Assembly: GCF_012863495.1 (NCBI RefSeq)
Contig: NZ_JAAVJL010000001.1
Span: forward strand, 1,860,001 to 1,924,000
Length of the DNA stretch: 64,000 nucleotides
Direction: 5' to 3'
Source: Pseudanabaena yagii GIHE-NHR1
Lineage (GTDB): Bacteria; Cyanobacteriota; Cyanobacteriia; Pseudanabaenales; Pseudanabaenaceae
The translations under genes and the position numbers were made by a program. Below the pieces are notes generated by a model. That model did not search any database. It had not been told where the DNA came from and saw only the letters and a program-made list of their open reading frames with translations. Position 1 is the first letter of the stretch. Each line of letters begins with the position of its first letter. This document shows, piece after piece, positions 1-64,000 of this stretch.

Positions 1-84
1 GATCGCTAGTGAAATAACTATGATTTGCACCACAAGGATGATGGTGCAAATCATAGATTCTCAAGTGACTAACTAAGTAGCTGG

Positions 85-150
85 GTGCAATTAAATATAA
101 AACCCCAAAAATTGTGGCGCACGCTTCGCGTGCGCCACAATTTTTGGTTC
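85..150. repeat. Palindromic mini-repeat, GTGGCGCACGC family, copy 1
   Basis: Perfect 20-bp arms at 105-124 and 128-147 with loop TTC; the core is GTGGCGCACGC. The flank at about 78-104 (TAGCTGGGTGCAATTAAATATAAAACC) also matches, in reverse orientation, the flank of the copy near 14.5 kb, so the repeated unit is longer than the hairpin. It lies just downstream of the esterase stop and could terminate it, but no U-tract follows on that strand beyond the arm's own bases. Confidence 0.85.
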
Positions 151-157
151 TAGCTAT

Positions 158-1354
158 TTATGCATGAGGTGCTAGTAGTTCCGATGAATTCAAGGTATTC
201 CCAAATGATAGGAAGGATTTATCACCAATTAGCCCCAATAAATCTTTGCCTAAACCCAAAGATTTGAAATCGGATATACCTTGGAATAAGCCACTACCTA
301 GAGCTAGCTCTATTGCATCCTTAGCTAATGGACTTCCTAGTAGTTGAGTCAAGTTTGAGTCGGATTCATGCTTGCCATAGCCAAATCCCTTCCCATAACC
401 AGCAGCAAATAAACTGTCTTGAAAGAAATCTGTGAGTATTGCCTGTCCTTTCGTCGTTGGATGTTGGGAATCAAACCAGAAAAAGTTCTCTGAATTCACA
501 GTGAGTGGATTCTGCCCTATCAAAGGATCGGTCACATTTTTAAATCCATATTCTTCAGGACGATTAAATACATCCTCGGCAAGGGAATAAACATCGGGTT
601 GCACAATATCAATCTTGAGCGATCGCTCCAATTTGGGTAGCATAATCGCTAATCCAATATCAAACAGAACGCTAAAAGCTTTGCCAACAAAAGCGGATGC
701 CTGATTTTGGCTCAGAAGAGGAGTTTTACCCAAGTTAGGTAGATTTGGAACAAGGAAAGTACGTGCACCAGAGTTCGCTAGGGTTGTAATTGCAGTTGTA
801 ATGTTATTAATTGCAGTCTTAACGGCATCAGTAATAATAGGGAATGCCGCCTGCAAACTGCTAGGTGGCTGACTGGCGAGTAAACCTGCTAGATTAAAGC
901 CATCATTTGCTCCTGCCCACACTACATATAGTCCTTTGGGATCAGCCTTTAAAGTAGTTTTTGTGAAGCTATTCACTTCCGTAAGTAGTCCGAGAAGAGG
1001 AAGATTGGGAAAAAGAGGTTGAAGTCCGTTGGTAAATCCTGAAGTTGCTCCACCATAGGCATAGTTATTAACTTTTGTGGAAGATATGCCTAAAGATGCT
1101 GGTAAAGTATCAGCCCAAACTAATCCATTAGAAAAACGTATTTGAGGTGGAGATAGAAGAGGTTGAGAGTTGAAGTAGGGAGGACTAGGTGGAAATGAAA
1201 TTGTACCGCCTGAGGCTTTGTAGATTAATGAAGACAAGTTCCCATTATCAGAGAGACTATCTCCAAATATATAAATACTTGTAAACTTGGGCTTAGGCTG
1301 GTATTTGAACTGAAATTTGAAGAGTTCATCAGTAAAGTGAATAGCTTTTCCCAT
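158..1354 (-). CDS. SGNH/GDSL-family lipase/esterase
   Basis: A 398-residue serine hydrolase of the GDSL (SGNH) family, expected to hydrolyse acyl or phospholipid esters. Block I reads FGDSLSDNGN with the nucleophile at about Ser33. A block III GANDG lies near residue 150, and a block V DSQHPTTKGQ near residue 295 supplies the catalytic Asp and His. These blocks and the length match the plant-like/phospholipase-lecithinase branch (COG3240). No N-terminal signal peptide or membrane helix is visible, which is unusual since many relatives are exported. ATG start. It stands alone, with a palindromic repeat downstream and an IS982-type element upstream. Substrate unknown. Confidence 0.9.
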   Translation of the reverse strand: MGKAIHFTDELFKFQFKYQPKPKFTSIYIFGDSLSDNGNLSSLIYKASGGTISFPPSPPYFNSQPLLSPPQIRFSNGLVWADTLPASLGISSTKVNNYAYGGATSGFTNGLQPLFPNLPLLGLLTEVNSFTKTTLKADPKGLYVVWAGANDGFNLAGLLASQPPSSLQAAFPIITDAVKTAINNITTAITTLANSGARTFLVPNLPNLGKTPLLSQNQASAFVGKAFSVLFDIGLAIMLPKLERSLKIDIVQPDVYSLAEDVFNRPEEYGFKNVTDPLIGQNPLTVNSENFFWFDSQHPTTKGQAILTDFFQDSLFAAGYGKGFGYGKHESDSNLTQLLGSPLAKDAIELALGSGLFQGISDFKSLGLGKDLLGLIGDKSFLSFGNTLNSSELLAPHA

Positions 1355-1503
1355 AACACTACCTTAAAATCATTATAATATGATATTTATTTCTGATGTT
1401 AAGTCCAGCCAATATCAGAAATAACATATTTCTTAATATTAAGAGTCTCATAATCTAACTAAAACGACCTTTTAGCGATTGCATTTATCCCAAGCCGTAA
1501 TTA

Positions 1504-2509
1504 ACGTGAGTTCGGGATAAGGAAAAGGACAAAAAAAGGGAGAAACCGATAAGCTGAAAATAAGTAAAACAAGTTCAGCGAAGTAACTCCCATGACTAAT
1601 AGTTTAGAAGCCCTATTCTGCCATGTCGATGATTTTTGCAAAATATTTGAACCAAAATGGCGACAAATGTTGCTGGGTAATGGCTTACAACAAAGACAAA
1701 GGTCAAGAGGTCTGAGTATGAGTGAAATCATGACGATCCTGATCGCCTTTCACCAAAACCACTACCGAGACTTCAAGCATTTCTATCAAAAACAAGTGTG
1801 CAAATATTGGCAGAAGGAGTTTCCCAGACTACCAAGCTACAACAGGTTTGTCGAGTATATGGGTTCAGCAATGATGCCATTGTGCATATACCTGAAATAT
1901 TGTTTTGGCGAATGTACAGGTATTAGTTTTGTAGATTCAACATCACTAGATGTCTGTCACAATCGACGGATACACCAGCACAAAGTCTTTAAAGGGATAG
2001 CAGCCCGTGGTAAGACATCAGTGGATTGGTTCTTTGGTTTCAAACTGCATTTACTCGTTAATGAATGCGGTGAACTGCTGAATATCCAAATTACTCCAGG
2101 CAATGTTGATGACCGTAAGCCGATCCCTGATTTGCTCAAATTCATGTTTGGTAAAGTGTTTGCTGACCGTGGTTATGTATCTCAATCCTTAGCATCTCAA
2201 CTGTTCCAAGATTTTGGCATTGAGTTCTTCGCTAAACCCAAACGCAATATGAAAAATCGCTTGATGCGCTTGACTGATAAGTTGCTTTCTCGCAAACGCT
2301 CTATTATTGAAGCGATCATTGACCAACTCAAAAATATTTCCCAGATTGAACATGGTTACTGAGCTTGTCGAAGTATTCTCGTCATCGCAGTCCCATCAAT
2401 GCCATGATTAATGTCATTTGTGGGCTGATTGCTTATTGCCATCAACCCAAGAAGCCTTCTTTACATATGGATTGGGTTTTACCCTCTGCCTCTTAACCCG
2501 AACTCACGT
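1504..2509 (+). mobile_element. IS982-family insertion sequence (disrupted)
   Basis: Terminal inverted repeats ACGTGAGTTCGGG (1504-1516) and CCCGAACTCACGT (2497-2509) bound a 1006-bp element. It is flanked by a 6-bp direct repeat TAATTA (1498-1503 and 2510-2515), which I read as the target duplication. Ends beginning AC and one DDE transposase gene are typical of IS982. The transposase frame is broken near 2354-2376, so the copy is probably not autonomous. Confidence 0.85.
1592..2496 (+). pseudogene. IS982-family transposase, interrupted by a short repeat insertion
   Basis: The first part (1592-2362) reads 256 residues with DDE-type landmarks (FVDSTSLDV, KVFADRGYVS) and then hits TGA. After the motif CTGAGCTTGTCGAAG the expected C-terminal sequence resumes in another frame, starting [16 protein letters not shown] and ending at TAA 2494-2496. 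A net gain of about 23 bp at roughly 2354-2376 explains the frameshift: restoring a single codon between EH and RHR would rejoin the two parts. The inserted motif resembles a short repeat near 60.93 kb. The cause of the break is inference; the two frames are seen directly. Confidence 0.85.
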
Positions 2510-2512
2510 TAA

Positions 2513-2711
2513 TTAAAAATTCCTTATTTAGCGATCGCCTTGCGAAATTCATGAAAGGGTTGATTATTGGCGAGGACGAATTGATCGTGAGAAACTAAAC
2601 CTTCAGAGTCTCTGCATTTCAAACTATTGCGATCGCAGCACTAACTATCCCAGTTCTTAATGTTCTTCAAAAACTTCCTGCCAAGAAAATAGTTGTGATC
2701 ATGTGCTTCTC
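2513..2711. other. Intergenic stretch, no supported gene
   Basis: Contains two HIP1 octamers. On the minus strand an open stretch ending near 2528 reads LVSHDQFVLANNQPFHEF before a TAA, possibly the tail of a lost gene, but no start, RBS or recognisable domain is visible. Confidence 0.4.
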
Positions 2712-3113
2712 CTATTTGAGCAAGGCTTTAAAGCGTGGAGCGTGGCAGATGTTGTCGAAATCTGAATTGGTCTTTAATACTTGAGCATGATCGCCTGTTA
2801 TCAAAAAGTCCGCATTGGCAGCGATCGCACAAGCGAGAAATTTAGCATCTTTGCGATCTCTGGGAAAGTCAACTTCGATATTGACTTCAATTAGCCTTGT
2901 AACGGTTTGGAGTAAATCAATCCATTCTTGCTGAACTTCTTCGCTTAACTTGAGTTTTCACCTTTGCAAAACTTCTGTATATTCAGTCATGATTTCTTGA
3001 GAGACAATCCATTCAAATTCAGGGTGATCGACTATAAATTGAATGACTGTCTCAGGTATGCCATCACGAATTGCCGCAGATACTAAGATATTCGTGTCAA
3101 TAACTACTTTCAT
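2712..3113 (-). pseudogene. PIN-domain toxin (COG1569 type) with in-frame nonsense codon
   Basis: Reading from ATG at 3113, the protein begins MKVVIDTNILVSAAI, the classic PIN start with its first acidic metal ligand. It continues for 51 codons to TGA (2958-2960, codon 52), then goes on in the same frame through DFPRDRKDAKFLACAIAA and ILV-like FLITGDHAQVL to TAG at 2712-2714. All PIN acidic positions are still encoded, so a single substitution or readthrough would restore 133 residues. The ATG overlaps the upstream antitoxin stop (ATGA), the usual toxin-antitoxin coupling. PIN toxins are RNases. Confidence 0.85.
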
Positions 3114-3346
3114 TGTCCATTTCTATATGCGTTAACTTCTGCTTCGATATCTGCGTCTGTGATTTCGTTGACTTCGGGTAGGGCTTGAGTCTTTTTAAAT
3201 AGGGCTTTGAGCTTTTGGCTAATTGCAACTCGGTCATATTCAGGTAAGACGATGATTTCTACACGCTGTCCTGCCTGAAATGGTAAGTTTGAAAGGACAA
3301 CTCGCTCTGGGTTTTCTATGGTGATGTAGGTCTTGTAGGTTTCCAT
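3110..3346 (-). CDS. Putative antitoxin of a PIN-toxin cassette
   Basis: 78 residues, beginning METYKTYITIENPERVVL and containing a short LPFQAGQRVEIIVLPE segment that resembles the beta-strand DNA-binding part of AbrB/MazE-like or related antitoxins. The acidic C-terminal tail (VNEITDADIEAEVNAY) fits a toxin-binding region. It precedes and overlaps the PIN reading frame by 4 bp. If the toxin is dead, this may be a solitary antitoxin. The family assignment rests on size, composition and context. Confidence 0.65.
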   Translation of the reverse strand: METYKTYITIENPERVVLSNLPFQAGQRVEIIVLPEYDRVAISQKLKALFKKTQALPEVNEITDADIEAEVNAYRNGQ

Positions 3347-3393
3347 TGGTTCTCACGGAGTTAGATGAATGAGTTTACTGATCTTATTGTAGT

Positions 3394-3441
3394 ATCAGGG
3401 CTTGAAAGAGTGGCTCGTGGCGGATGCTGTCAAAATCTGAG
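3394..3441 (-). pseudogene. Relic 3' end of a PIN toxin gene
   Basis: The minus strand encodes SDFDSIRHEPLFQALI, closely matching the C-terminus of the PIN gene at 2712 (SDFDNICHAPRFKALLK). Only about 48 bp remain, between one intact PIN gene and the next antitoxin, so it looks like a leftover of a deleted or replaced toxin. Confidence 0.65.
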
Positions 3442-3457
3442 CCTATATTTGCCATTT

Positions 3458-3856
3458 TTATCGCCATATGGGAATTCCCATGACATCAAAGTGGTAATCA
3501 TATGACCAAACTGGCAAATTCATTTTTTCGGATAAGACTGCGATAATCGCATCTACAAGGGTAATTTTTTGATCGGGATATCGAGATACTTTTTTAACAG
3601 CCGCTAAATATTCCTCTTCTGTTGGATTAATTAGATGCACGGAGTCAATGCAACTTTGAGTGAAGCTATAGGCATAGCTGAAACCTAGACGGTATAGCAA
3701 TAAGCTGTATGTTTTCACATAAACGGGAAAAGGTATAAAAACTGTTAGATCTTCTATTTCAATTCTTTCTAGTTCAAGTTGCGCTCTAGAGTGATATTGA
3801 TCGTTAGGGTCGATCGCTCCAAAGAGGGGCGTTGTATCAGCAATCAATCCTCTCAT
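3458..3856 (-). CDS. PIN-domain (VapC-like) toxin
   Basis: 132 residues. The N-terminus MRGLIADTTPLFGAID carries the first PIN aspartate. TLVDAIIAVLSEKM around residues 100-113 matches the central acidic segment of the fold, and SYDYHFDVMGIPIW provides the C-terminal acidic residues. Length and motifs fit VapC-type ribonucleases. ATG at 3856 overlaps the stop of the upstream antitoxin gene. It appears intact, unlike the PIN gene at 2712. Cognate RNA target unknown. Confidence 0.8.
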   Translation of the reverse strand: MRGLIADTTPLFGAIDPNDQYHSRAQLELERIEIEDLTVFIPFPVYVKTYSLLLYRLGFSYAYSFTQSCIDSVHLINPTEEEYLAAVKKVSRYPDQKITLVDAIIAVLSEKMNLPVWSYDYHFDVMGIPIWR

Positions 3857-4119
3857 GGTTGATTGGGTTGGATTTTGTGTGCATAGATGAATTCTGCTAA
3901 TACGGCATCATGATTAATAGATGTATCGGTGTATCCACTCCCCTGTGTTGCTGGCTTTAAACGAAAGGGCTTTTTAGGTTTTGCTAAGTATCCTTCTTGG
4001 ATGAGAAATTGTTGAATTGCTTTTTGGACTGTGGCTGATGATGAGGTTTGATGTTCTTGGGCGTAGGTGGTAAGAACATCGGTTATGGATTTGGGTAGTT
4101 CAATAGTTATTTGTTCCAT
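3853..4119 (-). CDS. Ribbon-helix-helix type antitoxin
   Basis: 88 residues starting MEQITIELPKSITDVLTTYA and continuing into a helical segment TVQKAIQQFLIQEGY, the pattern of a ribbon-helix-helix DNA-binding antitoxin. The C-terminal half is extended and rich in basic and polar residues, which would wrap the toxin. It overlaps the downstream PIN gene by 4 bp (ATGA). Expected to neutralise that toxin and autoregulate the pair; autoregulation is family knowledge, not seen here. Confidence 0.75.
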   Translation of the reverse strand: MEQITIELPKSITDVLTTYAQEHQTSSSATVQKAIQQFLIQEGYLAKPKKPFRLKPATQGSGYTDTSINHDAVLAEFIYAHKIQPNQP

Positions 4120-4156
4120 AGGGTTGAAATTAAATCGCTGTGGTTAGTTTGATTGT

Positions 4157-4204
4157 ATCAAGGCTTGAAAAGATTGGATCGTGGCGGATGTTGTCAAAAT
4201 CGAT
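4157..4204 (-). pseudogene. Second relic 3' end of a PIN toxin gene
   Basis: The minus strand encodes IDFDNIRHDPIFSSLD, again matching the PIN C-terminus at 2712. It lies upstream of the antitoxin at 3853 and downstream of the mazF remnant, so the same toxin tail occurs three times in 1.5 kb at corresponding positions before an antitoxin gene. Confidence 0.65.
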
Positions 4205-4211
4205 ATTTTAT

Positions 4212-4538
4212 CTATGGGAAAATATCTAAAACGACGATTAGGGCTTGCTGAATATCCTGCATAGATTTCTCGTCTAGCTGTCCTAGCTTGAGGACAAATC
4301 TCTCTTGAGACAGTGAACGTACTTGAAAGGTATCAGCCGCAGAGGTTTTGCTCAGTCCATTATCTGTTGTGGGTTCCAGTTTTACTATCCAAGTACGAAT
4401 TGCATATCTTTCTTTCCAATCAGTAATGGGAATAATCACTTTTAGGGGCAAAATCCCTATGGCATTGTTACTGACAATCACGACTGGACGGGTTTTGCCG
4501 ATTTCACTGCCAACGGAGGGATTGAGTTGAACTATACC
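4212..4538 (-). pseudogene. MazF/PemK-type toxin, 5' end lost at the IS630 junction
   Basis: The frame reads in from the IS boundary as GIVQLNPSVGSEIGKTRPVV and continues through VIVSNNAIGILPLKVIIP to a stop at 4212. This is the MazF/PemK fold (SH3-like endoribonuclease), lacking only the first few residues that normally precede QLNP. A GTG at 4481 could give a shorter product but would omit the conserved TRPVVI strand, so I treat it as truncated. The IS630-type element begins immediately at the broken end. Confidence 0.85.
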
Positions 4539-5581
4539 TTAACAGGGAATAGACTTAACATTATCAAAAGACTGAAAGCGCAAAGTCAATAAAGAATCCA
4601 AAGCTGCTTTATGAGTAGTGCGGGAATTCTCAAGGCAAGAAGCAATAGCAAACTTGAAAGAATCAAAATCAGGGTAATAGACGGAGTAGAGACACTGTTT
4701 CTTCACAAATTTCCAAAGACGCTCAATCAAGTTTAAGTTTGGAGAGTAAGTAGTCAAATAAAGAAGCTCGATATTTAATGACTGAGCCAACTCAAAAACT
4801 AAAACACACTTTTGATAACGAGCATTATCCAAGACAAGAGTAATGGGTATAGTCAAACCCAAAGCCGCAAGTTTGTGGAGTAAGTCACAAACACTTTGAG
4901 CATTGATGTAAGAATCATTAGTCACAGTAATCAACTCATGAGTAACAGCATTAAGTGCACCGAGGACATTAAAACGCTGCCTTCCCGTCCCAGATTTAAG
5001 AAACAAGCGTTCAAAACACCACAAAAAGCCTAAATAGGCTCCAAGGACAAAGTGAGCAGCATCAACAAAGAAAACGGCTCTTTGTCCAGATTTAGCTTCC
5101 TCTAAGCGCGGTTCTAGTTTTTTTTAAGAAATTCCTCTTGTGCTGCTGGGTCAGCCTTTGCAGGTATTAGCCCCACTCGACGACAACTCATTCCCATCGA
5201 TTTCAGGAAATGACGCACCTGTTCTCGACTACGGACAATCCCTGTCAACTCGGTAATTGTTGCTGCTGCATGAGCCAGCGTTTTAGGTGGATGTTCTCGA
5301 AAATATATCTCTAAACTTTCTTGATGCTGTTTTAGTTCACTCTGGGGGCGATTAAAGGTCAGTTCTTTGAGTTGGCTTATCCCACCTTCTTTATAATCTC
5401 GTAAATAGCTCAACAGTGTCGGTTCAGTGATTCTTAGTAGTTTCGTAATTTCCTTGTGTGGGTATTTCTGGCTTTTTAGGTATAGTGCTTCCATTTTTCT
5501 CTGCACTCGTGGATGCGGGTGATGGAATCTTTCGTAATGTAGCGCATCTATTTCTTCTTTGGTAAATGTTATTCGGAGCAT
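4539..5581 (-). CDS. IS630-family transposase, two frames joined by a probable -1 frameshift
   Basis: Frame A (5581-5114) is an N-terminal helix-turn-helix half of 155 residues beginning MLRITFTKEEIDALHYERF. It ends just after a run of eight A residues on the coding strand (T8 at 5118-5125). A -1 slip there reads LEPRLEEAKSGQRAVFFVDA straight into the DDE half (down to 4539), which includes LVLDNARYQK and LPTYSPxLNxIE-like TYSPNLNLIERLWKFVK. Both halves look intact, so slippage on A8 is more likely than decay. IS630 relatives are known to use frameshifting; efficiency here is unknown. Confidence 0.8.
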
Positions 5582-5596
5582 CTTGGAGAAAAGTTA
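4539..5596 (-). mobile_element. IS630-family insertion sequence
   Basis: About 1.06 kb, delimited by where mazF homology stops (about 4538) and hydroxylase homology starts (about 5597). Clear long inverted repeats are not evident; both ends share only a short C(C/G)TTAAC. The two flanking genes are different and both truncated, so no target duplication can be expected. It encodes a two-frame DDE transposase. Confidence 0.75.
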
Positions 5597-5956
5597 ACGT
5601 TTCTTCCATCTTTACTCTTAGGAATTCCTCTATTTTTATTAGGATTCACGAGGGAAACTTTTGGCGCATATCTTGTATTTGCCTCAGTTTTACCAATTTT
5701 AAATCATGCCAATACAAGATTCCAGTTTCCACTTCTCAACCGCATCATTGCTACCCCTGACTTCCATCACTGGCATCACAGCAACGATTTAGAAGCAAGG
5801 GATAAGAATTTTTCAGGATTCCCGATTATCGATTTCATGTTTGGCACATACTATGTCCCTAAGGGTAAAATTCCTATCAAATATGGAGTTGATGAAATTA
5901 TCCCTAGTACTTATTGGCAGCAATTACTTTATCCTTTTCGCAAATCTAAAGTATGA
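5597..5956 (+). pseudogene. Fatty acid hydroxylase / sterol desaturase family, 5'-truncated
   Basis: The plus strand reads TFLPSLLLGIPLFLLGF, then RIIATPDFHHWHHS and PIIDFMFGTYYVPKG to TGA at 5954-5956. This is the C-terminal third of the fatty-acid hydroxylase superfamily with its last histidine box (HHWHH). It resembles the intact gene at 11872-12666. The first two histidine boxes are missing, the break coinciding with the IS630 edge. Confidence 0.85.
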
Positions 5957-5995
5957 ATATGGCGCAAAACAATACTAATCATCTTTTAGGCATTG

Positions 5996-8377
5996 CTACA
6001 GGTCATAGGGAAAAGTGACTGTAAAACAACTACCTTGCCCGACTTTACTCTCAACATTGACATATCCACCATGCAATTCCGCCAGCTTTTTCACTAAGTT
6101 AAGTCCTAAGCCAGTACCTGCATATTGGCGACTGAGATTGCTGTTAATTTGCACAAAAGGCTGAAATAGCTTACAAATGTCTTCCTGAGATATGCCAATT
6201 CCTGTATCAGACACAGAAAAGCTCAGTTTACTTTTATACGTTTCTTCCATTTCACAGTAAGAACCATCAGCTAATTTGGCTTCTAATGTGACCATGCCCC
6301 CCTTAGGTGTAAATTTCACCGCATTAATTAACAAATTAATCAGTAACTGGCGCATTCTCCTTTCATCAATCATGATTGCCTTAGGGAGATCTGGATTAAT
6401 AATGAGTTGTAATTGAATATTTTTTTTAGCCGCTTGATGTTTTACAAAGCTCAGACTACTCTCACATAGAGAAGTTAGTGAAACTGAAGTTAGGTCTAAA
6501 GTAAACATTCCTGACTCAATTTTCGCAACATCTAAAATATCGTTAATGAGTGCCAAGAGATGTTGACCACTTTTTTGAATTGTGGCAAGAGAATTTTTTT
6601 GCCGTTGATTCAGTTCCCCATAAACTTGCTCTTGTAGTCCTTCCGAAATCCCTAAAATCGCATTGAGTGGAGTACGCAATTCATGGCTCATCGTCGCCAG
6701 AAATTCATCCTTGAGCCGAGTCATCCGCTCTAGCTCTTTATTAGTAGCGATCAGCTTTTCGTTACTCAGGTATAGAGCTTCTTCTGCTTGCTTACGATCG
6801 CTAATATTCCGCACTAATACTAGAACTTCATCTTCTCCACAGGGACTAATTCGCACTTCTTCATATACCCATTCATCATACTTTAGGAGTTTATGTTCAT
6901 AAATCTGTACCTCTCCTGTAGCGATCGCCCGATCAAATACTTCAAGTTGTTCCACTAAAACACTAGGAGATAAGACTTCCGAAATATGATGCTTAATGGG
7001 CACAAAAGCTTCTTTATCAGGAATTGTCGGCAAGATACAATCAATACAGGTTCCATCCCGTTTCAGCCTAAGCAGTAAATCAGGAATTGCATTAATTAAT
7101 TGCTGTTTACGCATTTCACTCTCTGCTAGATCAGCAGTTCTTTGCTGAATTCGCATTTCTAAGTCTTTATTGAGATTAGATAATTCCTGTTGAGCAAATT
7201 TAAGATCACTAATATTTTGAATTAAAGCAATATCGTATAGAGGCTGGTTTTGAAAATCACGTACGATCGAAACGCTCAGCATTACCCATATAAAATGCCC
7301 ATTTTTGTGGCGATATCTCTTTTCGATATGAAAGCTATCAATTTCATTTCTGAGCAATTTTTGATGGTGATAGAGATCAAGTTCTATATCATCAGGATGA
7401 GTAATATCTTGAAAGGTTAAAACTATTAACTCATCTTCCGAATAGCCCAGCATCTGACATAGGGATTGATTGACCGCAATATGTTGACCATCGACAGTTG
7501 CTAAGGAAATGCCTACAGCCGCAGAATCAAAGACACTTCTAAATCGCATTTCTGATTCTCGTAAGGCAGCTTCAGACTGCTTGCGATCGCTAATATTACG
7601 AATAATAGTCAAGGCTTCTTGATCAGTGACTTTGACAACTTGAACTTCCTCATATTGCACCTTGCCATCAATATTCCATTGCTGTTCAAATGACTGAATG
7701 TAACCAGTAGCGATCGCCTGTTTAATCGATTGCAATTTACGGGAGGCTAGCTCTGGAGGTAAAACATCGGAAAGATGTTTATTGACAATATCCAAGCCAT
7801 CAGGAAGCAAATCAGCAACATAATTACTAGAAAAGCACTCTAAATAAGTCCCATCTGCACTAATACGATAGATTAAGTCAGGAATTGCCGTTAAAACTGC
7901 TCTTTTTTGAGCTTCAACATTATTTAAAGTATCTTCAGTTTGTTTATTTTTTGCCAAGAGAAAACTCTCTGGTGTCACAACTCCCAATATTTGCTCAAAT
8001 TCATCTATTACAGGTAAGTAGCGATTAGGTGAATTCTCTAAGAGACTCAACACTGTAGCAAGATCTGGAATCTGCGAATACTTAATGCTTATCGCGGGCT
8101 GAGTGATCGCGTCGGCAATTTTTGATTTCTGCAAATCCACTTGCTGCTCAATTAACCGCAGTACATCCCCCTTTGTAAATATCCCCATCAAACTATTGTG
8201 AGTAGTCACCAAAACACAGATTTCCTGATCTAACAACCATCCATATTCAGATTGGTGCTCTCGCGTCACCGCATTTGCCTGATTCATGATCCGAATCACG
8301 TCCAGTAACGCTACATCTGATTCAACAGTGATGAAGTTTTGCGCGATCGCCAGATCGATGTAAATATTGTTTGGCAT
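5996..8377 (-). CDS. CBS-PAS sensor histidine kinase
   Basis: 793 residues with ATG at 8377. The order is a pair of CBS domains (about 1-130), three PAS/PAC segments (about 150-270, 275-395, 415-530), a HisKA dimerisation domain with [13 protein letters not shown] near residue 565, and an HATPase domain with NLLINAVKFTP, DTGIGI and GTGLGL boxes ending at the C-terminus. There is no membrane helix or receiver, so it is a cytosolic kinase needing a separate response regulator. CBS pairs usually bind adenine nucleotides; the PAS segments may bind a cofactor. It shares this architecture with the larger kinase at 49277. No regulator gene is adjacent. Confidence 0.9.
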   Translation of the reverse strand: MPNNIYIDLAIAQNFITVESDVALLDVIRIMNQANAVTREHQSEYGWLLDQEICVLVTTHNSLMGIFTKGDVLRLIEQQVDLQKSKIADAITQPAISIKYSQIPDLATVLSLLENSPNRYLPVIDEFEQILGVVTPESFLLAKNKQTEDTLNNVEAQKRAVLTAIPDLIYRISADGTYLECFSSNYVADLLPDGLDIVNKHLSDVLPPELASRKLQSIKQAIATGYIQSFEQQWNIDGKVQYEEVQVVKVTDQEALTIIRNISDRKQSEAALRESEMRFRSVFDSAAVGISLATVDGQHIAVNQSLCQMLGYSEDELIVLTFQDITHPDDIELDLYHHQKLLRNEIDSFHIEKRYRHKNGHFIWVMLSVSIVRDFQNQPLYDIALIQNISDLKFAQQELSNLNKDLEMRIQQRTADLAESEMRKQQLINAIPDLLLRLKRDGTCIDCILPTIPDKEAFVPIKHHISEVLSPSVLVEQLEVFDRAIATGEVQIYEHKLLKYDEWVYEEVRISPCGEDEVLVLVRNISDRKQAEEALYLSNEKLIATNKELERMTRLKDEFLATMSHELRTPLNAILGISEGLQEQVYGELNQRQKNSLATIQKSGQHLLALINDILDVAKIESGMFTLDLTSVSLTSLCESSLSFVKHQAAKKNIQLQLIINPDLPKAIMIDERRMRQLLINLLINAVKFTPKGGMVTLEAKLADGSYCEMEETYKSKLSFSVSDTGIGISQEDICKLFQPFVQINSNLSRQYAGTGLGLNLVKKLAELHGGYVNVESKVGQGSCFTVTFPYDL

Positions 8378-8500
8378 ATTTAGGATCGCCTTAGGGGAAG
8401 ATTATGAAATATAAAAACCCTGAAACAATTCTACAATTTTTCAGCAAATGTTGTTAACTCCCAGATGAAATGACCACAAAATTACAGCGTCAATGCGTTA

Positions 8501-8614
8501 AGGGACTTGCGGATAAAAAATGTCCCACCAAAGTTATCTAGCTTCGACTTCGCTCAGCTAACGTTGGCTGAGCGGAGTCGAAGCCACAGGTACTTTAATT
8601 AATAGCAAGTCCCT
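8501..8614. mobile_element. Mini-element with AGGGACTTGC inverted ends, copy 1
   Basis: 114 bp bounded by AGGGACTTGC and GCAAGTCCCT, with an inner palindrome (CTTCGACTTCGCTCAGC / GCTGAGCGGAGTCGAAG). An inverted copy lies at 61649-61783. There is no coding capacity, so it would need transposase in trans. Its right edge forms the stop codon of the GTPase gene. Confidence 0.85.
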
Positions 8615-9935
8615 AATCTTGGTCAGAATGGTTGTGAAATCTCCACAATATTGAATTAGTGGGAACAGATTGAAAAATTACTTCCATTAGTTTTTTTGCG
8701 CCAAACTTTCCATAACCCCGACTACGGTTCAGATCAGCAACAATGCCTTGGAAGAGTATCGATATACCCAAACCAGTCCAGAGGATTTGTAGGTAACGCA
8801 TGACTTCGCTATTGCCGCCTAGTTCTCCAGATAGACAAGCGATCGCGACAATAAGCAGTAACCACAGATATTTCTTTTGACTAGGATATTTGCCAATGAG
8901 CCACAGTGCAAATATGCTGTGGCAAGTGCCACTAATTATGCTATCAAGCCATAGATGAGGCGATATCAATAGACCGAGTGACTCAACACTAAATACTAAT
9001 GCAGTGATTGCCGTTAAGGATTGCACTTTCTGTAAATGACGCTGTGTGAGAACATCTTGAATTTCTAATAATGCTCGCAATACATTAACTGACAATAGAG
9101 CTTTTCCTTCCGTATTAAGCAAAGAGAGAATTCTTGTTTTTAAGGCATATACATCAGGTTGTGGCTTTTCCCAAATCTCTTGGCTTTCCCTACCATCACT
9201 ATATTGCAGTCGGACTTTCACTGGCAAAGGGTCAGCTACTGTACAGACGATCTCCTGTGGCGAAATGAGCTTACGCATTTCCTCATTTTGTAAGGCACGA
9301 TAAATCGCATGACGATCACTTTCAGGATAAAGATCGGCTTTATTAAAAACCAACAAAATTGGCTTATAGAAGCTTTGGAGTTGTGCGATCGCTTCCTGCT
9401 CTAGCCGAGTCATATCTCCCGCAATCACAAACAAAATCAAGTCCGCACGCTTAGCTGCTTCAAGGGCAGTAGCTCCACCGATTTCTCCACCAACTTCATC
9501 TAGCCCTTGCGTATCAATAAGCTGTAATTCTAATTTATGATACTGCTCTCCATTTTCAGGATTGTCCATCGGGATCTTCCATTCATAAATGCTAGTTCCC
9601 TTAGTAACTCCATGGATTGCTCCTGTCTCTCCTAGCTTTTGCCCAAATAGAGCATTCAATAGGGAAGTTTTACCTTTGGATACCATTCCAAAAACCGCGA
9701 TCGCGATCGTAAATTGGTCTAGCTTCTCTTGCAAAAAGGCTATTTCCTCAGTTTCTCGATTTGTTAGCTCTGATTGAAATAAGTCACGATATTTGACCAG
9801 CAGTTCATGGGCAAGGGATGTATAGATGAGCTTATTTATGTCAGTTTTCTGGGGAAACAATGCAATCAAGGTTAGAACAACACAAATATTATATAAAGAA
9901 TCGATTTTTTGTGGTGAAGCGAAGCCAGATCTCAA
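8613..9935 (-). CDS. Dynamin/Era-like membrane GTPase
   Basis: Up to 440 residues. G1 is GMVSKGKTS (about residues 83-91), G3 lies in LIDTQGLDEVGG, and G4 is FNKADLYP. The C-terminal 130 residues hold several hydrophobic segments (LLISPHLWLDSIISG, YLWLLLIVAIACLSG, ILWTGLGISILFQGI), so the GTPase is membrane-anchored. It resembles the YeeP/Era-like GTP-binding family common in cyanobacteria. The TTG start at 9935 lies in an imperfect palindrome (about 9894-9950), so translation may begin a little later. The stop TAG uses the first bases of the mini-element at 8501-8614. Role unknown; related proteins act in membrane remodelling. Confidence 0.75.
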   Translation of the reverse strand: MRSGFASPQKIDSLYNICVVLTLIALFPQKTDINKLIYTSLAHELLVKYRDLFQSELTNRETEEIAFLQEKLDQFTIAIAVFGMVSKGKTSLLNALFGQKLGETGAIHGVTKGTSIYEWKIPMDNPENGEQYHKLELQLIDTQGLDEVGGEIGGATALEAAKRADLILFVIAGDMTRLEQEAIAQLQSFYKPILLVFNKADLYPESDRHAIYRALQNEEMRKLISPQEIVCTVADPLPVKVRLQYSDGRESQEIWEKPQPDVYALKTRILSLLNTEGKALLSVNVLRALLEIQDVLTQRHLQKVQSLTAITALVFSVESLGLLISPHLWLDSIISGTCHSIFALWLIGKYPSQKKYLWLLLIVAIACLSGELGGNSEVMRYLQILWTGLGISILFQGIVADLNRSRGYGKFGAKKLMEVIFQSVPTNSILWRFHNHSDQD

Positions 9936-9962
9936 AAATCAATTCTTTATTAATCTAATTCG

Positions 9963-11078
9963 CTACTTTTGGTTAAATTGAGCGATCGCTAATTCATAAA
10001 TCTCGCTTAGTTTCTGTGCATGAATAGCAAGGGTAAACTCATTGTGAAATAGCTCATTTCCAGCGATACCAAGTACACGAGCCTTATCAAAATTAATAGC
10101 TAGCTCATTAATTGCCGTTGCTAACTGTTCAACTTGATTAGGAGCCACTAAAACACCAGTTTTGCCATCTTGAATATGCTCAGGAATGCCTCCGACATCG
10201 CTAGCAATCACAGCTCGAAACCTTACATAAGCTTCTAATGTGACTAAGCCCGCAGGTTCTGGCCAAACGCTCGGAAAAATAACCGCAAAACTATTCCTAT
10301 ACAAATCCTCTAATTTTTCGCCCTGACACCAGCCATGCCAAGTAATGCGATCGCAAATCTTTAAATCTTCAGCTAATTGAAACACTTTAGGCATCGCCCA
10401 ACCATCGCCAGCAATGTCAAGCTGAATCTGTGGATCTATTAGAGGCATTGCTTTGAGCAGCCAATCTAAACCTTTATCTGGCACGATCCGACCAGCAAAT
10501 AAAATCCTTTTTTGTTGGTGAACTTCTTCGGTAAGCTCCCTATGAATACTGGTTGGCTCGGCAATCCCACAGCGTAAGGTCACTACTTGAGATGCAGGCA
10601 AGCCATTGGCAATCAATTGCGATCGCACATATTCACTATTAGCGATCGTTAAGATTTCAAGTTTTTTCAAGGCGTTGAGTTCTGTAATTGCTCGTTGCCA
10701 ATTTTTCAGTACTTGCGGTGGTCGCCGACTACCACAACCATCAACAAAATGTCCCCATGTGCATCCCCAACCATTTAATAAGCGATCGCAACTAGATTTT
10801 GTAACCGTAAAATATTTCGAGCCACTGGCACAGTAAACATCATGATTATGAGCTGTAAATACCGCAGGGCAATGATTTCTTAAGTGCAGTAATCCATTAG
10901 ATTCGTGGATATGCAACAGTTGAAAATGACTTTGATCATAATCCAAAGGATTAGCGATGATCTCCTCCGCAAAGGTATCAGGCATCGCTGCATACAAGCC
11001 ATTAATATAGGTTTTGATGCCCCCACCAGCGACAGCAGCACTAGCAGAACAATGATAAATTTTATTTTTGAAAATCAT
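9963..11078 (-). CDS. GT4-family glycosyltransferase
   Basis: 371 residues of GT-B fold. The N-terminal domain has GGGIKTYINGLYAAMPD (the glycine-rich acceptor-side loop) and HIHESNGLLHLRNHCP. The C-terminal Glycos_transf_1 domain has LFAGRIVPDKGLDWLLKA and the EPAGLVTLEA E-x7-E-like motif that binds the nucleotide sugar. Retaining transfer to a polysaccharide or lipid acceptor is expected. It includes an unusual Cys-rich stretch (CDRLLNGWGCTWGHFVDGCG) often seen in GT4 relatives of capsule/EPS synthesis. No other polysaccharide gene is nearby, so the product is unassigned. Confidence 0.85.
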   Translation of the reverse strand: MIFKNKIYHCSASAAVAGGGIKTYINGLYAAMPDTFAEEIIANPLDYDQSHFQLLHIHESNGLLHLRNHCPAVFTAHNHDVYCASGSKYFTVTKSSCDRLLNGWGCTWGHFVDGCGSRRPPQVLKNWQRAITELNALKKLEILTIANSEYVRSQLIANGLPASQVVTLRCGIAEPTSIHRELTEEVHQQKRILFAGRIVPDKGLDWLLKAMPLIDPQIQLDIAGDGWAMPKVFQLAEDLKICDRITWHGWCQGEKLEDLYRNSFAVIFPSVWPEPAGLVTLEAYVRFRAVIASDVGGIPEHIQDGKTGVLVAPNQVEQLATAINELAINFDKARVLGIAGNELFHNEFTLAIHAQKLSEIYELAIAQFNQK

Positions 11079-11161
11079 TTATACCCATCAAACCCATAAA
11101 AATTATTTTGGGATTATTTTTGCTTATTTTGCGCTTTCTGTTGTAACATAGATATTCGCAA

Positions 11162-11235
11162 CGGGATGTAGCGCAGCTTGGTAGCGCGCCTGCTTTGGGA
11201 GCAGGATGCCGTAGGTTCGAATCCTATCATCCCGA
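11162..11235 (+). tRNA. tRNA-Pro (UGG)
   Basis: A 74-nt cloverleaf. Acceptor CGGGATG pairs with CATCCCG, followed by discriminator A. The anticodon stem CCTGC/GCAGG closes loop TTTGGGA, giving anticodon UGG. The T-arm includes GGTTCGAATCC. No CCA is encoded. Confidence 0.97.
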
Positions 11236-11246
11236 CTTAAATAAAT

Positions 11247-11276
11247 AAAAAAGCGCCGCAAGGTGCTTTTTTATTT
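11247..11276. terminator. Bidirectional terminator between tRNA-Pro and rhodanese gene
   Basis: AAAAAAGC...GCTTTTTT hairpin with inner CC/GG pairs and loop GCAA. T-runs on both strands allow it to end the tRNA transcript (+) and the rhodanese transcript (-), whose stop lies within it. Confidence 0.8.
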
Positions 11277-11810
11277 GGCTGCTAATACTTGCAAATCCTG
11301 CGATCGCGTAAATTGTTTACGCCATGCCGTAATGCCACCCGTTAGAGTCAAGGCTTGGTAGCCACTATGGCTAAGCTGGTGATTTGCCTTGATCGATCGC
11401 ATTCCCGATGTGCAGTACAAAATAATTGTTGGTTTATCACGGTGAGTTCTTTCATAACTTTGCAAAATAGTTTTCACCTGTGAAATACCCAAACCTGACT
11501 CAATATCTGTAAGTGAGACAAGTTGACTATTGCCAATATGATCCTCTTGATATTCCTCAAATGATCGCACATCGATTAGCAGTACAGACTTGAACTTGCC
11601 ACTAGCTAACTCCTGCACAGAAATTTGCGGCGTACTAAAGCTTTGCAAATAGACAGGTAAACTCATTTGATGTTGATAAGCAAGAATGCTCAGGGTTCCA
11701 GTCCCAGCTACCAAGAGAGCGCCAACTACCGCTAAAGGAAGCAAATATCTACGGTTAGCAAAAACTTGCTGGAATTTATGTGTTTTGATGTGGTCTATAT
11801 TGGAATTCAT
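11271..11810 (-). CDS. Membrane-anchored rhodanese-like protein
   Basis: 179 residues from ATG at 11810. That start is preceded by GAGGG seven bases upstream; a longer reading from 11864 would begin inside a palindrome and is rejected. One hydrophobic helix follows a basic N-terminus (YLLPLAVVGALLVAGTGTL). The single rhodanese domain has ILYCTSGMRSIKA, with the Cys of the CxxGxR active loop. Expected to transfer sulfur or act as a persulfide carrier facing the periplasm or lumen. It is probably co-oriented with, but separated by a long hairpin from, the fatty acid hydroxylase gene upstream. Confidence 0.85.
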   Translation of the reverse strand: MNSNIDHIKTHKFQQVFANRRYLLPLAVVGALLVAGTGTLSILAYQHQMSLPVYLQSFSTPQISVQELASGKFKSVLLIDVRSFEEYQEDHIGNSQLVSLTDIESGLGISQVKTILQSYERTHRDKPTIILYCTSGMRSIKANHQLSHSGYQALTLTGGITAWRKQFTRSQDLQVLAAK

Positions 11811-11829
11811 TATTCCCTCGTAATATTTT

Positions 11830-11878
11830 AATTTAGAGGTGATATGGGGTGCGAAGCACCCCATATCACCTCTAAATT
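11830..11878. repeat. Long perfect palindrome, 23-bp arms, loop GAA
   Basis: Arms 11830-11852 and 11856-11878 pair without mismatch (GATATGGGGTGC / GCACCCCATATC core). It contains the TAG stop of the fatty acid hydroxylase (11872-11874) and lies between two minus-strand genes, so it may terminate, attenuate or stabilise mRNA. No run of U follows the hairpin on the minus strand. Confidence 0.85.
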
Positions 11879-12666
11879 TTTTCCCTAATTTTGATATTGA
11901 AACGATTTCTAATACTTTGAAATGGATAGATTAAATGATTTAAGTAACTAGTCTTAATATTCAATTTATTGCCATACTTAGTTGGATTTTCACCCTGAGG
12001 CATATGCCAAGTGCCAAATATATAATCAATAATTGGCAACTGAACCGCAAAATTTTTATTAGATATTTTAGGATTGCGATCATGATGCCAATGATGAAAC
12101 TCTGGTGTCGCAATAATCCACTTTACAACGGGAAACTGAATACGAATATTGGCATGAACAAAAAAGGCGATCGCACTAGAAAAAATTGCATAAATTGCTA
12201 AAGCTTCTGTCGAAAATCCTAGCCAATAAAGGGGAATCATTTGACAAGCTTTAGTAAATATCTGCTCGAAAGGATGCACTCGAACTGTCGCTAGCCAATC
12301 GATATTGGTTGAACTATGATGAATTATGTGAAATTGCCATAGCCAAGGCACAGTATGTAATAGGCGATGGGCAAAATAAAAACAAAGATCACCAATCAAG
12401 ATAGAAACTACTACTTGCAAGCTAAGTGGTTGTTGAGATACAAACCTAGATAGCATCGGTATTGAACCTTGGCTAAGCAAGGCAAATACTATTAAAATCT
12501 GTATCGTTCCTTTGCCAATAAAATAGCCTGAGAAATAATAACAAAGATCAGTTAGCCAACCTTCACGAAATAGATTTTGCTGATGCAAAGCTAATACTTT
12601 CTCAAGTGGAATAAATACACAAATTAGAATCAATATCCCTTTTATGACATCAGGTATTTCTAGCAT
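11872..12666 (-). CDS. Fatty acid hydroxylase / sterol desaturase superfamily protein
   Basis: 264 residues, integral membrane di-iron enzyme type. The histidine boxes are FAHRLLHTV (about 98-106), FHIIHHSSTNID (about 114-125) and PEFHHWHHDRNP (about 190-201), matching the HX3H, HX2HH and HX2HH ligands. Three to four hydrophobic helices surround them (ILILICVFIPLEKVL, IQILIVFALLSQG). It hydroxylates or desaturates a lipid or isoprenoid; substrate not predictable. ATG start. A headless relative remains at 5597-5956. Its stop codon lies in a long palindrome. Confidence 0.85.
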   Translation of the reverse strand: MLEIPDVIKGILILICVFIPLEKVLALHQQNLFREGWLTDLCYYFSGYFIGKGTIQILIVFALLSQGSIPMLSRFVSQQPLSLQVVVSILIGDLCFYFAHRLLHTVPWLWQFHIIHHSSTNIDWLATVRVHPFEQIFTKACQMIPLYWLGFSTEALAIYAIFSSAIAFFVHANIRIQFPVVKWIIATPEFHHWHHDRNPKISNKNFAVQLPIIDYIFGTWHMPQGENPTKYGNKLNIKTSYLNHLIYPFQSIRNRFNIKIREKI

Positions 12667-12686
12667 TTAGTCAAGATAAATTTTAA

Positions 12687-13625
12687 TTATTGAGATTCTT
12701 TAGCAGCTAATTTTTCAACCGATTGATTAGCGTTAATATCTTGGGCGATCTCCTTTTTCCAATTAGGAGACCAGCCTTTAGGAAACTTGCAATTATTAAA
12801 GGTTGCACCGCACCAATCTACATCCTCTAACTTTGCCATTGTAAAATCACAATTCTGCAAAACTGCATTTACAAATCTTGATCTAGTTAAATTTGCGCCA
12901 CAAAAAGAAGTCATCGCCGACCTCTTTACCTTAGCAAAATGGAGGTTAAAAGCTTTAGTTGCCAAAATAGCTGGAATAATCGTCAGAATTGCGAACAAGA
13001 TTGCGTAATGAATTTCTTGGTAGTGTAACCAACTATAACCTGCGGAAATTGCTGAAGATACTCCCACTGCCATCCATACCATACCCACAGCGATCGAGCC
13101 TTTTGAGTAGCCCAGATAAATTCCAAATAGCGACATCCCTAATGCGCCTAGTACCATGAGAATTCCACTTATTCCAGCTAAAACACCGCTATGAAGTGAA
13201 CTTGCTAAAGCCATCAAAAAAGCCAGTCCTAAAAAGAGCATTAAAGCCTTTCCTTTAGAAATAGTGGCTGCCGTCGCAAAAGCGGCAATCCAAATAAAAG
13301 GATCTGTCAGCCATGCATAGGGATTAGCCTCTGATACCCCACAACCCGCAAGGGTAAATTGGCTCAAAAACCATGATGCTATTCCCAGAGGAATTCCCAA
13401 GACAATATGTAAGGTGATTTGCCAGATCGCCGATTGAAATGTTTTCTCATCGCGCCCGATCACTGTTTCTGAAAAATCAGCACCCACCAGACTTGCACCG
13501 CGAAAATCACAACTTTTTAATCTAGAACCAGTAAAGTCAGCATAGTTACCACTGTCTACTCGAAATTCATCACGAAATGACTGATTTTGGAAATCCTGAT
13601 AGCGATAATTGACATAACTATTCAT
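12687..13625 (-). CDS. Pentapeptide-repeat membrane protein
   Basis: 312 residues. Short pentapeptide blocks occur at both ends: YADFTGSRLKSCDFRGASLV at about 27-46, and FCGANLTRSRFVNAVLQNCD near 240-260. The middle, about residues 65-225, contains six or so hydrophobic helices (HIVLGIPLGIASWFL, AGISGILMVLGALGMSLF and others). This split architecture, membrane core inside a right-handed beta-helix, occurs in many cyanobacterial proteins of unknown function. It shares strand and close spacing (15 bp) with the pilin-like gene upstream and is 20 bp from the hydroxylase gene, so the three may be cotranscribed. Confidence 0.8.
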   Translation of the reverse strand: MNSYVNYRYQDFQNQSFRDEFRVDSGNYADFTGSRLKSCDFRGASLVGADFSETVIGRDEKTFQSAIWQITLHIVLGIPLGIASWFLSQFTLAGCGVSEANPYAWLTDPFIWIAAFATAATISKGKALMLFLGLAFLMALASSLHSGVLAGISGILMVLGALGMSLFGIYLGYSKGSIAVGMVWMAVGVSSAISAGYSWLHYQEIHYAILFAILTIIPAILATKAFNLHFAKVKRSAMTSFCGANLTRSRFVNAVLQNCDFTMAKLEDVDWCGATFNNCKFPKGWSPNWKKEIAQDINANQSVEKLAAKESQ

Positions 13626-13640
13626 TGGTAAACCTCAGAT

Positions 13641-14288
13641 TTAGTTTAGTGAAAGCGTTCCTTCAGCACAGGTTGGCTTCCCGTTTTGCAATGATGGTTT
13701 GGACAACTTTTCTTGCAATCCTGTTCCTTGAGATTCACAAAGGATAGCGACAGTGGTAATCTCTCTTTTTTCAGAATTATTCTCAGGATTATTTTCTGGC
13801 GCAACCACAAATACCGCACCAACAAAACCTTTCACTTTGTCGTTTTTAGGAATTGCATATTGATAGGACACAAGTGGCAAACGCTGAATCTCATACTTAA
13901 AATTGCTCGTCTCTTCTTGTATACCGAGATCTAAAGCAGGAATAGACTTAGCAAAGGCTGATTTTTCTAGCCAAAAAGCCTGTTGCGCTCTATTCATACT
14001 ACCCACATAGGTTTTGCCTTCATAATTACGGGCTTTGTTGCCACAACCAACAGACTGACCTAAAAAAGCAGGTAATACTATAGCAAGGATGCCAAAACCT
14101 AAGCCACCATAAACAATCCAACGTAAAAGAGATCTCTTAGTTTTTTTCGGCTTCTGGAGTGGTAATTCATCTTGAGGTAAATCAGCGATCGCCTCTTGTT
14201 CAGTTTCCAAGACTAATTGATTTTCCCGATCATCATCGTCAACTTGCAACAACAATTCAGGCTGTTCTTTTTTAGTTTGCTGAACCAT
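13641..14288 (-). CDS. Type IV pilin-like G/H family protein with internal membrane anchor
   Basis: 215 residues. An acidic 45-residue N-terminus and a basic stretch (KPKKTKRS) precede one hydrophobic helix (WIVYGGLGFGILAIVLPAFL, about 57-76). The C-terminal domain has YVGSMNRAQQAFWLEKSAF, a segment characteristic of the cyanobacterial pilin G/H-like domain. The usual prepilin leader and GFTLxE motif are absent, so it should not be processed by PilD or assembled into pili. The topology suggests a signal-anchored periplasmic domain. Function unknown. Confidence 0.7.
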   Translation of the reverse strand: MVQQTKKEQPELLLQVDDDDRENQLVLETEQEAIADLPQDELPLQKPKKTKRSLLRWIVYGGLGFGILAIVLPAFLGQSVGCGNKARNYEGKTYVGSMNRAQQAFWLEKSAFAKSIPALDLGIQEETSNFKYEIQRLPLVSYQYAIPKNDKVKGFVGAVFVVAPENNPENNSEKREITTVAILCESQGTGLQEKLSKPSLQNGKPTCAEGTLSLN

Positions 14289-14863
14289 TTCGATTACCTC
14301 TTGACCTAAAAGTTAACTAGCCAAACACACTTCGGGATTCCTGCGACAGGCTTAGGTTAATCTTGCCCTAGGGTTGAGTACAAAGGTGCGATCGCGATCG
14401 CGAACTTACGTGACGAGCTAAAACGGCGATCATTCAAATCAACAATTAAAAAAACATAACCAAAAACTGTGGCGCACGCGCAGCGTGCGCCACAGTTTTT
14501 GGGTTTTATATATTAGTTGCACCTAGCTATTTATATAAGTACAAATACTTAACTTAGAAACATCAGTATTTGTACTTGTCTTTGTGCTTTAAGTCATTTT
14601 TAAAACGACTTGATCTAGTCCTGCTATATTGTTAACTAATATATTAAATTACTGGTATTTACTCCCTTGGGAGGATATCAACACCTCCTTAACACTTTTT
14701 TAAGATTTATTGTCGGATGTATATACTTTGTAAACATACCTAGATCCCTTGTTCGGAGAGGGTTTGAGGTATGTGATCATTTTGTCAGAAGGCAAACGTA
14801 AAGATGTGTTAAGCTAATTTCAAATCCATATAAATACTCGTAGTTAAAGCAGGATTTAAGAAT
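14289..14863 (+). promoter_or_regulatory. psbD upstream region and structured leader
   Basis: 575 bp without a gene. It contains a GTGGCGCACGC palindrome (14460-14502), a 13-bp inverted repeat AAGTACAAATACT (14537-14549) / AGTATTTGTACTT (14565-14577), and, near the start codon, ACATACCT (14734-14741) / AGGTATGT (14767-14774) enclosing CCCTT/GAGGG pairs. The last would fold in the 5' leader of the psbD mRNA. The promoter must lie in this region; a TATATT-like element (14620-14631) is possible but not decisive. Confidence 0.55.
14460..14535. repeat. Palindromic mini-repeat, GTGGCGCACGC family, copy 2
   Basis: Perfect 20-bp arms at 14460-14479 and 14483-14502, loop GCA. The right flank GGTTTTATATATTAGTTGCACC matches the reverse-complemented left flank of the copy at 85-150. 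It lies upstream of psbD and of the divergent pilin-like gene, where a terminator is not needed for either. Confidence 0.85.
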
Positions 14864-15931
14864 ATGACCATTGCAATGGGCAGGTCGCAAGAAGTCGAAA
14901 GAGGATGGTTTGACCTCCTCGACGACTGGCTGAAACGCGACAGATTTGTATTTATTGGTTGGAGTGGCTTATTGCTATTCCCCACCGCATTTTTAGCTAT
15001 TGGTGGCTGGTTTACAGGTATCACCTTCGTATCATCTTGGTACACCCACGGTTTAGCTTCTAGCTTCCTTGAAGGATGCAACATCTTGACCGTAGCTGTA
15101 TCTTCTCCTGCATTGAGCGTTGGTCACTCCTTGCTATTCCTATGGGGACCTGAAGCACAGGGCGACTTTACTCGCTGGTGTCAGATTGGTGGTTTATGGA
15201 CATTCCTCGCACTACATGGCGCATTTGCATTGATCGGCTTCATGCTCCGTCAATTTGAAATCGCTCGTCTAGTTGGTATCCGTCCTTATAATGCGATCGC
15301 CTTCTCTGGTCCTATCGCCGTATTCGTATCAGTATTCTTGATGTACCCCTTGGGTCAATCTGGCTGGTTCTTTGGTCCTACTTTCGGCGTAGCTGGCATT
15401 TTCCGCTTCATCTTGTTCCTACAAGGTTTCCACAACTGGACTCTGAACCCCTTCCACATGATGGGCGTAGCAGGTATCCTTGGTGGCGCATTACTTTGTG
15501 CTATTCACGGTGCAACCGTAGAAAACACCTTGTTTGAAGATGGCGATGGTAACAACGCAAACACCTTCAAAGCTTTCAACCCAACCCAAGAAGAAGAAAC
15601 CTACTCCATGGTTACAGCTAACCGTTTCTGGAGCCAAATCTTCGGTATTGCTTTCTCCAACAAGCGTTGGTTGCACTTCTTCATGCTATTCGTACCCGTA
15701 GCTGGTCTATGGTTCAGCAGCGTTGGTATCGTTGGTCTAGCATTGAACCTTCGTGCTTATGACTTCGTATCTCAAGAAGTCCGCGCCGCAGAAGATCCTG
15801 AATTTGAAACCTTCTACACCAAGAACTTGCTCTTGAACGAAGGTATTCGTGCTTGGATGGCTCCTCAAGACCAACCAGCCGAAAAATTCATCTTCCCTGA
15901 AGAAGTACTACCTCGTGGTAACGCACTGTAA
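14864..15931 (+). CDS. psbD: Photosystem II D2 protein
   Basis: 355 residues, close to the usual 352. D2 binds half of the PSII reaction-centre pigments, the pheophytin, QA and non-haem iron in the thylakoid membrane. Seen: the N-terminus [20 protein letters not shown], five hydrophobic helices, the helix D region [17 protein letters not shown] with its iron-ligand histidines, and the standard C-terminus [12 protein letters not shown]. The extreme N-terminus ([12 protein letters not shown]) is slightly longer than common. psbC follows after 221 bp rather than overlapping, which is unusual. Confidence 0.97.
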
Positions 15932-16152
15932 TCTCCACATTTCAAAATATTTTGCATAGATTTTATAAATCCAATATGCAAAATATTTTGGTAACAACTT
16001 AGCTATCAGATATCAGCACAGTTGGACTAGTTTTTAGATTATGATGATTCTCATCAAACCTCTAGACGTTAGCAGCTAATAAGCTGATATCTGATAGCTT
16101 AAAAATTATTTGCACTTTAAACCTATAAAAAGTTTTCTGGAGATAACCTCTC
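15932..16152. repeat. Spacer with nested inverted repeats separating psbD and psbC
   Basis: Two dyads fill this 221-bp gap. First, CAAAATATTTTGCATA (15943-15958) pairs with TATGCAAAATATTTTG (15975-15990). Second, AGCTATCAGATATCAGC (16001-16017) pairs with GCTGATATCTGATAGCT (16083-16099), enclosing 65 bp. The second looks like a small inserted element with 17-bp perfect ends. A GGAG at 16139-16142 serves as RBS for psbC. Confidence 0.8.
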
Positions 16153-17544
16153 GTGACGACGACCATTAACTTAAACTCGCTAGGAGTGGGTGGGCGTACA
16201 CAAGATTCATCTGGCTTTGCTTGGTGGTCTGGTAACGCAAGACTCATTAACCTTTCTGGCAAACTGCTGGGCGCACACGTTGCCCATGCTGGTCTGATTG
16301 TATTCTGGGCTGGGGCAATGACTTTATTTGAAGTCGCTCACTTTGTACCCGAAAAGCCAATGTACGAACAGGGCTTGATTCTCCTTCCTCACCTTGCGAC
16401 TCAAGGATGGGGTGTTGGCGCAGGCGGCGAAGTTGTAGACATTTTCCCCTACTTCGTAGTTGGTGTTTTACATTTGATTTCCTCTGCTATTCTTGGCTTT
16501 GGTGGTATCTATCATGCTTTGCGTGGTCCCGAAGTTTTAGAAAATTATTCTTCTTTCTTTGGTTACGACTGGAAAGACAAGAACCAAATGACCAACATCA
16601 TTGGTTATCACTTGATCTTGTTGGGCTTTGGTGCTCTTCTACTCGTATTCAAGGCGATGTTCTTTGGTGGACTTTATGATACATGGGCACCTGGTGGTGG
16701 CGATGTGCGTGTGATCACCAACCCTACTCTTAACCCTGTTATCATCTTTGGCTATTTGTTAAATTCGCCCTTTGGCGGTGAAGGTAACATCGTTGGTGTT
16801 GACAACCTTGAAGATGTAGTTGGCGGACATATTTGGCTCGGCTTAATCTTGATCAGTGGCGGTATCTGGCATATTCTAACTAAGCCTTTTGGTTGGGCAA
16901 GACGTGCTCTCGTTTGGTCTGGTGAAGCATATCTCTCTTACAGTCTTGGTGCTTTGAGTTTGATGGCATTTATTGCTACTTGCTTTGTATGGTTCAACAA
17001 CACCGTTTATCCTAGTGAGTTCTTTGGTCCTACTGGTGCTGAAGCTTCTCAATCTCAAGCATTTACTTACCTCGTTCGTGACCAAAAGCTGGGTGCAAAC
17101 ATTGCAACATCTCAAGGTCCTACAGGTCTTGGTAAATACCTCATGCGTTCTCCATCTGGCGAAATTATTTTCGGTGGTGAAACCATGCGTTTCTGGGACT
17201 TCCGTGGTCCTTGGTTAGAGCCTCTCCGTGGTCCTAGCGGTTTGGACATCGACAAACTAAAGAATGACGTTCAGCCTTGGCAAGTACGTCGCGCTGCTGA
17301 GTACATGACCCATGCTCCTTTGGGTTCTTTGAACTCAGTAGGTGGTGTTATCACTGAAATCAACGCGGTAAACTTTGTTTCTCCTCGTTCTTGGTTGGCA
17401 ACTTCTCACTTTGTATTGTCCTTCATGTTCTTAGTTGGTCACCTATGGCACGCTGGTCGCGCACGCGCAGCAGTTGCTGGTTTTGAAAAGGGTATTGACC
17501 GCGAGACTGAAGCTGTACTTTCGATGCCTGCACTCGATAAATAG
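16153..17544 (+). CDS. psbC: Photosystem II CP43 chlorophyll-binding protein
   Basis: 463 residues, inner antenna of PSII and provider of a Mn-cluster ligand. The GTG start is fixed by an in-frame TAA at 16144-16146 and a GGAG ten bases upstream. Seen: [20 protein letters not shown] and [16 protein letters not shown] at the N-terminus, the large lumenal loop with [20 protein letters not shown] (the Glu and Arg that face the Mn4CaO5 cluster), and a final helix rich in His ([14 protein letters not shown]). GTG starts are normal for psbC. Physical separation from psbD is not. Confidence 0.97.
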
Positions 17545-17555
17545 TTTCTAAAATT

Positions 17556-17584
17556 AAAAAGGTTTCGCAATGCGAAACCTTTTT
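17556..17584 (+). terminator. psbC terminator hairpin
   Basis: AAAAAGGTTTCGCA / TGCGAAACCTTTTT, 12 bp after the psbC stop, with T-run on the plus strand. A typical intrinsic terminator. Confidence 0.85.
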
Positions 17585-17591
17585 AAATAAA

Positions 17592-17616
17592 AAAAGGGGC
17601 GCATTGCGCCCCTTTT
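17592..17616 (-). terminator. ycf65 terminator hairpin
   Basis: AAAAGGGGCGCA / TGCGCCCCTTTT. On the minus strand it is followed by TTTTTTATTT, so it ends the convergent ycf65 transcript. Confidence 0.8.
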
Positions 17617-17623
17617 ATATTTT

Positions 17624-17923
17624 CTAGTTACTACCAGTAAATATGACATCAGGGAATTTACCTTGAGCTTCTGTCATGGGGCGATTTTTGCCCTCTTGCT
17701 GCCAGTAATTAATTACTTCGGTTGCCTTATTTAAAATCTCGATCCGATCTTGATCGGCAATCCAAGGCTTGCTTTCCATTTCTGATTTAAGTTGATCCCA
17801 AGCATCATCACGGGGCCAGAAGAAATACTTGGTGAGAGGGCTGAAACCTTTGCCTACGACTTGATCGACGGCAAGAGCTACGTTATTCTCTAACCATAAG
17901 ATTTTTAGAATAAACTGGGACAA
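17624..17923 (-). CDS. ycf65: Plastid/cyanobacterial-specific ribosomal protein PSRP-3 (Ycf65)
   Basis: 99 residues. [40 protein letters not shown] and [14 protein letters not shown] are the family's conserved blocks. It is a small-subunit ribosomal protein found in cyanobacteria and plastids. The TTG start at 17923 is supported by GGAGG nine bases upstream and by the short N-terminus usual in the family. Convergent with psbC, divergent from the HAD gene. Confidence 0.93.
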
Positions 17924-17983
17924 TGCTACCTACCTCCAAGAAAAGTTAAATTACATATTAAAGTAGCGATCTTGCAATATAAC

Positions 17984-18787
17984 ATGATTGAAACCTCAAA
18001 AGTTGCCTCAGACTCAACAAACAGCAAAACTTTTGTATTTGATATTGATGGCGTGATTCGAGATGTGTCGGGTTCCTATCGTCGCGCCTTAGCTGACACG
18101 GTTGAATATTTTACAAATTCAGCATATCGCCCTAGCCCTGAAGAAATTGATGAATTAAAAGCTGAGGGGATCTGGAACAATGACTGGGAAGCATCTCAAG
18201 AGCTAATTAAAAGATATTTTCAGGGGCTAGGAAAGGTCACCAAGATCGATTATGACGACATTGTTGCGTTTTTTCAGAGTCGTTATCGGGGTAGTAATCC
18301 TGATTGGTCAGATGGATATATTGCGACAGAGCCTCTGATTGCGACAACAGAATATTTTCAGAGCTTGACAACAGCAGGCATTTGTTGGGGATTTTTTAGT
18401 GGGGCAACTAGGGCTTCGGCTAGTTATGTTTTGAAGCGGTTAAAAATTGTTGATCCTATTTTAGTGGCGATGGAGGATGCATCTGGCAAGCCTGACCCCA
18501 CAGGACTTTTGCTGGCTGTAAAACAAATTGATAGTAAAAAAGACAACCCTACAGAGTTAATTGTCTATATCGGTGACACGGTTGCCGATATGATCACAGT
18601 GATCAAGGCAAGGAATCATAACCCAAGTTACCAGTATGTTGGCGTTGGGGTCATTCCGCCCCATGTAACTGAGAATTTGCGCGATCGCTATGCCGCATTG
18701 CTCAAAGAAAATGGTGCAGACATTGTTTTAAACAGTGTGTTGGAACTAACGCCACAGCTTAATCTATCGCAAAGTCCTAGCTGTTGA
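17984..18787 (+). CDS. HAD-superfamily hydrolase (subfamily IA, TIGR01548-like)
   Basis: 267 residues from ATG at 17984; a TTG twelve bases upstream in frame is possible but less likely. Motif I is FVFDIDGVIRDVSGSYRRA with the DxD nucleophile. Motif II lies in GFFSGATRASASYVL. Lys in SGKPDPTG gives motif III, and YIGDTVADM gives motif IV. The DIDGVIRDVSGSYRRA start is typical of a plant/cyanobacterial HAD branch of unknown substrate. Divergent from ycf65. Confidence 0.85.
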   Translation: MIETSKVASDSTNSKTFVFDIDGVIRDVSGSYRRALADTVEYFTNSAYRPSPEEIDELKAEGIWNNDWEASQELIKRYFQGLGKVTKIDYDDIVAFFQSRYRGSNPDWSDGYIATEPLIATTEYFQSLTTAGICWGFFSGATRASASYVLKRLKIVDPILVAMEDASGKPDPTGLLLAVKQIDSKKDNPTELIVYIGDTVADMITVIKARNHNPSYQYVGVGVIPPHVTENLRDRYAALLKENGADIVLNSVLELTPQLNLSQSPSC

Positions 18788-18853
18788 ATTAGCGTTAACA
18801 TAGATCTAGCTTTACAAGCTATCACTGTGTTAAGCATTTAAAAATCAATCTTT

Positions 18854-19195
18854 ATGTCAGAGTCTAAGCAATATTATTTTGTTGCCGCTAGCCGTAAGTA
18901 TTTGTGTGAAGACGAAGGGAAACCTTTGGGTGAGACACTAGCGGAACGTCGTCGCAATTTTGAAGCTCGCAATCTAGAAGTTAACTTTTGGTTGATCGAG
19001 CAGCCTGCTTTTTTGGAAGCTCCTGAGCTAGCAAGTGTCAAAAAGCAAATTCCTCAACCTGCGGCAGCAATTGTGACCACCGATCCCAACACGATGCGTT
19101 GGCTAAAGCTGAGACTTGAGTTTGTGGCAACGGGTGAATTCACTGCTCCTAGTGCCTCCATCCCCAATCCTTTAGCATCTTTGGCGATCGCCTAA
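18854..19195 (+). CDS. ycf54: Ycf54 protein, Mg-protoporphyrin ester cyclase accessory factor
   Basis: 113 residues. LAERRRNFEARNLEVNFWLI, QPAFLEAPELASVK, QPAAAIVTTDPNTMRWLKLR and FVATGEF match the Ycf54/DUF2488 family over its whole length. Ycf54 is needed with AcsF for the oxygen-dependent cyclase step of chlorophyll synthesis. ATG start; it sits 66 bp after the HAD gene and ends in a strong terminator. Confidence 0.93.
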   Translation: MSESKQYYFVAASRKYLCEDEGKPLGETLAERRRNFEARNLEVNFWLIEQPAFLEAPELASVKKQIPQPAAAIVTTDPNTMRWLKLRLEFVATGEFTAPSASIPNPLASLAIA

Positions 19196-19204
19196 TAGCG
19201 ACTA

Positions 19205-19236
19205 ATAGAAAAGCCGCCCTAGGGCGGCTTTTCTAT
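19205..19236. terminator. Terminator after ycf54
   Basis: 15-bp perfect stem ATAGAAAAGCCGCCC / GGGCGGCTTTTCTAT with loop TA and T-rich 3' arm. Confidence 0.85.
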
Positions 19237-19255
19237 TGAGGATATGTGCTAAGGT

Positions 19256-20197
19256 GTGACCTTGAAATTGACGATTATCTCCAATATTGTGTCTAGCCTT
19301 TTTCGCAGAGATCCTTTGATTAGCTTGCCTTCCCCACATGGGTATGCCAATTTTGGTTTTAAAGCGATCGCTGCAAATGGTCAGAGTTACAAATATGGCG
19401 ATCGCAATTTATATGCTGTCATTCCTAAAGTTAAACTGCAAAATTTAAAATCACAGCAGTTAGATTACAGGTTTGAATTAGCTCAAACCTTCTGCATCCA
19501 AAAGGCGGGAAATGCGATCGCTGAATGTGAAGATATTTGGCATTATGCTAAAGGAGATCGGCAAATTTCCATCGCCCTGTCCGATGGCGCGACGGAATCT
19601 TCCTTTGCAAAGGAATGGGCAAAAGAATTAGTAACTGCTTTTGTAAATCGTGATCACGCTTATAGACAAGAACAGAATCTCCAAAGTTGGCTCCAGCCCG
19701 TACAACAAACTTGGCAACAATGGCTAGTCCAGCAAAATTTGACTTGGTTTGCCAAACGCAAAGCAGGCGCAGGGGCTTTTGCAACTTTTTTAGGTTTAGA
19801 AATTTTGTCAGATTTGAGTTGGCATGCTTTAGCAACTGGGGATTCTTGCTTATTTATAGTTCGCAACCAGCAAGCAAACCTCTATTTTCCAATCCAAAAT
19901 AGCCATGAATTTAATCATCGCCCAAAATTAATTGGCACATATACCGAAGCTGCAAATATCCAGATGAATCAAGCTCATGGGGTTGCGGAATTAGGCGATC
20001 GCTTTTATTTGACCACCGATGCGATCGCCTGTTGGATTTTTAAGCAGATCGAAGCTAATCAAGATCCTTGGGTAAAATTAGGTGAGATTAATACGCAAGA
20101 TGAGTTTGCAAACTGGGTAAATAAGTTACGCGATCGCCATGAGATCGCCAATGACGATACAACCTTACTATGCCTAGAAATTCGCCGTGAGTCATGA
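19256..20197 (+). CDS. PP2C-type serine/threonine phosphatase-like protein
   Basis: 313 residues with GTG start. PP2C landmarks: ISIALSDGATESSFAKEWAK (metal-binding Asp in SDGA), GAGAFATFLGLEI, WHALATGDSCLFIV (GD motif), FYLTTDAIACWIF (TTDA) and NDDTTLLCLEI (DD motif). The acidic metal ligands are present, so activity is likely. The last 4 bp overlap the kinase gene (ATGA), implying translational coupling and a phosphatase-kinase partnership. Confidence 0.85.
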   Translation: MTLKLTIISNIVSSLFRRDPLISLPSPHGYANFGFKAIAANGQSYKYGDRNLYAVIPKVKLQNLKSQQLDYRFELAQTFCIQKAGNAIAECEDIWHYAKGDRQISIALSDGATESSFAKEWAKELVTAFVNRDHAYRQEQNLQSWLQPVQQTWQQWLVQQNLTWFAKRKAGAGAFATFLGLEILSDLSWHALATGDSCLFIVRNQQANLYFPIQNSHEFNHRPKLIGTYTEAANIQMNQAHGVAELGDRFYLTTDAIACWIFKQIEANQDPWVKLGEINTQDEFANWVNKLRDRHEIANDDTTLLCLEIRRES

Positions 20198-22137
20198 CCG
20201 ATATCCAAACTTGGCCGTTAAATATTGACTTCACGATCGCGGTACAAAATCCGCAGCTTTGCTTTGCCGATCCCGATCTCAAGCAAGCTAGTACATCCAA
20301 GAATTCACGGGGTAGAGTTTTACTATGGTCAGGTAATTTTGCCACGGTTTATAAGCTCACAAAGGGCGATCGCTCTTGGGCAGTGCGGTGCTTTACGCGC
20401 ATACCTCAAGCCGATGTACAGGAACGCTATCAGTTAATTAGTGAATATCTCAGTAAACATCAGATTCCCTATTTAGTAGATTTTGAATTTTTAGCTCAGG
20501 GAATTTTGGTGAAAGGACAATGGTATCCAATTCTAAAAATGGATTGGGTCGAGGGAACAGAGCTAGATCGCTATATTGGCGAATATATTGACGATTCACA
20601 GGTATTACTGCGTTTAGAGCGGCAGTTGCAACAACTCCAAAAAGATTTGCAACGGGTAGGGATTGCCCACGGTGATTTGCAGCATGGCAATATCATGGTG
20701 GACGATCATGGGGAATTGAAACTTGTTGACTATGACGGGATGTATGTACCTGCATTGCATGGTTCACCACCCCTTGAAGTGGGACATCCTAACTATCAGC
20801 CGCCCAAGCGCTCAACCAAAGATTTTGGAGATCGCCTTGATGAATTTTCTTTCGCCGTAATTTCCCTATCACTGCGTGCTTTAGCCACAGAGCCACATTT
20901 GTGGGCAACCTTTCACGAAGACAATAAAAATTTAATTTTTCGGCAAAATGACTTTCAAGAGCCTGATGCCTCACCTGTATTTCAGGCGATCGCCAATATT
21001 CCCGATGATGAGACTCGCGAACTATGCGATCGCTTGATCCGTCAATGTCACGGCAAAGACCACGAAGCTAAGCAAAAACAACAAGAGTCAAAATCTCTTT
21101 TCAGGCTTCTACCTAATAGAGCTTTACTATGGGGACTATTGGGCATCATCGTCTCATTAGCTACTGTTGGCGGTATTTTGCTAATGTTCTCCAAGAATAA
21201 AACTTCAGCTCTAATTAGCAAAACCCCTGAGCCAAAACCGACAAGTTCCCCCAGTCCACTACAACCAACTAGTTCACCCACTCCTGTTCTAGACAAGCCT
21301 GTTAAGTTAACTCCGATTACTGTGTCTGCCTTACTAGAGCAATATGCCAAGGGGCGGCGTGATTTTTCCTATGTTCAGTTAACAGGGACTCAAGGCGATC
21401 GCCTACAAGGTCAAGATTTACGCAATATCAATCTCAGTAAATCCACCGTAGAAGGAGGAAACCTCCGCCAATTAATCCTCAAAAACGCCAATTTAAACGG
21501 CATTAAGTTAATCAAAGTCGATCTCCGAGGAGCAGATCTCAGTAATGCCAGCCTAATTGATGCAAACTTAGCACTCTCTAACCTATCAGAGGCTGATTTT
21601 ACTCAATCTAGCTTGTTACGGGCAAATCTAGCTCAGTCCAAGCTTGGCTCAGCAATATTACAAAAAGCTGAATTAATGAAGAGCAATCTTAGTGAAGCTG
21701 ATCTCAACTCAGCCAATCTCAGTGGCGCAAATTTAGCCCTTGCCAATCTGCGGAAAACTAATCTAACTAAGGCAAATCTGCGTGATAGTAACTTATCCGC
21801 CGCAAATCTCAGTGAGGCAATTCTCGAAAATGCTGATTTAACTGCCGCCGATTTGCGATCGGCGGAAATCCGCCAAACAATTTTTACCAATGCCAATCTT
21901 AGTAGTACTAACCTCACCGCCGCGAATCTCATCCTAGTTGAGTTGTCAGGGGCAAACCTGAATGGGGCAAATTTTCGGAATGTGACGGTTAAGGATCTTG
22001 GCAGCATTGAATCTGCGGACTTTACGAATACGCTCAATCTGGCGACTAATGTACGCCAATATCTCTGTACTTTAGCGTCTGGCAATATCACTGAAACTGT
22101 TATCCCCACCAAAACAAGCCTCAATTGTTCACTATAA
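20194..22137 (+). CDS. Serine/threonine protein kinase-like protein with pentapeptide repeats
   Basis: 647 residues. The N-terminal divergent kinase domain has SGNFATVYKL for the glycine loop, and Arg65 in WAVRCF where the ATP-binding Lys is usual. The catalytic loop HGDLQHGN lies at 159-166 with the Asp kept, and DYDG at 179-182 replaces DFG. One membrane helix at about 309-331 follows. A Pro/Ser/Thr linker then leads to a pentapeptide-repeat region (about 395-620, A(N/D)LxX units). The HGDxxHGN-type kinase paired with a PP2C gene recurs in bacterial phosphatase-kinase modules. The Arg substitution makes activity uncertain. Confidence 0.85.
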   Translation: MTDIQTWPLNIDFTIAVQNPQLCFADPDLKQASTSKNSRGRVLLWSGNFATVYKLTKGDRSWAVRCFTRIPQADVQERYQLISEYLSKHQIPYLVDFEFLAQGILVKGQWYPILKMDWVEGTELDRYIGEYIDDSQVLLRLERQLQQLQKDLQRVGIAHGDLQHGNIMVDDHGELKLVDYDGMYVPALHGSPPLEVGHPNYQPPKRSTKDFGDRLDEFSFAVISLSLRALATEPHLWATFHEDNKNLIFRQNDFQEPDASPVFQAIANIPDDETRELCDRLIRQCHGKDHEAKQKQQESKSLFRLLPNRALLWGLLGIIVSLATVGGILLMFSKNKTSALISKTPEPKPTSSPSPLQPTSSPTPVLDKPVKLTPITVSALLEQYAKGRRDFSYVQLTGTQGDRLQGQDLRNINLSKSTVEGGNLRQLILKNANLNGIKLIKVDLRGADLSNASLIDANLALSNLSEADFTQSSLLRANLAQSKLGSAILQKAELMKSNLSEADLNSANLSGANLALANLRKTNLTKANLRDSNLSAANLSEAILENADLTAADLRSAEIRQTIFTNANLSSTNLTAANLILVELSGANLNGANFRNVTVKDLGSIESADFTNTLNLATNVRQYLCTLASGNITETVIPTKTSLNCSL

Positions 22138-22280
22138 ATGCCATACAGCAAGCTATACGTTGACCCAAATAAAGAGTAAAATCGGATTAATTGACAAAAA
22201 TCGTCAAAACTAACCCTCATAAATATCAACTCTTAGCAATTTACTGCTAGTCTGAAAAGCGCGAAAAGAGTATTACCGCA

Positions 22281-23045
22281 ATGATCGAAGAAGAAAACTT
22301 ATCCAACTCTGATGATCTCATCGACGAAGATGATGATGTTCTTGAGTCAAGGTTACAACAACTGGCAACCGAAGAATTGAAGCATCTCTCAAACCAAGAC
22401 GAGACAAGCGCAGAAAGCCCAAATCCTGCTGCAACATCTGGCGAACCTAAAGCTGAAGCTAGCAAAGCTAGTACTGCTGCTGCCGCTACCCTTGAAAAAA
22501 TCAACGGTTTGATCGCTGAGTCCACCGCTCTGAAGGAACAGTTAGATGAGCGCAAGCAACAATACTTGCGTTTGTATGCCGACTTCGAGAATTTTCGCAA
22601 ACGTACAGAGCGCGATAAAGAAGAGCTAGAAGGCACAGTTACAGGCAAAATTCTTAAAAAAATCTTGCCCGTAGTTGATGACTTTGAACGAGCACAATTA
22701 CAGATTTCGCCTAAAAATGATGGTGAAGCTGCAATTCACAAGAGCTATCAGTCAGTATACAAACAATTACTAAAATGCCTTAAAGAAACGGGTGTGGCAA
22801 GAATGGAAGCCGTTGGTCAAGAATTTGATCCGAACTTCCATGAAGCGATCATGCAAGAACCTTCGGCAGAATATGACGAGGGTATAATTACCGAAGAATT
22901 GCGCCCTGGCTACTTGGTAAGTGACGATCGCGTTTTACGTCACGCCTTAGTTAAAGTATCGTCAGGTAAGATTAACGGGGCTGAGAGCGAACCTGAGAAT
23001 GGATCAGAAAGTTCACAAAACAATGAATCTAGCGAAGCTAACTAG
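22281..23045 (+). CDS. grpE: GrpE nucleotide exchange factor
   Basis: 254 residues. An acidic, Ala-rich, probably disordered N-terminus of about 70 residues is followed by a long helix (ALKEQLDERKQQYLRLYADF, ENFRKRTERDKEEL) and the beta-wing domain with GVARMEAVGQEFDPNFHEAI and ITEELRPGYLVSDRV-like sequence. It promotes ADP release from DnaK. Length exceeds the E. coli protein owing to the N-terminal extension. dnaK follows after 127 bp, so the two are probably one heat-shock unit. No CIRCE element (TTAGCACTC-type repeat) was noticed upstream. Confidence 0.95.
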   Translation: MIEEENLSNSDDLIDEDDDVLESRLQQLATEELKHLSNQDETSAESPNPAATSGEPKAEASKASTAAAATLEKINGLIAESTALKEQLDERKQQYLRLYADFENFRKRTERDKEELEGTVTGKILKKILPVVDDFERAQLQISPKNDGEAAIHKSYQSVYKQLLKCLKETGVARMEAVGQEFDPNFHEAIMQEPSAEYDEGIITEELRPGYLVSDDRVLRHALVKVSSGKINGAESEPENGSESSQNNESSEAN

Positions 23046-23172
23046 ACAACATTGTTAATAAATCATTCAAGATGCGATCGCGATTGCATCTTGAAATGCA
23101 TTCTTAGGGTACATTATTCAGAAAATCACTAAGCTAAACTTTTAGAAAAGCTTTTTCACGGAACTGGCGATT

Positions 23173-25032
23173 ATGTCGAAAGTAATTGGGATTGACCTTG
23201 GTACGACAAACAGTTGTGTTTCGGTTTTAGAGGGTGGCAAGCCTGTTGTCATCTCTAGTGCAGAAGGCGGACGCACCACACCAAGTATTGTTGCCTTTGT
23301 CAAAGATAGCAATGAACGGATTGTTGGTCAGGTCGCCAAGCGCCAATCCGTTACGAACTCGGTAAATACTATTTACAGTATCAAGCGATTTATCGGACGT
23401 AGCTGGACAGAGACCGAAAGTGAGCGCCGTCGGGTTCCATACACGACAGTTAAGGGCAAGGATGAAACTGTCGATGTCCAAATCGGCGATAAAACCTATA
23501 CGCCTCAAGAAATTTCGGCAATGATCTTGCAAAAGCTTAAGCAGGATGCTGAAAACTATCTCGGCGAAGAGGTAACTCAAGCAGTTATTACTGTGCCTGC
23601 TTACTTTACAGATACGCAACGTCAAGCGACTAAGGACGCTGGCGCAATTTCGGGCTTAGAGGTTTTACGGATTGTCAACGAGCCAACGGCAGCATCTCTT
23701 GCCTATGGTTTAGACAAGCAGGATCAAGATCAAATTGTTTTAGTATTTGACCTTGGCGGCGGTACGTTTGATGTGTCCGTACTTCAATTAGGGGATGGAA
23801 TTTTTGAAGTTAAGGCAACTTCAGGGAATAATCACCTCGGTGGGGATGACTTTGATGCAGCGATCGTAGATTGGCTGATTGCTGACTTTAAAGAAAAAGA
23901 AGGTATTGATTTATCCATAGATAAAACTGCGATCCAACGCCTCAAGGAAGCTGCAGAAAAGGCAAAAATCGAGCTATCTAGTGCTCCATCAACCCTAATT
24001 AGCTTGCCATTCATTGCTGCTAATGAAACGGGTCCAAAGACAATTGAGTTAGATTTTACCCGTTCCAAGTTCGACGAGATTACTGCAAATTTAGTCAAAG
24101 CAACCCTTGAACCCACAGCCCAAGCCTTGAAAGATGCGGGACTATTACCAAAAGAAATTAACCGCATTATTTTGGTTGGTGGTTCGACAAGAATCCCTTC
24201 CGTCCAAGAAGCAATCTCTAAATTCTTTGATGGTAAAAAGCCTGATCAGTCAGTCAACCCCGATGAAGCTGTAGCTATCGGTGCGGCCGTTCAAGCAGGG
24301 ATCTTAGGTGGTGAAGTTAAGGATCTCTTGCTTCTAGACGTAATTCCCCTGTCCATTGGACTAGAAACCCAAGGCGGTGTATTCACCAAAAACCTTGAAC
24401 GCAACACCACAATTCCTACCAGTAAGTCCCAGATTTTCTCCACTGCCGTCGATAACCAATCCGCTGTAGAAATTCATGTTCTCCAAGGTGAACGGGCTAT
24501 GGCAAAGGATAATAAGAGCCTCGGTAAGTTTGAGCTAGAAGGTATTCGTCCTGCGCCACGGGGTATTCCTCAAATTGAGGTTTCCTTTGATATTGATGCC
24601 AACGGCATTCTCAAGGTATCAGCAAGAGATGTGGATACTGGCGTTGAGCAAAGTATTAGCATTACGAATACGGGTGGCTTGAGTCCTAGCGAAATTGAAA
24701 GAATGCGGATGGAAGCTGAGGTCTATGCTGAGGAAGATACAGCTCGTCGTGAGTTGGCTAATATGCGTAACCAAGCATCTAACCTGATTCGTACAGTTGA
24801 GGAAATCCTCAAAGACAATGGTCCAACGGTAATTAGCCAAAGTATGCGCGAAGAGCCTCTCAAAAATATGGACACACTCAAGCAATTGTATGAGTCCGAC
24901 GATGCAACCTATGAAGATATACAAATTGCGATTAAGCCTCTGCAACAGTCATTGTTCGAGCTAACTCAAGCGGTGGAAAAATACTCTCAGGTTGAGCGAG
25001 TCAAACAAAAGTCTAGCGACACTTTAGGATAA
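23173..25032 (+). CDS. dnaK: Hsp70 chaperone DnaK
   Basis: 619 residues, slightly shorter than most DnaK. The ATPase domain begins [19 protein letters not shown] and has [19 protein letters not shown] and [16 protein letters not shown]. The substrate-binding domain has [15 protein letters not shown] and LDVIP. The C-terminal lid is shortened and ends [10 protein letters not shown] rather than an EEVD-like tail. Cyanobacteria keep several DnaK paralogues; which one this is cannot be decided here. It pairs with grpE upstream; no dnaJ follows. Confidence 0.95.
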
Positions 25033-25061
25033 TAAAAGAGGGCAAAATGCCCTCTTTTATT
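25031..25061 (+). terminator. dnaK terminator
   Basis: 14-bp perfect stem AATAAAAGAGGGCA / TGCCCTCTTTTATT with loop AAA, beginning at the dnaK stop codon and followed by ATTTT. Confidence 0.85.
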
Positions 25062-25222
25062 ATTTTGATTTCTGTTGTGGGCTTAAAAGCGATCGCTTTA
25101 ACTGAAGTCCAAAGCGCTGTATGATTACAGAGTTATAGTTGTATTTTTGGTTACAGTTGTCCTCTACTAGCATTGACTAAGTATTGACAACTGAAAGCCT
25201 ATACTGTGAACCGTGAGCCGCT

Positions 25223-26197
25223 ATGTCACTGTTTGATTGGTTTGCTGAAACACGCTCTCGTGCTAGTGAAGCATATCGCCGCAAAACCCCTAATTTAAAT
25301 CAAGACTCTCAAGAACGTGAAATTCCTGATGGTTTGTGGCACAAATGTTCTAGTTGTGGCGCTTTGACCTACGTTAAGGACTTGAAAACTAATTTGATGG
25401 TTTGTCCTGAATGTGGTCATCACAATCAAGTTAATGCCTATGAGCGCATAGCCCAACTGATCGATGAAGGCACATGGGAAGAGATGGATGCAGATTTAAC
25501 TTCCTGTGATCCTCTAGGTTTTAAAGATCGTAAACCCTATATCGATCGCATCAAAGAATATCGCCAAAAAACAGGCTTAAGCGATGGGGTGATCACTGGC
25601 ACTGGCAAGATCGATGGTTGTGATGCTGCCCTTGCGGTAATGGATTTCCGCTTTATGGGTGGCAGTATGGGATCGGTCGTTGGCGAAAAGATTACCCGTA
25701 TGCTCGAAACTGCGACAGCAAAGCGCTATCCTGCGCTGATCTTCTGTGCTTCTGGTGGGGCGCGGATGCAGGAAGGAATTTTGAGCTTGATGCAGATGGC
25801 GAAGACTTCGGCGGCTTTAGAGCGCCATCGTCAAGCAAATCTCTTGTATATTCCCATTTTGACGAATCCGACAACGGGCGGCGTAACTGCAAGTTTTGCA
25901 ATGCTGGGGGATTTGATTTTAGCTGAGCCAAAGGCATTAATTGGTTTTACAGGTCGGCGCGTTATTGAGCAAACGCTTAAGCAAAAAATTCCCGAAGGTT
26001 TCCAATCGGCGGAATATTTGCTCGATCATGGGTTTGTGGATGCGGTTGTACCAAGAACTAAGCTCAAGCAAAGCCTTGCCATGATTTTAAAAATGCATCA
26101 ACCACCAGTTGATATGTCTAGCGAACGCCATCTTAATGGTGCTGTTAAGTCGGGAATTGATATTGTGTCCGAGGCAAGTTTAGCTGCTGAAGTTTAG
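25223..26197 (+). CDS. accD: Acetyl-CoA carboxylase carboxyltransferase beta subunit
   Basis: 324 residues. The N-terminal four-Cys zinc ribbon is [10 protein letters not shown]...[10 protein letters not shown] (about 38-65), followed by the crotonase-like carboxyltransferase domain with [36 protein letters not shown] and [17 protein letters not shown]. It transfers the carboxyl group from biotin to acetyl-CoA with AccA, the first step of fatty acid synthesis. Convergent with nagA, stops 5 bp apart, with no obvious terminator between. Confidence 0.96.
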
Positions 26198-26202
26198 CTC
26201 TA

Positions 26203-27258
26203 TCAATTGACTTCGCAACCTAAGTAGCTTCTGACGGGTTCATAGTTCGGTATGGGAATGTTTGATTCGCAAGAGTAAGTAACCTGAGTCCAAGTTAATC
26301 TTTGATGTGCTTCGGGCTCGATCGCTAGATTCATCGCATAACGTGGCATATTGATTGCTAAATTAATTGCTTCTAAGGCTGTGCAAATATCCCACTGAAC
26401 CAAATTATTGACCGCATTAATCAGAGGCAGCGTCGTACCTGAAAGCGTGCCATCGGGTAATCTCGCTGTGCCGTTTTTTATCGTAATTTGGCGATCGTCC
26501 CAAGGATATGTGCCATCGGGCAAACCAAGGGGCGCAAGGGCATCACTGACTAGAAAAATTTGTTTTTTCATCCGATAGAGGAGTTTGATCATTTCGGGCG
26601 AAACATGAACGCCATCAGCGATTAGTCCGCACCAAACCCGATCGCTTAATATTGCTGCACCCAATAGCCCCACATCACGATGATGAAAACTCGGCATGGC
26701 ATTAAAAGCATGGGTGACCATCGTTGCACCTTGGGCGATCGCAGTTCTTGTTTGCTCAGCATTTGCCGTAGAGTGACCAAGACTAACGATAATTTGGCGA
26801 TCGCGTAAGTATTGAATCGTTTCCCCTGATGGATCGAGTTCGGGGGCAAGGGTGACTAATTTAATAATGTCGGTGTAATCACCTAATACCTGCCGTAATG
26901 TATCGAGATTAAGGGGTAATAGATGCTGTTGGGGATGTGCGCCCCGCTTATCGGGATGCAGAAAAGGTCCTTCTAGATGGACTCCTAAAATTTTGGCTTC
27001 TTGAGGATCGGGATTTTGCTTTTGATGGGCGATCGCTTCGGCTAGGAAGAATAGCGATCGATGGAACTGCTCAATAGAGGCAGTAACGAGAGTAGGCAAA
27101 AATCCATCTAGTCCCTGTTGATAGAGAAATCGACAAATTTCTGGTAACTTAGCTGCGCGATCGCGATTTAGATCATTAAATGGAATTCCTAATGCTCCAT
27201 TAATTTGGAGATCAATTGCCCCTTGAGTAGAACAGATAATTTGGTGTAAACCTGTCAT
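26203..27258 (-). CDS. nagA: N-acetylglucosamine-6-phosphate deacetylase
   Basis: 351 residues of the amidohydrolase fold: ILGVHLEGPFLHPDKRGAH (substrate/metal loop with Glu), IVSLGHSTANAEQT (metal His), MVTHAFNAMPSFHHRDVGLL (second His), and FLVSDALAPLGLPDG (catalytic Asp). It cleaves the acetyl group of GlcNAc-6-P in amino sugar and cell-wall recycling. The N-terminus starts directly at AIDLQINGALG, so the small beta-sandwich domain seen in many NagA proteins is nearly absent. nagB is not present in the window. Confidence 0.88.
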   Translation of the reverse strand: MTGLHQIICSTQGAIDLQINGALGIPFNDLNRDRAAKLPEICRFLYQQGLDGFLPTLVTASIEQFHRSLFFLAEAIAHQKQNPDPQEAKILGVHLEGPFLHPDKRGAHPQQHLLPLNLDTLRQVLGDYTDIIKLVTLAPELDPSGETIQYLRDRQIIVSLGHSTANAEQTRTAIAQGATMVTHAFNAMPSFHHRDVGLLGAAILSDRVWCGLIADGVHVSPEMIKLLYRMKKQIFLVSDALAPLGLPDGTYPWDDRQITIKNGTARLPDGTLSGTTLPLINAVNNLVQWDICTALEAINLAINMPRYAMNLAIEPEAHQRLTWTQVTYSCESNIPIPNYEPVRSYLGCEVN

Positions 27259-27449
27259 GATTTCTCGCGATCGCTAAGTATGTTGTGGAAATGCTTGCAA
27301 ATTTAGTTTTTATGGCATTTATGAGCTTGAGTTATGATGATTCTACATACCACTCAAGTCATCTAATAATCTTATGACAGTTCAATAAATCGCGATCGCA
27401 AGATTGCCATTTTGCGCTTATACAGCTTATTGATAAGGAGCATCAAACA

Positions 27450-28100
27450 ATGATTACAGCCACTAAACCTATTCAAAAAAGGCAAACTTGGGAAAAGGCA
27501 ACTTGGGAAGACTATGAAACACTGCGCGATGATCAACAGAGTGATCGCCGTAAGTTATTTTTTAATTGTGAGTATTTATGGGTAGAAATGGGCGCAGAAG
27601 GTATCAATCACTCTAAATTTGGCGATTTATTTGCGTTTATTTTGTACATTTTGGCTGACAAATTCCCCGATCTCAAATTGAGTACCTTTGGAGGCTGTCA
27701 GATCGAAAAAAAAGGCATAAGGGCTGCTGCTCCTGACATCGTGGTATATGTTGGCGATAATATTCCCGTTTGGAAGTCAGGGCAATCACGATTTATTGAT
27801 CTCGATCAGTGGCGATCGCCTGATCTCGTGGGTGAGATTTCTGATACCACTTTAGCGATCGATTTGGATGAAAAGAAGAGACTTTACGCAAGTTTAGGAA
27901 TTGCGGAATATTGGGTAATTGATGTACTAGCTGCTCGGATTTTTGCGTTTCGCTTGGATGAATCAAGCGTCTATCAGCAGTGCGAAGTTTCTCAAGTATT
28001 ACCAAATTTAGCGATCGCTTTACTAGAACAAACAATGGCAATGTTAGATACAAAAACTAATACAGAAGCTGCAATCTGGTTTTCGCAGCAATTAAACTAA
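27450..28100 (+). CDS. Uma2-family (DUF820) putative nuclease
   Basis: 216 residues of the Uma2 restriction-endonuclease-like fold abundant in cyanobacteria. Seen: KFGDLFAFILYILADK, APDIVVYVGDN (the core acidic strand), PDLVGEISD (second acidic E/D position) and EKKRLYASLGIAEYWVIDV (the K/E helix). Residue pattern PD...E.S...K fits a PD-(D/E)xK-type site. ATG start after a GGAG-type RBS. 36 bp before the next Uma2 gene. Role unknown. Confidence 0.85.
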   Translation: MITATKPIQKRQTWEKATWEDYETLRDDQQSDRRKLFFNCEYLWVEMGAEGINHSKFGDLFAFILYILADKFPDLKLSTFGGCQIEKKGIRAAAPDIVVYVGDNIPVWKSGQSRFIDLDQWRSPDLVGEISDTTLAIDLDEKKRLYASLGIAEYWVIDVLAARIFAFRLDESSVYQQCEVSQVLPNLAIALLEQTMAMLDTKTNTEAAIWFSQQLN

Positions 28101-28136
28101 CTAAATTTACCTAAATTGAGAGGGAGAGTTATCTTT

Positions 28137-28712
28137 ATGACAGTTCCAATGCTCACGAATAAGTTAGCGCATAAATTCCTATTGACGACTCAACAATATC
28201 ATCTCATGCACGAAGCTGGTGTTTTTCAAGAGGGCGATCGCTTTGAGCTAATTAACGGAGAAATTCAAACTATGTCCCCAATTGGTAGAAAACACGCAGT
28301 CTGTGTAACCCGTTTACAAGAACTATTTATTAGTCGTTTATTAGGCAAAGTACAGGTTTGGTCACAAAATCCTATTCTTTTGAATAATGGCTCAGAGCCT
28401 CAGCCCGATCTTGCCATTCTCAAACGTCGTGAGGATTTCTACGCTGATGGATTGCCAATCCCAGAAGATATTCTGTTAATTATCGAGGTTGCTGATAGTT
28501 CCATTGACTATGATCGCGATGTCAAAGCTCCTCTGTATGCGGTGGCGGGAATTCCTGAAATGTGGTTGTTTGATGTGAATAAAAAAGCGATCGAGGGATA
28601 TTCGCAACCATCGGCAAATGGATATAAGTTAATCAGACGCTACGATGAGAATGATACTCTATCAATTCTTGCTTTTCCTGATGTGACTTTCAATTGGAAT
28701 GAACTGTTTTAA
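28137..28712 (+). CDS. Second Uma2-family putative nuclease
   Basis: 191 residues from ATG 28137, chosen over an upstream TTG because GGGAGAG lies about nine bases before it. Seen: EGDRFELINGEIQTMSPIG, PQPDLAILKRREDFYADGL, LIIEVADSSIDYDRDVK and YAVAGIPEMWLFDV, the standard Uma2 core. It is only distantly similar to the gene upstream, so these are two Uma2 subfamilies rather than a recent tandem duplication. Probably cotranscribed. Confidence 0.87.
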   Translation: MTVPMLTNKLAHKFLLTTQQYHLMHEAGVFQEGDRFELINGEIQTMSPIGRKHAVCVTRLQELFISRLLGKVQVWSQNPILLNNGSEPQPDLAILKRREDFYADGLPIPEDILLIIEVADSSIDYDRDVKAPLYAVAGIPEMWLFDVNKKAIEGYSQPSANGYKLIRRYDENDTLSILAFPDVTFNWNELF

Positions 28713-28771
28713 TTTATAGCTTTTTTTGTTCGTGAGAGTCATAGGACTTGTTGATCATCTTTGTATAAATA

Positions 28772-29596
28772 TTAAGGTTTAAAATTTTCTCTGTATTCAT
28801 AAGTCTCCAACAAAAATGAACATAGGGTAGTTCCAGCCCCAACGACAAGTTTTGCATGTCTTGAGGTTAAACCTTTAGATTGCTGACCTCTTCCATGTCC
28901 AGAACCATAGAGATTTCTTAATTCAGCAATTCCGACAGCAACAGAGCCAAGATTATTCAAAATTTTCTTAATAGTATCTGAACCCTTTTTTGCGTTATCT
29001 ACTTCTTCAGGGGCAAGTTCTAATAATTTTTGAACTTGTTTCAATAATTTTGGTATGTCATCCTTTTTTTCATCATAACTCTCTTTATATCCATTCAAGA
29101 TTGTTTTTAGGGTAGCTTCAATAAGTTCTTTTGTAGAGCCAATCGCTAATGAAGGATCAGTTTTAATTGATGCATTAATTCTATCAATATATATGTACAA
29201 GTGTTCTGCATCTAAGCCCGCACTTGGAATGGTTTCGATAAATAGAGCATCCAAGGTATTTGATTCTATACGTCCATTTTCATACTTGTATCCATCTCTT
29301 TCTAAGTAGCGAATAAGCTTTTGTTTTCCTTCTTCATATTGAGATGGAGCTTGTATAAGAATATCTTCGTAAGCGTTCAGTATTTTTCTAATGTCTTGAG
29401 GATTACTCCAATCTAATGACGCATAGTAACACTCTACAAGTGAGCGACGTTGACCAGTCGGAAGTTTGTCTTCAGGTAAAGCTACACACTGTACATTATG
29501 ATTTTCAAAAAGCTCTGCAATTGTCCTTAACGTCCAGTCAACAAGCCATTCTTGAAATGCACGACGAGTTACCCTGCTAATTAAATCACGAGACAT
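28772..29596 (-). CDS. Abi_C-domain protein (abortive-infection family, C-terminal type)
   Basis: 274 residues. The C-terminal half contains IGSTKELIEATLKTILNGY followed by LLKQVQKLLEL and a terminal IAELRNLYGSGHGR, which matches the Abi_C family (PF14355-like). The LRNLYGSGHG stretch has the R-x6-H spacing of HEPN-type RNase motifs. The N-terminal 130 residues (WLVDWTLRTIAELFENHNV onwards) are helical without a clear domain. ATG start. Abi proteins are implicated in phage defence; for this protein that is inference from family and neighbourhood. Confidence 0.75.
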   Translation of the reverse strand: MSRDLISRVTRRAFQEWLVDWTLRTIAELFENHNVQCVALPEDKLPTGQRRSLVECYYASLDWSNPQDIRKILNAYEDILIQAPSQYEEGKQKLIRYLERDGYKYENGRIESNTLDALFIETIPSAGLDAEHLYIYIDRINASIKTDPSLAIGSTKELIEATLKTILNGYKESYDEKKDDIPKLLKQVQKLLELAPEEVDNAKKGSDTIKKILNNLGSVAVGIAELRNLYGSGHGRGQQSKGLTSRHAKLVVGAGTTLCSFLLETYEYRENFKP

Positions 29597-29896
29597 ATAA
29601 TATATTTTAAATCTAACTGGTTATACTAACAGATAATAGTTGGAGCCTTTATAAGCAAGTTTATCTAATTCATATAACCATCTGTCGATTGGTTACTAGA
29701 ATCTTAACTTTAATCTTGAAATAGTTTATTGCATACGAAAGATAATTCCCCATATTTAAAGCAGTATCTCAAATTCATTATAATGTCTTGGACACATAAC
29801 CCCAAAATCACGTCTATCCAAATTCAAAATATGGTCAACTAACTATTTTTTCAGTAAGCTAGACTAGTATCATACTTTTCCATCGAAACGAAATCC
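29597..29896. other. Intergenic, AT-rich, no gene seen
   Basis: 300 bp upstream of the Abi_C gene with stop codons in all frames. Presumably includes that gene's promoter; no repeat or hairpin stands out. Confidence 0.6.
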
Positions 29897-30124
29897 CTAA
29901 TTACGAATCGGATTCACTTCATTTGCTAAAATCTCTTCATCTATCTCTAGGATATCCTTTTCATTTGATGCGCCCAAACCTACATTGTGAGGTAGAGCCT
30001 CTTTTATCTCAACAGTCTTGTAGCGAAGATAGCCAATAAAAGTGACAAGATCAGGGAAAGAATCCTCTGGCAAGTTATCAATTAACTCAATAATCTGTTT
30101 TCGCGTTGGAGTGAGAGTATTCAT
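29897..30124 (-). CDS. Small hypothetical protein, DUF2281/antitoxin-like
   Basis: 75 residues from ATG 30124; a longer TTG-started reading from 30163 is less likely. The sequence LTPTRKQIIELIDNLPEDSF and VTFIGYLRYK resembles small DUF2281-type proteins that often accompany toxins in cyanobacteria. No partner toxin is adjacent. The upstream 80 bp are half of a direct repeat whose other copy lies near 31.0 kb. Confidence 0.55.
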   Translation of the reverse strand: MNTLTPTRKQIIELIDNLPEDSFPDLVTFIGYLRYKTVEIKEALPHNVGLGASNEKDILEIDEEILANEVNPIRN

Positions 30125-30127
30125 AAG

Positions 30128-30216
30128 TAAATATGAAAGATACTCATTATAATTTAGCTGCAAGATTAGGCGATCGCACTTTTAGCTAATTTTATGAGAA
30201 AGGCGATCGCATTATG
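30128..30216. repeat. Direct repeat, copy A, bracketing the HNH cassette
   Basis: Shares AAGATACTCAT, CAAGATTAGGCGATCGCACT, TTT(A/G)GCTA, ATTTTATG and GAAAGGCGATCGC in the same order with 30958-31050. The two copies are about 85% alike by eye and enclose the HNH and small upstream gene. Confidence 0.8.
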
Positions 30217-30673
30217 TTTCAATTGGATCAAGTGATGGCGGATGTAGCCCTGTTTGGATCCAAAATTGCCTTGTACTGCGGATCGAATCACCTTCGGGGT
30301 AACGCATATCATTTAGATCAAAGCGATCGCAAGTAGCCCTTCCGATTGATGTCACACCTTTAATTACAGTTCCGCCAGCAGTCCAAATAAAATGTTCAGC
30401 CCAATCTTGTTTTCGCGGATTGAAAACAGGGACAATTTGTTGCGTTTCTACATCAAACCCAGCCACAAAGTTATATCGCCTTTCATTGCAACGACGGCAA
30501 GCAAGCGCAAGATTATCAACATCATCAGATCCACCTAGCGAAGCAGGAATGACATGATCAATCGTAAATCGAGATGCGCTGAGTCTTTCAGATGAGTGAC
30601 AGTATTCACAGAGAAAACCTGCTCTTTCCCGAATAATTTGTCTAGTTGAATCAGGGATTGGTATTTTGAGCAA
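30212..30673 (-). CDS. HNH endonuclease
   Basis: 153 residues. CEYCHSSERLSASRFTIDHV, IPASLGGSDDVDNLALACRR and CNERRYNF form the HNH beta-beta-alpha metal finger with its four cysteines (CxxC...CxxC). TTG start overlapping the upstream small gene by 23 bp. A C-terminal segment after NPRKQDWAEHF is typical of a cyanobacterial HNH subfamily. Possible roles are defence, or host of a homing-type mobile unit; the flanking direct repeats favour mobility. Confidence 0.85.
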   Translation of the reverse strand: MLKIPIPDSTRQIIRERAGFLCEYCHSSERLSASRFTIDHVIPASLGGSDDVDNLALACRRCNERRYNFVAGFDVETQQIVPVFNPRKQDWAEHFIWTAGGTVIKGVTSIGRATCDRFDLNDMRYPEGDSIRSTRQFWIQTGLHPPSLDPIET

Positions 30674-30893
30674 TTAGCATCGCATTCATATGTGTAAATA
30701 TCCGATCTAACTCACCTATCGCTTCTAGTTCCGCAATTTCTTCCAATGCAAGTTCATCTGCTTTCTTTTTATCTAAAAGTAGTTCCATTCGATCTTGTAA
30801 GCGATCGCTAAACGTAAACAGACTGAGATCACCAGTTTTCTTAACAGCGATCTCATGGAGAAATAGCGAAGGCTTAGTAAGAGTTGTAACCAT
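30651..30893 (-). CDS. Small hypothetical protein coupled to HNH nuclease
   Basis: 80 residues, no recognised domain. The helical segment LQDRMELLLDKKKADELALE and EEIAELEAIGELDRIFTHMN suggests a coiled-coil. The overlap of 23 bp with the HNH gene and co-orientation imply a two-gene unit. It might be an inhibitor or specificity partner; nothing in the sequence decides this. Confidence 0.7.
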   Translation of the reverse strand: MVTTLTKPSLFLHEIAVKKTGDLSLFTFSDRLQDRMELLLDKKKADELALEEIAELEAIGELDRIFTHMNAMLIAQNTNP

Positions 30894-30957
30894 AGAATTT
30901 TTGTAACAGCCTAATATGCAAGTATCATAGCATCTGGCATCAGAAAGTATTTATGGG

Positions 30958-31050
30958 TAAACATCAAAAAGATACTCATCGTATTTTGACTACAAGATTA
31001 GGCGATCGCACTTTTGGCTAGCTGATTTTATGGGAAAGGCGATCGCTTTG
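30958..31050. repeat. Direct repeat, copy B
   Basis: Second copy of the 30128-30216 repeat, in the same orientation, upstream of the small gene/HNH pair. Confidence 0.8.
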
Positions 31051-31132
31051 AACTTTTAGAAAACTCATAGCGATCGCCTTTATAGTTTATTGATTTTGCT
31101 AATTTACTGACGAGAAATTAAGCAAATATTGA

Positions 31133-31885
31133 TTACACAACTGCTTGGTTTGCAACATTGCTATCAATTGCTTCTCTAAGAGCACGAACAGTCGCAATCA
31201 TCGAAACCACATCATTCAATTGGTTAACGGCAGAACCAACACCAACACCAGACGCTCCAGCAGCGATCGCCATTGGTGCAGTGATATTGCTCAAACCAGA
31301 AGCACACATTACAGGGATAGAAACTGCGCGGCTGATAGCATGGGCAGCAGCAAGGGTAGGCGATGCCTTTTCGATCGCACCAAGGACACCTGCATGGGTT
31401 GGAGCAGAGCTTGTACCACCTTCAGTTTGGATGATGTCTGCACCGATTGCTTCGAGTTTCTCAGCGAGGGTGACTTGCTCATCGAGGGGCAATGTATGAG
31501 GAACGGTGACGGAAATTGCAGTGTGGGGCAATAATTCTCTGGTTTCTGCGGTCAGAGCAATGATTTCGTCGGCAGTAAATACACGACCTTGAGCATAGAA
31601 ACTATCGTAGTTACCGATTTCAACAAGATCAGCACCATTAGCTACAGCCTCAGCCAACTTGTGAGCTTCGACAGCCGATACACAAATGGGCAAGGAGCAA
31701 TTAGCCTTAGTGATCGCAATTAGTTCTGCATCAGCCGCAATATCAACAAATGTTGCGCCACCGCGATCGGCTGCTTGCACAACCATTTTCACAGAGTCGC
31801 GATCAAAGTTATGGAGACCGCTAATAATCTTGAGAGCGCTGCGGCGGCTAAAAGCGGTTGCTAAGGTAAGGGGTAAACGGGACAT
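31133..31885 (-). CDS. ycf23: Ycf23 / DUF561 TIM-barrel protein
   Basis: 250 residues. LKIISGLHNFDRDSVKMVVQ, GGATFVDIAAD, PICVSAVEAHKLAEAVANGA and IIQTEGGTSSAPTHAGVLG are hallmarks of Ycf23, a (beta/alpha)8 protein conserved in cyanobacteria and algal plastids. Biochemical function not established. ATG start, no operon partner. Confidence 0.9.
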   Translation of the reverse strand: MSRLPLTLATAFSRRSALKIISGLHNFDRDSVKMVVQAADRGGATFVDIAADAELIAITKANCSLPICVSAVEAHKLAEAVANGADLVEIGNYDSFYAQGRVFTADEIIALTAETRELLPHTAISVTVPHTLPLDEQVTLAEKLEAIGADIIQTEGGTSSAPTHAGVLGAIEKASPTLAAAHAISRAVSIPVMCASGLSNITAPMAIAAGASGVGVGSAVNQLNDVVSMIATVRALREAIDSNVANQAVV

Positions 31886-33324
<1,439 letters not shown>

Positions 33325-33327
<3 letters not shown>

Positions 33328-33377
33328 ACTTGATAATAAATTGCCGCGCGTAGCGCAGCAATTTATTATCAAGTTTA
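33325..33377. repeat. Palindrome overlapping the gap stop codon
   Basis: 20-bp arms TAAACTTGATAATAAATTGC (33325-33344) and its complement (33358-33377). The inner GCGC/GCGC pairs around GTA, one mismatch between. It may act as the gap terminator; the gap TAA is its first three bases. Confidence 0.85.
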
Positions 33378-33388
33378 GACTTGAAGAT

Positions 33389-34529
33389 CTTAGTACAGGA
33401 CAAAAAGTTGCAAAAGTAGGCAGGGAGGGGTTTTATAAAAGATAACCACATCGTAAATAAAACCCCTATGAAAGAGATTAACCTATTCCGAGAAAAGTTG
33501 CAGCAACATCTGCAATGGAATAGAGCAAGACTAGCCTTTGTGTCCATGTTCTTGATCGCGCTAATGCGAGTAAAGACAGTAAACCTAGCTGAAATTGCCA
33601 CAGGATTTAGTGGTTATGCCAAAGTCGAATCACACTATAAGAGGTTACAGAGATTTTTTCGAGACTTTGAAGTGGACTATGAAAAGATCGCACTCATGGT
33701 CGTCAAAGTCATGCAAATCCCCGAACCTTGGGTAATTTCTATCGACCGCACCGATTGGGAATTCGGTAAAACCGTGTTTAATGTGCTGACATTGGGAATA
33801 GTGCATTACGGTATTGCATTCCCGTTGGTATGGATGATGCTGGACAAAAAAGGTAACTCAAACACCCGTGAGCGCTGTGAATTGTGTAATCGATTTCTGG
33901 AAATATTTGGAGACCGCAAAATCGACTTTTTGAGTGCAGACCGAGAGTTTGTCGGTGAGGATTGGTTAGATTACTTGTTGTGTGAACCATGTAACCGTTT
34001 TCGTATCCGCATTCGTAAAAATACTTTGCTCAATGACGGGCAGAAAAAACTGCGTGCCGACATTTGTTTTCAAGACCTCCAAGTTGGTCAGTCCAAAGTA
34101 TTGTCCAAGCCCAGAAAGGTTTGGAACCATTGGCTTCGTATAGCCGCTATGCGTCTTGATGATGGCGATTTATTAATTGTCGCGACGACTCATGACCCTG
34201 ATACGGCTATTGCTGACTATGCTAAGCGTTGGGCTATTGAGACTTTATTCGGGTGCTTTAAAACCCGTGGCTTTTGTTTGGAGTCCACTCATCTTCAAGA
34301 TCCTGAACGTCTTTCCAAACTAATTGCTTTGCTTACTCTGGCTTTATGTTGGGCTTTTTCTTCTGGGCTTTGGTTGGCTCAACTAAATCCCCTCAAGCCT
34401 AAAAAACACGGTCGTCTTCCTAAAAGCATTTTTCGCCTTGGTTTTGATTTCCTTCGTCACATCATCTTTGACTTACATCTCAATTCTCAAGCCTTCTTTA
34501 ACTCCATTAAATTTTTGTCCTGTACTTAG
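33389..34529 (+). mobile_element. IS4-family insertion sequence, apparently intact
   Basis: 1141 bp bounded by CTTAGTACAGGACAAAAA and its complement (one mismatch over 18 bp). It is flanked by a 9-bp direct repeat CTTGAAGAT (33380-33388 and 34530-34538). The transposase stop codon occupies the last three bases of the element. Inserted between gap's palindrome and another palindrome at 34548. Confidence 0.9.
33468..34529 (+). CDS. IS4-family DDE transposase
   Basis: 353 residues. WVISIDRTDWEFG carries the first catalytic Asp, FLSADREFVG the second, and YAKRWAIETLFGCFKTRG is the Y-x2-R-x3-E-x6-K signature of IS4 with the Glu. The reading frame is full-length, and the IS has matching target duplications, so it is likely active. 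ATG start. Confidence 0.93.
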   Translation: MKEINLFREKLQQHLQWNRARLAFVSMFLIALMRVKTVNLAEIATGFSGYAKVESHYKRLQRFFRDFEVDYEKIALMVVKVMQIPEPWVISIDRTDWEFGKTVFNVLTLGIVHYGIAFPLVWMMLDKKGNSNTRERCELCNRFLEIFGDRKIDFLSADREFVGEDWLDYLLCEPCNRFRIRIRKNTLLNDGQKKLRADICFQDLQVGQSKVLSKPRKVWNHWLRIAAMRLDDGDLLIVATTHDPDTAIADYAKRWAIETLFGCFKTRGFCLESTHLQDPERLSKLIALLTLALCWAFSSGLWLAQLNPLKPKKHGRLPKSIFRLGFDFLRHIIFDLHLNSQAFFNSIKFLSCT

Positions 34530-34546
34530 CTTGAAGATACAAAAGA

Positions 34547-34607
34547 AAATAAAGAAGCGATTTTTGTAGCGTGGCTTTGCCACGCTACAAAAATCGCTTC
34601 TTTATTA
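34547..34607. repeat. Long perfect palindrome, 27-28 bp arms
   Basis: Arms 34548-34574 and 34580-34606 pair perfectly, the central C-TTT-G extending the stem by one. The core is TTTTTGTAGCGTGG. Lies immediately downstream of the IS4-type element's target repeat. Confidence 0.88.
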
Positions 34608-34803
34608 AAACGAATTTACTGGTTTTTGAGCACATTTAGCGCGAGCTTCTCCCACACTAAATCTCTGATTAGTATTACAATTAGAGTAGATAAGACTGTT
34701 TCTATTATTCTCCTGCGAAACCTCAAGAATCAACTTAAATAAAGTTTTATATTGTGAATTTTGTCGTCTGTAGAATACACAATGCTTAGGAGGTAATAGT
34801 CTT

Positions 34804-35244
34804 ATGGTACGTCATTATCAAGAAAAGATCATTTCCCTGTGGAGCGTTTTCTTACTCGGTTTACTTTTCCATACACAACTAGGATTGATGCCATTATTTC
34901 ATGGGCTGAATGTGGTCGTATCGCAGGCTCAAAATATGGACGCGATCGCCCCAGTGATGTGGTTAATGCTTGTCTTTTTTGCACTACCAATGGCAGAAAT
35001 TGTTGGCACGACTTTAACTAATAACAGACAATATCGAACATTCCATTTTGGATTTACAGTCCTGTATAGCTTCCTAAATTTATCGCATGTGATTGCCGAT
35101 CTGATGGTGCAACCAATCATTTGGTATCAAATTGTCTTGATGCTGATTTTATTGATCATTGGGTTGTTGATTAATCTAGTTGCTTGGCAATGGATGCGTG
35201 ATGGAAGAAACATTCATATGAAAGACAGTGAGCGGTTCGCTTAA
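34804..35244 (+). CDS. Small integral membrane protein, unknown
   Basis: 146 residues with four hydrophobic segments (IISLWSVFLLGLLFHTQL, APVMWLMLVFFALPMAEI, FHFGFTVLYSFLNLSHVI, IVLMLILLIIGLLINLVA). A GGAGG-type RBS (TAGGAGGTAATAGTCTT) precedes the ATG. No recognised domain. The 3' end overlaps the convergent cyclase gene by 69 bp. Confidence 0.75.
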   Translation: MVRHYQEKIISLWSVFLLGLLFHTQLGLMPLFHGLNVVVSQAQNMDAIAPVMWLMLVFFALPMAEIVGTTLTNNRQYRTFHFGFTVLYSFLNLSHVIADLMVQPIIWYQIVLMLILLIIGLLINLVAWQWMRDGRNIHMKDSERFA

Positions 35245-36285
35245 TCCTTTTAAGTTCGCCGAACTCTTATAAAGATGGTAATTGTTTGGATTCGTGATCG
35301 CCTCTGCATAGCTCAGCAATGATTCAGTAAATACGATGTCATTACCTTGGCTGAGTCCTTCGACTCTAGCAGCAGTATTGACCGTTGTACCAAAGTAATC
35401 AGATCGATCATTGAGGTTAACGCTAATGCAAGCCCCTGCATGAATACCAATTTTGAGAATGAGTTGCGGATCGGTTGACTCAAATTGCTGATTGAAATAC
35501 TGCATGGCTTCTTGCATCGCGATCGCGGCTTTCAGACCATCATCGGGTGATGTAAAGCTAGCCATAATTGCATCCCCAATGGTTTTAATCACGGCTCCAT
35601 TGTGGCGATCGACTATTTGAAAGAGAAGATTGAAATGTTGACGGACTAAACTATAGGCTTGGGAATCCCCCCTTTGACTATAGAGAGCCGTTGAACCAGC
35701 TAGATCTGTAAATAAAATCGTGACTTGGCGAATCAGTAAGCTTTCGTTAGGTGGAATAGTTTCACGGGGAAAGAGTTCGCGGAACATCTGCAAAGTTAAG
35801 AGGCGATGTCCTGAGACCACACCATATTGAGCATCAATCTGATTCCGAAATTCAGGATCATTGGCTTCTTGGGGAAGAGATCGCAATCTTTCGTCAATGC
35901 TAAAGGTAACACGCACCTGATGATCCGCATCTGACTGATGTTTATGACGACAGACTGGGCAAACATGGAAACTTTTCAGCTTTCCTAATTGGGTTGCCGC
36001 AAAATCAACTCCCTGACACATGGGACATTGAATATCCCAATTAAGAGTAACGATTCCTTCCTTCAAGGCAACTACTAATAATTTTAAGGTGTCCCGCTCC
36101 GAGAGTTGTAATTGTTCAGCAATTAGTCGTGGATTTGCGTGATAAAGCGATCGGCTATCAGGATTTTGGAGAAAAGTAATGAAATGCTCTTGTACACGAA
36201 TGTCAATTTCATATTGACTCAAAGACTTTACTGCTTGAGCGATCGCATTATTAGTCTGTCGATTTGAAGTAAAGAGTTTTAGCAT
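35176..36285 (-). CDS. Class III adenylate/guanylate cyclase
   Basis: 369 residues. The N-terminal half contains a four-Cys zinc-ribbon-like segment (CPMCQGVD...FHVCPVCRHK, about 88-118). The C-terminal catalytic domain starts VTILFTDLAGSTALYSQRGD with the first metal Asp, has VIKTIGDAIMASFTSPDDG with the second, and NTAARVEGLSQGND with the transition-state Asn/Arg. It makes cAMP or cGMP; the substrate-determining residues were not resolved. No receiver, GAF or CHASE domain. ATG start; 3' end overlaps the opposite gene. Confidence 0.88.
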   Translation of the reverse strand: MLKLFTSNRQTNNAIAQAVKSLSQYEIDIRVQEHFITFLQNPDSRSLYHANPRLIAEQLQLSERDTLKLLVVALKEGIVTLNWDIQCPMCQGVDFAATQLGKLKSFHVCPVCRHKHQSDADHQVRVTFSIDERLRSLPQEANDPEFRNQIDAQYGVVSGHRLLTLQMFRELFPRETIPPNESLLIRQVTILFTDLAGSTALYSQRGDSQAYSLVRQHFNLLFQIVDRHNGAVIKTIGDAIMASFTSPDDGLKAAIAMQEAMQYFNQQFESTDPQLILKIGIHAGACISVNLNDRSDYFGTTVNTAARVEGLSQGNDIVFTESLLSYAEAITNPNNYHLYKSSANLKGLSEPLTVFHMNVSSITHPLPSN

Positions 36286-36663
36286 AGTTGCATTTTAAAT
36301 ATCGCCAAGCGATAAATTGGATTTGATAAGTAACAATCTGCTGCGTCTCAATTGTATTTCTCAAAATTCCTAAAAGTTATGCCTTCTCAATCATAAAACT
36401 TATTGCCAGTAATTATGTGAGAAATTTGGGCTATGGCAATATAAGTTGATGCAAATAATCATCCATTTTGCCCTAAAATCCCGCTATCTACAGATATTCA
36501 TAAACAATATTTTGTTTAACTTATTTAAACTTATTTAATATTAATGAGAATCATCAAGGAATTTGATCATTCGTTGACATGGCTAAAGTCTCACTGTAGT
36601 ATTGCGACTATTGTATCCCGAATTCAAAATTTACAGAATTATAAATAGATATGAGGAAATAAT
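36286..36663. other. Intergenic, no gene seen
   Basis: 378 bp between divergent cyclase and DUF805 genes. AT-rich, with no repeat or open frame of note. The RBS-like ATATGAGGAAATAAT lies before 36664. Confidence 0.6.
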
Positions 36664-37011
36664 ATGGAATGGTATTTACTGGCTTTAAAAAAGTATGCAG
36701 AATTTAATGGAAGGGCAAAGCGAAATGAATACTGGTACTTTGTTCTATTCAACTTTCTAATTGCACTAGTACTAGGATTTATCGACGGACTTCTCCATTT
36801 GACTGTTGCAGGTGGACTTGGTGTACTTGGTAGCTTGTATTCTTTGGCTGTCTTAGTTCCTGGAATTGCAGCAGGCATTAGGAGATTACATGACACAGGT
36901 CGCAGTGGATGGTGGCTATTGATCGGATTCATTCCATTTGTTGGTGTCATTATTTTGATCGTCTTTTTAGCTTCAGAAAGTCAACCTGAACCCAATCAAT
37001 ATGACGCATAG
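36664..37011 (+). CDS. DUF805 family membrane protein
   Basis: 115 residues. KKYAEFNGRAKRNEYWYFVL is the DUF805 opening motif, with three hydrophobic helices and the conserved GIAAGIRRLHDTGRSGWWLL. Function unknown, inner membrane. ATG start with GAGG upstream. Confidence 0.9.
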   Translation: MEWYLLALKKYAEFNGRAKRNEYWYFVLFNFLIALVLGFIDGLLHLTVAGGLGVLGSLYSLAVLVPGIAAGIRRLHDTGRSGWWLLIGFIPFVGVIILIVFLASESQPEPNQYDA

Positions 37012-37161
37012 GGTATAAATTCAAGCTGTTTTAGTTAGTAGAGAAACTAATCTAAATTAATCTATAAGATTTGTTTGGAAGACAACTCCAGAAGCTCTGT
37101 TAGCTTTATACAGCTTGAGATCCATGATCCACAATTCTTGTGTTTGACTGAATTTGAGATA

Positions 37162-37923
37162 TTACAGTCCAGCAAACCACTCATAACCTTCTTCTACCCA
37201 ATAGCCTCGACGCTGCTGGAAAAGCTCATTAGTAAAAGTGACGCGAGTTATCCATTTTGATTGCTTATAGCCAAGCTTAATCGGAGAAGCTAACCGCAGA
37301 GGTGCGCCATTCTCAACGGGGAGATCTTGACCATTCTTTTGATAAGCCAGTAGCGTTTGGGGATGTAAAGCCGAAGCAATATCCCAACTCTCGTAATAAT
37401 TATCGGCGGATTCAAAATAGACATAACGTGCTCCCGCCTTCGGTTGAACTAACTTCGCCAGATCGTAGAGACGTATGCCACCCCACTGCACGATCGCTGC
37501 CCATCCTTCCACACAGACATGACGAATCACCATCGAAGTTAAGGGTAAGGTCTGAATATCTCGCATACTCAATTGCATCGGATTATTGACTGCGCCATCA
37601 ATTACCAATTTGAAGGAATTAGGATCGATAAGAGGAGTAATGTCATAGGAATTAATCAATAAAGCATTAGGCTCGATCGCACTAAGCGGATATTCTGGCG
37701 CAGGATTTTTTGCTTGAAAGATTAATTCTTCAATGCTTTGATTGAGTGGCTCGAATAAAGCTCTGACATTTCCAGATTGTTGGTTAAGAGGTTTAAAAAT
37801 GGGACTCACTCGACTCGCCTCATTCGCACAACTTCCCAAAAACAAACCCATGCCTGACAAACTGGCATATTTAATTAACTGACGACGGGAAAACCGATGG
37901 TGTGGATATGGGTCAAATTTCAT
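37162..37923 (-). CDS. YedY/MsrP-like molybdopterin-dependent oxidoreductase
   Basis: 253 residues. The N-terminus has a Tat-type motif FSRRQLIKYA followed by GLFLGSCANE, so it is a Tat-exported protein that may be lipidated at the Cys. The sulfite-oxidase-like fold has MVIRHVCVEGWAAIVQWGG, whose Cys is the expected Mo ligand, and RLASPIKLGYKQSKWI. MsrP repairs oxidised periplasmic methionines; other members use other substrates. Last gene of the sigma-factor cluster, separated from the cytochrome gene by 182 bp containing two hairpins. Confidence 0.85.
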   Translation of the reverse strand: MKFDPYPHHRFSRRQLIKYASLSGMGLFLGSCANEASRVSPIFKPLNQQSGNVRALFEPLNQSIEELIFQAKNPAPEYPLSAIEPNALLINSYDITPLIDPNSFKLVIDGAVNNPMQLSMRDIQTLPLTSMVIRHVCVEGWAAIVQWGGIRLYDLAKLVQPKAGARYVYFESADNYYESWDIASALHPQTLLAYQKNGQDLPVENGAPLRLASPIKLGYKQSKWITRVTFTNELFQQRRGYWVEEGYEWFAGL

Positions 37924-37953
37924 GCTGAATAATCCTAATCAATCATTTAATAT

Positions 37954-38047
37954 CAACTCAAAAAAGTGTAGTTACACTTTTTTGAGTTGGAAACCAAACC
38001 CAGTAGGGGTTTTAAAATAAAGAAATGGCTACGCCATTTCTTTATTT
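37954..38047. repeat. Pair of palindromes upstream of the molybdo-oxidoreductase gene
   Basis: Two hairpins: CAACTCAAAAAAGTGTA / TACACTTTTTTGAGTTG (37954-37989) and AAATAAAGAAATGGC / GCCATTTCTTTATTT (38015-38047, loop TAC). They sit between two co-oriented genes. The one nearer the cytochrome may attenuate read-through into the oxidoreductase gene. Confidence 0.85.
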
Positions 38048-38065
38048 GGTATAAGTAAATCTTCC

Positions 38066-38107
38066 AAAAGCTAATAGCTAAAGGCTAAAAGCTAATAGCT
38101 AAAGGCT
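38066..38107. repeat. Two tandem 21-bp units built on GCTAATAGCTAAAG
   Basis: Unit AAAAGCTAATAGCTAAAGGCT occurs twice exactly. It overlaps the stop of the cytochrome gene (TAG within the second copy). It is related to the AGCTATTAGC / GCTAATAGCT repeats in the pflA-adhE spacer. Confidence 0.85.
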
Positions 38108-38705
38108 AAACAAACATAGAACGAATCATTTTGAAACCACCGACTTTAAAGGAAAGAAATATATGCGCGATCGCAAAAATCAGCACAATCGGCACGGTGA
38201 GGAAATGGGCAATGCGGAGATTTTGCCAACTGCCAAATAGTCCTGAAATCCATGCAAACTGCACAGGTTTATACATACATAAACCAGAGAGAATCGCTAA
38301 GAGCAAAATCGGAATAATCGCAGTATAGGCAATACGATGCCAAGCGTAGTTTTTACGTTTAGGATTTTTAGCTTGTAGGGCTTGAATATCTTTTTCAGAA
38401 GCAAAGCGATGCTTCCATCGGCGCGTTAGAAAGATATAAATACCATAAATCAATAAACTCATGGAAAACACCCACATCGAAGCAAAGTGCCAATTCCTCC
38501 CGCCGCCAAGCCATCCGCCTAAGAGTATCTCTTTGGGAAATCGCCATCCTGCGCGTCCACCAAAGACAGGATTTGCATTATAAATTTGCAGACCACTTGC
38601 TGTCATCAAGATCAAGGCGATGAGATTAATGGAATGAAATGCCTTGATGAATATTGCTTGCTTAGGAGCAGGGGGCGATTTGGGATTTGGAGATTTTGGA
38701 CTCAT
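38106..38705 (-). CDS. Cytochrome b561-type membrane subunit
   Basis: 199 residues with five hydrophobic segments and candidate haem histidines: IKAFHSINLIALILMTASGL, RNWHFASMWVFSMSLLIYGI, YAWHRIAYTAIIPILLLA and RIAHFLTVPIVLIFAIAHIF. The pattern fits the cytochrome b/b6 domain of Ni-Fe-hydrogenase/thiosulfate reductase b-subunits. It would hand electrons from quinol to the exported molybdo-enzyme, as MsrQ does for MsrP, though it is a different fold family. Co-oriented with ccdA upstream. Confidence 0.85.
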   Translation of the reverse strand: MSPKSPNPKSPPAPKQAIFIKAFHSINLIALILMTASGLQIYNANPVFGGRAGWRFPKEILLGGWLGGGRNWHFASMWVFSMSLLIYGIYIFLTRRWKHRFASEKDIQALQAKNPKRKNYAWHRIAYTAIIPILLLAILSGLCMYKPVQFAWISGLFGSWQNLRIAHFLTVPIVLIFAIAHIFLSFKVGGFKMIRSMFV

Positions 38706-38761
38706 GGATTTAGCTGAGTTAATTAATTAGTATTGCGGGAGATTCGCAGACTCGTTCAACT

Positions 38762-39451
38762 TTATAAAGCTAAGGTCGGAAAGAATGGTGCTAACCAAAG
38801 TTGGATTTTGACATCCCATCCCAAAATAATTGCGATCGCTGTAATTGCAATCATCACACCACCAATTCTTTGTAAAAGTTGACTATGGACGCGAAATCTG
38901 AGGAATGATTTACTAAAATAGCGACTGGCATAGGCAAGTAGTAACATGGGAATACCTGCGCCAATCCCATAGCAAATCAATAAAATAAAGGCGCTAAGAA
39001 TTTCCTGATTGACTGCCGCTAAAACTAAAATACTTCCTAATACTGAGCCTGCACAGGGAGTCCACAATAGCCCTAATTGAGAACCTAAGAGAAATTCACT
39101 AGCTAAATTGATGCGGGTTGGTTCTTTGAATTTAGGAATAGGTAACTTGGAGAGCAATAGATAATTTAATTTGGGAAATATTGAGAACAAACCAAGGACT
39201 AGTAAAACAGCGATCGCTAAAATTCGCATCACATTGGCGAATCCCGTCAGCCAAATACTAGCAATCCCTAAAAGACTACCTGCGATCGCAAATCCAGTGA
39301 TCGTACCTAGCACTAAAGCGATCGGTGCATAGCGATGCGTTTGTAGCGATCGCCCGATTAAAATCGGCAAGATCGGCAATATGCAGGGTGAAAATGCAGT
39401 TAACAAACCAGCAATTAGGGATAAGGCGATCGCCAGAGGAGAGAGTCCCAT
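38762..39451 (-). CDS. ccdA: CcdA-type thiol-disulfide transmembrane transporter
   Basis: 229 residues, six helices. The two redox cysteines are in FSPCILPILPI (helix 1) and WTPCAGSVLGS (helix 4), the CcdA/DsbD-gamma signature. It moves reductant from cytosolic thioredoxin to extracytoplasmic thioredoxins. Five bp downstream of the TlpA-like gene, the two together resembling a split DipZ. Confidence 0.92.
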   Translation of the reverse strand: MGLSPLAIALSLIAGLLTAFSPCILPILPILIGRSLQTHRYAPIALVLGTITGFAIAGSLLGIASIWLTGFANVMRILAIAVLLVLGLFSIFPKLNYLLLSKLPIPKFKEPTRINLASEFLLGSQLGLLWTPCAGSVLGSILVLAAVNQEILSAFILLICYGIGAGIPMLLLAYASRYFSKSFLRFRVHSQLLQRIGGVMIAITAIAIILGWDVKIQLWLAPFFPTLAL

Positions 39452-39456
39452 AGCTT

Positions 39457-40074
39457 CTATCCCAATAGCTTTTGAATGGTTTGTTCTGTCTTGGCATAAG
39501 CACCTTCGCCAATATGGTCATAGACAAGATTACCTTGGCGATCGGCTAAATAGAGATGAGGCCAGTACTCGTTACCATAGGCTTTCCAAGTTTGAAACTC
39601 ATTGTCAACTGGCACTGGGTAACGAATGCCATGTTTTTGGATCGCATCTTTGATATTGTTTGCCTCACGCTCAAAGGCAAATTCGGGAGTATGGACACCA
39701 ATGATTTTTAATCCTTTAGCAGCGTATTGTTCATGCCATTTAGTCACGTAGGGTAAAGTACGCTGACAGTTTATACAGCTAAAAGTCCAAAACTGAATCA
39801 TGACCACATTTCCCTTTAAGTCTTGAATTGACAAGGGATCAGAATTTAGCCATTGGGCAATGCCTTGAAATTCTGGTAGTGATTGACTGGCGCTGCTATT
39901 AATAGCCACTGAATTAACTGAACTATTAGATTTTGGGATATTGGGGTTAGAGACTATATCAGGAGAGGGTTTTGGATAACTGATCTGAGTAGCGATCGCT
40001 GCACTACCAATTCCTAAAGCTCCTAAACCCGCATAGGTCAATAACCGACGACGAGGCAAGAGTCCATTGCTCAT
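39457..40074 (-). CDS. TlpA/DipZ-like extracytoplasmic thioredoxin
   Basis: 205 residues. The N-terminus PRRRLLTYAGLGALGIGS looks like a twin-arginine or uncleaved anchor. The thioredoxin domain has MIQFWTFSCINCQRTLPYV, a CINC active site in place of the common CxPC, followed by IIGVHTPEFAFEREANNI. DipZ proteins fuse CcdA and such a domain; here the genes are adjacent. It probably reduces disulfides in secreted targets. Confidence 0.9.
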   Translation of the reverse strand: MSNGLLPRRRLLTYAGLGALGIGSAAIATQISYPKPSPDIVSNPNIPKSNSSVNSVAINSSASQSLPEFQGIAQWLNSDPLSIQDLKGNVVMIQFWTFSCINCQRTLPYVTKWHEQYAAKGLKIIGVHTPEFAFEREANNIKDAIQKHGIRYPVPVDNEFQTWKAYGNEYWPHLYLADRQGNLVYDHIGEGAYAKTEQTIQKLLG

Positions 40075-40124
40075 AATATATATCCTAAAGGATTGCTAAG
40101 TAGAGACACGCCATCCTTTGCTCG

Positions 40125-40649
40125 TTAAGAAGAAGTAAGAGACGCAGCACCAAAGGTAGCGTTAAACTGGCGACACCAGATGGCAATAGACTGATATTGA
40201 TCGGGCTGAATATCTTTGGGAACTGCATAGCGTTGTTTGCCGTTAAAGCTTTTGAGAGGCGCAACTACGATGTAGTCACCCTCAGCGATCGCAAAATATG
40301 GCGGCTTAGTCGTTTTTAAAACATCAGGAGATCGATGCAAAATCACAAACAAATCTGGTCCCTTATCTGATGTCTGAAAGGTTTGATCAAGTTCAACAAA
40401 ATAAGTTCCATTTTCGTAGACAAGATTAGCCTTGCCACTAGTGGGATGTTCGCCATTGACGAAATTTCCAGTTCTCAATTGATTGATAGCCTTGGGAGTG
40501 TCAGTTACGACAGTAGATTTAGTTTGCAGAGATTTTGCATTCGCCGTTGTTGATGTGGGAATAGACTCGACTTGGGATACGGTTGAACGATTAGCACATC
40601 CTAGAAGTATCACTGTTAAAGTGACTAAGATCAGGTTTTTATTAAGCAT
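40125..40649 (-). CDS. DM13-domain lipoprotein
   Basis: 174 residues. Lipobox ILLGCANRS at the end of a short signal peptide. The C-terminal domain GNFVNGEHPTSGKANLVYEN, LDQTFQTSDKGPDLFVILHR and IAIWCRQFNATFGAASL matches DM13, a domain proposed to carry redox activity through its conserved Cys (here in WCRQF). Extracytoplasmic, part of the sigma-factor cluster. Confidence 0.88.
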   Translation of the reverse strand: MLNKNLILVTLTVILLGCANRSTVSQVESIPTSTTANAKSLQTKSTVVTDTPKAINQLRTGNFVNGEHPTSGKANLVYENGTYFVELDQTFQTSDKGPDLFVILHRSPDVLKTTKPPYFAIAEGDYIVVAPLKSFNGKQRYAVPKDIQPDQYQSIAIWCRQFNATFGAASLTSS

Positions 40650-40817
40650 AGATAGATTTTTTCTATTCCAAGAATCGTTATCAATTGGATCTTTATATGT
40701 CAGTCCAAGTCAATTTAATTTCCCCGACTTTTTCGCAAAAAGAATGAATTACCTTCGTCAAGCAACCCAAAAGTCGGAGATCTGGGCATATGGGTTTCTT
40801 TTGCCTACCTTGGATAA

Positions 40818-41228
40818 TTATTGTTTAGGAGCATCCGCAGGTTTATCACTCTTCATCGCATCGTTTTTCATCGCATCCGCAGGCTTATTGCTTTTCATGG
40901 CATCATTTTTCATGGCATCCGCAGGTTTGTCACTCTTCATCGCGTCGTTCTTCATTGCATCGCCAGACTTATCCTTCATTGCGTCATTTTTCATGGCATC
41001 CGCAGGCTTATCTTTCTTCATTGCATCATTTTTCATTGCATCGCCAGTTTTATCCTTCATTGCATCACCTTTCATTGCGTCATTTTTCATCGCATCAGTG
41101 GGCTTTGTCGCGGGAGTAGATTGGACTGTGGGCGTGGATGGCTCAGTAGGAGTAGATGTAGCGCTACAGGAAACTAGTCCAGTGGTCAGAGCCAAACCAG
41201 CAATCAGTCCAAGAAATTTGTAGTTCAT
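40818..41228 (-). CDS. Met/Lys-rich MXKDX-type repeat lipoprotein
   Basis: 136 residues from ATG 41228; a longer reading is excluded because the signal peptide begins there. Signal peptide LGLIAGLALTTGLVSC with lipobox LVSC. The mature part is a Thr/Pro/Ser linker then 13 DAMK units, mostly as DAMKNDAMK pairs spaced by DKPA or DKSG. The pattern resembles the pentapeptide MXKDX repeat family. A periplasmic array of exposed Met residues beside a YedY/MsrP-like enzyme suggests an oxidant sink, but this is inference. Confidence 0.85.
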   Translation of the reverse strand: MNYKFLGLIAGLALTTGLVSCSATSTPTEPSTPTVQSTPATKPTDAMKNDAMKGDAMKDKTGDAMKNDAMKKDKPADAMKNDAMKDKSGDAMKNDAMKSDKPADAMKNDAMKSNKPADAMKNDAMKSDKPADAPKQ

Positions 41229-41323
41229 TTTTGTTAGCTCGCGTTCAATAAGAAGTAATGGAGAAAAAACCTTGTTTGGTTCACTTATTTGATATACGGA
41301 GCAGGGAAGAAATCGGATGAGAT

Positions 41324-41358
41324 TAATTTGTAAGCACATTTCATGTGCTTGCAAATTA
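41324..41358. repeat. Hairpin between anti-sigma gene and repeat lipoprotein gene
   Basis: TAATTTG-T-AAGCACAT / ATGTGCTT-G-CAAATTA with one mismatch and loop TTC. Lies 5 bp after the anti-sigma stop; it may dampen read-through into the downstream genes. Confidence 0.75.
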
Positions 41359-41362
41359 GAGG

Positions 41363-42181
41363 TTAAACTTCTCCTTTCATCACCATTTCGCCAGTGGGCT
41401 CAGGCATATCTTTATTGGGTTCAATTGTGATGATGAGGGTGTTAGATTGTTTGAGGGCGCTACCTAATGGCACTTTTAAAAATACGTTTCCCTGTGCGTC
41501 AGGACGGAACTGAGCGCAATCAATCTTTTTGCCATCAACGATCGCCCAAAGTCGATAGCTATTTTCTTGGGGAATCGGCATGAGATTTTGAATATTGATC
41601 ATGGCTGTTTTTTCCATAGGTGCGATCATCACACTACCTGTTGCCGCAGGAATTGCACCCATCCCCTTGAGAGAAATCATGCGATTGTCAGAGGCTTGCA
41701 AGAGAGCGATCGCTTGTTTATATTTTTGCAGTTCTATTTGATTAGTCGCGATTTGTTGACGCATTTGGTAATTATCAAATCCCAAACCAAAGATCGCGAT
41801 CGCACTAATACTACCTAAACCAATCCCCAATAATTTCCAGAAATTTTGACGACGCGGTACTTGCCTAGACTCTAGTGCTTGGGGAGCAGTTAATAAGTCT
41901 AGCGAATCAGCAATATTATTAGTGACATTCTCAGCTACAGGGATTGCCGTCGCCGCAATGCGATCGCGCAGATTTGGCGAAGGATGGGAAGCATTTAAAC
42001 TCAAGGGCAAAAGTGCTAATGTTTCTTGCAAGCGATCGATTTCTTGAATGATTTCGGGATGCTCAACGATCAACTGCTGCATTTCCGTAACTTCTTCTGT
42101 GGTCAAATCCCCTAAGACATAACCTGCTAATAACTCTTCCCATTCATGGGGATAATTGGATACTGACATAATTACTTTCAC
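41363..42181 (-). CDS. RskA-type anti-sigma factor
   Basis: 272 residues. The N-terminal helical domain begins WEELLAGYVLGDLTTEEVTE, as in RskA-type anti-sigma proteins. One membrane helix lies at about 120-140 (LLGIGLGSISAIAIFGLG). The C-terminal extracytoplasmic domain ends with NSYRLWAIVDGKKIDCAQF and VFLKVPLGSALKQ, the RskA C-terminal fold. No zinc HxxxCxxC. Its start overlaps the sigma stop by 4 bp. It would hold the sigma factor at the membrane until an envelope signal frees it. Confidence 0.9.
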   Translation of the reverse strand: MKVIMSVSNYPHEWEELLAGYVLGDLTTEEVTEMQQLIVEHPEIIQEIDRLQETLALLPLSLNASHPSPNLRDRIAATAIPVAENVTNNIADSLDLLTAPQALESRQVPRRQNFWKLLGIGLGSISAIAIFGLGFDNYQMRQQIATNQIELQKYKQAIALLQASDNRMISLKGMGAIPAATGSVMIAPMEKTAMINIQNLMPIPQENSYRLWAIVDGKKIDCAQFRPDAQGNVFLKVPLGSALKQSNTLIITIEPNKDMPEPTGEMVMKGEV

Positions 42182-42744
42182 TCCAGCGAATCTTTCAAAC
42201 TTTCTCTCAATCGAATCAACCCATTACGCGCCCAAGATTTAACCGTTCCCAAAGGTGTATCAAGGGCTTTAGCAATTTCCGTTTGACTGAGTCCGTCAAA
42301 ATATGCCATCTCTAAAACTTGGCGATGTTTATCAGGTAAGTCAGCTAAGGCAGCTTTTACCTTTTCTGAGCGTTCAGAAAGTGACGCATTTTCCATGAGT
42401 GATGAGTTACTGGTGTCATGGTCTGAGGAAATGCTTTGTTCCCATTTTTGGAGATGCTGCTGTTGCGATCGCGTTTTGCGAATACGGTCAATGGCTCGAG
42501 ATCGCGTCAACACCGACAAAAAAGCGGCGATCGATCCGCGCTTACTGTCATAGTTGGTATCGCGACTGAGCAAGATAAAGATCTCTTGGGTGAGATCCTC
42601 TGCTTCTTGCAGATTGCCCAAGATTCTGAGAGAGAGACGATACACTAGCTCGCCATAGCGATCGTAAAAGATACCAAAAGCCTGACTGCTTCCAGATCGC
42701 CAAGCCTGCAATACTTCCACATCAGTTTGCTCTGAGATTTTCAT
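42178..42744 (-). CDS. ECF-family RNA polymerase sigma factor (SigK/RskA-linked)
   Basis: 188 residues. Region 2 has AFGIFYDRYGELVYRLSLRI and AEDLTQEIFILL; region 4 has LPDKHRQVLEMAYFDGLSQT and EIAKALDTPLGTVKSWARNG. The length and anti-sigma pairing are those of an ECF sigma. Expected to transcribe the seven genes downstream and perhaps itself; its -35/-10 recognition could not be read here. ATG start, divergent from the NhaS3-like gene. Confidence 0.93.
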   Translation of the reverse strand: MKISEQTDVEVLQAWRSGSSQAFGIFYDRYGELVYRLSLRILGNLQEAEDLTQEIFILLSRDTNYDSKRGSIAAFLSVLTRSRAIDRIRKTRSQQQHLQKWEQSISSDHDTSNSSLMENASLSERSEKVKAALADLPDKHRQVLEMAYFDGLSQTEIAKALDTPLGTVKSWARNGLIRLRESLKDSLE

Positions 42745-42783
42745 AGGATCATAGAAATATCGGTGGTAAGGGTTATGCGATTT

Positions 42784-42845
42784 AATAAAGAACCAGATTT
42801 TTTGTGACGCGGCGAAGCCGCGTCACAAAAAATCGGTTCTTTATT
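42784..42845. repeat. Long palindrome between divergent sigma and antiporter genes
   Basis: Inner 18-bp perfect stem GATTTTTTGTGACGCGGC / complement with loop GAA, extended by 11 bp of outer stem after a one-base bulge. Lies in the shared promoter region, so it is not a terminator for either gene. Confidence 0.85.
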
Positions 42846-42984
42846 CTTCTGCATGTCCCTAAGCGCAAGCTGTAATATACATACGCATCCTAAGCGAAAA
42901 TGGATGAATTGAAAATCAGTAAGTAGGTGGGGCGCAAGATGCTACTCCTCCGAATCAGTAAACCTGTATCAAGAATCACAGCTT

Positions 42985-44370
42985 ATGTTTTTGAATCATG
43001 CGATCGCCTATCAGCTAAGTTGGCATCTCCCTGCGCCACTACTGGCAACTACCGCAGCAGAAAATTCACCAATCATCTTGTCTGGGGTATTGCTAACCCT
43101 TGTAGTTATCTATGTAGCTAGCAAAGTTGGTAGTGAAGTTGCCAAGCGCTTAGATCTTCCTCCTGTTTTAGGAGAGCTTGTTGCTGGCGTGATCGTGGGC
43201 GTATCGGCGTTACATCTAGTTATTTTCCCTGAAGGTGGATTCACAGGCTCTGATTCACTGATCATGACTGCACTACAGGCTCTAAATCAACTCACACCTG
43301 AAGCTGTTCAGAGCATATTTGATTCTCAAAGTGAAGTGATTTCGGTACTCGCAGAATTAGGCGTGATCATCCTTCTGTTTGAGATTGGCTTAGAGTCAGA
43401 CCTCCGCCAACTCAAAGAGGTGGGTATTCAAGCAATTGTGGTCGCCTGTGTTGGTGTCGCGGTTCCCTTTGCCGCAGGGACGCTCGGACTGATGTACTTT
43501 TTCCATGTGGCAGCCATTCCTGCAATTTTTGCTGGGGCGGCTCTGACGGCTACGAGTATTGGGATCACTTCTAAGGTTTTAGCAGAACTTGGTCAACTGA
43601 AATCGAAGGAAGGACAAATCATCGTCGGGGCAGCTGTCATCGATGATGTTTTAGGGATCATTGTTTTAGCAGTAGTCGCCAGCTTGGCAAAAAAAGGTGA
43701 AGTAGACATTATCAATGTGTTTTACCTGATCGTTAGCGCTGTTACTTTTTTGTTGGGCGCAATTCTCTTGGGCGGGCTTTTCAATAAAACCTTTGTGGCT
43801 TTGGTTGCCAAACTGCAAACTCGCGGCAATATCATTATTCCCGCCTTTATCTTTGCTTTCATAATGGCATTTATTGGTAATGCCATTCATCTAGAAGCGA
43901 TCTTGGGTGCATTTGCGGCAGGGCTAGTATTAGATGAAAGCGATGCTCGTAAAGAATTAGATGAATTAATCAAACCGATCGCTGATTTGATCGTCCCCAT
44001 TTTCTTTGTCACCGTTGGCGCAAGGGCTGATTTGGGCGTGTTAAATCCTGCGATCCCCGAAAATCGCGCTGGTTTATTGATTGCAATTTTCCTAGTCTTA
44101 ATCGCGATCGCTGGCAAATTGGTCACAGGTTGGGCAGTCTTTGGCATCCCTAATATCAATCGAGTTGCGATCGGGGTGGGCATGATCCCCCGTGGCGAGG
44201 TGGGTCTGGTATTTGCTGGTATTGGTTCCGCCAGTGGTGTTCTCAACAAACCCCTCGAAGTCTCGATCATCATTATGGTTATTCTCACCACCTTCTTAGC
44301 CCCACCGTTTTTGCGTGTCGCCTTTGGTCAATCCAAGGATATAAATATGAATGAACCTGTGCAAATGTAG
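42985..44370 (+). CDS. nhaS3: CPA2-type Na+/H+ antiporter, NhaS3-like
   Basis: 461 residues, matching the length of Synechocystis NhaS3. About twelve hydrophobic helices. Characteristic segments: LPPVLGELVAGVIVGVSALH, VIILLFEIGLESDLRQLKEV, AALTATSIGITSKVLAELGQ and HLEAILGAFAAGLVLDESDA; VIDDVLGIIVLAVVA carries the likely ion-binding Asp pair. NhaS3 is thylakoid-located and essential in Synechocystis. Orthology is by resemblance. ATG start. Confidence 0.85.
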   Translation: MFLNHAIAYQLSWHLPAPLLATTAAENSPIILSGVLLTLVVIYVASKVGSEVAKRLDLPPVLGELVAGVIVGVSALHLVIFPEGGFTGSDSLIMTALQALNQLTPEAVQSIFDSQSEVISVLAELGVIILLFEIGLESDLRQLKEVGIQAIVVACVGVAVPFAAGTLGLMYFFHVAAIPAIFAGAALTATSIGITSKVLAELGQLKSKEGQIIVGAAVIDDVLGIIVLAVVASLAKKGEVDIINVFYLIVSAVTFLLGAILLGGLFNKTFVALVAKLQTRGNIIIPAFIFAFIMAFIGNAIHLEAILGAFAAGLVLDESDARKELDELIKPIADLIVPIFFVTVGARADLGVLNPAIPENRAGLLIAIFLVLIAIAGKLVTGWAVFGIPNINRVAIGVGMIPRGEVGLVFAGIGSASGVLNKPLEVSIIIMVILTTFLAPPFLRVAFGQSKDINMNEPVQM

Positions 44371-44389
44371 ATATAGCAATAAATGAAAC

Positions 44390-44432
44390 CCAGAAGAGAG
44401 TTGCGGCGCTTCGCGCCGCAACTCTCTTCTGG
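44390..44432. repeat. Perfect palindrome, 20-bp arms, loop TTC
   Basis: CCAGAAGAGAGTTGCGGCGC / complement. Between nhaS3-like stop (44370) and the methyltransferase start (44453). May terminate the antiporter transcript, but there is no T-tract after it. Confidence 0.85.
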
Positions 44433-44452
44433 AAACCATAAATTAACGAACC

Positions 44453-45196
44453 ATGCCAAATCCCAGAATTATTTTAGTAGAGACGGCGGGGGCGCGGAAC
44501 CTTGGCTCAGTGGCAAGGGTGATGAAAAACTTTGGACTGTCAGAATTGTGGCTAGTTAATCCTCAATGCGATCGCCTCAGTGATGAAGCGATCCATATGG
44601 CAGTCCATGCCCGTGAAATTTTAGAAAATGCCAAAATTGTAGAGAGTTTACCTGAAGCACTGATGGGTTGCCAAAGGGCGATCGCCACCGCAGGGCGCAT
44701 CGATAAGGGAGACATGAAAGTAACTAACCCTCCTCAAGGATTGAGTTGGTTATCACAGGTTGCAACTAGTGCGATCGTCTTTGGTGCAGAGGATCGTGGC
44801 TTGAGCAATGCCGAAATTCAACATTGCCAACAGGTGCTGCAAATCCCTGTCAATCCAGACTATCCATCGCTAAATTTAGCCCAAGCCGTGGGGGTTTGTT
44901 GCTATCAATGGCAACTACTGCGAGACGATCCCAAAAGTCACGAAAATTTGACTAGCCAAATCGCGCAAGATTTGCTAAAGTCAGCACCCATAGACCTTGC
45001 ACCCCGCGAGGATATAGAAGCTTGCTACCAGCAACTTGAAGCAGTACTGCTAAAGATCGGCTATGTTTACCCACATACCGCCGCTCATCGGTTGCGAAAG
45101 TTTCGGAATATCTTCGATCGCGCGAATCTGAGTCCATCAGAAGTTGCCATGCTGCGGGGGATTTTGCGCCAAGTCAATTGGGCTACGGATCAATAA
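44453..45196 (+). CDS. trmJ: TrmJ-like SPOUT RNA methyltransferase
   Basis: 247 residues. RIILVETAGARNLGSVARVM (motif 1), IVFGAEDRGLSNAEI (motif 2) and NPDYPSLNLAQAVGVCCYQW (motif 3, SAM knot) are diagnostic of the TrmJ/LasT branch that 2'-O-methylates tRNA position 32. The C-terminal helical part HRLRKFRNIFDRANLSPSEV resembles TrmJ. Eight bp before the next gene, so possibly cotranscribed. Confidence 0.88.
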   Translation: MPNPRIILVETAGARNLGSVARVMKNFGLSELWLVNPQCDRLSDEAIHMAVHAREILENAKIVESLPEALMGCQRAIATAGRIDKGDMKVTNPPQGLSWLSQVATSAIVFGAEDRGLSNAEIQHCQQVLQIPVNPDYPSLNLAQAVGVCCYQWQLLRDDPKSHENLTSQIAQDLLKSAPIDLAPREDIEACYQQLEAVLLKIGYVYPHTAAHRLRKFRNIFDRANLSPSEVAMLRGILRQVNWATDQ

Positions 45197-45204
45197 CTTT
45201 TTAG

Positions 45205-46848
45205 ATGATTTGCTTTCCAAATCATCATCAAAAGAACTTTAGAGACATTCTTGAATCGGAGTTACAAATAGCAGTGGAACCAAGAAACTTTTCATCGCCT
45301 GACGCTAACGAAAAAAGTCGAGAAGCGCGACTAAATAAATTGCGCGAGCGTCGCACCAAGGCTGTGACAAGCAATAGTGAAGCCGTTCCCCGTCCTATGG
45401 TTGGTGGTGACTCCCGACCTCGTTTGTTGCGAGATTCTACGCGATCGCCTGACCCAATCATTGATCCCCGTTTCGACAATCGCCTAGAAAATAAAGTCAA
45501 GCCTTTACCCAATCGTCAAGGCAAAATCGAAGCTCGTCCTGAGCCAAGGACAGAAAATCGTCCTGAAAATCGCACTGAAGTCCGAACTCGCAAAAAGCCT
45601 ACCAATCGACCGATTCCGATTAAATCTTCGCCTGCTAAATCCTTGGGTTGGCAGTTGCTTCGATTAGCGATCGCTGGTGTTGGCTTGAGCGTAATCGCAG
45701 GTACAGCCCTGTCCTTTTGGCAAACCCAACAGTTAACCCGTGCCAAGGCAGTTGTACCTGAAGCAATTGCTAAGGAAGATCCGAATAAAACTACTCAAGA
45801 GATTGTGCCGCTTAGCCTCAAAACTGAAGCTATACCACTGGTTAACAAGATCAAAGAATTAGCAGCCAAGGAAAAAGATCTATCCATGCAAATGATGGTG
45901 GTAGATCTAGACTCTGGTGCATATGTCCAGATTGGTTCAAATCAGACAATTGCCGCCGCAAGCACAATCAAAACACCAATTCTGGTCGCTTTTTTCCAAG
46001 ATGTCGATGCAGGCAAGATCAAGCTTGATGAACTCCTAGAAATAACACCTGATGTCAAGGTTGGGGAAGCGGGAGATTTTCAATTTTTACAAACAGGTAC
46101 AAAGATCTCTGCAATTACCACAGCAACACAAATGATCGTAATTAGTGACAATACTGCCACGAATATGATCATTAAACGTTTGGGAGGAGTTGCAGCTCTA
46201 AATCAGCGCTTCAAATCTTGGGGTCTGAATAATATTGTCATTAATAATCAATTACCCGATCTCGAAGGTACAAATACTATCAGTACCCAAGATATGGTGA
46301 CGTTATTAGCGATGATCGATAAAGGTAAGTTAATCGAGCCACGCAGTCGCGATCGCTTTATGGACATCATGCGTCGTCCTATTACGAATACGCTCCTACC
46401 GAAGGGAATTGATGAAGATGCGCGAATTGCCCATAAAACAGGTGATATTCGCTCAGTCGTTGGTGATGCAGGTATCGTTGATATGCCCAATGGCAAGCGC
46501 TATGCGATCGCGGTGATGGTCAAGCGTCCTGATAACGATCAACGAGCCAATGAGTTAATTCGGCAGATCTCACGGGCAACCTATGACTATTTCCTTGCTG
46601 GTGGTAAATTGCCTGCGAATAATAACTCTAATCCTACAAGTACGCCCGATGCGTCTAATGCAACGAATTCTAATAGTTCCAGCACCTCGAACAACACGCC
46701 CCCTACTAATAACGCTAATCCTGCCAATAATCCCACCAATTCCACAAGCACTAACGCAGGATCTACTAGCGTGATTGAAAATATTCAGCTACCACTGCCC
46801 AATTCAACTCCTAGCGCATCCCCTAGGTTGTCACCAAATACACCATAA
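45205..46848 (+). CDS. Class A beta-lactamase-like serine hydrolase, membrane-anchored
   Basis: 547 residues. A charged, Arg-rich cytosolic segment of about 145 residues is followed by a membrane helix (LLRLAIAGVGLSVIAGTALS), then a beta-lactamase-2 domain with AASTIKTPIL (SxxK), VISDNTATN (SDN) and IAHKTGDIRS (KTG). The C-terminus is a long Asn/Ser/Thr/Pro tail. The set of active-site boxes is complete, so it may be a penicillin-binding or beta-lactamase-like enzyme. The ATG at 45205 has no RBS; a GTG at 45274 after CGGAG is an alternative start. Confidence 0.82.
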   Translation: MICFPNHHQKNFRDILESELQIAVEPRNFSSPDANEKSREARLNKLRERRTKAVTSNSEAVPRPMVGGDSRPRLLRDSTRSPDPIIDPRFDNRLENKVKPLPNRQGKIEARPEPRTENRPENRTEVRTRKKPTNRPIPIKSSPAKSLGWQLLRLAIAGVGLSVIAGTALSFWQTQQLTRAKAVVPEAIAKEDPNKTTQEIVPLSLKTEAIPLVNKIKELAAKEKDLSMQMMVVDLDSGAYVQIGSNQTIAAASTIKTPILVAFFQDVDAGKIKLDELLEITPDVKVGEAGDFQFLQTGTKISAITTATQMIVISDNTATNMIIKRLGGVAALNQRFKSWGLNNIVINNQLPDLEGTNTISTQDMVTLLAMIDKGKLIEPRSRDRFMDIMRRPITNTLLPKGIDEDARIAHKTGDIRSVVGDAGIVDMPNGKRYAIAVMVKRPDNDQRANELIRQISRATYDYFLAGGKLPANNNSNPTSTPDASNATNSNSSSTSNNTPPTNNANPANNPTNSTSTNAGSTSVIENIQLPLPNSTPSASPRLSPNTP

Positions 46849-46880
46849 AGAAAGCCCCGCAAATGCGGGGCTTTCTTTAT
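46845..46880. terminator. Bidirectional terminator containing both stop codons
   Basis: 17-bp stem ATAAAGAAAGCCCCGCA / complement, loop AA. The stops of the converging beta-lactamase-like and thioredoxin genes both lie within the arms. Confidence 0.85.
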
Positions 46881-47443
46881 GACTTTGTGCCGTGATCTCT
46901 AGGTTGCGAAATATCGGCTGCCTTGGGTTCAGTAATCGGCGAGGTACGATCGCTACTAATACTATTGTGGGGCAAGGGCTGATTGGCGATCGCCGCTTCG
47001 ATATTCGCTGCCATAATTTCGCGGGGGATGGCTCCCGTCGTATCACCAATCGCCTGATTAGCGCGATCTAAAAAAATAAATCTGGGAATCCCATCAACGC
47101 GGTACTTAGTCACCTCTGGCAACCATTTAGTATTGTCCACATTTAGCATCACAAAATTCATGCGATCGCTATATTCCTTTTCGAGGGACAAATTATCCGC
47201 CGCCATCGACTGACAACTGCTACACCAATCCGCATAAAACTCGATGGTGGTGGGCTTATCATTTGCCAGAGCTTCATCAATGGGCATGGCAGCGGCAGCA
47301 ACTGCATCCAGTGAGGTACTGCTTTGCTGCGCCTGAAAACCAAAAAAGAGGGCAGTAGTCAGAATAATTGCTGCGATCGCCACTAATAAATTGCGTAACT
47401 GATTAGATGCAGGTGGGGGACTAGTTGGATTTTCAGAATTCAT
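46877..47443 (-). CDS. txlA: HCF164/TxlA-like thylakoid thioredoxin
   Basis: 188 residues. A single N-terminal anchor (LLVAIAAIILTTALFFGFQ) precedes a thioredoxin domain with IEFYADWCSSCQSMAAD (active site CSSC), FVMLNVDNTKWLPEVTKYRV and GIPRFIFLDR (cis-Pro). HCF164/TxlA receives reductant via CcdA and is needed for cytochrome b6f assembly. It could thus be a partner of the CcdA at 38762, although encoded apart. Confidence 0.88.
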   Translation of the reverse strand: MNSENPTSPPPASNQLRNLLVAIAAIILTTALFFGFQAQQSSTSLDAVAAAAMPIDEALANDKPTTIEFYADWCSSCQSMAADNLSLEKEYSDRMNFVMLNVDNTKWLPEVTKYRVDGIPRFIFLDRANQAIGDTTGAIPREIMAANIEAAIANQPLPHNSISSDRTSPITEPKAADISQPRDHGTKS

Positions 47444-47559
47444 AACACTTAAGCAAAAGTAAGGAAAAGACTATTTCCATTATGCCGAGCAAGGTTTGCA
47501 CTATGCTATAGCAATTCTAAAAAACAACAGATATAGCTATCATCACTTGCATATCCCCC

Positions 47560-47600
47560 CGAAGACGAGTAGCAGTACTTTGCGCCGCCACTCGTCTTCG
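47560..47600. repeat. Interrupted inverted repeat upstream of the symporter gene
   Basis: CGAAGACGAGT (47560-47570) / ACTCGTCTTCG (47590-47600) around a 19-bp loop, in the promoter region between divergent genes. Confidence 0.7.
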
Positions 47601-47661
47601 AGGGTGAGTCCTAACAAGACTGGCAGCAACTATCTAAAAACTGTAATTACGCAATTAACCT

Positions 47662-49146
47662 ATGAGTAATTCTGAGAATTCCTTTGATGCCTCACCCTAT
47701 GACCTCACGCAAGCCAAACTAACTTTTGGTGAAAAACTTGCCTATGGTGCAGGTGATCTGGGTACTTCCATTACCACTAATCTGCTCTCATTCTTTCTTT
47801 TATTCTTTTTTACCAATGTCGCAGGTCTTGATCCCGCTCTCGCAGGACTAGTCCTACTAATCGGCAAAATCTTTGATGCGATTAATGATCCGATTATCGG
47901 TGTCCTCAGCGATCGCACTAAGTCCAAAATGGGCAGACGACTGCCTTGGATGATTTACTCGGCAATTCCCTTTGGACTGACATTCCTCGCGCAATGGTTA
48001 GTGCCTAGTACTGACAAAACGGTTCTTTTTTGGTATTACGCGATTATCGGTATCATCTTTAATACCTTCTTCACTGCCGTTAACCTTCCCTATACCGCAC
48101 TCACTCCTGAAATTACTCAAGATTATAATGAACGGACTAGTCTGAATACTTTCCGTTTTACCTTCTCCATTGGCGGCAGTATTCTCTCTCTCATTATTGC
48201 CCAAATCATCTTTGCCTTTTTCAAAGATCCTGCGCGGCAAACTGGTAGTTGTAATACAGGTGGAATGCAATATATTGTGCTAGGCGCAGTCTGTGCGATT
48301 ATTTCTAGCATTTCGATTTATTGGTGTGTATTTGGAATTAAAAGGAGAGCGATCGCTAGCGATCGCCACCGACTCCATAACGAATCTCTAGATACGCATA
48401 ACGAAGAATTAAGCTTTGGAGAACAGTTAAAAATAGTTTTTAACAATCGTCCATTTCTATTTGTAATTGGAATTTACTTCTGTTCTTGGCTATCTCTACA
48501 AATCACTGCTTCGATCATTCCCTATTTTGTTGTCAATTGGATGAAAATGCAGGAGAGTGATTTTATCCTTGTTACGATCGCCGTTCAAGGTACTGCCCTA
48601 ATTATGCTGTCTGTATGGAGTGCAATTAGTAAAAGATTCGGTAAAAAAGCTGCCTATTTCATGGGGTCTGGCATTTGGATTATTGCTCAAGCAGGATTGT
48701 TTTTCTTGCAAGAAGGACAAGTGGTATTGCTCTACATACTAGCAATTATGGCGGGTGCTGGAGTTTCTACAGCTTATCTCATTCCTTGGTCAATGATTCC
48801 CGATGTCACTGATCTGGATGAACTAGAAACAGGGCAACGTCGTGAAGGTATTTTCTACGCCTTCATGGTGCTATTGCAAAAATTCGGTCTAGCGCTCGGT
48901 TTGTTCTTGCTAGGACTCGGTTTATCTTGGGCAAAGTTTAAGGAAAGTGTTCCTTGTCAACCTTTGCCTGTACAGCCAGATTCTGCTTTGTTTGCGATCA
49001 GAGTAGCGATCGGCCCCTTACCCACGATCGCTTTAATCATTGGTCTAGGGTTGGCGTATTTCTACCCTATTACTCGCGAAGTGCATACAGAGATATTGAT
49101 GCGTCTTGCAGAAAGAAGAAGACAAGGAAGTGAATCGAGCGAATAA
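47662..49146 (+). CDS. GPH-family (MelB-like) sodium:sugar symporter
   Basis: 494 residues, about twelve membrane helices. FGEKLAYGAGDLGTSITTNL, VLLIGKIFDAINDPIIGVLS with DRTKSKMGRRLPWM, and TALTPEITQDYNERTSL are GPH/MelB signatures. Substrate not evident; glycoside or similar. A weak hairpin terminator (49150-49170) follows. ATG start. Confidence 0.88.
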   Translation: MSNSENSFDASPYDLTQAKLTFGEKLAYGAGDLGTSITTNLLSFFLLFFFTNVAGLDPALAGLVLLIGKIFDAINDPIIGVLSDRTKSKMGRRLPWMIYSAIPFGLTFLAQWLVPSTDKTVLFWYYAIIGIIFNTFFTAVNLPYTALTPEITQDYNERTSLNTFRFTFSIGGSILSLIIAQIIFAFFKDPARQTGSCNTGGMQYIVLGAVCAIISSISIYWCVFGIKRRAIASDRHRLHNESLDTHNEELSFGEQLKIVFNNRPFLFVIGIYFCSWLSLQITASIIPYFVVNWMKMQESDFILVTIAVQGTALIMLSVWSAISKRFGKKAAYFMGSGIWIIAQAGLFFLQEGQVVLLYILAIMAGAGVSTAYLIPWSMIPDVTDLDELETGQRREGIFYAFMVLLQKFGLALGLFLLGLGLSWAKFKESVPCQPLPVQPDSALFAIRVAIGPLPTIALIIGLGLAYFYPITREVHTEILMRLAERRRQGSESSE

Positions 49147-49149
49147 ATC

Positions 49150-49170
49150 AAAGCACCCCATGGGTGCTTT
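49150..49170 (+). terminator. Short terminator-like hairpin after the symporter gene
   Basis: AAAGCACCC / GGGTGCTTT around a 3-base loop, with few T residues following. Confidence 0.55.
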
Positions 49171-49276
49171 CGGATATAAATCACCCAAAGAATCATGAAG
49201 TGGTCAACCAATTGCCTATGAATTAGCATATATAATTAATAATGCATATGATCGAGACTATAAGTCTTTACGTCCA

Positions 49277-52200
49277 GTGTCTAATAATTTAGATTGGATA
49301 AATGATAAAAGTCCCATTACGATCGCCGCCCATACACCTGTACTTCAAGCAATAAGTCTTATGGGTCAAGCACAATCTGGTTGTGTGTTGGCAATGGAGG
49401 GGGAAACGCTAGTGGGGATACTAACAGAACAAGATATTGTTCAGCTTTGTGCTGCGGGGATAAATTTAGGAGACACAAAAACTGCTGATGTAATGCACCA
49501 ATCACCAATCACCATCAGGCGATCGCAAATTCGTAAACCCGATGAAGTTATGGTGCTATTGCAGAAACATCAAATTAACTATTTACCAGTTTTAGATGAT
49601 CAAGGGTATCCAATGGGGGTAATTACTACGAAAAATCTGCTCACTGCTATCACAAATGAACTTGCATCTCGGAAAATATCAGAGCAAAAGAACCAACGCC
49701 TCCACGAAAAAATCATTGCCAAAATCATCCAAAAAAATCGCGAATTACGTCAAACCGAGCAAAGATTTTCCTTTGCGCTCCAAAATGCCCCTATAGTCGT
49801 CTTTCATCAAGATCGAGACTTACGGTATACATGGATTTATAACCCTGCATTGGGCTACAAAGCAAATGAGGTGATCGGCAAACTCGACAGCGATATCATG
49901 CCAACCGATGCAACGGCGCGTCAGCTTACAGAAATTAAACAACGGGTATTAGACACAGGACTTCGCGAACGTCATGAAGTTGCAATTCCCTCGGAACAGA
50001 TAACTCAATATTATGACTTAACCGTAGAACCTTTATTGGATAAATCGGGTGCAGTTATTGGCGTTAGTTGCGCGGCGTTAGACATTAGCAATATCAAGCA
50101 AGCTCAAGTCAAGCTTCAGGAAAGTCAATATTTCGCACAGCGTATTGTTGATGTCTCTCCTGACATCATTTATATCTATGACTTACAAGAGGGATGCAAT
50201 GTTTATGTTAACAGTGCCATATCTTCCATCCTTGGATATACATCTGAAGAGATCCAAGCTATGGGTTCAGATCTTTTCTCAATTATCATCCACCCCGATG
50301 ATGTCAAGAAAGTAGTTGAATCGCAAAAGAAATTTGATACTACTAAGGATGGAACTATTGTTGAAATAGAATATCGAGCAAGACATGCGAATGGCGAATG
50401 GCGGTGGCTCTATGATCGATCTTCTGTATTTGCTAGAGATGCTGATGGTAAGGTAAAGCAGACCGTCGGTAATTCTCAGAATATCACGAAGCGAAAACTG
50501 GCGGAACAGAGACTCAAAGAGATCGAGATGCAACAGCGTACAATCCTCGAACATTTGCCCGCTGGTGTAATTATTACTGAGGGCGCTGATCAAAAAATGC
50601 GCTACTACAACCCCTGCTTTAAGCAGTTGTTTGGCTATTCCTTCTCGGAAGTCTCGACGTTTGAGAAGTGGCTGCCCCTTGCCTATCCTGATCCAGAATA
50701 TCGCGAATGGGTAGCGACAACTATTAATCAGCAACTAGCTGAAGCGATTAGAGAACATAGAGACCCCGAACCGATAGAATCAAGAATTACCGCCAAGAAT
50801 GGTAGTGTCAAACATGTCAATGTATATTGCACAATCATTGACGAATTACACTTTATCACTTTTGTCGATCTGACCAGTCACTATCAAACTGCGATCGCAT
50901 TACAAGAGAGCGAACAACATTTACAAACGATTGTGAGCCAAAGCTCTGATGGCATCGTCATTCTCAATCAACAGGGACGGATTATCTTTGCGAATCCTGC
51001 CGCCGAAAAAATCTTTAACCTGCATATTGGCGAACTCAAAGATGTCGATCTAGGGATTCCCATCACCATAGATCGTCCCTTTGAAATGGACTTCCACACT
51101 AGTACAGGCAAAGTCAAAATAGCAGAGGTATTAGTGACCAAGATCGAATGGGATAATGAGCTATCCTATTTGACCTCAATCCGTGACATCACTGATCGCA
51201 AGCAGGTAGAGGAGCAATTATTACTCGCCAATACGGAACTAATTCGCGCAACTCGTCTCAAGGATGAGTTTCTCGCCAATATGAGCCATGAGCTACGCAC
51301 TCCACTCAATGCCATTTTAGGAATGGCTGAGAGTTTGCAAGATGAGATCTTAGGAGCCTTGAATGAGCGCCAGAAAAAATCAGTTAATACTATTGAAAGG
51401 AGTGGTTATCATCTCTTAGAACTAATTAATGACATTCTCGACCTTGCTAAAATTGAAGCAGGTAAATTAGAACTGCATCTCCAAGAAAACATAGTGCAAA
51501 CTATCTGTAATGATAGCCTTACCTTTGTTAGACAACTGGCACTCAAGAAAAATATTCGTCTCCTCACCCAAATCCCCTCTAACCCTATTTCTATCTGTGT
51601 AGATGAGCTTCGTATTCGCCAAGCCTTAATTAACTTACTTACCAATGCGGTCAAGTTCACGCCCGAAGATGGTAGCATCACGCTCGAAGTTCAAACTATC
51701 CATATTCCTCATCTTGATACTCAAAACAATTTTCCCCAAGATTTCATTGACTTCTCAGTGATTGATACTGGTATTGGGATTGCCCAAAAAGATATTGGTA
51801 GACTGTTCCAAACTTTTGTGCAGATTGATAGTGATCTCAATCGTAAATATACAGGTACGGGCTTAGGACTATCTTTGGTCAAGCGCATTGCTGAGCTGCA
51901 TCACGGAACCGTATTTTTAGAAAGTAAGGTCAATGAGGGGAGCAAATTTACGATTCGCCTTCCCTATGATCCAAGTCTATACAGCCCATTGCCGCAAACC
52001 CCTGTAGCAGATCCATCTACAAGCTCAATATCCGCATCATCCTCATCACCACTGACAACAGAAGCAGGCATCAACTCTAAATTAATTCTCATCGTTGATG
52101 ATAATGAGGCGAATATTTCTAGTATGTGGGACTATCTGAGAAGCCGAGGATATCGACTTTTGGCAGCCCACAATGGTCAAGCCGCTGTCGATCTTGCGAA

Positions 52201-52441
52201 TGCCGAAAAGCCAAACCTGATTTTAATGGATATTCAAATGCCAGAAATGGATGGTTTAGAAGCAATTAAAATTATTCGCACGAATCCAGAGCTAATCGCT
52301 ACTCCCATTATTGCCCTCACAGCTTTAGCAATGTCAGGCGATCGCGAAAGATGTTTACAGGTTGGTGCGACTGAGTATTTAACTAAACCCGTCAAGTTAA
52401 AACATTTGTCTGAAACTATTCAGACATTATTAAGTAGCTAG
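49277..52441 (+). CDS. Hybrid CBS-PAS sensor histidine kinase with receiver
   Basis: 1054 residues, GTG start. Order: CBS pair (about 10-130), four PAS/PAC segments (about 165-285, 290-410, 420-540, 550-650), HisKA with [15 protein letters not shown] near 672, HATPase with [22 protein letters not shown] and GTGLGLSLV, a Ser/Thr linker, and a receiver domain with [13 protein letters not shown] near 980 and the terminal Lys in YLTKPVK. No membrane helix. The N-terminal CBS-PAS order matches the kinase at 5996 but adds a PAS and a receiver. Confidence 0.92.
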
Positions 52442-52443
52442 CA

Positions 52444-52475
52444 GGTTGTTTTTTCACCTTCGTGAAAAAACAACC
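52444..52475 (+). terminator. Hairpin after the hybrid kinase
   Basis: 14-bp stem GGTTGTTTTTTCAC / complement with loop CTTC, immediately after the TAG. A likely terminator, though no T-tract follows the stem. Confidence 0.7.
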
Positions 52476-52584
52476 CCTTGCTTCACATAACTTGCTACAA
52501 ATGACACTTGGTTCCATCACTCACAAAGAGTTACACTCTTTAGTTACTGTTACCTGCACCCAAACCCCATCGCAATTTTGCCCT

Positions 52585-54654
52585 ATGCCCAACCGTCTCG
52601 CGCGATCGCAAAGTCTCTACCTCCGCAAACATGCCGATAATCCGATTGATTGGTATCCTTGGGGCGATGAAGCCTTAGAAAAAGCGAGAAATGAAAATAA
52701 ACCGATCTTTTTATCGATCGGTTATTCCAGTTGCCATTGGTGCACGGTGATGGAGCATGAGGCTTTTTCGGATACGGTGATTGCCGACTATATGAATGAA
52801 CGCTTTGTAGCCATTAAGGTGGATCGCGAGGAGCGCCCTGACCTTGATAGCATCTATATGCAAGCAGTGCAGATCATGGGCGAAAGTGGTGGATGGCCCT
52901 TAAATTTGTTTCTTGTACCCGAAGATTTAGTTCCTTTTTATGGTGGTACATACTTTCCCATTGAGCCGCGCTATGGCAGACCGGGGTTCTTGCGGGTATT
53001 GCAATCAATTTGCGAAATTTATTACGATCGCTATCAAGATATCCAAGATTATAAAGATCAGATCGTTAAGAATCTGCACCAAATCAATAAGATGATTCCT
53101 GTGCCGATCATTAGTGATGAGGTGTTAACTAATGGCATCGCTAAATGTGCGGAAGTCGTCACTAATCGCGATTATGGAACTTGTTTTCCGATGATTCCCT
53201 ATGCCAATTTGCTACTGCGAGCCAGTCGCTTTGAGGCAGCCAATCTCGAATCTCAAACAACTATTCTCAAGGACAAATCACAGCAAAGAGGAATAGATTT
53301 AGCTTTGGGTGGAATTTTTGACCATGTGGCAGGGGGATGGCATCGCTATACTGTCGATCATACTTGGACAGTTCCCCACTTTGAGAAGATGCTCTATGAC
53401 AATGGCTTGATCATGGAATATCTAGCCAATCTCTGGTTATCAGGCTTACAGGAACCTGCGATCGCCAGAGCCTGTGAACTCACAGCTACTTGGCTCCAGC
53501 GAGAAATGTTAGCCGAAGAAGGATGCTTCTATGCTTCACAGGATGCTGATAGTGAAGGTCGAGAAGGCAAGTTTTGGGTCTGGAGTTTTGCCGAACTGAA
53601 GAAAATTTTTAGCAATACGGAACTTGATCTGTTAATTAAGGAATTTACAATTTCCGTTAATGGCAACTTTGAAGAAAGCAATGTTTTACAACGCAAAAAG
53701 CTGGGAGACTTATCCCCAGAAACCGAAGCCTGTCTCTTGAAGTTATTCCGTCGGCGTTATGGTGAATATTCCCGTCCAACCGATGCTTTTCCTGTGGCGC
53801 GGAGTCAAGACGATATTCGGGAAATTGAGTGGGAAGGTCGTGTCCCACCGATCACCGACACTAAAGCAATTACTGCTTGGAATGCCCTGATGATTTCAGG
53901 TTTGGCGACTGCTTACCGTGCTTTTCAAAACCCAATCTATAAGCAACTAGCCGTTAATGCAGCTAAATTCATTCTCGAACATCAATGGATTGAAGGACAT
54001 CTCCAACGCATTAATTACGAAGGGCAGGAGGCAGTTGCAGCACAATCAGAGGACTATGCGTTCTTGATTAAAGCCCTGCTCGATCTACATCAAGCGCTCC
54101 CCGAAAATGCTGATTTCTATTTACAACAGGCGATCGCGATCCAAGCAGAATTTGATCGTGATTTCTGGGATGCCCTCTCTGGTGGTTATTTCAACACTAC
54201 CAGTGAGTCTAGTCAGCATTTGCTGTTGCGAGAACGTAATTATCAAGACAATGCCACCCCTTCACCCAATGGGGTAGCGATCGCCAATTTAGTCCGTTTT
54301 GCAAGTGTCACTGGGAAATTGGAATATCTGGATCGCGCCGAGTTAGCTCTCAAACGCTTTGGACTAGTAATTGCCAATAATCCTATAGCCTGTCCTAGTT
54401 TATTAGTTGCCTTTGATTGGTTCCGTAACCATACGCTGGTGCGGACAAATCCTGAGCAATATGCTTATCTCAATCAACAATATCTGCCCTCAGTGATGTT
54501 ACGCATCGATCAACATTTACCAAGTCCCGATGCGATCGCGATGGTCTGTCAGGGGTTTGCCTGTCTAGAACCTGCCACTACTCCAGAAATATGCGATCGG
54601 CAGTTGTTACGCAGTACAACTAGAGTGGGCTTAAATTATAGCAGTTCTAAATAA
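52585..54654 (+). CDS. YyaL/SPATA20-type thioredoxin-domain protein (DUF255)
   Basis: 690 residues from ATG 52585; a longer reading from 52462 would start inside the hairpin and is rejected. N-terminal Thioredox_DsbH domain: [40 protein letters not shown] with CHWC motif, and [20 protein letters not shown]. The C-terminal part is an (alpha/alpha)6 barrel like N-acylglucosamine 2-epimerases ([20 protein letters not shown]). Widely conserved; function not established. Convergent with adhE. Confidence 0.88.
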
Positions 54655-54663
54655 GGTAAAAGA

Positions 54664-54716
54664 GGCTTCGACTCCGCTCAGCCAACGTATATAGATGGCT
54701 GAGCGGAGTCGAAGCC
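54664..54716. terminator. Palindrome with CTTCGACTCCGCTCAG arms, convergent terminator
   Basis: 20-bp arms GGCTTCGACTCCGCTCAGCC (54664-54683) and complement (54697-54716), followed by CTATTTTTTATTT. Same core as the inner palindrome of the AGGGACTTGC mini-elements. Lies between convergent genes. Confidence 0.8.
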
Positions 54717-54740
54717 CTATTTTTTATTTGAATTATCTAT

Positions 54741-54774
54741 AAATAGAGTTGTGGCTCGTGCCACAACTCTATTT
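54741..54774. terminator. Second hairpin between convergent genes
   Basis: 15-bp stem AAATAGAGTTGTGGC / complement, loop TCGT, just downstream of adhE on its strand. Confidence 0.75.
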
Positions 54775-54779
54775 AGCGA

Positions 54780-57377
54780 TTATGCTGTGGTCGTATAAGC
54801 CTGCATCATCAGTTGCTTAAGATCAGCAATCAAAGGATAGCGAGGATTTGCGCCAGTACATTGATCGTCAAAGGCCCGATCTGCCATTTCCTCCACATGG
54901 GATAGGAACAAGTCCGCACTCGTACCCTGTGCAATCAGTGCATCTTTAATCGTGGCAGGAATTTCCACTTGCCGCTTGAGATCTTCCACTGCTGCGATCA
55001 GATTTACCACTTTTTCCTCCTCCGTCTCGCCACCTAAACTGAGATAGTCCGCGATCCTTGCATAACGCCACTTGCTATTAGGATATTTATTTTGCGAGAA
55101 GATCGCTTGCTTGAAGGGCACATCGGTTGCATTGTAGCGAATCACATGGGAAATCATCAGGGCATTTGCTAAACCGTGGGGAATGTGACAAGTACCGCCC
55201 AACTGGTGCGCGATCGAGTGACAGACTCCTAAGAAAGCATTAGCAAAGGCAAGCCCTGCGATCGTTGCCGCGTAATGCACTTTTTCCCTTGCCTTGGGAT
55301 CGTTAGCCCCATTTTTGTAAGCACTAGGCAGATATTTGAACAATAAGCGAATTGCTTCCAATGCTAAGCCATTGGTATATTCCGAAGCAAGGACAGACAC
55401 ATAGGCTTCAAGGGCATGGGTGAGCGCATCAATACCACCATAAGCAGTAAGGCGTTTAGGAATATTCAAAGTCAGCGAGGGATCGACGATCGCCATATTG
55501 GGTGTCAGCGCATAGTCAGCGAGAGGATACTTGATCCCTGTTTTCTCATCGGTGACAACGGCAAAGGGAGTTACTTCCGAACCTGTTCCCGATGTCGTAG
55601 GAATAGAGACCATAATGGCTTTTACGCCCAAGGGTGGCAATTCGTAAACGCGCTTGCGAATGTCCATGAAGCGCATAGCTAAACCTTCAAACTCAATCTC
55701 TGGATGTTCATACATCAACCACATCACCTTGGCGGCATCCATCGGCGAACCGCCACCAAAGGCAATAATCACATCAGGATTGAAGCTCTTGCAAATAGCT
55801 AAGCCCTTATTGACTGTGGCGAGAGAAGGATCAGGTTCGACATCGTAGAAGGTATAGTGGGCAATGCCAATTTCTTCTAAACTGTCGGTCACTTCTTTGG
55901 TTAAGCCCAATTCAAACAAAGGGCGATCGGTAACAATGAGAGCGCGTTTGCGATCCTTGAGATCGCGCAGAGCCACAGGCAAGCAACCAGATTTGAAATA
56001 AATCTTGGGGGGAATACGGAACCAGAGCATATTCTCGCGACGCTCGGCGGCAGTTTTGACATTGAGCAGATGATGGGGGGTGACGTTTGCCGAGACAGAG
56101 TTCCCGCCCCAACTGCCGCAACCAAGAGTCAACGAAGGATCAAGGCGGAAGTTATAGAGATCACCGATCGCACCTTGAGAGGATGGCGTATTAATCAGTA
56201 CCCGCGAAGTTTCCAGCTTATGCTCGAAATAGCGAATATGATCTTGGTTATTGGGAGCCGTATACAGCACCGAAGTATGTCCATGTCCACCAAACAGAAC
56301 TAATGCTTCTGCCTTATCAACCGCATCATGGAAGTCATTGGCGTGATACATGGCAAGGATTGGCGATAGCTTCTCATAGGCAAAGGGTTCGTTTTTATTG
56401 ATTGCCTCGACTTCTCCTATTAAAACCCTTGTATTGTCAGGGATTTCAAATCCTGCGATTTGGGCGATCGCGGCAACCGACTGACCAACGATCGCCGCAT
56501 TCAAACGTCCATCGGTAAGAATGACCTGACGGACTTGATCGCGTTCTTGCTCATTGAGGAAATAAGCACCACGCTTGATGAATTCTTCTCTAACTGCGTC
56601 ATAAATAGCATCGACGACAACAACTGACTGCTCCGAAGCGCAAATCGTGCCATTGTCAAAGGTTTTGCTGAGAATAATTGAACTAACTGCCATTTGAATA
56701 TGGGCAGTTTCATCAATGATGGCAGGCGTATTCCCCGCACCAACACCGATAGAAGGATGTCCCGAAGAATAGGCAGCTTTGACCATACCAGGCCCCCCCG
56801 TTGCCAAAATCAACTTGATGTCATGGTGCTGCATTAACGCCTGCGACAATGGTACGGTTGGTTCATCAATCCAACCAATAATGTCGGGGGGGGCACCCGC
56901 CGCGATCGCTGCCTCAAGGACAATTTTTGCCGCCGCGATCGTGCATTCCTTCGCATGGGGATGGGGCGAGAAGATGATCCCATTACGGGTTTTCAGCGCA
57001 ATCAAGGACTTGAAAATCGTAGTCGAAGTGGGATTAGTCACAGGGACAATCCCCGCTAAAATTCCCACAGGTTCGGCGATGCGTTCATAGCCAAAATGCT
57101 TGTCCGATTCGATAACACCGCAGGTTTTATCATTCTTATACTTGTTGTAAATCATTTCCGAAGCAAAGTGATTCTTAATCGCCTTGTCTTCAATGACACC
57201 CATACCCGATTCCTTCACTGCTGCCTTAGCAAGGGGAATTCGCGCCGCGTTTGCGGCTAATGCTGCCTGTTTGAAAATGCGATCGACCTGTTCCTGCGTA
57301 AAATTAGCAAATTCCGCTTGGGCAATCTTTACCCTCTGAATCAACAATTCCAATTCTTCAACATTCGTAACTTTCAT
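54780..57377 (-). CDS. adhE: Bifunctional acetaldehyde-CoA/alcohol dehydrogenase
   Basis: 865 residues. The N-terminal ALDH half begins VEELELLIQRVKIAQAEFAN and has the catalytic Cys in FDNGTICASEQSVVV. The C-terminal Fe-ADH half has GGGSPMDAAKVMWL and GVCHSIAHQLGGTCHIPHGL with the iron-ligand histidines. It reduces acetyl-CoA through acetaldehyde to ethanol, reoxidising NADH. RBS GAGGAG lies 11 bp before ATG. Third in the pflB-pflA-adhE order. Confidence 0.96.
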   Translation of the reverse strand: MKVTNVEELELLIQRVKIAQAEFANFTQEQVDRIFKQAALAANAARIPLAKAAVKESGMGVIEDKAIKNHFASEMIYNKYKNDKTCGVIESDKHFGYERIAEPVGILAGIVPVTNPTSTTIFKSLIALKTRNGIIFSPHPHAKECTIAAAKIVLEAAIAAGAPPDIIGWIDEPTVPLSQALMQHHDIKLILATGGPGMVKAAYSSGHPSIGVGAGNTPAIIDETAHIQMAVSSIILSKTFDNGTICASEQSVVVVDAIYDAVREEFIKRGAYFLNEQERDQVRQVILTDGRLNAAIVGQSVAAIAQIAGFEIPDNTRVLIGEVEAINKNEPFAYEKLSPILAMYHANDFHDAVDKAEALVLFGGHGHTSVLYTAPNNQDHIRYFEHKLETSRVLINTPSSQGAIGDLYNFRLDPSLTLGCGSWGGNSVSANVTPHHLLNVKTAAERRENMLWFRIPPKIYFKSGCLPVALRDLKDRKRALIVTDRPLFELGLTKEVTDSLEEIGIAHYTFYDVEPDPSLATVNKGLAICKSFNPDVIIAFGGGSPMDAAKVMWLMYEHPEIEFEGLAMRFMDIRKRVYELPPLGVKAIMVSIPTTSGTGSEVTPFAVVTDEKTGIKYPLADYALTPNMAIVDPSLTLNIPKRLTAYGGIDALTHALEAYVSVLASEYTNGLALEAIRLLFKYLPSAYKNGANDPKAREKVHYAATIAGLAFANAFLGVCHSIAHQLGGTCHIPHGLANALMISHVIRYNATDVPFKQAIFSQNKYPNSKWRYARIADYLSLGGETEEEKVVNLIAAVEDLKRQVEIPATIKDALIAQGTSADLFLSHVEEMADRAFDDQCTGANPRYPLIADLKQLMMQAYTTTA

Positions 57378-57403
57378 CTGTGAATACTCCTCGTTTTTGT
57401 TTC

Positions 57404-57505
57404 TAGCTATTAGCTTTTAGCTTTTAGCTTTTTAGGATTGGTGATTGGTAACAGATTTTTAATTCTATTGTGGCTAATAGCTAACAGCTAATAGCTAACA
57501 GTTAA
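57404..57505. repeat. AGCTATTAGC / GCTAATAGCT repeats in the adhE-pflA spacer
   Basis: The left block AGCTATTAGC-TTTTAGC-TTTTAGC (57404-57432) is the inverted counterpart of the right block GCTAATAGCTAACAGCTAAT (57473-57500). Together they occupy most of the 124-bp spacer. Related 21-bp units occur at 38066. Confidence 0.8.
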
Positions 57506-58242
57506 ATCCCTACCGCCCCAAGTGCATTGATTCCGCGATCGCGGAAGATATCAACCGTTTGCTGCACTAGTTCGGGTGGTGCTGGTGGTGTGTCTTTGAG
57601 GGAATAGGGCAGGCCTAGTTGCTCCCATTTATATTCCCCCATTTTGTGAAATGGTAAAACTTCCAATCTTTCGACATTAGTTAAGGTGGCGATAAAATCG
57701 GCAAGTTGATTAACATTAGCAATGTTATCGGTGAGATGCGGTACTAAAACGAACCGAATCCAAACAGGTTTCTTGATCTCGCTGAGATATCTTGCCATGG
57801 CTAAGGTTGGCTCGATGGAAACACTGGTAACTTGGTAATAGAGTTCGGGAATATAGGATTTAATATCCAGTAACACCAAATCGGTTTCGGCGAGAACGGG
57901 TTGCGCCACTTCTAATGCACAATACCCCGATGTATCAAGGGCTGTGTGTAAGCCAATTTCATGACAACGCTTAAAGATTTCTCTGGTAAATTCTGGCTGC
58001 ATCAGCGGTTCGCCACCACTGACGGTTACGCCGCCTTTGCGAATGAAGGATTTACATTTTTTGATCTCATCAATCAGATAGTCAACGGTAACTTCTTTCC
58101 CATCATGGGCATTGCGACAGTCTGGGTTATGACAATAGAGACAACGGAGGGGACAGCCCTGAGTAAATACAATAAATCTGATCCCCGGCCCGTCTACCGT
58201 ACCAAAAGTTTCAATCGAATGAATGCGTCCAATTCCAGCCAT
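57502..58242 (-). CDS. pflA: Pyruvate formate-lyase activating enzyme
   Basis: 246 residues of the radical SAM family. Cluster motif FTQGCPLRCLYCHNPDC (CxxxCxxC), GGVTVSGGEPLMQPEFTREI and LALDTSG-like LHTALDTSGYC. It generates the glycyl radical on PflB using SAM. ATG start, 50 bp after the pflB stop with a hairpin between, as expected for a paired operon. Confidence 0.95.
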   Translation of the reverse strand: MAGIGRIHSIETFGTVDGPGIRFIVFTQGCPLRCLYCHNPDCRNAHDGKEVTVDYLIDEIKKCKSFIRKGGVTVSGGEPLMQPEFTREIFKRCHEIGLHTALDTSGYCALEVAQPVLAETDLVLLDIKSYIPELYYQVTSVSIEPTLAMARYLSEIKKPVWIRFVLVPHLTDNIANVNQLADFIATLTNVERLEVLPFHKMGEYKWEQLGLPYSLKDTPPAPPELVQQTVDIFRDRGINALGAVGI

Positions 58243-58260
58243 AGAATCTCCTATTTGTCT

Positions 58261-58288
58261 AAAAAAGTGCCGCTTGCGGCACTTTTTT
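58261..58288 (-). terminator. Attenuator-like hairpin between pflB and pflA
   Basis: 13-bp stem AAAAAAGTGCCGC / GCGGCACTTTTTT, giving a T-run on either strand. On the minus strand it is 5 bp after the pflB stop and would let only some transcripts continue to pflA. Confidence 0.8.
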
Positions 58289-58292
58289 AAAA

Positions 58293-60521
58293 CTATACTC
58301 GTTCATGGAACGTGCGTTTAATCACATCCAATTGCTGCTCTCGGGTGAGCTTGATGAAGTTCACGGCATAGCCCGAAACCCGAATTGTCAACTGTGGATA
58401 GTTTTCAGGATGTTCCATTGCATCCATTAAGGTACTGCGATCGAGGGCATTCACATTAATGTGATGACCACCATCGTGGAAATAGCCATCGAGCAAGCCA
58501 ACGAGGTTATTTGTGCGATCGCTTTCCTGTCTACCCAAGGCACTTGGCATAATCGAGAAGGTATTCGAGATACCGTCCTGACAATCGCTGTAGGGCAATT
58601 TGGCAACCGATGAGAGCGAGGCGATCGCGCCGCAACAATCACGTCCATGCATCGGATTTGCACCAGGGGCAAAGGGTTCACCAGCCCTACGTCCATCGGG
58701 AGTGTTACCCGTTTTCTTGCCATAGACCACGTTAGAAGTAATCGTGAGTACCGATTGCGTAGGTACGGCATGGCGATAAGCGGGATGTTTGCGAATCTCA
58801 TTCATGAACCTTGCCACGAGGTCAACAGCGATATTATCGACGCGATCATCGTTATTGCCATACTTGGGATATTCGCCTTCGGTTTCGTAATCTACCGCCA
58901 AGCCTTGCTCGTTGCGAATCACCTTCACCTTGGCATATTTAATCGCCGAGAGCGAGTCGGTGACGACCGATAGACCTGCAATACCACAAGCCATCGTTCG
59001 ATAGACATCGCGATCATGCAATGCCATTTCGATGCGCTCGTAGCAATACTTGTCATGCATGTAGTGAATGACATTCAACGTATTGATATATGCCTTCGCC
59101 AACCATGCCATCATTTGCTGCAAGCGATCGTTAACTTCTTGATAATTCAGATACTCACTAGTAATTGGTGCGAAGTTGGGCGCAACTTGATCCCCAGACT
59201 TCTCATCCTTACCACCATTGATTGCATAGAGTAGCGTCTTGGCAAGATTGACCCTCGCACCAAAGAATTGCATCTGCTTACCAATTCGCATGACTGACAC
59301 ACAACAGGCGATCGCATAGTCATCGCCATAGGTGGGACGCATCAGGTCATCGTTTTCATACTGAATGGAACTAGTATCGCTGGATACCTTCGCGCAGAAC
59401 TGTTTAAAGTTTTCGGGTAAATGTTCTGACCATAAAACCGTCAAGTTAGGCTCTGGCGCTGCTCCCAGATTGACCAATGTATGCAAGAATCGGAAACTGT
59501 TTTTGGTAACTAAAGTCCGACCATCAGCACTCATCCCTCCGATCGCTTCAGTCACCCATGTGGGATCGCCTGAGAATAGATCATTGTAGTCAGGGGTACG
59601 CAAGAAACGCACCATGCGTAACTTCATTACGAAATGATCGATTAACTCTTGCAATTCCACTTCCGCGATCGCGCCATTCTGCAAATCACGCTCGAAATAG
59701 ATGTCTAGAAACGTCGAAACCCGACCGAGGGACATCGCAGCCCCATTTTGTTCTTTGACTGCCCCTAGGTAGCCAAAATAGAGCCATTGCACAGCTTCTT
59801 TAGCGGTCATGGCAGGACGACCAATATCAAAGCCGTATTTCGCTGCCATTTCCTTGAGTTCAAACAAGGCGCGAATTTGTTCCGATAGCTCTTCCCTTAG
59901 ACGAATGGTTTCTTCATCCATGACATCGACATCAAGGGATTCCTTTTGGGTCTTCTTGTCATCGATGAGGCGATCGACACCATAGAGCGCTACCCGACGA
60001 TAATCGCCAATAATCCGTCCCCGTCCATAGGCATCGGGCAAGCCTGTAATGATCCCCGATTTCCTTGCCTTCCGCATTTCCGTGGTATAGGCATCAAATA
60101 CGCCATCATTATGGGTTTTGCGATATTTAGTAAAAACTTCCTCTGTAGCGGGATCAAGTTGATAGCCATAGGCTTCCAGTCCCGCTTTCACCACTCGGAT
60201 ACCGCCATAGGGCATGATGGCGCGTTTGAGGGGCTTATCTGTCTGTAAACCAACAATTTGTTCTAGTTCACGATTAATATATCCTGCATCATGGGCTGTG
60301 ATCCCAGCAGGAACCTTCGTATCAACATCCAAAATTCCCTTTTGGTGTTCTAGTTTCATCAGTTCTAACACTTCACTCCAAAGCTGCTGGGTTCTAGTGG
60401 TTGGTGCAACCAGAAACTCAGCAGTTCCTTCGTAGGGTGTGTAATTCTTTTGGATAAAATCTCTAACGTTAATCTCTTTTGTCCAACTGCCTTCTGTAAA
60501 GCCCTGCCATTCTACATACAT
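58293..60521 (-). CDS. pflB: Pyruvate formate-lyase (formate C-acetyltransferase)
   Basis: 742 residues from ATG 60521, preceded by GGAGG ten bases upstream; an in-frame TTG further up is not needed. The catalytic pair is in [20 protein letters not shown] (Cys-Cys), and the radical Gly is in [19 protein letters not shown] at the C-terminus. It splits pyruvate to acetyl-CoA plus formate without oxygen. It must be activated by the downstream PflA. Its presence implies a fermentative mode in dark or anoxic conditions. Confidence 0.97.
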
Positions 60522-60536
60522 TGCTTTAACCTCCAA

Positions 60537-61037
60537 TGTTGTGTCTGAAAGATAAGAGTGTCTTTATCTTTCAGTTCTATTATAGGTTTACCAATTAATC
60601 TCTCAAGGAAATAGCAGGAATCTTATTACAAAAGTTAACTCGCAAAATCTAATCCAATCAGGGGATGCAGACTCAAAAAAACCCATTCTGCAAGCTGCCT
60701 GCTATGCGGGCGGCTCACGATTCTAGGTTTAGCTACTTGTCTCTTCTATGGAAGGAAGTGATTATTGACAATAGAAAGATAGTATTGCGAAGTGAATCTC
60801 TTATTGAGAATCTGATGTTACGTGGAACTAGAATCGCCCCTCATCCCCCAACCCCTTCTCCCGCAGGAGAAGGGGAGCAAAACCTAAATCCCCCTCTCCT
60901 GCGGGAGAGGGACTAGGCGATGCACTGAGCCTGTCGAAGTGGGAGAGGGCTTTAGAAGACTTCCATGTAACATCAGTGAGAATGTTCAGCAGATCCCCAA
61001 TGTACCGTCTGCGTAGCGAGCGACACATTAGCTTTTG
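60537..61037. other. Repeat-rich intergenic region
   Basis: 501 bp with no gene. Contains CCCCTTCTCC-CGCA-GGAGAAGGGG (60852-60875) and CCCTCTCC-TGCG-GGAGAGGG (60892-60911), a repeat unit common in cyanobacterial genomes, followed by CACTGAGCCTGTCGAAGTG (60923-60941). The upstream part (60540-60680) likely carries the pflB promoter. Confidence 0.75.
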
Positions 61038-61577
61038 TTACCATTGACAAAGTTGGGATGGGGAAGTCATTAAAGGTTGTGAATATCGATAGAATCCTGC
61101 AATGTCTAATGTAGCTTGTTGGAATAAAATCCATTCATTGCGATCGCCTCTATCATTGCCCTTGGAGCTACGAATAATTTTGTAATGATTGAGGCTTAAA
61201 TGACCTTCTTCATCCCATTTAAATTCAGTTTTAGGAATATTAGTCCATTCCCTACCAGCCCAAGAAACTGCTAGGGCTTCCCCCGCAACTGTATTGCCAA
61301 GAATTTCCCCCCTTAGGCAGATCAAGTCATCACTATGCGGATAGCCATAATATCCATCCACGCGATCGCCTATTTTCGTGAAGTTAAAACAGACACCTGC
61401 ACCATCGAGCTTTTGAGGTTTGGGCTTACTACAAAATTGATAACTGCCATTACCTAAAGCAGCGATCGCCTGTTGTGGTTGGGTTTGCGAATTAATTGAA
61501 GAACTTGCGAACAAGCTTGAGGAAATCACTAACAAAGCGATCGCCATATCTTTGAGGAGATTATTGGTACGCAGCAT
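61038..61577 (-). CDS. Secreted hypothetical protein
   Basis: 179 residues. Signal peptide MAIALLVISSSLFASSSINS with a preceding basic segment. The mature part has four cysteines and GNGSYQFCSKPKPQKLDGAG, CFNFTKIGDRVDGYYGYP and WTNIPKTEFKWDEEGHLSLN. Repeatedly seen type of cyanobacterial exported protein without domain name. ATG start, monocistronic. Confidence 0.7.
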   Translation of the reverse strand: MLRTNNLLKDMAIALLVISSSLFASSSINSQTQPQQAIAALGNGSYQFCSKPKPQKLDGAGVCFNFTKIGDRVDGYYGYPHSDDLICLRGEILGNTVAGEALAVSWAGREWTNIPKTEFKWDEEGHLSLNHYKIIRSSKGNDRGDRNEWILFQQATLDIAGFYRYSQPLMTSPSQLCQW

Positions 61578-61925
61578 AATTGCATCACCTCCTTAACTTC
61601 TATTTTAGTCGTTTTCTCCACCCAAATGTTCCCTAAATGCAGACTGTAAGGGACTTGCTATTAATTAAAGTACCTGTGGCTTCGACTTCGCTCAGCCAAC
61701 GTTAGCTGAGTGAAGTCGAACGTTAGCTGAGCGGAGTCGAAGCTAGATAACTTTGGTGGGACATTTTTTATCAGCAAGTCCCTAAGGACAAAATCAATAG
61801 ACATACATATTTAATTTTCATAGAAATACAGCTATGAATTTATGATCCCAGTACACAAAAACGATATTTTTGTGCCATAATCGCAGATGAGACACATTCC
61901 CCACCTGTTCTTGTGAGCTTCGTAT
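61578..61925. other. Intergenic region with mini-element copy 2
   Basis: 348 bp between divergent genes, mostly the mini-element at 61649-61783. The rest (61784-61925) probably includes the tldD promoter. Confidence 0.65.
61649..61783. mobile_element. Mini-element with AGGGACTTGC inverted ends, copy 2
   Basis: 135 bp, inverted relative to the copy at 8501-8614. It differs by a 21-bp duplication in the central palindrome (GTGAAGTCGAACGTTAGCTGA extra). Ends AGGGACTTGC / GCAAGTCCCT are intact. Bases beyond the ends are TA left and AA right in both copies. Confidence 0.88.
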
Positions 61926-63314
61926 ATGGATATATGGCAAGTTAAGGATCAACTTTCAGACTTAGTGAACAAGTACAAATCTCAAGTAGATTTTTTTGCA
62001 ATTCGCTTAGAGAGATCGCAGGGTGCGGATATTTTTTTACGCAGTAGTAAAGTAGAAACCTTGAGTACAGGCATCTCCATTGGCGGACAGGTGCGAGCTT
62101 GTCACAAAGGCGGTTGGGGATTTGCAAGCTTTAACAATCTCCATAACTTAGAAAGTAAACTCCAAGAAGCGATCGCCGCAGCAAAATGGGTGGGTAATGA
62201 AGAAACGATTCTTGCTGAGGTTGCCCCTGTGCAGGCAAAGGTCTCTCTAGTGAAGGAAAACCCTCAACGCATCGACCTAATGGCGAAAAAAGACCTATGC
62301 GCTCATTACAGTGATATTTTGCGATCGGTTTCTGATCACGTCGTGAGTACGGCTGTTCGCTACGGAGATTGCACGCAACAAGTGATATTTGCCAATTCCG
62401 AAGGCACAATGATCGAGCAAGAATGGGCAGATTGGGAAATGCGCTGCTCCGCAACGGCGCGAAAAGGGGATATTGTGCAAACAGGTCGCGAAACCTTTGG
62501 CTCAAGGCGTACCTATACAGATTTATTGAATTTAGATCAACAGGTGATCGGTGCAGCCCAGCGAGCAGTGACTGCCCTAGATTTACCTAATGTGCAAGGC
62601 AATAGCTATACCGTCGTCATCGATCCCATTTTGGCGGGACTATTTGTCCATGAAGCCTTTGGACATCTCTCCGAAGCAGATATGCTCTATGAAAATCCCG
62701 ATATGTTGGAAACGATGAGCATTGGTCGCAGATTTGGCTCCAAGGATCTACAGATTTTTGATGGAGCTGCACCTGCGGAACATCGCGGCAGCTATCTCTA
62801 TGATGATGAGGGTGTCCCTGCAAGTACCACCCAGTTAATTAAGGATGGTGTATTGGTAGGTAGACTGCATTCTCGCGAGACCGCAGGCAAACTCGGTGAA
62901 CAGGTGACAGGCAATGCCAGATGTTTGGATTATCACTATCCTCCAATTGTTCGCATGACGAATACTTGGATTGGGCGCGGTCAAACGCCCGTAGCCGATT
63001 TATTCCATGATATTCCCGTTGGCGTATATGCCAAAAATTGGCAAGAGGGGATGACCAATGGTGAGATGTTTACCTTTACGGCTGGAGAAGCTTGGATGAT
63101 TCGTGATGGCAAAATTGCCGAACCAGTCAGAGATGTCACCCTTTCAGGGAATGTATTTGAGACCTTAGCGGATATTGAAGCGATCGGTGATGACTTTTTG
63201 TGGGATGAGTCGGGCGGTTGTGGCAAAGGCGGACAGAGTGGGCTTGCCGTTGGTTGCGGTTCTCCTAGTTTGAGAATTAGAAATGCGATCGTCGGAGGTG
63301 AAGCAAATGACTAA
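61926..63314 (+). CDS. tldD: TldD-type metalloprotease
   Basis: 462 residues. HEAFGHLSEADMLYENP contains the HExxxH zinc motif; GGQSGLAVGCGSPSLRIRNA ends the C-terminal TldD domain. TldD with PmbA/TldE degrades unfolded peptides or cleaves peptide precursors. PmbA is not in the window up to its edge. ATG start; the stop overlaps the start of the next gene by 8 bp. Confidence 0.92.
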   Translation: MDIWQVKDQLSDLVNKYKSQVDFFAIRLERSQGADIFLRSSKVETLSTGISIGGQVRACHKGGWGFASFNNLHNLESKLQEAIAAAKWVGNEETILAEVAPVQAKVSLVKENPQRIDLMAKKDLCAHYSDILRSVSDHVVSTAVRYGDCTQQVIFANSEGTMIEQEWADWEMRCSATARKGDIVQTGRETFGSRRTYTDLLNLDQQVIGAAQRAVTALDLPNVQGNSYTVVIDPILAGLFVHEAFGHLSEADMLYENPDMLETMSIGRRFGSKDLQIFDGAAPAEHRGSYLYDDEGVPASTTQLIKDGVLVGRLHSRETAGKLGEQVTGNARCLDYHYPPIVRMTNTWIGRGQTPVADLFHDIPVGVYAKNWQEGMTNGEMFTFTAGEAWMIRDGKIAEPVRDVTLSGNVFETLADIEAIGDDFLWDESGGCGKGGQSGLAVGCGSPSLRIRNAIVGGEAND

Positions 63315-64000
63315 AATTCGTACAGAACTTAAAGAAGTCAACCTACAGTTAGTAGAAACGATCGCAGAGCAACAGCGAAACGAAGATCGGTTAAATTTGC
63401 AACTCACACGACTGCGATTAATGTACGACTTTGTGTCAGCGTTGAATGCTGCTCAAACCCTCAATGAGATTTATCAAATTGCCCTAAATTGTATCTGTCC
63501 TGCATTGCGAACTTCCCGTGCTGCCCTGATGACTTCTGACGCTAACTATAGTTTGAAATATCAAGAGTCCGTCGGGATTAGTGAAGATTTCAAACAAGCG
63601 ATCGAAGGCTTTTTTGATGATCCATTGCATCGAGTAGAGTTAAAAGCAAGACTCTTTCCTCACTGTGCCGTATTTCCTAGCGATCGCTTTTTACAAACTA
63701 TTTGTCAATCAGAAAATATCGGTGCATGGGCGGTATTTCCCCTCGAATACGAGAATCGACATCTTGGCGATATTGTGGCGTATTTTGATATTCCACGCCA
63801 GTTTAATGATGAGGAGGTGCAATTAACGCAAACCATTGTGACTTATATTGCGATCGCCATCACTCGCAAGCAAGCCGAGCAAGCACTCAAAGAAAGTCAA
63901 CAATTTATCCAAAGAATTACCGATACAACCCCCAACATTATTTACATTTACGACATTGACGAAAATCGCAATGTCTATTGCAATCAGACTATCCATCATA
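63307..64000 (+). CDS. GAF/PAS sensor protein, incomplete at window edge
   Basis: Open from ATG 63307 to the end with no stop (231 residues visible). A coiled N-terminus VETIAEQQRNEDRLNLQLTR leads to a GAF domain (FVSALNAAQTLNEIYQIALN, NIGAWAVFPLEYENRHLGDI, NDEEVQLTQTIVTYIAIAIT). Then KQAEQALKESQQFIQRITDT and NIIYIYDIDENRNVYCNQ begin a PAS domain. Probably a histidine kinase or diguanylate cyclase continuing rightwards. Overlaps the tldD stop. Confidence 0.85.
   Translation, partial: MTKIRTELKEVNLQLVETIAEQQRNEDRLNLQLTRLRLMYDFVSALNAAQTLNEIYQIALNCICPALRTSRAALMTSDANYSLKYQESVGISEDFKQAIEGFFDDPLHRVELKARLFPHCAVFPSDRFLQTICQSENIGAWAVFPLEYENRHLGDIVAYFDIPRQFNDEEVQLTQTIVTYIAIAITRKQAEQALKESQQFIQRITDTTPNIIYIYDIDENRNVYCNQTIHH

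Follow-up and report, generated by a model that had tools for sequence, protein, structure and literature searches.

A predicted SigK/RskA-type ECF regulon, probably for oxidant defence outside the cytoplasmic membrane, in Pseudanabaena

A cluster of eight genes in the cyanobacterium Pseudanabaena yagii GIHE-NHR1 is best explained, judging from sequence, as an oxidant defence of the space outside the cytoplasmic membrane, run by a SigK/RskA-type ECF switch and equipped with a sacrificial methionine sink; we put the probability of this reading at roughly two in three. The cluster merges two known circuits, i.e. the mycobacterial SigK/RskA-DipZ circuit and the proteobacterial ECF Met-rich-peptide/MsrPQ defence against hypochlorite. 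The identity of the inducer, the reduction of methionine sulfoxide and the routes of the electrons are parts of the picture that we infer by analogy. The window, by which we mean the whole stretch of 64,000 nucleotides that was analysed, contains the eight co-oriented open reading frames (ORFs) at 37162-42744, as given in the initial annotation, all on the minus strand, and the same order was found in seven other genomes of the genus. The features are as follows.

42881..42907, minus strand: predicted ECF promoter of sig, TCATCC-N16-CGTAT, exact match, 136 nt before the start codon
42796..42834, no strand assigned: 18-pair palindromic hairpin between this promoter and the sig start codon (terminator scan, both strands)
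42178..42744, minus strand: SIG, ECF sigma factor, SigK-like, no cysteine (Sigma70_r2/r4)
41363..42181, minus strand: ASF, RskA-type membrane anti-sigma factor (RskA_C, E 1.3e-19)
41294..41320, minus strand: predicted ECF promoter of metL and the downstream operon, TCATCC-N16-CGTAT, exact match, 65 nt before the start codon
40818..41228, minus strand: METL, Met-rich repeat lipoprotein (start read as the ATG at 41228, not the upstream TTG)
40125..40649, minus strand: DM13 lipoprotein (PF10517, E 7.1e-30)
39457..40074, minus strand: TLPA, exported thioredoxin-like protein with a CINC site, DipZ-type (phmmer)
38762..39451, minus strand: CCDA, DsbD/CcdA-type transmembrane thiol electron carrier (DsbD_TM, E 1.1e-12)
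38106..38705, minus strand: CYTB, membrane b-type cytochrome, proposed electron donor of YEDY (Ni_hydr_CYTB, E 4.8e-15)
37162..37923, minus strand: YEDY, Tat-type, lipobox-bearing molybdopterin oxidoreductase of the MsrP/YedY kind (PF00174, E 3.4e-35)

Pfam matches above the curated cut-off were obtained for Sigma70_r2/r4, RskA_C, DM13, AhpC-TSA/Redoxin, DsbD_TM, Ni_hydr_CYTB and Oxidored_molyb. The SIG and ASF ORFs overlap, so that a membrane-bound RskA_C anti-sigma factor adjoins the sigma factor gene, a trait of SigK/RskA systems. SIG passes the cut-off of the NCBIfam model PRK12519 (254.8 bits, cut-off 222) and its closest solved relative is SigK (4nqw, E 4e-29); the NCBIfam SigK model is its second match, with 125.9 bits vs a cut-off of 226. 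According to hydropathy, ASF has a single hydrophobic segment (residues 114-136), and an alignment of 10 sequences places an invariant Cys222 on the C-terminal side of this segment. Sequence searches found no PDB relative of ASF, DM13 or CYTB.

The regions upstream of sig and metL are otherwise dissimilar, yet they have in common the element TCATCC-N16-CGTAT, a putative promoter read by SIG. It resembles CCATCC...CGAA, which we take to be the SigK promoter consensus. An ECF promoter common to the sigma factor gene and the Met-rich gene is a trait of the ECF Met-rich/MsrPQ systems and is predicted here at the level of the element. Shuffling gives an expectation of 0.01 exact matches per window, and the 5.57-Mb genome contains two, only those before sig and metL. 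Nine of ten genus sequences aligned upstream of sig are exact (L042 ends in CGTAC), as are all 12 aligned upstream of metL despite diverged flanks; in these alignments flanks and spacer vary while TCATCC and CGTAT persist. The 26 genus genomes contain 64 matches, as opposed to 20 for the reversed pattern. According to a recount by script, the 20 strong ASF loci each have at least one match beside them and together account for 31 of the 64, and 2 further matches precede METL where SIG lies elsewhere. The element is kept at both units, SIG-ASF and METL-YEDY, in the genomes where these are split, i.e. on a single contig at a distance of about 178 kb in G008 and on separate contigs in G005. This persistence, the common element itself and the predicted target egtD support the sigma-factor control of the cluster that had been proposed. 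In G016 the element is upstream of ASF, and no SIG ORF was found in between.

A relaxed scan of the P. yagii genome gave 20 matches, of which three, at sig, metL and egtD, lie outside ORFs of at least 60 aa and near a gene start. The other 17 overlap such ORFs; for four of them (L302, L304, L305, L309) the overlapped ORFs are all short, 79-128 aa, and a doubtful 153-aa ORF starts 28 nt downstream of L305. Two sites that recur in the genus, in the ORFs x536 and x564, were dropped as promoters because they lie inside coding sequence. Scans of the window for sigma-70 promoters and terminators gave no signal above shuffled sequence. Outside the genus, a loose form of the motif precedes 10 of 23 SIG and 4 of 32 TLPA genes vs 13 of 1110 other ORFs, a background that includes ORFs from five genus-genome loci; it precedes only 2 of 21 METL genes.

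The third site lies before egtD (ergothioneine), and if the prediction holds, the switch of the cluster also governs the synthesis of ergothioneine. Within the genus the egtD element is found in 13 of the 18 egtD-bearing genomes that have ASF vs 0 of 6 without it (p 0.003 or 6e-4, kinship ignored); the count rises to 15 of 18 if CGTAA is admitted (G015 and G004, read by eye), and the element is absent in G012, G011 and G024. Outside the genus, most egtD genomes have an ASF match (a weak one in G261), and in the 26 of 28 loci that were readable egtD has no promoter-like site, bar two weak and distant matches (L282, L289). ECF control of egtD has already been reported and is not new in kind: the EcfG regulon of Sphingopyxis granuli includes putative egtB and egtD, as far as the excerpt of PMC7083833 describes it. 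The two cases are alike in that an ECF-dependent regulon takes in egtD, but the EcfG general stress response of that excerpt is broad (79 transcription units; PMC7083833), whereas the regulon predicted here is narrow and has an RskA-type anti-sigma factor.

The arrangement of all eight genes characterises the genus, the complete order being seen in one genus among the loci fetched. It occurs in 8 of the 26 genus genomes, the window included, with different flanking genes, and 11 further genomes retain a partial set, counts in which loci cut by a contig end may score as being without a gene. In one complete order (G014) an opposite-strand ORF lies between ASF and METL. An ASF match is absent from 7 of 26 genomes, DM13 is absent from the operon in G002, G021, G024 and G015, and CCDA of this type is absent from 8 of 26, short-contig or incomplete cases being set aside (9 of 26 in another count). 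Homologues are not randomly scattered across cyanobacteria: the block is conserved in the genus, and the METL-TLPA-CCDA-CYTB-YEDY effector set recurs, rearranged, in other filamentous cyanobacteria, distant families included. As to the impression of an arrangement unfamiliar in cyanobacteria, the complete set was seen in the one genus among the loci fetched, while the effector module is commoner than had been supposed.

METL is probably the key part of the cluster, as a sacrificial methionine sink. The earlier interpretation is partly borne out, by the conserved block and the shared promoter element, but it had listed the Met-rich lipoprotein without giving it a role. METL has 14 Met in 136 aa, no His, and the lipobox Cys21 as its sole Cys. 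It has no Pfam match, and the NCBIfam model penta_MxKDx (TIGR02953) scores 37.5 bits, below the cut-off of 41; in a scan of 8 proteins with this model, L044 reached 39.5 bits, also below 41, and the other 7 gave no match. In 33 relatives Met occurs mostly every 5-9 residues and the net charge ranges from +3 to -20; their Met content is partly built in, as the detector demands Met-rich, lipobox-bearing ORFs, and a few may be unrelated (the L101 match is possibly false). The detector missed the METL of L067, which is visible by eye, and in G022 METL and DM13 are fused. No paper naming both MXKDX and cyanobacteria was found in the literature searched.

CYTB is indeed a b-type cytochrome of the Ni-hydrogenase/b561 type (PF01292), with six invariant His. 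No MsrQ or ferric-reductase model of Pfam or NCBIfam matched it at E 0.1; MsrQ presumably belongs to PF01794. YEDY has an RR motif followed by the lipobox Cys32, and its CVEGW, with the invariant Cys137, aligns with CVEAW of MsrP, where the cysteine is the Mo ligand. The closest solved relative is MsrP (1xdq, E 8.7e-27). Foldseek also places MsrP first (1xdy/1xdq), which is supporting evidence only because the model is poor (mean pLDDT 54.9). The assignment to the MsrP type is therefore upheld by the aligned cysteine and the nearest solved relative, but not by the curated NCBIfam MsrP equivalog, for which YEDY scores 98 bits, below the cut-off of 207. The pairing of an Oxidored_molyb catalytic protein with a membrane haem protein is as in E. 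coli MsrPQ; the PF01292 type of CYTB and the score of YEDY below the equivalog cut-off differ from it.

The distribution of YEDY raises the question of its substrate. The fairer count comes from a phylum sample of 386 genomes with 59 YEDY loci, since the named-organism set comprises the best 80 of 570 confirmed relatives and is skewed to close relatives. CYTB is no more than 6 kb away from YEDY in 55 of the 59 loci (64 of the best 80 of 570), and the pair without thiol genes is the commonest form (43 of 59). There is no thiol gene near YEDY in 47 of 59 loci and no SIG in 53 of 59, so YEDY may have another substrate. YEDY could oxidise or reduce a small molecule (sulfite, sulfoxides or other) while METL and the thiol pair protect YEDY. 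We consider this unlikely, even though the commonest form, the inclusion of sulfite oxidases in the Oxidored_molyb family and the score below the MsrP cut-off speak for it. MsrP ranks above the sulfite oxidases (E 1.1e-13), also in the Foldseek order, and the proteobacterial Met-rich counterpart is a HOCl system in the excerpt of PMC8315932. Furthermore, METL goes with thiol-bearing clusters, being near YEDY in 6 of the 12 loci with a thiol gene vs 2 of 47 without (p 5e-4, phylum sample); phylogenetically independent pairs have the same direction (median p 0.125, too few for significance). DM13 has no trend with thiol genes in such pairs. None of 54 pattern matches in viral contigs encodes a YEDY relative.

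In the thiol arm, TLPA is nearer to DipZ than to ResA by a wide margin; it matches M. tuberculosis DipZ (5cyy) with E 3.9e-42 in phmmer, SCINCQR being common to both, and its N-terminus contains RRR. CCDA has invariant Cys23 and Cys133. DipZ, which unites CcdA and a thioredoxin domain, is a SigK/RskA target; here the two parts are separate genes, and that they are targets is a prediction based on the operon. The DM13 model (core pLDDT >90) has a Cu/Zn-SOD-like barrel (VIA Z 9.9, rmsd 3.0, 109 aligned; Foldseek E only 0.06). The metal-binding histidines of Cu/Zn SOD were not found in DM13, which has two His, only H105 being invariant in 8 rows, so in the predicted structure the resemblance is one of fold only. 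A literature search for 'DM13 domain' found no paper.

Members of the CcdA/TlpA families take part in the maturation of cytochrome c and CuA, and Met-rich proteins can bind Cu(I). One may thus imagine a thiol-redox cluster with copper-handling or cytochrome maturation, in which METL binds copper, CCDA/TLPA reduce haem- or copper-ligand thiols, and CYTB-YEDY, common without thiol genes, is a bystander pair; the DM13 barrel is likewise a fold of copper proteins. This is doubtful at best, since TLPA is of the DipZ kind, METL has no His and only its lipid Cys, no copper pump or chaperone model matched among the eight genes, the third predicted target is egtD, and CCDA, unlike a housekeeping maturation system, is missing from several genus genomes. 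Finally, it is very improbable and largely contradicted that element and gene order reflect shared ancestry in a close genus with no joint function: the exact motif and the complete order are indeed known from one genus among the loci fetched, and seven of its genomes have no ASF match, but the two halves of the element stay constant while their surroundings diverge, two unlike upstream regions of one genome share it, it survives the separation of SIG from the operon and was not seen before egtD in genus genomes that lack ASF, and in distant families the module is rearranged and the loose motif precedes the split units of L066, L067 and L182.

The preferred reading, oxidant defence under a SigK/RskA-type switch, would work as follows. 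ASF would hold SIG at the membrane, and its release would allow transcription from TCATCC-N16/17-CGTAT promoters, switching on the sig-asf dyad, the metL-dm13-tlpA-ccdA-cytB-yedY operon and the distant egtD. The methionines of METL would intercept strong oxidants such as hypochlorite or singlet oxygen and be turned into methionine sulfoxide. CYTB may draw on the membrane quinone pool and feed YEDY, which would re-reduce METL, so that the sink is proposed to be catalytic. CCDA and the DipZ-type TLPA would pass thiol electrons outward and keep exported cysteines reduced, EgtD would contribute ergothioneine inside the cell, and DM13 may be an accessory lipoprotein, no chemistry being assigned to it.

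The oxidant-sensing and repair circuit suggested earlier may stand in so far as it fits the closest characterised analogue, BcrS/AbcS-BcrXQP. In the excerpt of PMC8315932 this system has an ECF16 sigma factor with an NrsF anti-sigma factor, a Met-rich MXKDX peptide and MsrPQ, is induced by HOCl and is proposed to be a sacrificial methionine sink; its Azospira counterpart is yedYZ-mrpX. Both systems have an ECF sigma factor with a membrane anti-sigma factor, and in both a protein of Met-rich repeats is encoded next to an MsrP-like enzyme and a membrane haem partner. As far as the same excerpt goes, they differ in sigma class and recognition sites (GTAAC and CGAA there, CATCC and CGTA here), in the anti-sigma factor (six TM helices and DUF1109/NrsF there, one hydrophobic segment and RskA_C here) and in the haem partner (an MsrQ homologue there, PF01292 here), and DM13, the DipZ-type TLPA, CcdA and the predicted egtD are extras of the cyanobacterium.

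The mycobacterial SigK/RskA regulon is mpt83-dipZ-mpt70, with a minimal cassette mpt83-sigK-rskA also in Yersinia, and its inducer is not known according to the parts available of PMC7509140 and PMC9861118; in M. kansasii mpk83 and mpk70 are light-regulated and dipZ is not (same part of PMC9861118), a point against the preferred reading. It shares with the cyanobacterial cluster the RskA_C anti-sigma factor, the DipZ-type thioredoxin with an identical SCINCQR plus CcdA, by prediction lipoproteins among the targets, and probably the kind of sigma factor. It differs in that CcdA and thioredoxin are separate genes in the cyanobacterium, the predicted targets METL, CYTB-YEDY and egtD are others, and SIG is without cysteine. 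We take MPT83 to be of the fasciclin type; no fasciclin model matched in the eight proteins, METL and DM13 being the lipoproteins here. Among the literature matches listed for RskA in cyanobacteria the titles are of the metagenome type, probably chance word matches. The Rhodobacter sigmaE-ChrR response to singlet oxygen (ECF11) likewise places a phototroph's reaction to an oxidant under an ECF sigma factor, but ChrR is a cytoplasmic zinc anti-sigma factor in the excerpt of PMC6852236, whereas ASF combines RskA_C with a membrane segment.

The SigK/RskA-DipZ circuit and the ECF hypochlorite defence, described apart so far in the excerpts available, are joined here, and this suggests what SigK/RskA may sense. 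It is possible, albeit tentative, that strong oxidants outside the membrane are what SigK/RskA-type switches in general answer to, DipZ-type thiol carriers being part of the response, and singlet oxygen from photosynthesis might be the signal in nature. If so, the cyanobacterial form would reveal the role of SigK/RskA because nearly everything in its predicted regulon would serve repair or scavenging, from the methionine sink and the MsrP-like enzyme that would regenerate it with electrons from a b-cytochrome to the DipZ-type thiol carriers and the synthesis of ergothioneine. With three predicted promoters in its own genome, it would be a compact regulon for cyanobacterial oxidant defence outside the cytoplasmic membrane.

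The hairpin upstream of sig deserves a short comment. Its core occurs at a single place in the window; the hairpin is also present in L065, with a similar one in L044, is absent from the other seven aligned relatives, and is probably an inserted repeat.

Eight co-oriented ORFs lie on the minus strand at 37162-42744, present as the initial annotation described them: an ECF sigma factor (SIG), an RskA-type anti-sigma factor (ASF), a Met-rich lipoprotein (METL), a DM13 lipoprotein (DM13), a thioredoxin-like protein (TLPA), a DsbD/CcdA-type protein (CCDA), a b-cytochrome (CYTB) and a molybdo-enzyme of the MsrP/YedY kind (YEDY). The proteins pass the curated Pfam cut-offs for Sigma70_r2/r4, RskA_C, DM13, AhpC-TSA/Redoxin, DsbD_TM, Ni_hydr_CYTB and Oxidored_molyb, and the sole family match of METL is a near-threshold one to NCBIfam penta_MxKDx (37.5 bits vs a cut-off of 41). 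The genes used as reference points below are:

40125-40649, minus strand, DM13 lipoprotein gene
40818-41228, minus strand, Met-rich lipoprotein gene (metL)
42178-42744, minus strand, ECF sigma factor gene (sig)

Conservation within the genus was tallied from the neighbourhoods read and from ASF and CCDA searches across 26 genomes. The complete eight-gene order is found in 8/26 (G000, which is the window's own, and G014, G020, G017, G012, G010, G011 and G003), and the order minus DM13 in 4/26 (G002, G021, G024 and G015, where the contig stops after CYTB); an opposite 309-aa ORF separates ASF from METL in G014, and G021 likewise carries it. SIG-ASF is detached from METL-to-YEDY in two genomes, at a distance of about 178 kb on one contig in G008 and on different contigs, with differing SIG-ASF neighbours, in G005. 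In two more (G009, G004) one short contig carries SIG-ASF and another TLPA-to-YEDY, G022 has SIG-ASF and a METL-DM13 fusion with the remaining operon genes missing, G019 has SIG-ASF alone, and in G016, a genome 76% complete, ASF is present and no SIG was found. The remaining seven (G001, G006, G007, G013, G018, G023, G025) gave no ASF match, and of these G007 retains CCDA in a different setting. Since the flanks vary among genomes, the block is not merely part of a long shared synteny. Three side observations may be added. G014 carries the block twice (L031 and L032, contig C9, 23.5 kb apart) with identical order and match percentages, i.e. a duplication or an assembly artefact. In the G022 fusion (L041:6414-6986) the DM13 domain is in frame with the signal peptide of METL plus a short Met repeat. 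A second, stand-alone CYTB-YEDY pair occurs in G000 (G000:C1:2633856-2634461, locus L083), and likewise in G002, G007 and G020.

A predicted ECF promoter element, TCATCC-N16-CGTAT, precedes both SIG and METL, and in the upstream alignments of the genus it is kept while the flanks and the spacer diverge. The window holds two copies vs 0.01 expected, and these are the only exact matches in the surrounding 5.57-Mb genome. Across the 26 genomes there are 64 exact matches, as compared to 20 with the reversed pattern; a script recount places 31 of them beside the 20 strong ASF loci (16 on the SIG side, 15 on the METL side, at least one at all 20), while reading by hand adds two before METL where SIG sits elsewhere and seven before one other gene, egtD. 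The remaining 24 are about at control level. As the motif was derived from these operons, its presence there is not independent evidence; independent support comes from its absence elsewhere, its survival in the separated units of G008 and G005, and its presence before another gene. Outside the genus, a loose form of the motif precedes 10/23 SIG genes (p 1e-12) and 4/32 TLPA genes vs 13/1110 other ORFs, and just 2/21 METL genes. With a narrower pattern the TLPA count is 4/32 vs 4/1110 (p 3e-5), and three of the four cases (L066, L067, L182) are clusters with SIG-ASF that are split into separate units. The predicted sig 5' leader of the window also contains an 18-pair hairpin (42796-42834), terminator-like on both strands; it is missing from most of the relatives aligned and is thus probably an inserted palindromic repeat, which could attenuate sig.

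The additional gene, egtD, encodes the histidine methyltransferase that acts in ergothioneine synthesis (TIGR03438, E 6.6e-119, for the G010 protein; Methyltransf_33, E 2.6e-116, for the window genome's own copy), and the element recurs 25-30 nt before it in genus genomes. With an N16 or N17 spacer the script pattern finds it in 13/18 genus genomes that have a strong ASF and egtD, and in 15/18 if a CGTAA ending, read by eye in G015 and G004, is admitted; it is missing at G012, G011 and G024, and from all six genus genomes that have egtD and no ASF match. Ignoring kinship, the association with ASF has p 0.003 for the first count and 6e-4 for the second. The window genome has two egtD copies, one with an N17 site 26 nt before the ATG and the other with a decayed form. 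A relaxed scan of this genome gave 20 matches vs 6 in the control. Three of them, before sig, metL and egtD, fall in sequence free of ORFs of at least 60 aa and shortly 5' of the gene start; the 17 others overlap ORFs, in four cases just short ORFs, and L305, among these four, has a doubtful ORF downstream. No egtD link was seen in egtD upstream regions outside the genus. The block had initially been read as an oxidant-sensing and repair circuit. This is the best of the readings and gains support from egtD and the shared element; its trigger, its electron routes and the chemistry of MetO are putative.

Recurrence across the phylum was assessed in an even set of 386 genomes, and YEDY was matched at E 1e-15 in 61 of them; the 59 loci read are matches above 240 bits, leaving out the window, with neighbours counted within 6 kb. 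CYTB is near YEDY at 55 loci, TLPA at 12, CCDA at 10, METL at 8, ASF at 7, SIG at 6 and DM13 at 5. At the 12 loci with a thiol gene (TLPA or CCDA), as compared to the 47 without, METL is found 6 vs 2 times (Fisher p 5e-4), SIG 5 vs 1 (p 8e-4) and DM13 4 vs 1 (p 5e-3). The common core is thus CYTB-YEDY, and where METL, SIG-ASF or the thiol genes accompany it, they tend to do so as a group. Among named loci, a biased sample as it holds the best 80 of 570 relatives, the counts are CYTB 64, TLPA 32, CCDA 32, METL 24, DM13 8, ASF 6 and SIG 4; METL-TLPA-CCDA-CYTB-YEDY occurs in, among others, Nostoc, Oculatella and Phormidium tenue, METL-TLPA-CCDA-DM13-CYTB-YEDY occurs in Nostoc spongiaeforme, and Argonema antarcticum has SIG-ASF, CCDA-TLPA and a divergent CYTB-YEDY. 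Thiol-gene presence, followed on a 131-row YEDY tree in which contig-end loci are possibly mislabelled, changes at least 22 times, and well-supported branches force no fewer than 11 of these changes: the module has been gained or lost repeatedly. In independent-pair tests METL shows a trend in the same direction, with too few pairs for significance, and DM13 shows none.

As for the individual proteins, the nearest solved protein to SIG is SigK, whose structure entry we take to be the M. tuberculosis protein. TLPA is nearest to DipZ (E 3.9e-42), with which it has the SCINCQR active site in common, and ResA is far behind (4.7e-14); another thioredoxin-like protein, encoded at 46877-47443 and so some 4 kb away from sig, is outside the conserved block. 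CCDA has two invariant cysteines. YEDY is nearest to MsrP (1xdq, E 8.7e-27, vs 1.1e-13 for sulfite dehydrogenases), its molybdenum-ligand cysteine aligns with that of MsrP, and the Foldseek ranking of a weak structure model agrees. A sequence search of the PDB found no structure for DM13; superposition of its confident beta-barrel model on Cu/Zn superoxide dismutases gives a Z of 9.9 and an rmsd of 3.0 over 109 residues, although the Foldseek E is only 0.06 and their metal histidines are absent, and this modelled likeness implies no function. In 33 distinct METL proteins Met recurs mostly every 5-9 residues, a regularity to be read knowing that the detection rule itself demands Met-rich repeats; the mature part has no aromatic residues and the net charge runs from +3 to -20, as expected if Met, not charge, were what matters.

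It is useful to compare the block with two known systems, like each of which it appears to work, showing only some of the features by which membership was judged. In the first, the BcrS/AbcS system of proteobacteria, an ECF sigma factor and a six-TM anti-sigma factor are described as controlling bcrXQP, i.e. a Met-rich MXKDX peptide and MsrQP homologues; the operon is reported to be HOCl-induced and to contribute to HOCl resistance, and for the peptide, as for its homologue in Azospira, the role of a sacrificial sink is proposed (PMC8315932). Our literature search joining MXKDX with cyanobacteria found no paper. A Limnospira study reports a split gene annotated as MsrP-like that gamma radiation represses, and states that MsrQ was not readily found (PMC8400943). 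Ergothioneine is reportedly made by cyanobacteria (PMC10295655) and described as reacting with hypochlorite and singlet oxygen (PMC7653990), and the Sphingopyxis granuli EcfG regulon is reported to have putative egtB and egtD among its members (PMC7083833). The second system is the SigK/RskA-DipZ regulon: mpt83, mpt70 and dipZ of M. tuberculosis are described as each having their own SigK-dependent promoter under SigK-RskA, with stimuli called obscure, while in M. kansasii light is reported to induce mpk83 and mpk70, not dipZ (PMC9861118). The mpt83-sigK-rskA cassette is reported from other genera as well (PMC7509140). Two genomes of our set (G050 and G287, loci L036 and L091) contain a minimal DM13-SIG-ASF cassette with the loose motif before DM13, an arrangement that resembles the lipoprotein-sigK-rskA cassette of other phyla.
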